The notes beneath the pieces are model-generated. The model saw only the letters and a list, made by a program, of their open reading frames with translations, did no database searches and was not told where the DNA came from. 14,577 nt of DNA from Chloroflexota bacterium. Its GTDB lineage: Bacteria > Chloroflexota > Limnocylindria > Limnocylindrales > CSP1-4. Where the stretch lies: contig JAKAHL010000019.1 of assembly GCA_021815005.1 (NCBI GenBank), positions 1-14,577 on the forward strand. Reading direction: 5' to 3'. Of the stretch, positions 1-14,577 are shown piece after piece (the first letter of the stretch is position 1; the number at the start of each line of letters is the position of its first letter). Both the position numbers and the translations under genes were made by a program.

Positions 1-374
1 AGGCTTTCACATCGCAGGGCCCGAGCGCGGACACGCGGGCGCTCATCCTGACGGAGCTCCTCCCAGCATCAGGGCTCTCCGTAAGCGACCTGGCGAGCCG
101 CATCGGCTCCGACCGGCCCTGGGTCAGTCAGGTCGTCGAGCAGATGCGCAAGGAGGGCCTGCTCGAGCGAACGCAGGACGAGGCGGACCGCAGGAGGGTC
201 CGCATTCGGCTGACGCCGCAGGGCAGACGCCTCGCGGCGGACCTGCGGACAGCCCTCGCCGCCGAGCTCGAGCGCCTCTTCGCCGGCATCCCCGCAGCCC
301 AGCGACCAGCCGCGCAAGCCTTCCTGCGGGTCCTGGCCGAAGCGTTCGAGCGGGTACGCAACCAGGCGCCCTGA
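1..374 (+). CDS. MarR-family transcriptional regulator, 3' part (5' end outside window)
   Basis: The first complete codon is at base 3 and 123 residues are visible before the TGA at 372-374. The reading shows the MarR winged-helix core: a recognition-helix region (LASRIGSDRPWVSQVVEQM), then a wing with the conserved D-x-R-R-x-x-x-x-L-T pattern (DEADRRRVRIRLTPQGR), then a C-terminal helix that would dimerise. MarR proteins are usually about 140-160 residues, so only the N-terminal 20-40 residues are missing. Such proteins are dimeric DNA-binding repressors or activators, often released by small phenolic ligands; the target is not visible because the upstream neighbour is cut off. The gene converges on the TspO-like gene with stop codons that abut exactly. 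The family call is secure, the ligand and regulon unknown. Confidence 0.85.
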   Translation, partial: AFTSQGPSADTRALILTELLPASGLSVSDLASRIGSDRPWVSQVVEQMRKEGLLERTQDEADRRRVRIRLTPQGRRLAADLRTALAAELERLFAGIPAAQRPAAQAFLRVLAEAFERVRNQAP

Positions 375-1076
375 TCAGCGCCCCTCCCGCGTCCCCGCCA
401 CGATCAGGACGTCGGACTCCTTCACGGCCACGCCCACGTACGCCCAGACGATCACCCACCCGTACGCCGCGTCGCCGAAGCGCCCGACAAAGCGGGCGGC
501 GATGGCGATCCCGACCACCAGCACGACGGCGGCGAGGAGCACCGGGTCGATGCCGAACCCGGTGAACCCGAGCGAGGACAGCGTCTGCGCGACGTTGGCG
601 ATGGTGGCCACGGTGATCCAGCCCAGGTACACCGACCACGGCGCGCGGGCCAGCCAGTACGCCGAGCCCCGCAGCAGGCCCCGGTGATCCCACAGCCGGA
701 AGTGGATCGCGATCAGCGTGATCAGCAGCGCCACGATGACCGGCACCGTGAGCACGAACACCCGGTACTGGAACAGCACGATCCACAGCGAGTTGAGCAC
801 CCCGCTCAGGGCCGGCAGCCAGCCGAGGTCGCGCAGCACGGCGCGCTCGCGATTGCGCGGCAGCGCCTGCCACACGGTGAACGCGCCCAGCAGCGTGTAG
901 ATCAGGCCCCAGATGGAGAACACGTAGCCGGCCGGGATCACGTAGACGTGGAAGCTGTCGCTGATCACGTTGGTCGCCTGGCCGCCGAGCGGGATCGTGG
1001 TGGCCGCGGCGTTGAGCGCGATGGTCAGCAGGAAGGCAACGACCGTGACGGTCTGGCGGGTGGTGTCGGAGCGCAT
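375..1076 (-). CDS. TspO/MBR-like tryptophan-rich membrane protein
   Basis: A 233-residue, strongly hydrophobic protein with several predicted membrane helices and many tryptophans. The region PAGYVFSIWGLIYTLLGAF (about residues 48-66) fits the P-x-x-V-F-x-x-W-x-x-x-Y pattern of TspO/MBR proteins, and the later segment rich in W and Y (AYWLARAPWSVYLGWI) matches the aromatic helix of the same family. TspO proteins sit in membranes and bind porphyrins or other hydrophobic ligands; this is the longer form (about 230 instead of 160 residues) commonly labelled tryptophan-rich sensory protein. The ATG is preceded by GAGGAT with a 7-nt spacer. It lies 97 nt downstream of the dehydratase in the same direction, so it may be read from that operon. 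The family is likely; ligand and role are unknown. Confidence 0.75.
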   Translation of the reverse strand: MRSDTTRQTVTVVAFLLTIALNAAATTIPLGGQATNVISDSFHVYVIPAGYVFSIWGLIYTLLGAFTVWQALPRNRERAVLRDLGWLPALSGVLNSLWIVLFQYRVFVLTVPVIVALLITLIAIHFRLWDHRGLLRGSAYWLARAPWSVYLGWITVATIANVAQTLSSLGFTGFGIDPVLLAAVVLVVGIAIAARFVGRFGDAAYGWVIVWAYVGVAVKESDVLIVAGTREGR

Positions 1077-1173
1077 GGGCGGGATCCTCGGCGGAGTCGG
1101 TTGCTGACCAGCATTCGCATCACGGGCGGCCGCGGATCGGCGGGCCGCGCGGAAGGGCCGTGCCGTCGGCGGG

Positions 1174-2187
1174 TCATCCCTCCGGTGGCACCGGCGCGGC
1201 CAGGTAGGCGCGGTACCGGTCGGGGTCCACGTTGCCGCCGGACACGACCCCGACGATCGGGCCGTCGGCCGGGTCGAGCCCGATCTCCCGGGCGTGGAAG
1301 CGCATCGCGGCCACCGGCAGCGCGCCCGACGGCTCGACCACCAGCCGCGCCTCCTCGGCGGCCAGCCGGACGGCGGCCGCGATCTCGGCCTCCGTGACGG
1401 TGACGACCCGCTCCATCTGGGCCGACAGGTGGGCGAAGTTCAGCCGTCCGAGCGACTGCGTTCGCGTGCCGTCGGCGATCGTGCGGCTCACGCGCTCGGC
1501 CTCCCAGCGGACGATCTGCCCGGTCTCCAGCGACTCGCGCGCGTCGGCGGCCAGCTCGGGCTCCACGCCGATCACCCGGGCGCGGGGCGCCAGGGCGCGG
1601 ACCGCCGCCGCCACGCCGCTCGCCAGCCCCCCGCCGCCGATCGGCACCAGCACGACCGCCACCTCAGGCATGTACTCGGCGATCTCCAGGCCGCAGGTGC
1701 CCTGGCCGGCCACGATGCGCGGGTCGTCGTAGGGCGGGATGATCGCGAGGCCGCGCTCGGCGGCGATCTGCTCCGCCACGCGCTTGCGCTCGTCGGACGC
1801 GGTGCCCACCACCACGACCTCGGCCCCGTCCGCCTCGACGCGCGCCTTCTTGAGCGGCGGGGCGTCGGACGGCATGACGATGACGGCCGGCACGCCGAAC
1901 AGCCTGGCCGCCCGGGCGACGCCCTGGGCGTGGTTGCCGGACGAGTAGGTGATCAGCCCGCGGGCGCGCGCGTCGGGCGGGAGCACCGCCGCGGCATGGT
2001 AGGCGCCGCGCAGCTTGAACGCGCCGATGGGCTGGAGCGACTCGGCCTTGAGCCACTGGCGCCGCTCGGGGGCGCCGAACGGGACGAGCGGCGTGCGCAG
2101 CGCCACGCCGTCCAGCACCCGCGCGGCCGCCCGGATCTCGTCGAGGGTGACGAGGCGGGGCGCGCCGGGGGAGGCGTGCGCGCTCAC
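1174..2187 (-). CDS. PLP-dependent threonine/serine dehydratase (IlvA/TdcB/serine racemase fold)
   Basis: Cytoplasmic fold-type II PLP enzyme of 337 residues. Visible motifs from the chosen start: the PLP lysine in LQPIGAFKLRGAYHA (K58), SSGNHAQG (82-89) around the substrate carboxylate, the phosphate-binding tetraglycine loop PIGGGGLASG (GGGG at 184-187), and the C-terminal SGGNVD. It should deaminate L-threonine and/or L-serine to 2-oxoacid and ammonia; there is no C-terminal ACT regulatory domain, so it is not the classical isoleucine-inhibited IlvA, and serine racemase or hydroxyaspartate dehydratase are real alternatives. I chose the GTG at 2187 because it overlaps the upstream stop as GTGA, a typical coupled start; the longer reading to 2283 would run through the zinc-finger region of the neighbouring gene and adds a low-complexity Arg/Pro tail. 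Confidence 0.85.
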   Translation of the reverse strand: MSAHASPGAPRLVTLDEIRAAARVLDGVALRTPLVPFGAPERRQWLKAESLQPIGAFKLRGAYHAAAVLPPDARARGLITYSSGNHAQGVARAARLFGVPAVIVMPSDAPPLKKARVEADGAEVVVVGTASDERKRVAEQIAAERGLAIIPPYDDPRIVAGQGTCGLEIAEYMPEVAVVLVPIGGGGLASGVAAAVRALAPRARVIGVEPELAADARESLETGQIVRWEAERVSRTIADGTRTQSLGRLNFAHLSAQMERVVTVTEAEIAAAVRLAAEEARLVVEPSGALPVAAMRFHAREIGLDPADGPIVGVVSGGNVDPDRYRAYLAAPVPPEG

Positions 2188-2534
2188 CGGTGGCGCCCGG
2201 CGGTCGCCCTCTTCTGGCAGTCGATGCAGTGGGCTGCCGACGGCAGCGCCTCGAGGCGTTCTGGGGCGATTGCCCGGCCGCACGTGACGCAGGTGCCGTA
2301 GACGCCCGCGTCCAGGCGCGCGAGGGCCGCGTCAACCGCTTCGATCAGCTGCTGGTTGTGGTCACGGAGGGCGAGGTCCCGCTGCTGGGTGAACACCTGG
2401 CTGGCGGCCGCCGCCTGCGACCCGTAGGTCATCGGGTCGGGCGCCTGGATCGTGGTCTCGCGCTGCTCGGCCAGGAGGCGCTCACGTTCCTCAAGCAAGG
2501 CCGCTCGGGCGAGATCGAGGGACGTCGGGTCCAT
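2184..2534 (-). CDS. TraR/DksA-type C4 zinc-finger protein
   Basis: A 116-residue protein with charged helices (about 5-25 and 50-75) that may form a coiled coil, followed by a C4 zinc finger: C82-x2-C85 and C103-x2-C106 in YGTCVTCGRAIAPERLEALP...HCIDCQK. The G-x-Y-G-x-C-x-x-C-G and R-L-x-A-x-P signatures are typical of the TraR/DksA family, whose members act in the secondary channel of RNA polymerase or, in many Gram-positive lineages, have unproven roles. The helix tip DxxDxA of DksA is not clearly present, so a direct ppGpp co-factor function is uncertain. First gene of a minus-strand operon; its TGA overlaps the GTG of the dehydratase. A TAGCAT hexamer ends 6 nt before the ATG and no Shine-Dalgarno is visible, pointing to a leaderless message. 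Confidence 0.85.
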   Translation of the reverse strand: MDPTSLDLARAALLEERERLLAEQRETTIQAPDPMTYGSQAAAASQVFTQQRDLALRDHNQQLIEAVDAALARLDAGVYGTCVTCGRAIAPERLEALPSAAHCIDCQKRATAGRHR

Positions 2535-2540
2535 GGCGGC

Positions 2541-2546
2541 ATGCTA
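2541..2546 (-). promoter_or_regulatory. -10 hexamer TAGCAT of the zinc-finger/dehydratase operon
   Basis: On the minus strand TAGCAT is followed by six bases and then the ATG at 2534. The hexamer fits TANNNT and its distance places transcription start at or next to the initiation codon. I see no good -35 element. Confidence 0.5.
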
Positions 2547-2559
2547 CTCCCGGCTGGGG

Positions 2560-2565
2560 TAGCCT
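2560..2565 (+). promoter_or_regulatory. possible -10 hexamer TAGCCT for the YHS gene
   Basis: TAGCCT lies about 73 nt before the ATG at 2639 in the 104-bp divergent gap, and would give a leader of about 65-70 nt containing a GC-rich stem-loop. The YHS gene has a purine-rich site (TAGGAGCG, 2621-2628), so a leadered message fits. No -35 is recognisable; this is a weak call. Confidence 0.3.
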
Positions 2566-2638
2566 CGGAGCCTGCAACCCGCCGGGCGCCCGCCGTCCGG
2601 CGCCATTCCCGTTCCCACGGTAGGAGCGAACACCGGTC

Positions 2639-2812
2639 ATGGCCATCGCGAAGGACCCCGTCTGCGGCATGGACGTGGACACCGAGAAGTCCAAGCTCTC
2701 GCTCGAGCACGAGGGGCAGACCTACTGGTTCTGCGGCAAGGGCTGCCTGCTCGAGTTCAAGGACGACCCGGACAAGTACCTCGACCCGAACTACGTCCCC
2801 CAGGGGATGTGA
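2639..2812 (+). CDS. YHS-domain metal-binding protein
   Basis: A 57-residue protein that is almost entirely one YHS domain: DPVCGMDV (6-13), then Y-W-F-C-x-K-G-C (29-36), then F-x-x-D-P-x-K-Y-L (40-48). Cysteines 9, 32 and 36 are the expected metal ligands. YHS domains occur alone or fused to copper/heavy-metal P-type ATPases, and stand-alone ones are inferred to bind transition metals or act as small metal carriers; no ATPase is present in this window, so the metal and partner are unknown. The protein has no signal peptide and should be cytoplasmic. It is divergent from the TraR/DksA gene and is closed by a strong hairpin 22 nt after its stop, so it is probably monocistronic. Confidence 0.85.
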   Translation: MAIAKDPVCGMDVDTEKSKLSLEHEGQTYWFCGKGCLLEFKDDPDKYLDPNYVPQGM

Positions 2813-2833
2813 CCTCGTCCCGCGAGGGATCTG

Positions 2834-2868
2834 GAGCGGCGCCGGGCGGTTCGCCCCCGGCGCCGCTC
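2834..2868 (+). terminator. hairpin terminator after the YHS gene
   Basis: GAGCGGCGCCGGG (2834-2846) pairs perfectly with CCCGGCGCCGCTC (2856-2868) around a 9-nt loop, a 13-bp GC stem. It is followed by TCTCGTTGT, only a weak T-rich tract, as is usual in such GC-rich DNA. Confidence 0.7.
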
Positions 2869-2962
2869 TCGTTGTCGGGCCGGTGCCCGGGGGCCGCGCG
2901 CGGCAGCCCGGACACCTCGGGCCGAGACGAACGGAGATAAGCGGGGGCTAAGTCGGGCCCGG

Positions 2963-2984
2963 TAGGCTCCGCGCTCCGTAGGCT
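2963..2984 (+). promoter_or_regulatory. duplicated TAGGCT -10-like hexamers upstream of microprotein 1
   Basis: TAGGCT occurs at 2963-2968 and again at 2979-2984, each within the shared string GTAGGCTC, 16 bp apart. Either fits the TANNNT pattern seen before other genes here and would start a leader of roughly 60-85 nt for the small gene at 3055. The surrounding 2869-3054 stretch holds no other gene that I can support. No -35 is evident. Confidence 0.35.
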
Positions 2985-3054
2985 CGACCGAGGGCACTAA
3001 GGGAGCGGCCGCCGACGGCATCTCGACCCGGCGCAACGGGCGAGGAGGCTTCCG

Positions 3055-3147
3055 ATGTGGCGTCGCGTTCGCCGGGCGGCCCTGGCGCTGTCACCCTGGG
3101 TCACGCTGGCCGTGCTCGTCGTGCCCCACGCGGCCAAGCGGTGGTAG
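3055..3147 (+). CDS. membrane microprotein 1 (30 residues, C-terminal PHAAKRW)
   Basis: A short ORF from ATG 3055 to TAG 3147 with an unusually good ribosome-binding site, GAGGAGG, 7 nt before the ATG. The peptide starts with a basic stretch (MWRRVRRAA), continues as one hydrophobic helix (about residues 9-24, LALSPWVTLAVLVV) and ends PHAAKRW. Charge layout suggests N-terminus inside. The C-terminus matches the microprotein at 8337-8435 (PQSAKRW), which is the main reason to believe it is real; no homologue is known to me and no function is assigned. It sits between the YHS terminator and a structured hairpin region upstream of ferredoxin, so it has its own transcription unit. It could be a component of a membrane complex or a membrane-active regulator; both are guesses. 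Confidence 0.6.
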   Translation: MWRRVRRAALALSPWVTLAVLVVPHAAKRW

Positions 3148-3166
3148 CCGTGGGCGCGGCCGATGT

Positions 3167-3220
3167 CCCGTCGGGCGGCGAGGCTGCCAGCCGGCGCTGG
3201 TAGGCGCGGCGCCCGACGGG
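3167..3220 (+). terminator. long stem-loop downstream of microprotein 1
   Basis: CCCGTCGGGCG (3167-3177) pairs perfectly with CGCCCGACGGG (3210-3220); the enclosed 32 nt contain a second small hairpin CCAGC/GCTGG (3188-3192 and 3196-3200). It begins 19 nt after the microprotein stop. There is no T tract, so it may be a factor-assisted terminator or an mRNA-stabilising structure. The rest of 3221-3409 contains no supported gene apart from the ferredoxin promoter. Confidence 0.5.
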
Positions 3221-3320
3221 CCCGCGCCGCTTGCTCGCGGACTCGCGGGCCGGCCCGCTCGTGTCGCGGCGCCGTGAACGCTGCGAGGGGTGTGCCGGGT
3301 CCGGACCAGCGCGTCCGCGG

Positions 3321-3350
3321 TTCTCCGCGCCCGGCCTCCGGTGGTACGCT
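3321..3350 (+). promoter_or_regulatory. possible ferredoxin promoter
   Basis: TACGCT (3345-3350) fits the TANNNT -10 pattern; TTCTCC (3321-3326) lies 18 bp upstream as a poor -35. A start near 3357 would give a leader of about 50 nt carrying the Shine-Dalgarno AGGAGA. Confidence 0.35.
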
Positions 3351-3409
3351 TCAGCTGTCTCGGCTCGTCCGATGAATTGGCCGCTTCTTCGCTCAGGAGA
3401 CAACCTGCG

Positions 3410-3697
3410 ATGGCGTATGTGATCGCCGAGCCCTGCGTCGACGTGATGGACACCGCATGCGTGTCGGTTTGCCCGGTGGACTGCATCCACCAGGAAGAGG
3501 GCAACGACCGGATGCTGTACATCGACCCGAACGAATGCATCGACTGCGGTGCCTGCGAGCCGGAGTGCCCGGTCAACGCCATCTTCCCCGAGGAAAGCCT
3601 CCCGGCGCAGTGGGCCGGCTACACGGCGATCAACGTGCAGTGGTACTCGGACAAGGCCGCGGCCCGCGCCGCCCTGGACGCGCTCAAGCCCCGCTGA
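3410..3697 (+). CDS. fdxA: 7Fe (3Fe-4S/4Fe-4S) bacterial-type ferredoxin
   Basis: A 95-residue soluble electron carrier. Cysteines are spaced as in seven-iron ferredoxins: C9-x7-C17-x3-C21-P, then C43-x2-C46-x2-C49-x3-C53-P. By analogy with the Azotobacter type, C9, C17 and C53 hold the 3Fe-4S cluster and C21, C43, C46 and C49 the 4Fe-4S cluster; C25 is an extra conserved cysteine (CPVDC). The replacement of the normal C-x2-C-x2-C first motif by C-x7-C rules out a plain 8Fe ferredoxin. The tail after residue 70 resembles the FdxA C-terminal extension. The start is set by AGGAGA 9 nt upstream. It has its own promoter and terminator. The 2-oxoacid:ferredoxin oxidoreductase at 11147-14047 is a plausible partner, but the genes are not in the same operon. 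Confidence 0.9.
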   Translation: MAYVIAEPCVDVMDTACVSVCPVDCIHQEEGNDRMLYIDPNECIDCGACEPECPVNAIFPEESLPAQWAGYTAINVQWYSDKAAARAALDALKPR

Positions 3698-3732
3698 TCG
3701 CGTCTGGTCGGCTCGCCGGCCCCCAACCCGTC

Positions 3733-3760
3733 ACGGCCCCGCCCCTCGAAGCGGGGCCGT
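3733..3760 (+). terminator. rho-independent terminator after ferredoxin
   Basis: ACGGCCCCGC (3733-3742) pairs with GCGGGGCCGT (3751-3760) around an 8-nt loop and runs into TTTCGATT. This is the most canonical terminator in the window. Confidence 0.85.
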
Positions 3761-3780
3761 TTCGATTCCCCGGCTCGCCG

Positions 3781-3824
3781 GTCGGCGTCCGCCCGGGGCC
3801 CGTCGGCGTCGCGCCGTCAGCGTC
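3781..3824. repeat. short GTCGGCGTC repeats before the cobalamin-binding-type gene
   Basis: GTCGGCGTC occurs at 3781-3789 and 3802-3810 (period 21) and once with a single change at 3816-3824 (GTCAGCGTC). They lie 50-95 bp upstream of the -10 hexamer and could be direct-repeat operator sites or simple sequence drift in GC-rich DNA. Confidence 0.3.
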
Positions 3825-3874
3825 GGGCGTCGGCCCGAGCGTCCCGCTCTGGCCCGGCCCGTGGACCTGGCCCG

Positions 3875-3880
3875 TAGACT
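3875..3880 (+). promoter_or_regulatory. -10 hexamer TAGACT, leaderless start of the cobalamin-binding-type gene
   Basis: TAGACT ends exactly 6 nt before the GTG at 3887. There is no Shine-Dalgarno and an in-frame TAG at 3875-3877 rules out a longer protein, so initiation at the very 5' end of the message is the simplest reading. Confidence 0.55.
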
Positions 3881-3886
3881 AGGCTC

Positions 3887-4774
3887 GTGCGCATCGTCTC
3901 GCTCCACCCCGCCGCCACCGAGATCGTGTTCGCGCTCGGGCTGGGCGACGAGCTCGTGGGCGTGACCGCCTACTGCGACGAGCCGCCGGAGGCTCGCCAG
4001 GTTCCGGTCGTCGCCCGTCTCTCCGGGGCCGCGCGAGCCGGGTTGCCGGGGCCCGGGCTGCTCGAGCTCGACCGCGAGGCCCTCGGGGCCGCGGACCCGG
4101 ACCTCGTCATCCTCTCCGACTCGAGCCGTGTCTGCGCGGTTGGCGCCCGCGAGATGCGGGCGATCGCCGACAGCATCGACGAGGAGATCGCGGTGCTCAC
4201 CCTTGACCCGGTCTCGGTGGAGGGCGCGCTCAACGCGATCCAGACCGTGGGCGCCATGACCGAGGCCGAGGACGAGGCGATGGACGTGGTGGCGGGGCTC
4301 CGCGAACGTCTCCAGGCGATCGAGGCCATCGTGGTCGCCCGCCGTGACCACGGCTTCAAGGCGCCGCGGGTCGCCGCGCTCGAGTGGCTGGACCCGCCCG
4401 TGTCGGTCGGCCGCTGGGTTCCCGAGCAGGTGCGCCTGGCGGGCGGCTGGGAGCTCCTCGGCCGCGAGGGGGAGCGGGGCGCGGCCACCTCGTGGGACGC
4501 GCTGCGCGAGGTTGACCCCGAGATCATCGTCCTGATGCCCGCGGGGATGGACCTCCCGACGACGCTCGCCGCCTGGGCCTCGACGCCGCGGCCGACGGGC
4601 TGGGACGACCTGGCGGCGGTTCGCGCCGGGCGGGTGTTCGCGGTGGACGGCTCAGCCTACTTCTGGCGGCCCGGGCCGCGCCTGGTGGACGGCATCGAGG
4701 TGCTCGCGGAGATCGTGGACCCGGTTGCGTTCGACGGGCTCGCGCCGAGCGACAGCTTCGCGCCGGTGGGCTGA
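3887..4774 (+). CDS. cobalamin-binding-type protein (BtuF/periplasmic-binding class III fold) without signal peptide
   Basis: A 295-residue protein of the helical-backbone substrate-binding family used for vitamin B12 and siderophores. The N-terminus RIVSLHPAATEIVFALGLGD (2-21) is the standard first strand and helix; VSVGRWVPEQVRLAGGWELL (172-191) opens the second lobe, and YFWRPGPRLVDGIEVLAEI (258-276) closes it. Unlike transported BtuF there is no signal peptide or lipobox, and an in-frame stop 12 nt before the GTG excludes an unseen one. Many bacteria carry such cytoplasmic-looking forms annotated as cobalamin-binding protein; their job is unproven. No BtuC/BtuD permease or ATPase genes are in the window. 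It is followed 81 nt later by proC in the same direction, but proC has its own promoter. The fold is secure, the ligand inferred. Confidence 0.8.
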   Translation: MRIVSLHPAATEIVFALGLGDELVGVTAYCDEPPEARQVPVVARLSGAARAGLPGPGLLELDREALGAADPDLVILSDSSRVCAVGAREMRAIADSIDEEIAVLTLDPVSVEGALNAIQTVGAMTEAEDEAMDVVAGLRERLQAIEAIVVARRDHGFKAPRVAALEWLDPPVSVGRWVPEQVRLAGGWELLGREGERGAATSWDALREVDPEIIVLMPAGMDLPTTLAAWASTPRPTGWDDLAAVRAGRVFAVDGSAYFWRPGPRLVDGIEVLAEIVDPVAFDGLAPSDSFAPVG

Positions 4775-4780
4775 GATCCC

Positions 4781-4806
4781 GCGGCTCGGCTGACGCGTCA
4801 CGCCGC
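4781..4806. promoter_or_regulatory. inverted repeat upstream of proC
   Basis: A perfect 10-bp palindrome TGACGCGTCA (4791-4800) sits inside a further inverted pair GCGGC (4781-4785) and GCCGC (4802-4806). It lies 7 nt after the stop of the cobalamin-binding-type gene and about 40 bp upstream of the proC -10. It could be an operator for proC or a weak terminator of the previous gene; no T tract follows, which favours an operator. Confidence 0.35.
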
Positions 4807-4841
4807 TCGACCGGCCCGGCGGGGGCCCGCGTGCGCGGTGG

Positions 4842-4847
4842 TATCCT
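4842..4847 (+). promoter_or_regulatory. -10 hexamer TATCCT, leaderless start of proC
   Basis: TATCCT is followed by eight bases and then the ATG at 4856, with no Shine-Dalgarno. This also argues against the upstream in-frame GTG at 4838, which lies before the hexamer. Confidence 0.55.
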
Positions 4848-4855
4848 CCGGCGCG

Positions 4856-5722
4856 ATGTCCCCCCTCGCGAATCGCACCGTCGCGACTGTCGGCTCCGGA
4901 GTCATGGCCGAGGCGATGATCGTCGGGCTGCTCCACGACCAGCTCGTCGAGCCTGGCCAGATCGTGGCGAGCCATCCCCGGGCCGAGCGGCGCGCCGCGC
5001 TCGCGGCGACGCACGGCATCCGAACGGTCGCGTCGAACGTCGAGGCGGTCAACGGCGCCGACGTGATCATCCTCGCGGTCAAGCCGCAGATGCTCGCGAA
5101 GGTGGGCCGCGAGATCGGGCCGCACCTCCACGAGGGGCAGGTCGTCCTCTCGGTCCTGGCCGGGCCCACGTCGGCCGCGCTGGTGTCGGCGCTGGGCCAC
5201 GACCACGTCGTCCGGGCCATGCCCAACACGCCCGCCCGCATCGGGGCCGGCATGACGGTCTGGTACGCCACGCCCGCCACCACCGAGGAGCAGCGCGCCC
5301 AGGCGAAGGCGCTCCTGTCCGCGCTGGGCGCCGAGCTCGAGGTGGAGGACGAGAAGTGGGTCGCCATGGCGACCGCCGTCTCCGGCACCGGCCCGGCCTA
5401 CGTGTTCCTCGTCATGGAGGCGCTCATCGACGCGGCCGTGCACCTGGGCTTCCCGCGCCACATCGCGCACGACCTGGTCATCGAGACGCTGGAGGGCTCC
5501 ACGCGCTTCGCGAAGCAGTCCGGCGACCACCCGGCCGTGCTGCGCAACATGGTGACCTCCCCGGGCGGCACCTCAGCGGCCGCGCTCCATGAGCTCGAGT
5601 CGGGCCGTCTGCGCACCGTCCTCTCGGAGGCCGTGTGGGCCGCGTTCCGGCGCACCGTGGAGCTGGGCGACCAGCTCGAGGCGCAGCTGGGCGCCAACGA
5701 GGTGAAGCCGGGGCGCGGCTAG
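4856..5722 (+). CDS. proC: pyrroline-5-carboxylate reductase
   Basis: Last step of proline synthesis: NAD(P)H-dependent reduction of pyrroline-5-carboxylate to proline in the cytoplasm. The 288-residue protein shows the Rossmann dinucleotide loop VGSGVMAEAM (12-21), AVKPQ (75-79), MPNTP (122-126), then the all-helical dimer domain with SGTGPAY (176-182) and the family signature ending VTSPGGTS (233-240), which binds substrate. Length is slightly above the usual 260-280. The ATG at 4856 is preferred over GTG 4838 because it lies 8 nt after a TATCCT hexamer and directly precedes the conserved N-terminus. Its TAG overlaps the TAG of the opposing gene within CTAG at 5719-5722. Proline dehydrogenase, the opposing catabolic enzyme, lies about 1.2 kb downstream. 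Confidence 0.93.
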   Translation: MSPLANRTVATVGSGVMAEAMIVGLLHDQLVEPGQIVASHPRAERRAALAATHGIRTVASNVEAVNGADVIILAVKPQMLAKVGREIGPHLHEGQVVLSVLAGPTSAALVSALGHDHVVRAMPNTPARIGAGMTVWYATPATTEEQRAQAKALLSALGAELEVEDEKWVAMATAVSGTGPAYVFLVMEALIDAAVHLGFPRHIAHDLVIETLEGSTRFAKQSGDHPAVLRNMVTSPGGTSAAALHELESGRLRTVLSEAVWAAFRRTVELGDQLEAQLGANEVKPGRG

Positions 5723-6168
5723 GCCTTCGCGGCCAGCGCCGCCTCGAGCGTCGCGATCTTGTCGAGCAGCGTGTTCAGCGCGGCGTCCTGCGCCTTGAGG
5801 TGCTCCTGGATCTGGCGAGCCTCGTGGAAGGTGGCGTCGGCGTCCTTGTAGGTCATGTCGGCCCGCTTGTCCGACGCCTTGCCCAGGATGTTCTGCCCGA
5901 CCATGATCACCGACAGCATGACCAGCTGGATGAACGTCTGGCTCACCCACTGGATCAGCGGCAGCAGGCCGCCGCCGATCGCGTCCGGCAGCACGATCAG
6001 GGCCAGGATCGCGAACGCGTAGGCGCACCACATGGTGCCCACGGCGGTCGTCAGGGCCAGCGCGATCTTCCCGTTGACGCCGACGTGCTCGTCGACGATC
6101 TTCGGCGGCCCGGCCGCCTTGCGGCTCTCGATGCGGGGGTGGGGGACGTGCTCGAACGCAATGGTCAT
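5719..6168 (-). CDS. small two-helix membrane protein with C-terminal coiled coil (DUF1003-like)
   Basis: A 149-residue protein: a short soluble N-terminus with HPHPRIESR-type residues (7-16 region), two predicted membrane helices (about 38-62 and 70-92), then a charged helical tail (98-149, LGKASDKRADMTYKDAD... and repeated A/L heptads) likely to form a coiled coil in the cytoplasm. The helix-GQN-coiled-coil layout resembles DUF1003 proteins, whose function is unknown; I would not insist on the family. The ATG at 6168 has GGGGAG upstream with a 6-nt spacer and is preceded by a TAGATT hexamer at 6234-6239; a longer reading to 6306 would overlap the divergent gene's promoter and start. It is convergent with proC, sharing a CTAG stop palindrome. 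Confidence 0.7.
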   Translation of the reverse strand: MTIAFEHVPHPRIESRKAAGPPKIVDEHVGVNGKIALALTTAVGTMWCAYAFAILALIVLPDAIGGGLLPLIQWVSQTFIQLVMLSVIMVGQNILGKASDKRADMTYKDADATFHEARQIQEHLKAQDAALNTLLDKIATLEAALAAKA

Positions 6169-6233
6169 CGGGGTCTCCCCGCCGGTCTGGCCGGCGCATC
6201 CACATCGCGGCCCAGGGGGACCGCACGGCTCGG

Positions 6234-6239
6234 AATCTA
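6234..6239 (-). promoter_or_regulatory. -10 hexamer TAGATT for the two-helix membrane gene
   Basis: TAGATT on the minus strand fits TANNNT and would give a leader of about 60 nt, in agreement with the Shine-Dalgarno GGGGAG before ATG 6168. It is 27 bp from the opposing -10 at 6267-6272, so the two promoters are back to back. Confidence 0.45.
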
Positions 6240-6266
6240 GCCGCCCGAGCGCAGTCCCGCCCGGAC

Positions 6267-6272
6267 TATGCT
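6267..6272 (+). promoter_or_regulatory. -10 hexamer TATGCT, leaderless start of the four-helix membrane gene
   Basis: TATGCT is followed by eight bases and then ATG 6281. No Shine-Dalgarno is present. No convincing -35 upstream. Confidence 0.5.
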
Positions 6273-6280
6273 TCGGACCG

Positions 6281-6928
6281 ATGGCCACTCCCCCCTCCGC
6301 CGCCACCCAACTGTCCGAGGCCGACGAGCTGCGCGTCCTCGAGGACCAGCTGGCGCGGATGCGGGGGATGCTCTTCGGCTACTCCGAGCGCTTCTTCGAG
6401 CGGATCCGGACGTACCTCCTGCTCACGCTCGCCCTGCTCGTGCTGGCGGGCTCGGGCGTGTTCCGCGGCGCGGTGGTCGCCGTGCCGTTCCTGATCCCGT
6501 TCGCCTTCCTCGAGACGGGCTACCTGTTCTTCTACACGGTGTTCGCGCGCCGCCACGCGGAGTACCTGGAGCGCGAGATCAACGGCCGGCTGGGTCGCGA
6601 CGTGCTCGTCGCGCACCGGCTCGAGGCCGCCTATCTCTACCCGCCCGACGCGCCCAAGGTGGCCGGCATCTCCGCGGGCAACCCGGCCGGCATGATGAGC
6701 GCGGTCACGATCGGGTACACCGTCGGCGCCGCGCTCCTCTGGCTGGCGGGCATGCGCGGCCTGCTCGACATGGAGCAGAGCGCGCTGCTCGTCGCGGCCG
6801 CGCTGGCCTGGACCGCCGCGATCGCGCTCTATCTCGTGGTCACCTTCGTCACCCGCCACGACGAGCGGCGCCTGATCGCGGCGCTCGACGCCGCCTACGG
6901 CCCGATGCACGGCTCTTCCCCCCGCTGA
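6281..6928 (+). CDS. four-helix integral membrane protein, function unknown
   Basis: A 215-residue protein I do not recognise. The N-terminal 42 residues are soluble and charged with a helical stretch (EADELRVLEDQLARMRGMLF). Predicted membrane helices are about 44-60, 64-88, 137-158 and 167-190. A central soluble loop (89-136) contains the charged helix RRHAEYLEREINGRLGRD and the segment HRLEAAYLYPPDAPKVAG. The C-terminus (191-215) is short and cytoplasmic-looking. The ATG is chosen because a TATGCT hexamer ends 8 nt before it. The gene is followed by proline dehydrogenase with a 14-nt gap in the same direction, so the two are very probably co-transcribed; a link to proline uptake or to membrane attachment of the dehydrogenase is only a guess, and it does not look like a known proline transporter. 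Confidence 0.65.
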   Translation: MATPPSAATQLSEADELRVLEDQLARMRGMLFGYSERFFERIRTYLLLTLALLVLAGSGVFRGAVVAVPFLIPFAFLETGYLFFYTVFARRHAEYLEREINGRLGRDVLVAHRLEAAYLYPPDAPKVAGISAGNPAGMMSAVTIGYTVGAALLWLAGMRGLLDMEQSALLVAAALAWTAAIALYLVVTFVTRHDERRLIAALDAAYGPMHGSSPR

Positions 6929-6942
6929 TCCCGAGGTCCTCG

Positions 6943-7929
6943 ATGCCCGACCGAACCGCCGTCAACGACCTCGCCGAGCGCGCGATGCGCTCGACGCTCC
7001 TCTCGCTCTCGCACCGCCGGGCGCTGGGGCAGCTGGCCACCCGGGTCCCGGTCACCCGCCCCATGGTCCGGCGCTTCATCTCCGGCGAGACGCTCGACGA
7101 GGCGCTGCCCGCGATCCGCCGGCTGCACGACGCGGGCATGGGCACGACGGTGGACGTCCTGGGCGAATCGGTGACCGCGGAGGCGGACGCACGCGCGGCG
7201 GCCGACCGCTACCTGGGCCTGCTCGATGCGCTCGCCGGCACCGACCTCGACCGCAACGTGTCGCTCAAGCCCAGTCAGATGGGCCTCGGCATCTCGCCCG
7301 CCCTTGCCCGCGAGAACGTGGGACGCATCGCCGCCAGGGCCGTGGAGACGGGGGCGTTCGTCAGGATCGACATGGAGGATCACACCACCACCGACGCCAC
7401 GCTCGAGCTGTGGCGGGCGGTTCGCCCCGCGGGCGAGCACCAGCCCGGCGCCGGCGGCCGTGACGTCGGCGTCGTCATCCAGGCCGCCCTGCGGCGCAGC
7501 GACCGCGACGTGGACGCGATGATCGAGGCCGGCGGCCGCGTCCGGCTGTGCAAGGGCGCCTACAAGGAGCCGCATGACGTCGCCTACGCCGACAAGGCCG
7601 AGGTGGACGAGGCCTACGAGCGGCTGATGCTGCGGCTCATGCGCCGCGGCAACTACCCGGGGATCGCCACCCACGACGTGCGCCTGATCAGGCGGGCGAT
7701 CGAGGTGGCCAAGGCCGAGGGCATCGCGCGCGACGCGTTCGAGTTCCAGATGCTCTACGGCATCCGGCGCGACCTGCAGGAGCAACTCGCGGGCGCCGGC
7801 TGGCGGGTCCGCGTCTACGTGCCGTTCGGCGCGCAGTGGTACCCGTACTTCATGCGCCGCCTGGCCGAGCGACCGGCGAACGTCACGTTCCTGATGCGCA
7901 ACATGTGGCGCGACCGCGGGGCGGGCTGA
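6943..7929 (+). CDS. proline dehydrogenase (monofunctional, FAD-dependent)
   Basis: First step of proline catabolism: FAD-dependent oxidation of proline to pyrroline-5-carboxylate, with electrons passed to the membrane quinone pool. The 328-residue beta/alpha barrel shows NVSLKPSQMGL (105-115), FVRIDMEDH (139-147), RLCKGAYKEP (201-210), ATHD (242-245), EFQMLYGI (267-274) and the long signature YVPFGAQWYPYFMRRLAER (292-310), whose paired arginines bind the proline carboxylate. Length fits single-domain bacterial PRODH; the P5C dehydrogenase half is not fused and not in this window. GAGG 6 nt before the ATG supports the start. It is the second gene after the four-helix membrane protein. A GC hairpin overlaps its stop codon. 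Confidence 0.93.
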   Translation: MPDRTAVNDLAERAMRSTLLSLSHRRALGQLATRVPVTRPMVRRFISGETLDEALPAIRRLHDAGMGTTVDVLGESVTAEADARAAADRYLGLLDALAGTDLDRNVSLKPSQMGLGISPALARENVGRIAARAVETGAFVRIDMEDHTTTDATLELWRAVRPAGEHQPGAGGRDVGVVIQAALRRSDRDVDAMIEAGGRVRLCKGAYKEPHDVAYADKAEVDEAYERLMLRLMRRGNYPGIATHDVRLIRRAIEVAKAEGIARDAFEFQMLYGIRRDLQEQLAGAGWRVRVYVPFGAQWYPYFMRRLAERPANVTFLMRNMWRDRGAG

Positions 7930-7942
7930 GCGTCCCGCCGCC
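7918..7942 (+). terminator. GC hairpin across the proline dehydrogenase stop
   Basis: GGGGCGGG (7918-7925) can pair with CCCGCC-G-CCC (7934-7942) with one bulged G around an 8-nt loop containing the TGA. No T tract follows, only a C-rich run (7943-7975), which could also serve as a Rho-type signal. Weak call. Confidence 0.3.
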
Positions 7943-7983
7943 CCGTCCGCGCCGTCGCCGCCCCCGCGCCGCCTCGGGCTCGC

Positions 7984-8133
7984 CGGTCATTTCGGGACGC
8001 AACGGTCGCGTGGGCGATCTGTACGGGCCGCATCGAGGCGGGCCCGTTGTGCCGGGAGCCGAGTGACGCGACAGCCGGACCCCGAAGTGGCGGAGACGGC
8101 CCGTCGCGCAGCCGTCGCGTCCCGAAATGGCCG
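7984..8133. ncRNA. candidate structured RNA bounded by a 23-bp inverted repeat
   Basis: The 407-bp stretch 7930-8336 has no gene I can support. Within it, arms 7984-8006 and 8111-8133 are complementary over 23 positions: 20 Watson-Crick pairs, two G-U wobbles if transcribed from the plus strand, and one A-C mismatch; the common core is CATTTCGGGACGC. A further CGCG/CGCG pairing (8007-8010 with 8105-8108) extends the stem past a 2-nt bulge. Inside, ACGGGCC (8023-8029) can pair with GGCCCGT at 8041-8047 (local hairpin) or with the same heptamer at 8098-8104 (long-range), so two folds are possible. Just outside is a 14-bp palindrome GCGGCGCGCGCCGC (8138-8151). It does not show the conserved motifs of RNase P RNA, tmRNA or SRP RNA. 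Strand and expression are unknown. Confidence 0.45.
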
Positions 8134-8233
8134 AAGAGCGGCGCGCGCCGCGGACCCTGGCGCGCTTCGGGCTCTCGTGAGTGGCGCGGCTGCTAGGGGC
8201 GGACCCGGGGGCCGGGAGACTCGGCCCGGAATC

Positions 8234-8272
8234 GAAGAGCCGCCGGAAGGAGGTTCTCCGGCGGCCCTCTTC
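8234..8272 (-). terminator. hairpin terminator downstream of microprotein 2
   Basis: GAAGAG-CCGCCGGA (8234-8247) pairs with TCCGGCGG-(CC)-CTCTTC (8257-8272) with a 2-nt bulge and a 9-nt loop. On the minus strand it follows the microprotein stop at 8337 by about 65 nt and ends CTCTTCGATT, a modest T-rich run. It could also end the plus-strand transcript of the preceding region. Confidence 0.55.
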
Positions 8273-8336
8273 GTGCGGCGGGCAATCGCCGCGTCATACA
8301 GCACCCGGTGTGGTGGACCTGATCACCAGCGGCGGC

Positions 8337-8435
8337 TCACCAGCGCTTCGCCGACTGGGGGAAGATCATGAGCAGGGCGGCAATGCTCCCCAGGAACATC
8401 GACGCCCGGAAGGCGTACCACTTCGCGGTCTTCAT
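8337..8435 (-). CDS. membrane microprotein 2 (32 residues, C-terminal PQSAKRW)
   Basis: A short ORF from ATG (8435) to TGA (8337-8339) with AAGGA 7 nt before the start. The peptide has a basic, aromatic N-terminus (MKTAKWYAFR), one hydrophobic helix (about residues 12-25, SMFLGSIAALLMIF) and ends PQSAKRW, matching the end of the microprotein at 3055-3147 (PHAAKRW) at the same distance from the C-terminus. The two are otherwise divergent, so the shared tail is likely to be the functional part. It has its own leader with a hairpin and a hairpin terminator, so it is a stand-alone unit. An enclosing 927-codon open frame on this strand is antisense to later genes and is not a gene; only this last segment has a ribosome-binding site and sensible composition. 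Function unknown. Confidence 0.65.
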   Translation of the reverse strand: MKTAKWYAFRASMFLGSIAALLMIFPQSAKRW

Positions 8436-8439
8436 GGGC

Positions 8440-8484
8440 AGGTCCTTGTGCGTCCTTCCCGCTGCAGGCTGGACCTCCTGCAGC
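8440..8484 (-). promoter_or_regulatory. leader hairpin with loop complementary to the ribosome-binding site of microprotein 2
   Basis: On the minus strand GCTGCAGG and CCTGCAGC (8484-8477 and 8468-8461) form a perfect 8-bp stem with loop AGGTCCAG. The loop hexamer AGGTCC is complementary to GGACCT at 8445-8440, which covers most of the Shine-Dalgarno (AAGGA, 8447-8443). The geometry is an H-type pseudoknot that would hide the site. Pairings are seen in sequence; regulation is inferred. Confidence 0.45.
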
Positions 8485-8534
8485 CCGAGGCCGTGAACGT
8501 AGTCCGGCGGGCCGGGCACACGGAATAGCCCGTA

Positions 8535-8546
8535 GGTACTGGTACC
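8535..8546. promoter_or_regulatory. GGTAC-TG-GTACC inverted repeat between microprotein 2 and the aldolase
   Basis: Two perfect 5-bp half sites with a 2-bp spacer, in the divergent gap 8436-8687. Could be an operator for the microprotein unit, whose promoter should lie close by; I could not place a confident -10 for that gene. The rest of the gap (8547-8675) shows only GC-rich sequence. Confidence 0.25.
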
Positions 8547-8675
8547 CGGTCGCCGAAAGGCACAGGTGCGGGTGCGCACCACCCGCGCCCCTGCCGCCGA
8601 CGCCCGACCCCGCCCGCGACGCCGCCCGCGCCGCTGAAACGCCGATCTCCGGGCCCGCGGACCGCGTGGCTGCGG

Positions 8676-8681
8676 CATCAT
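8676..8681 (+). promoter_or_regulatory. possible -10 (CATCAT) of the aldolase gene
   Basis: CATCAT ends 6 nt before ATG 8688, the same spacing as the leaderless starts elsewhere here, but it deviates from TANNNT at the first position. No Shine-Dalgarno is present, which supports a leaderless start. Confidence 0.3.
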
Positions 8682-8687
8682 CCCCGC

Positions 8688-9503
8688 ATGCGTGACACCA
8701 CCGCCTCTGCCACTCCGCCTCTGCCGCCGCGAGGCGACCTGCGCCGCCGGATCCTTGCCGGGGAGCCGACCATCGGCGCGTGGGTCAACCTCGGCTCGCT
8801 CGCCGCAACCGAGCTGGTCGCCCGCGCCGGCTACGACTGGGTGGTCCTTGACCTGGAGCACGGCATGGGGGGCGAGGCCGAGATCCACGGCCAGCTGCTC
8901 GCGGTGCAGGGCACGCCCACGACCGCGCTGGTGCGCGTGCCCTCGATCGAGCGGCTGCGAATCGGCCGGGCGCTGGACCTCGGCGCCGACGGCCTGGTCC
9001 TGCCTCGGTGCGACACGCCGGCCGACGCCGCCGACGCTCTCCGCTGGATGCGCTTCCCGCCGGCCGGCATCCGCGGCGTGGCGCTGCCCAACCGCGGCAA
9101 CGGCTATTTCGAGCGCGGTCACGCCGACCTCGCGGCCGCGGTGAACGACCGAGTCCTCGGGGTGTTCCAGGTCGAGTCGCCCGAGGCGGTGGCGGTGGCC
9201 GGAGACCTTGCTGCGATTGACGGCGTGGACGTCCTGTTCGTCGGTCCGGCCGACCTGTCGCACAGCATGGGCATCCCCGGCCGCCTCGCGGAGCCGGCGT
9301 TCCTCGCGGCCCTCGACGCGGTGGTGGCCGCCTGCCGGGCGCACGGCAAGGCGGCCGGGATCCTCCTGCCCGACGCAAGCTCGGTGCCGGCGCACGTGGA
9401 GCGCGGTTTCGCCTTCCTGGGCGTCGGGTCCGACACCGCCTGGGTGGCGTCGGGGGCACGGGCGCAGGCGGCGGCGGCTCGGGCGGCGCTCGGCTCCGCC
9501 TAG
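8688..9503 (+). CDS. HpcH/HpaI-family class II aldolase
   Basis: A 271-residue metal-dependent aldolase of the phosphoenolpyruvate/pyruvate barrel superfamily, which splits or forms bonds between pyruvate (or a similar 2-oxoacid) and an aldehyde. Visible: WVVLDLEHG (51-59) with the catalytic histidine H58, LVRVP (81-85) with the substrate-binding arginine R83, FQVES (160-164) and VGPADLS (185-191), whose E163 and D189 are the metal ligands. These match HpaI (4-hydroxy-2-oxoheptanedioate aldolase) and the related 2-keto-3-deoxy-sugar-acid aldolases; the exact substrate cannot be told and no hydroxyphenylacetate pathway genes are nearby. Length is normal. Stop codon TAG overlaps the opposing EamA stop within CTAG. 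Monocistronic. Confidence 0.88.
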   Translation: MRDTTASATPPLPPRGDLRRRILAGEPTIGAWVNLGSLAATELVARAGYDWVVLDLEHGMGGEAEIHGQLLAVQGTPTTALVRVPSIERLRIGRALDLGADGLVLPRCDTPADAADALRWMRFPPAGIRGVALPNRGNGYFERGHADLAAAVNDRVLGVFQVESPEAVAVAGDLAAIDGVDVLFVGPADLSHSMGIPGRLAEPAFLAALDAVVAACRAHGKAAGILLPDASSVPAHVERGFAFLGVGSDTAWVASGARAQAAAARAALGSA

Positions 9504-10474
9504 TCCTCGCCCAGGCGCACCGCCGGCTGCGGCAGCTCGGCCGGCTCGCCGCGCGAGCCCGTCTGCGACAGCACGACGCCGGCCAGGATGAGCGCCCCGC
9601 CGGCCAGTTGGATCGCGTCGAGCCGCTCGCCCAGCAGGATCCCCGCGGCGGTGATCGTCCACAGGGGCTCCACCGTCGACAGCAGCGACGCCTGGGCGGC
9701 TCCGACGCGCTGGGCGCCGGCGTAGAAGAACTGCACCGCAACGAACCCCGCGACGATGCCCACGCCCAGGATCCCCGGCCAGGCTCCCGACGGGATGTCG
9801 GCGGGGAGCACCGGGTGGTTCAGGGCCAGGCAGATCAGCCAGTAGGAGACGGCGGTGGCGCTGAGCATCACGGCGCCGACCACCGAGGCGTTGGCGGCGC
9901 CCGCCGACTCGCTGCCCACCGCATGGCTGGTCTCGCCCGAGTGGCGGGCGGCCATGATGATCCACACCGAGTAGAACAGCGGCGCCGAGATCACCAGCAG
10001 CAGGCCGCCGAGCGGCGGCATCTCGTCGGCCCGGATCCCGCCCACCGCCAGCACCACGCCCGCGACCGCGATCCCGAGCGCGGTCCACGCTCGTCGGCCC
10101 TCGAGCGGGCGCCCGAACCGGAGAGCCAGCACCGCCACGATCGGCGGGTACACGTAGACGATCAGCGCTGCCAGCGAGAGGGGCGTCGTGGCGATCCCGG
10201 CGAAGTAGGTCGCCGTGTTGGAGATGTAGTAGACGCCCAGACCCACCGACGTCAGCAGGGTGCGCCGGGGCATGGCCCGCAGCGCCCGCAGCGCCGACGG
10301 GCTGGCCAGGAGCACGGCCCACGCGAGGCCGGCGGCCAGGAGGAATCGCCAGGCCATCAGCGTCAGCCAGTCGATCCCGGCCGCGTAGGCGGGGCGGGCG
10401 AACAGGCCACCAGACCCGAACGAGATGGCGCTGATGACGACGAGGACGATGCCCACGAGCCGCGATCGGTTCAC
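9500..10474 (-). CDS. EamA/DMT-superfamily transporter
   Basis: A 324-residue inner-membrane protein with ten predicted helices in two EamA repeats. The end of the first repeat is recognisable as VYVYPPIVAVLALRFGRPL (106-124) and of the second as LLSTVEPLWTITAAGILLGERL (264-285); both match the P-(x)-based motif of drug/metabolite exporters. Substrate is unknown; relatives export amino acids, metabolites or drugs. The GTG at 10474 is chosen because it starts the first helix (VNRSRLVGIVLVVISAISFG) and follows a TACCCT hexamer by 7 nt; longer in-frame readings run antisense through the divergent CBS gene and a tandem repeat. The soluble tail (about 303-324) is proline-rich. Convergent with the aldolase. 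Confidence 0.88.
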   Translation of the reverse strand: MNRSRLVGIVLVVISAISFGSGGLFARPAYAAGIDWLTLMAWRFLLAAGLAWAVLLASPSALRALRAMPRRTLLTSVGLGVYYISNTATYFAGIATTPLSLAALIVYVYPPIVAVLALRFGRPLEGRRAWTALGIAVAGVVLAVGGIRADEMPPLGGLLLVISAPLFYSVWIIMAARHSGETSHAVGSESAGAANASVVGAVMLSATAVSYWLICLALNHPVLPADIPSGAWPGILGVGIVAGFVAVQFFYAGAQRVGAAQASLLSTVEPLWTITAAGILLGERLDAIQLAGGALILAGVVLSQTGSRGEPAELPQPAVRLGED

Positions 10475-10481
10475 GCCCGCG

Positions 10482-10487
10482 AGGGTA
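10482..10487 (-). promoter_or_regulatory. -10 hexamer TACCCT, leaderless start of the EamA gene
   Basis: On the minus strand TACCCT is followed by seven bases and the GTG at 10474. No Shine-Dalgarno is visible. Confidence 0.5.
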
Positions 10488-10500
10488 CCGGCGACGGGTC

Positions 10501-10582
10501 CCGGCGCGGGCCCGTGTTGCCCGGGGCAGGCCGCCCGTTGTTGTCCGGCGCGGGCCCGTGTTGCCCGGGGCAGGCCGCCCGT
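10501..10582. repeat. tandem duplication, 44-bp period
   Basis: A perfect 38-bp segment at 10501-10538 recurs at 10545-10582, separated by TGTTGT, giving a 44-bp period. Each unit splits loosely into two related halves of about 22 bp that both contain GCCCGT followed by a GTTG-rich string. It fills most of the 163-bp gap between the divergent EamA and CBS genes and lies between their two -10 hexamers. It does not encode protein on sensible grounds. Confidence 0.85.
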
Positions 10583-10625
10583 GTGCCGCGTGGCGCATCC
10601 CGGCCGGCCCTCCCGCCCGGGGCGG

Positions 10626-10631
10626 TACACT
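10626..10631 (+). promoter_or_regulatory. -10 hexamer TACACT, leaderless start of the CBS-kor operon
   Basis: TACACT ends 6 nt before the GTG at 10638; no Shine-Dalgarno precedes it. It would drive the whole four-gene operon to 14552. No clear -35. Confidence 0.55.
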
Positions 10632-10637
10632 CTGCCC

Positions 10638-11150
10638 GTGGCAAACCTCAACGAGCGCGCCGTCCTGGCGCGCGTCCCATCCCTCGCTTCGCAACCCCTC
10701 ATGGTGGTTGGGCGACGGCAGCCGGTGGCCATGCCCCCGGGCACCTCGCTCGGCGAATGCCTGCGGGCCATCCAGCAGCTGGGCACCGGCGATTCCGTGT
10801 TCATCACGGACGCCGACGGTCGGCTGGTGGGCGTGCTCACGGAGCGCGACATCTTCGGTCGCCTGGTTGGCCCGGACGTGGCGTCCGGGGTGGACCTCGA
10901 CGCACCCGTCGAGGGCTACATGACCACCGACCCGCACACCCTGCGGCTCTCCCAGACCGTGCGCGACGCGCTCGCGCTCATGCAGTCGAGCCGCTACCGC
11001 AACGTCCCGGTCGTCGATGACGACCGCAAGCTGGTGGGCGTGGTGCGCCAGGTGGACCTCCTCAAGTTCCTGGCTGAGGAGTTCCCCGAGGAGCTGCTGA
11101 ACCTTCCCCCCAGACCGCATCAGCGCATGGAGCAGGCCGAAGGCGGATGA
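10638..11150 (+). CDS. CBS-pair protein, first gene of the kor operon
   Basis: A 170-residue protein made of two CBS domains: repeat 1 about 25-78 (VFITDADGRLVGVLTERDIF) and repeat 2 about 88-148 (YMTTDPHTLRLSQTV...NVPVVDDDRKLVGVVRQVDLL). CBS pairs bind adenosine nucleotides; the T-x-x-D ribose-phosphate motif is kept in repeat 1 (T68-E-R-D71) while repeat 2 has R137-x-x-D140. An N-terminal 20 residues and a C-terminal acidic/proline tail (149-170) are outside the domains. It contains no enzyme domain, so it probably works by binding a partner. Its TGA overlaps the korA ATG as ATGA, so it is translationally coupled to KorA, which makes KorAB the obvious candidate partner. The GTG is set by the adjacent -10; longer readings run through the tandem repeat. 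Confidence 0.85.
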   Translation: MANLNERAVLARVPSLASQPLMVVGRRQPVAMPPGTSLGECLRAIQQLGTGDSVFITDADGRLVGVLTERDIFGRLVGPDVASGVDLDAPVEGYMTTDPHTLRLSQTVRDALALMQSSRYRNVPVVDDDRKLVGVVRQVDLLKFLAEEFPEELLNLPPRPHQRMEQAEGG

Positions 11151-13009
11151 CTAGCACAGCTCAGGGCCCCGAGCACGACGTTCGGGAGCTCGATCGGGTC
11201 ACGATCCGGTTCGCCGGCGACAGCGGCGACGGCATGCAGCTGACCGGGACGCAGTTCACCCGGACGGCAGCCGTCTTCGGCAACGACATCTCCACCTTCC
11301 CGGACTACCCGGCCGAGATTCGCGCCCCCGCGGGCTCGCTGCCCGGCGTCTCGGGCTTCCAGATCAGCTTCTCGGCGTCGGACATCCACACCCCGGGTGA
11401 TGCGCCGGACGTGCTGGTCGCGATGAACCCGGCAGCGCTCAAGACCAACGTCGTGGACGTCCCGCCCGGCGGCGCCGTCATCGTCAACAGCGACGCGTTC
11501 ACGGCCGGCAACCTGTCCAAGGCGGCCTACGCGTCGAACCCGCTCACCGACGGGTCGCTCAAGCAGTACAAGGTCTTCCAGGTGCCGATCAGCACCCTCA
11601 ACGCCGCGGCGCTCGAGGGGCTGGACATGACCAGCAAGCAGGCCGACCTGACGAAGAACTTCTTCGCGCTGGGCATGATGTTCTGGCTCTACGAACGGTC
11701 CATGGAGCCCACGCTCAAGTGGATCGACCAGAAGTTCGGGGGCCGGCCGGTCATCGCCGAGGCCAACCGCCGCGCGCTGCGCGCCGGCTACGCCTTCGGC
11801 GACACGACCGAGATGTTCCACGAGACCTATCGGGTCCCGAAGGCGAAGCTGCCGCCCGGCACCTACCGGAACATCACCGGCAACGAGGCCACCGCGCTCG
11901 GGTTCCTGGCGGCGGCCCAGGCCGCCAAGCGGCCGCTGTTCTACGGCTCCTACCCGATCACGCCGGCCTCGGACATCCTCCACCAGCTGTCCGCCTTCAA
12001 GAGCTTCGGCGTCAAGAGCTTCCAGGCCGAGGACGAGATCGCGGCCATGGGCGCCACCATCGGCGCGGCCTACGGAGGCTCGCTGGCGCTGACCGGCACC
12101 TCCGGCCCGGGCCTCGCGCTCAAGACCGAGGCGATGGGCCTCGCGGTCATGACCGAGCTGCCCGTCGTCATCGTCAACGTCCAGCGCGCCGGCCCGTCCA
12201 CCGGCCTGCCCACCAAGGTGGAGCAGGCGGACCTGTTCCAGGCGGTCTTCGGGCGGAACGGCGAGGCGCCGATCCCGGTGGTCGCTCCGGCCACGCCCGC
12301 CGAGTGCTTCTCGATGGCGATCGAGGCCTCGCGCATCGCGCTCAAGTACATGACCCCGGTCATCTACCTGTCCGACGCGTTCGTGGGCAACGGCGCGGAG
12401 CCGTGGCGAGTCCCGTCCCCGGAAGAGCTGCCGGACATCTCCGTCCCCGCCGCGGTCAAGGGCGACGGGCGATTCCTGCCCTACGGGCGCGACCCCGAGA
12501 CGCTGTCGCGGCCGTGGGCCGTGCCGGGCACGCCTGGCCTCGAGCACCGCATCGGCGGCCTGGAGAAGCTCGACGGCCTGGGCACCGTGAGCTACGACGC
12601 GGACAACCACCACCGGATGGTGCAACTGCGCCATGACAAGGTGGCGGGCATCGCCAAGGACATCCCCGACCTCGAGGTGTTCGGCCCCGACCACGGTGAC
12701 CTGCTCATCCTCGGCTGGGGCTCCACCTACGGCGCCCTTCGCAGCGCCGTCGAGCGCCTGACCGGCGAGGGCAAGTCCGTCGCCCACGCGCACCTGCGGC
12801 ACCTGTTCCCGTTCCCGAAGAACACGGGCGACGTGCTGCGCAGCTACAAGACCGTGCTGGTCCCCGAGCTCAACCTCGGCCAGCTGTGGTTCCTGATCCG
12901 CGGCACGTACCTCGTGGACGCGCTCGCCTACGGGCGCGTGCGCGGCAAGCCGTTCCGGATCTCGGAGATCGTCGACGAGGCCAACCGGATCCTCGCCGAG
13001 CGGAGCTGA
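11147..13009 (+). CDS. korA: 2-oxoacid:ferredoxin oxidoreductase, fused gamma-alpha subunit
   Basis: A 620-residue subunit of a ferredoxin-dependent 2-oxoacid oxidoreductase, which decarboxylates 2-oxoglutarate or a related 2-oxoacid to the acyl-CoA and reduces ferredoxin, or runs in reverse. The N-terminal gamma domain (about 15-205) starts VTIRFAGDSGDGMQLTGTQF; the alpha domain (about 245-560) carries YPITPASDIL (269-278), the ligand loop AEDEIAAMGA and QRAGPSTGLPTK (346-357). This fused gamma-alpha form with a two-subunit partner is the KorA type known from Mycobacterium (Rv2455c) and others, which favours 2-oxoglutarate, but the sequence does not prove substrate. No ferredoxin domain is fused, so an external ferredoxin is needed. 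It overlaps the CBS gene by 4 nt and precedes korB by 3 nt. Confidence 0.93.
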   Translation: MTSTAQGPEHDVRELDRVTIRFAGDSGDGMQLTGTQFTRTAAVFGNDISTFPDYPAEIRAPAGSLPGVSGFQISFSASDIHTPGDAPDVLVAMNPAALKTNVVDVPPGGAVIVNSDAFTAGNLSKAAYASNPLTDGSLKQYKVFQVPISTLNAAALEGLDMTSKQADLTKNFFALGMMFWLYERSMEPTLKWIDQKFGGRPVIAEANRRALRAGYAFGDTTEMFHETYRVPKAKLPPGTYRNITGNEATALGFLAAAQAAKRPLFYGSYPITPASDILHQLSAFKSFGVKSFQAEDEIAAMGATIGAAYGGSLALTGTSGPGLALKTEAMGLAVMTELPVVIVNVQRAGPSTGLPTKVEQADLFQAVFGRNGEAPIPVVAPATPAECFSMAIEASRIALKYMTPVIYLSDAFVGNGAEPWRVPSPEELPDISVPAAVKGDGRFLPYGRDPETLSRPWAVPGTPGLEHRIGGLEKLDGLGTVSYDADNHHRMVQLRHDKVAGIAKDIPDLEVFGPDHGDLLILGWGSTYGALRSAVERLTGEGKSVAHAHLRHLFPFPKNTGDVLRSYKTVLVPELNLGQLWFLIRGTYLVDALAYGRVRGKPFRISEIVDEANRILAERS

Positions 13010-13012
13010 CCG

Positions 13013-14047
13013 ATGACCGACATGCTGACTCCCCCCGAGGCCATCAAGCTCACGCGCAAGGACTTTGTCGCGGAGCAGGAGGTCCGGTGGTGCCCCGGCT
13101 GCGGGGACTACTCCATCCTGGCCCAGACCCAGAAGGTCATGCCCGACTTCGGCGTGCCGAAGGAGAACATCGTCTTCATCAGCGGGATCGGGTGCTCCGG
13201 CCGGCTGCCGTACTACATGAACACGTACGGCTTCCACTCGATCCACGGCCGCGCGCCGACGCTCGCGACCGGCCTCAAGATCGCCCGGCCCGAGCTCATG
13301 ATCTGGGTCGCCACCGGCGACGGCGACGCGCTCTCCATCGGCGGCAACCACTTCCTGCACTCGATGCGCCGGAACGTGGACTTCACGATGGTGATGCACA
13401 ACAACCGCATCTACGGCCTCACCAAGGGCCAGACGTCGCCCACCTCGGAGTTCGGCAAGCGGACGAAGTCCACGCCGATGGGCTCCGTGGACAGGCCCGT
13501 GATGCCCCTGACCCTCGCGCTCGCCGCCGAGGCGACCTTCGTGGCCCGGACCGTGGACACCCACACCGAGCACATGCAGCAGACCCTCGAGGCCGCCGGC
13601 CGCCATCGCGGCGCCTCGTTCGTCGAGGTCCTGCAGAACTGCAACATCTTCAACGACGGCGCCTGGCGCGAGTTCACCGAGCGCGACGTCCGCGACGACC
13701 GCATGCTCGTGCTCGAGCACGGCAAGCCGCTCATCTTCGGGAAGAGCCGCGACAAGGGCATCCGCCTGCGCGGCCTCCACCCCGAGGTGGTGACCATCGG
13801 CGAGAACGGCGTGACCGAGGCGGACCTGCTGGTCCACGACCAGCACGCCGAGGATCCGTACCTCGCCCTGATCCTGTCGCGCATGTTCTGGCCGGAGTTC
13901 CCCGTGCCGGTGGGGATCCTGCGCGAGGTGGATCGGCCGACATACTCGGACCTGATGGACGCGCAGATCGAGCAGGCGATCGCCAAGTCGGGCCCCGGAG
14001 ACCTCGCCAAGGCCCTCATGGCCGGCGAGACGTGGACGGTGGAGTGA
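13013..14047 (+). CDS. korB: 2-oxoacid:ferredoxin oxidoreductase, beta (TPP) subunit
   Basis: A 344-residue catalytic partner of KorA holding thiamine diphosphate and one 4Fe-4S cluster. Candidate cluster ligands are C27 and C30 (WCPGCGDY), C61 (GIGCSGR) and C210 (LQNCNIFND). The TPP/Mg motif runs GDGDALSIGGNHFLHSMRRN (102-121) to HNNRIYGLTKGQTSPTS (129-145). The C-terminal part (225-344) carries the usual 2-oxoglutarate-type extension with RDVRDDRMLVLEHGKPLIFG. Length is typical. It starts 3 nt after korA, with GGAG about 8 nt upstream, and is followed after 4 nt by the zinc-ribbon/CBS gene, so the four genes should be one transcript. Confidence 0.93.
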   Translation: MTDMLTPPEAIKLTRKDFVAEQEVRWCPGCGDYSILAQTQKVMPDFGVPKENIVFISGIGCSGRLPYYMNTYGFHSIHGRAPTLATGLKIARPELMIWVATGDGDALSIGGNHFLHSMRRNVDFTMVMHNNRIYGLTKGQTSPTSEFGKRTKSTPMGSVDRPVMPLTLALAAEATFVARTVDTHTEHMQQTLEAAGRHRGASFVEVLQNCNIFNDGAWREFTERDVRDDRMLVLEHGKPLIFGKSRDKGIRLRGLHPEVVTIGENGVTEADLLVHDQHAEDPYLALILSRMFWPEFPVPVGILREVDRPTYSDLMDAQIEQAIAKSGPGDLAKALMAGETWTVE

Positions 14048-14051
14048 CCTG

Positions 14052-14552
14052 ATGCTGTGCCCCGTCTGCCACTACGACAACTTCGAGGGCGAGGACACCT
14101 GCGCCAACTGCGGCGCGGACCTCGCGAACGCGGACACGCCGCAGCCCGCGCTCGACTACCGCGACACCGTGCTGGGCGAGCACCTCGTTCGGCTCGGCGT
14201 GGGCAATCCGGTCATGGTGGACCCGGGACTCGCGGTCGCGGACGCGATCCGGCAGATGCACGCCTCGGGGGGCGACTGCCTGCTGGTGGTCGAGGACGGC
14301 AAGCTGATCGGCATCTTCACGGACCGTGACGCGGTGGTGAAGGCGGCCGACAAGCGGCTCCAGCTGTACAAGGTCAGGGACTTCATGACGCCGGACCCCG
14401 TGGTCCTGCGCCATGACGACACGCTTGCCGTGGCGATCCACAAGATGGCCATCGGCGAGTTCCGGCACATCCCGATCGTCAGGGACGGACGCCCTATCGG
14501 CGTCGTGTCGGCGGCGGACGTGTTCCGGCACCTGGCCCTGGCGCTCGGGTGA
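14052..14552 (+). CDS. zinc-ribbon/CBS-pair fusion protein, last gene of the kor operon
   Basis: A 166-residue protein with an N-terminal treble/zinc ribbon, C3-x2-C6 ... C17-x2-C20 (MLCPVCHYDNFEGEDTCANCGADL), joined by a short linker (25-48) to two CBS domains: about 50-105 (DCLLVVEDGKLIGIFTDRDAVV) and 110-162 (FMTPDPVVL...HIPIVRDGRPIGVVSAADVF). Both repeats keep the T/S-x-x-D adenylate-ribose motif (T90-D-R-D93 and S153-A-A-D156), so it is the better candidate of the two CBS proteins for nucleotide binding. The zinc ribbon could bind protein or nucleic acid. Start ATG follows GGAG with a 9-nt spacer. Gene order suggests it works on KorAB, as sensor, assembly factor or regulator; this is inference from context. 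Confidence 0.88.
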   Translation: MLCPVCHYDNFEGEDTCANCGADLANADTPQPALDYRDTVLGEHLVRLGVGNPVMVDPGLAVADAIRQMHASGGDCLLVVEDGKLIGIFTDRDAVVKAADKRLQLYKVRDFMTPDPVVLRHDDTLAVAIHKMAIGEFRHIPIVRDGRPIGVVSAADVFRHLALALG

Positions 14553-14567
14553 CGGCCCTCCGGCCGT
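14552..14567 (+). terminator. short terminator hairpin closing the kor operon
   Basis: ACGGCC (14552-14557) pairs with GGCCGT (14562-14567) around CTCC and runs into TTG; it begins at the last base of the stop codon. Short but well placed at the operon end. Confidence 0.5.
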
Positions 14568-14577
14568 TTGCCGGGTT

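Follow-up and report, generated by a model that had tools for sequence, protein, structure and literature searches.

The 14,577-nucleotide stretch analysed here (the window), from contig JAKAHL010000019.1 of a Chloroflexota bacterium, raises the question of whether two unlinked reading frames of about 30 codons that finish in nearly the same residues are genes, and what the shared ending means. An earlier note on this DNA had proposed that both encode membrane microproteins of an undescribed family. Its observation is confirmed here and is larger than was noted, taking in two coupled ORFs and co-varying residues ahead of the terminal KRW, and its interpretation is supported; the connection with DUF5317 and c-di-GMP enzymes was made in the present work, from relatives.

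Two microprotein genes and their coupled ORFs

The first microprotein, P1, occupies positions 3055–3147 of the forward strand and is 30 aa long (MWRRVRRAALALSPWVTLAVLVVPHAAKRW), with the C-terminal end HAAKRW; the second, P2, lies at 8337–8435 on the reverse strand and is 32 aa long (MKTAKWYAFRASMFLGSIAALLMIFPQSAKRW), with the end QSAKRW. The coordinates and translations given earlier stand, as do the purine-rich ribosome sites seen upstream in the sequence, GAGGAGG for P1 and AAGGAC for P2. A search of related genomes for ORFs with the frame and end retained found the P1 type in every one of the 12 genus genomes and, outside the genus, in a single genome, G014; the P2 type was found in 11 of the 12. 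When P2 was used as a single-sequence query, homologues were retrieved from 10/12 genus genomes, its own included; the G006 homologue (E 0.03) is also situated beyond proline dehydrogenase, a position kept in G000, G004, and G006.

Each gene had been said to have its own leader, and each upstream region is indeed conserved within the genus, the P1 and P2 regions being unlike each other. Alignment of 12 P1 upstream regions yielded a conserved element at 2936–2970 (forward strand; a GATAAG ... CTAAGT direct repeat, then TAGGCT), the putative promoter of P1, and alignment of 10 P2 upstream regions yielded one at 8521–8547 (reverse strand; GGGTACCAGTACCTACGGGCTATTCCG), which may be the promoter or operator of P2. 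The hairpins reported after both ORFs were recovered as well. P2 ends at a terminator-like hairpin (8233–8273, reverse strand; z -2.47; 3/200 shuffles as stable), ahead of a convergent proline dehydrogenase gene, and the hairpin following P1 (3167–3220, forward strand; z -1.83; 9/200 shuffles as stable) lies over and beyond the end of a coupled ORF, P3. Inverted repeats, picked out by eye on unfolded sequence, are also found 3' of many P2 relatives.

P3 (3141–3203, forward strand) is a tiny ORF lacking a hydrophobic helix, begins at either GTG 3141, which overlaps the end of P1, or GTG 3150, and ends in GGEAASRRW. At 11 of 13 P1 loci there is a coupled ORF ending in [SG]RRW (in G006 the motif lies three residues short of the end), with the Ser and Arg of the motif encoded by several codons, and the P3-type peptides of G007, G008, and G009 contain two or three tandem SRRW units. 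Coupled to P2 is a five-codon ORF, P4 (8323–8340, reverse strand), which reads VSRRW and whose GTG overlaps the P2 stop codon (GTGA); it has counterparts in G003, G004, and G005, and none was found in the other genus genomes examined.

The coding bias that the earlier note had suggested testing is strong for P2 and weak for P1. Pooled nonsynonymous/synonymous ratios for P2 were 0.42 within the genus (3 pairs) and 0.18 against P2-type relatives in other genera (6 pairs), with 0/2000 shuffles as low in either case, while P1 gave 0.69 (3 pairs), a value that 136/2000 shuffles equalled or undercut.

The C-terminal tail and its co-variation

That the shared end exceeds chance holds in the window as a whole. 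Exactly four [KR]RW-stop sites occur on its two strands, against 0.17 expected under a first-order Markov model, and none of 300 simulations reached four; all four sites fall at two loci, namely at P1 and P2 and at the coupled P3 and P4. The spelling of AKRW-stop used here, GCNAARCGNTGGTRR, matches three times in the 2.05 Mb draft, the third match running into TGG rather than a stop codon. The P-x-x portion of the end motif as originally described is not general.

The residues preceding this end vary between genomes, and they vary together in P1 and P2. Across 11 genomes, 21 of 22 residues at positions -5 and -4 are identical between the two tails, where permutation gave a mean of 10.5 and reached this agreement in 1/100000 trials (relatedness being ignored). 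With one genome per clade, 13/14 tail residues agree and 4/5040 permutations did as well, the clades having been drawn by eye without a tree and the tails entered by hand. G011, looked at after the 11-genome test, ends both P1 and P2 in DRSIRW. Gene conversion is disfavoured as the sole cause of the agreement because the codons for the same tail residues differ synonymously between P1 and P2 in 11 of 12 genomes (by one difference each in G003 and G004; they are identical in G006), though old conversion may contribute. In tandem microprotein pairs, the residue before R-W is I, M, T, or W in one type and mostly R, K, or H in the other, so the tails do not always match.

Relatives of P2 and the DUF5317 neighbourhood

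The P2-type family was defined by a profile (A4) of 30 rows, P2 and the G006 homologue among them, and is conserved across a taxonomic family under purifying selection. At E 0.001 the profile matches 44 of 177 genomes of the class, 26 of which supplied rows and 18 of which did not. R-W is invariant across the 30 rows, P2 matches with this invariant R-W near its end (being itself a row), and the G006 match is likewise by construction. Some genomes carry tandem microprotein genes. The N-terminal flank is more positive than the C-terminal flank in 27/30 rows and equal in 3, and a membrane location is predicted for P1 and P2. Neither Pfam nor NCBIfam gave a match above cut-off for ten such microproteins. 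For P2, then, the earlier proposal of an undescribed family of small proteins holds up, its frame, start, stop, and RW end being kept in relatives. That P1 belongs to the same family is only partly upheld: the tail is common and co-varies, but profile A4 matched none of the P1 loci at E 0.001, so common ancestry of the P1 and P2 bodies is no more than possible. A looser search (E up to 0.05, including some doubtful matches inside long frames; all counts above are from the E 0.001 search) retrieved a single P1 match, covering the tail of G003 P1 only (E 0.018).

In many relatives outside the genus, P2-type genes adjoin DUF5317 (PF17248), often with GGDEF/EAL or HD enzymes, and DUF5317 loci of other phyla include comparable GAxx[KR]W microproteins. 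Kineosporia (loci L254 and L262) has the cluster, with microproteins ending in GASDKWG or GASYKWT. At 26 of 80 DUF5317 loci, an RW-ended hydrophobic small ORF lies within 1.4 kb downstream. Among small hydrophobic ORFs preceded by a ribosome site at these 80 loci, 27/36 and 22/35 have [KR]W near the end, against 0/11 at control loci; these were counted after the motif had been noticed there, and the Limnocylindria-like part includes genomes that yielded the family. At 40 further DUF5317 loci, hand-picked outside the class after the motif had been seen, [KR]W was found in only 7/37 ORFs (6 loci, one of them the same record as locus L253) against 0/11 controls, which is not significant (Fisher 0.14). 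A less strict motif, GAxx..W, settled on after inspection, was read at 19 of these 40 loci against 0/20 controls (Fisher 6e-5), with three control ORFs ending near W without GAxx..W. Among 16 hand-picked sensor-like neighbours that were scanned, 14 carry GGDEF, 12 of these with EAL as well, and 3 carry HD, one together with GGDEF. Many DUF5317 loci have no microprotein by the criteria used, and several have no sensor neighbour.

Within the source genus, P1 and P2 stand alone, outside DUF5317/GGDEF/EAL/HD clusters. No DUF5317 match was obtained in 6/12 genus genomes; among them are the source genome, G000 (72% complete), and G004 (91% complete), both of which nevertheless possess P1 and P2. In five of the six genus genomes that bear DUF5317, it occurs only as a longer open frame, and the flanks examined (up to 1.5 kb) contain no microprotein of this kind. 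DUF5317 therefore cannot be the only partner. A literature search retrieved nothing naming DUF5317 (absence there not being absence in print), and nothing on small proteins of Chloroflexi or Limnocylindr, or on diguanylate cyclase together with peptide pheromone and small membrane protein. TM0504 is a Thermotoga peptide linked to GGDEF genes; the search returned no title on it.

Possible roles of the tail

The reading we favour, to which we give roughly even chances, is that P1 and P2 are one-helix membrane proteins with a tail recognised by one partner that they share and that evolves along with them, probably as part of signalling linked to c-di-GMP. Under this reading, both would be real genes whose products insert N-in/C-out and display outside the membrane a short tail, [S/G/A/T]-[A/G]-[K/R]-R-W or S-I-R-W, which would carry the specificity in place of the helix. 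A single partner would bind the tails of P1, P2, and P3, which would thus change together, and P3 would be a soluble version of this ligand. A part in c-di-GMP signalling at the membrane, as a ligand or a regulatory subunit, is suggested because many relatives outside the genus adjoin DUF5317 and the adjoining sensor-like genes carry GGDEF, EAL, or HD domains.

A tail that varies between lineages yet is common within one genome would also suit peptide-pheromone precursors, in which the helix is a signal sequence, a membrane protease (DUF5317 or LspA) frees a [GAS]-x-R-W(x) peptide as the signal, and P3, with its tandem SRRW units and no helix, is a multi-copy precursor. Tandem microprotein genes, five of them in G061, agree with this, as do the two invariant Asp near the end of DUF5317, which we take to be spaced about as in LspA, and the presence of LspA itself in 20/21 relatives. 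A Peptidase_A8 match in one of five DUF5317 copies scanned was weak and below cut-off (E 0.0015), Foldseek with a DUF5317 model gave no LspA among the matches listed, and hhalign of DUF5317 against LspA returned a probability of 1.5%. SHP and Phr pheromones of the RRNPP type come from short ORFs with a basic N-terminus and a hydrophobic core and hold their information in the last residues, and their genes adjoin that of the cognate RRNPP regulator. P1 and P2 resemble Bacillus Phr and the streptococcal SHP peptides of SHP/Rgg systems (for example PMC3150281) in all four features of the precursor, but differ in their near-invariant R-W, in the linkage of their relatives to DUF5317 and c-di-GMP enzymes, and in a coupled ORF that repeats the tail. 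An R-W so nearly constant over great distances is unusual for a specificity peptide, and no receptor was recognised adjoining P1 or P2: among nine scanned neighbours and the YHS-domain gene near P1–P3 (PF04945, E 2.5e-16), which have other domains or none, no RRNPP regulator was found, nor was one recognised among the neighbours of 12 P1 loci, surveyed mostly by eye. We regard the pheromone as unlikely.

Slightly less probable again is a small structural subunit of a non-signalling membrane complex, whose Arg-Trp end would do no more than hold the helix at the lipid surface. One helix, basic ends, an interfacial Trp, and the kept place of P2 beyond proline dehydrogenase would all be accommodated, while the repeated SRRW of P3 and the co-varying residues before R-W would be left unexplained. 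CydX, the small subunit of cytochrome bd encoded next to cydAB, is comparable in its approximately 30 aa, its one helix, and the ease with which it is missed in annotation; in contrast, no fixed partner gene adjoins both P1 and P2, whose tails co-vary between two unlinked genes, and neither a respiratory complex nor a cytochrome bd domain was found among the window neighbours scanned. Type I toxins such as Ldr and TisB are likewise small with a hydrophobic helix, and short separate units with tandem copies in some genomes would fit them, yet the P2 type is constrained across a taxonomic family, tail included, no antisense RNA was identified, and no Rfam family reached threshold in the window (a search limited to listed RNA families); such toxins are improbable here. 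We think it most improbable that these are leader peptides on which the ribosome stalls at the R-W-stop end to control a downstream gene. P3 overlaps a hairpin, and ferredoxin lies downstream of P1/P3 in G000, G002, and G004; but in our survey of neighbours at 12 P1 loci, made mostly by eye, a convergent transporter permease (PF00528) occupied that place in G001, G010, and G011, and P2 ends at its hairpin before a convergent gene. A leader for ferredoxin was dropped because the genes downstream of P1 differ between genomes.

A more far-reaching possibility, tentative and rather doubtful, is a widespread undescribed micropeptide system that signals by the C-terminal tag [GAS]-x-R-W itself. A shared receptor would read the tag on several peptides per genome and co-evolve with it, certain genomes would produce multi-copy tag peptides, and in Chloroflexota, Actinomycetota, and other phyla the system would act on membrane-bound c-di-GMP enzymes. 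Proteins of 30 residues are often skipped by gene finders, and neither Pfam nor NCBIfam had a model that matched these. Concerted change in the tails of unlinked genes is a sign of a shared partner that can be tested directly. Should the tail prove to be a recognition tag, it would offer a handle on the control of the adjoining GGDEF-EAL enzymes and, in phyla difficult to grow in culture, on what DUF5317, a family without known function, does.

Microproteins of the window and their R-W ends

Rereading of the sequence confirmed both ORFs described in the earlier note as one-helix microproteins, P1 (3055-3147, +) and P2 (8337-8435, -), and the dissimilarity of their bodies. The window (contig C269 of a 2.05 Mb draft genome, 72% complete) holds four [KR]-R-W-stop sites on the two strands of its 14,577 bases against 0.17 expected under a first-order Markov model, under which 0/300 simulations reached four. 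These four sites are the ends of P1, P2 and two tiny ORFs coupled to them, namely P3 (+), which starts at a GTG at 3141 (overlapping the end of P1) or at 3150, stops at 3203 and ends EAASRRW, and P4 (8323-8340, -; VSRRW), which starts on a GTGA overlapping the P2 stop. The conserved elements upstream of P1 (2936-2970, +; a GATAAG/CTAAGT direct repeat) and P2 (8521-8547, -; GGTACCAGTACNNACGGGC) differ from each other, in keeping with the claim that each gene has its own leader, and are perhaps regulated promoters.

The hairpin after P2 (8233-8273, -) carries an anti-Shine-Dalgarno-like ACCTCC in its loop, seen by eye likewise in G003, G004 and G005, and is possibly part of a dual-function RNA. 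A 57-aa YHS-domain protein (PF04945; 2639-2812, +) is encoded upstream of P1; by eye such a gene precedes about 7 of 12 P1 loci, with DksA/TraR-like and dehydratase-like genes beyond it. The genes downstream of P1 vary among genomes (in G001, G010 and G011 a transporter permease gene runs convergently to it), and we therefore rejected P1 as a leader of the ferredoxin gene. Elsewhere, a GC-rich unit, CCGGCGCGGGCCCGTGTTGCCCGGGGCAGGCCGCCCGT, is near-tandemly duplicated by eye between two genes (10501-10582), and 10638-14552 (+) encodes, all in the same direction, a CBS-domain protein, two long genes resembling by eye 2-oxoacid:ferredoxin oxidoreductase subunits, and a second CBS-domain protein.

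Conservation and concerted change of the tails

P1 is present in all 12 genomes of the genus (eight in the first search, G001, G006 and G008 by later search and reading, and G011 on later examination) and in G014, from another genus. P2 homologues were retrieved from 10 of the 12, its own genome counted, by single-sequence search; a G006 match (E 0.03), which on reading occupies the equivalent position past proline dehydrogenase, brings the total to 11. G002 lacks P2, and its contig stops about 2.6 kb past the ferredoxin gene. At E 0.001 the P2-type profile A4 has hits in 44 of the 177 genomes of the class. Of these 44, 42 belong to the window's taxonomic family; 26 contributed rows to A4 and the other 18 none. 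Only the tail R and W are invariant over the 30 rows of A4. Pooled nonsynonymous/synonymous ratios were 0.42 for P2 (three pairs) and 0.18 for relatives in other genera (six pairs), with 0/2000 shuffles as low in each case, and 0.69 for P1 (three pairs; 136/2000 shuffles as low). The coding check proposed earlier thus shows strong constraint for the P2 type and is no more than suggestive for P1.

The residues preceding KRW mostly agree between P1 and P2 inside each genome: SG in G003 and G005, TA in G004, GGA in G010, DSA in G007, G008 and G009, DGA in G001 and AG in G014. At positions -5 and -4, 21/22 residues agree over 11 genomes (permutation mean 10.5; 1 of 100000 permutations as high), and with one genome per clade, clades being assigned by eye, 13/14 agree (4 of 5040 as high). 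G011, examined after this test, has a P2 ending VADRSIRW and a P1 ending VVDRSIRW; the latter is preceded by the same genes as at other P1 loci and by the P1 upstream element. Both were among the four sites that came up when the 15.4 kb G011 locus was scanned for short ORFs with x-R-W at the end or followed by up to three residues. The shared family proposed in the earlier note is supported by this agreement, but A4 does not match P1 at E 0.001. Codons of the identical tail residues differ at one to four places in 11/12 genomes, G006 being the one with no difference, so recent copying alone does not explain the agreement, and older conversion may lie behind it in some genomes.

The ORF coupled to P1, which begins at or overlaps the P1 stop, carries [SG]RRW in 11 of 13 P1 loci, at its very end in all but G006, where three residues follow. 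In G014 it reads GRRLS instead, and G011 has no coupled ORF with [SG]RRW. The use of several codons in these tails (AGC, AGT, TCG, TCC or TCA for Ser; CGG, CGC or CGT for Arg) argues for selection on the peptide. A tandem tail unit ends the coupled ORF in G007 (HSRRWRSRRWRSRRW), G008 (HSRRWHSRRWRSRRW) and G009 (HSRRWRSRRW). P4 occurs, among the genomes looked at, in the window's own genome (G000), G003, G004 and G005 only.

Wider family and DUF5317 loci

In other genera the usual ending of P2-type proteins is [EM]AG[RKQH]RW. Some of these lie in tandem with a second type, which ends GAG[IMT]RW and whose profile also matches first-type members; G061 has five microprotein genes within 1.3 kb. 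No Pfam or NCBIfam model scored above cut-off for the ten microproteins scanned (P3 and P4 not among them).

An RW-ended hydrophobic small ORF lies at most 1.4 kb downstream in 26 of 80 DUF5317 (PF17248) loci from a named collection, and in other phyla one is often present farther upstream within the cluster. We counted [KR]W within the last five residues of small hydrophobic ORFs that have a ribosome site. It occurs in 27/36 from 50 loci sorted by hand as Limnocylindria-like and in 22/35 from 30 others (including Actinomycetota, Kineosporia, Acidobacteriota, Bipolaricaulota and Chloroflexales), both counts being made once the motif was already known from these loci, and in 0/11 from control loci of the same phylum; 20 loci of LspA (signal peptidase II) had no such ORF. 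Another 40 DUF5317 loci, hand-picked from other classes within the phylum and overlapping the earlier set by one record, gave 7/37, not significant alone (Fisher 0.14); a looser GAxx..W motif, picked after looking, occurs in 19/40 of them versus 0/20 controls (Fisher 6e-5). Of 16 sensor-like neighbours, chosen by hand for domain scanning, 14 contain GGDEF (12 also EAL) and three HD (one with GGDEF); several DUF5317 loci lack such a neighbour.

PF17248 had no match in 6/12 genus genomes, G000 and G004 (91% complete) among them, and five of the remaining six have only a longer form, with no microprotein in the up to 1.5 kb of flank examined; P1 and P2 thus do not require DUF5317. Two invariant Asp and one weak Pfam match suggest that DUF5317 may be an LspA-like protease; fold and profile comparisons gave no support. 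The invariant Asp of DUF5317 (loci L186, 6888-7439, and L178, 6398-6991) lie in LTDxFA and FSxGD-type motifs, and an NGGxMP stretch is also conserved. Our literature search found no paper naming DUF5317.

A putative partner for the shared tail

P2 is predicted by a single-sequence model to form one helix (residues 4 to 30), and in 27 of 30 family members the N-flank carries more positive charge than the C-flank (the two are equal in the other three), which under the positive-inside rule would place the tail outside. There it would serve, with about an even chance, as a displayed or subunit-like ligand; its release as a pheromone we consider improbable. Since the tail is shared, occurs as tandem repeats in some genomes and changes in concert, it is best explained by one putative binding partner, which would recognise the tail common to the two membrane proteins and the coupled peptide. 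Judging by the genes that surround the relatives, membrane-bound c-di-GMP enzymes are the probable output. That the C-terminal [GAS]-x-R-W tag is itself the signal, read by a shared co-evolving receptor, is a tentative idea to which we give roughly one chance in four, slightly lowered because the later DUF5317 set was weaker than the first count. Small membrane proteins and peptide ligands are a kind already known, and we call the present proteins a new variant of it.
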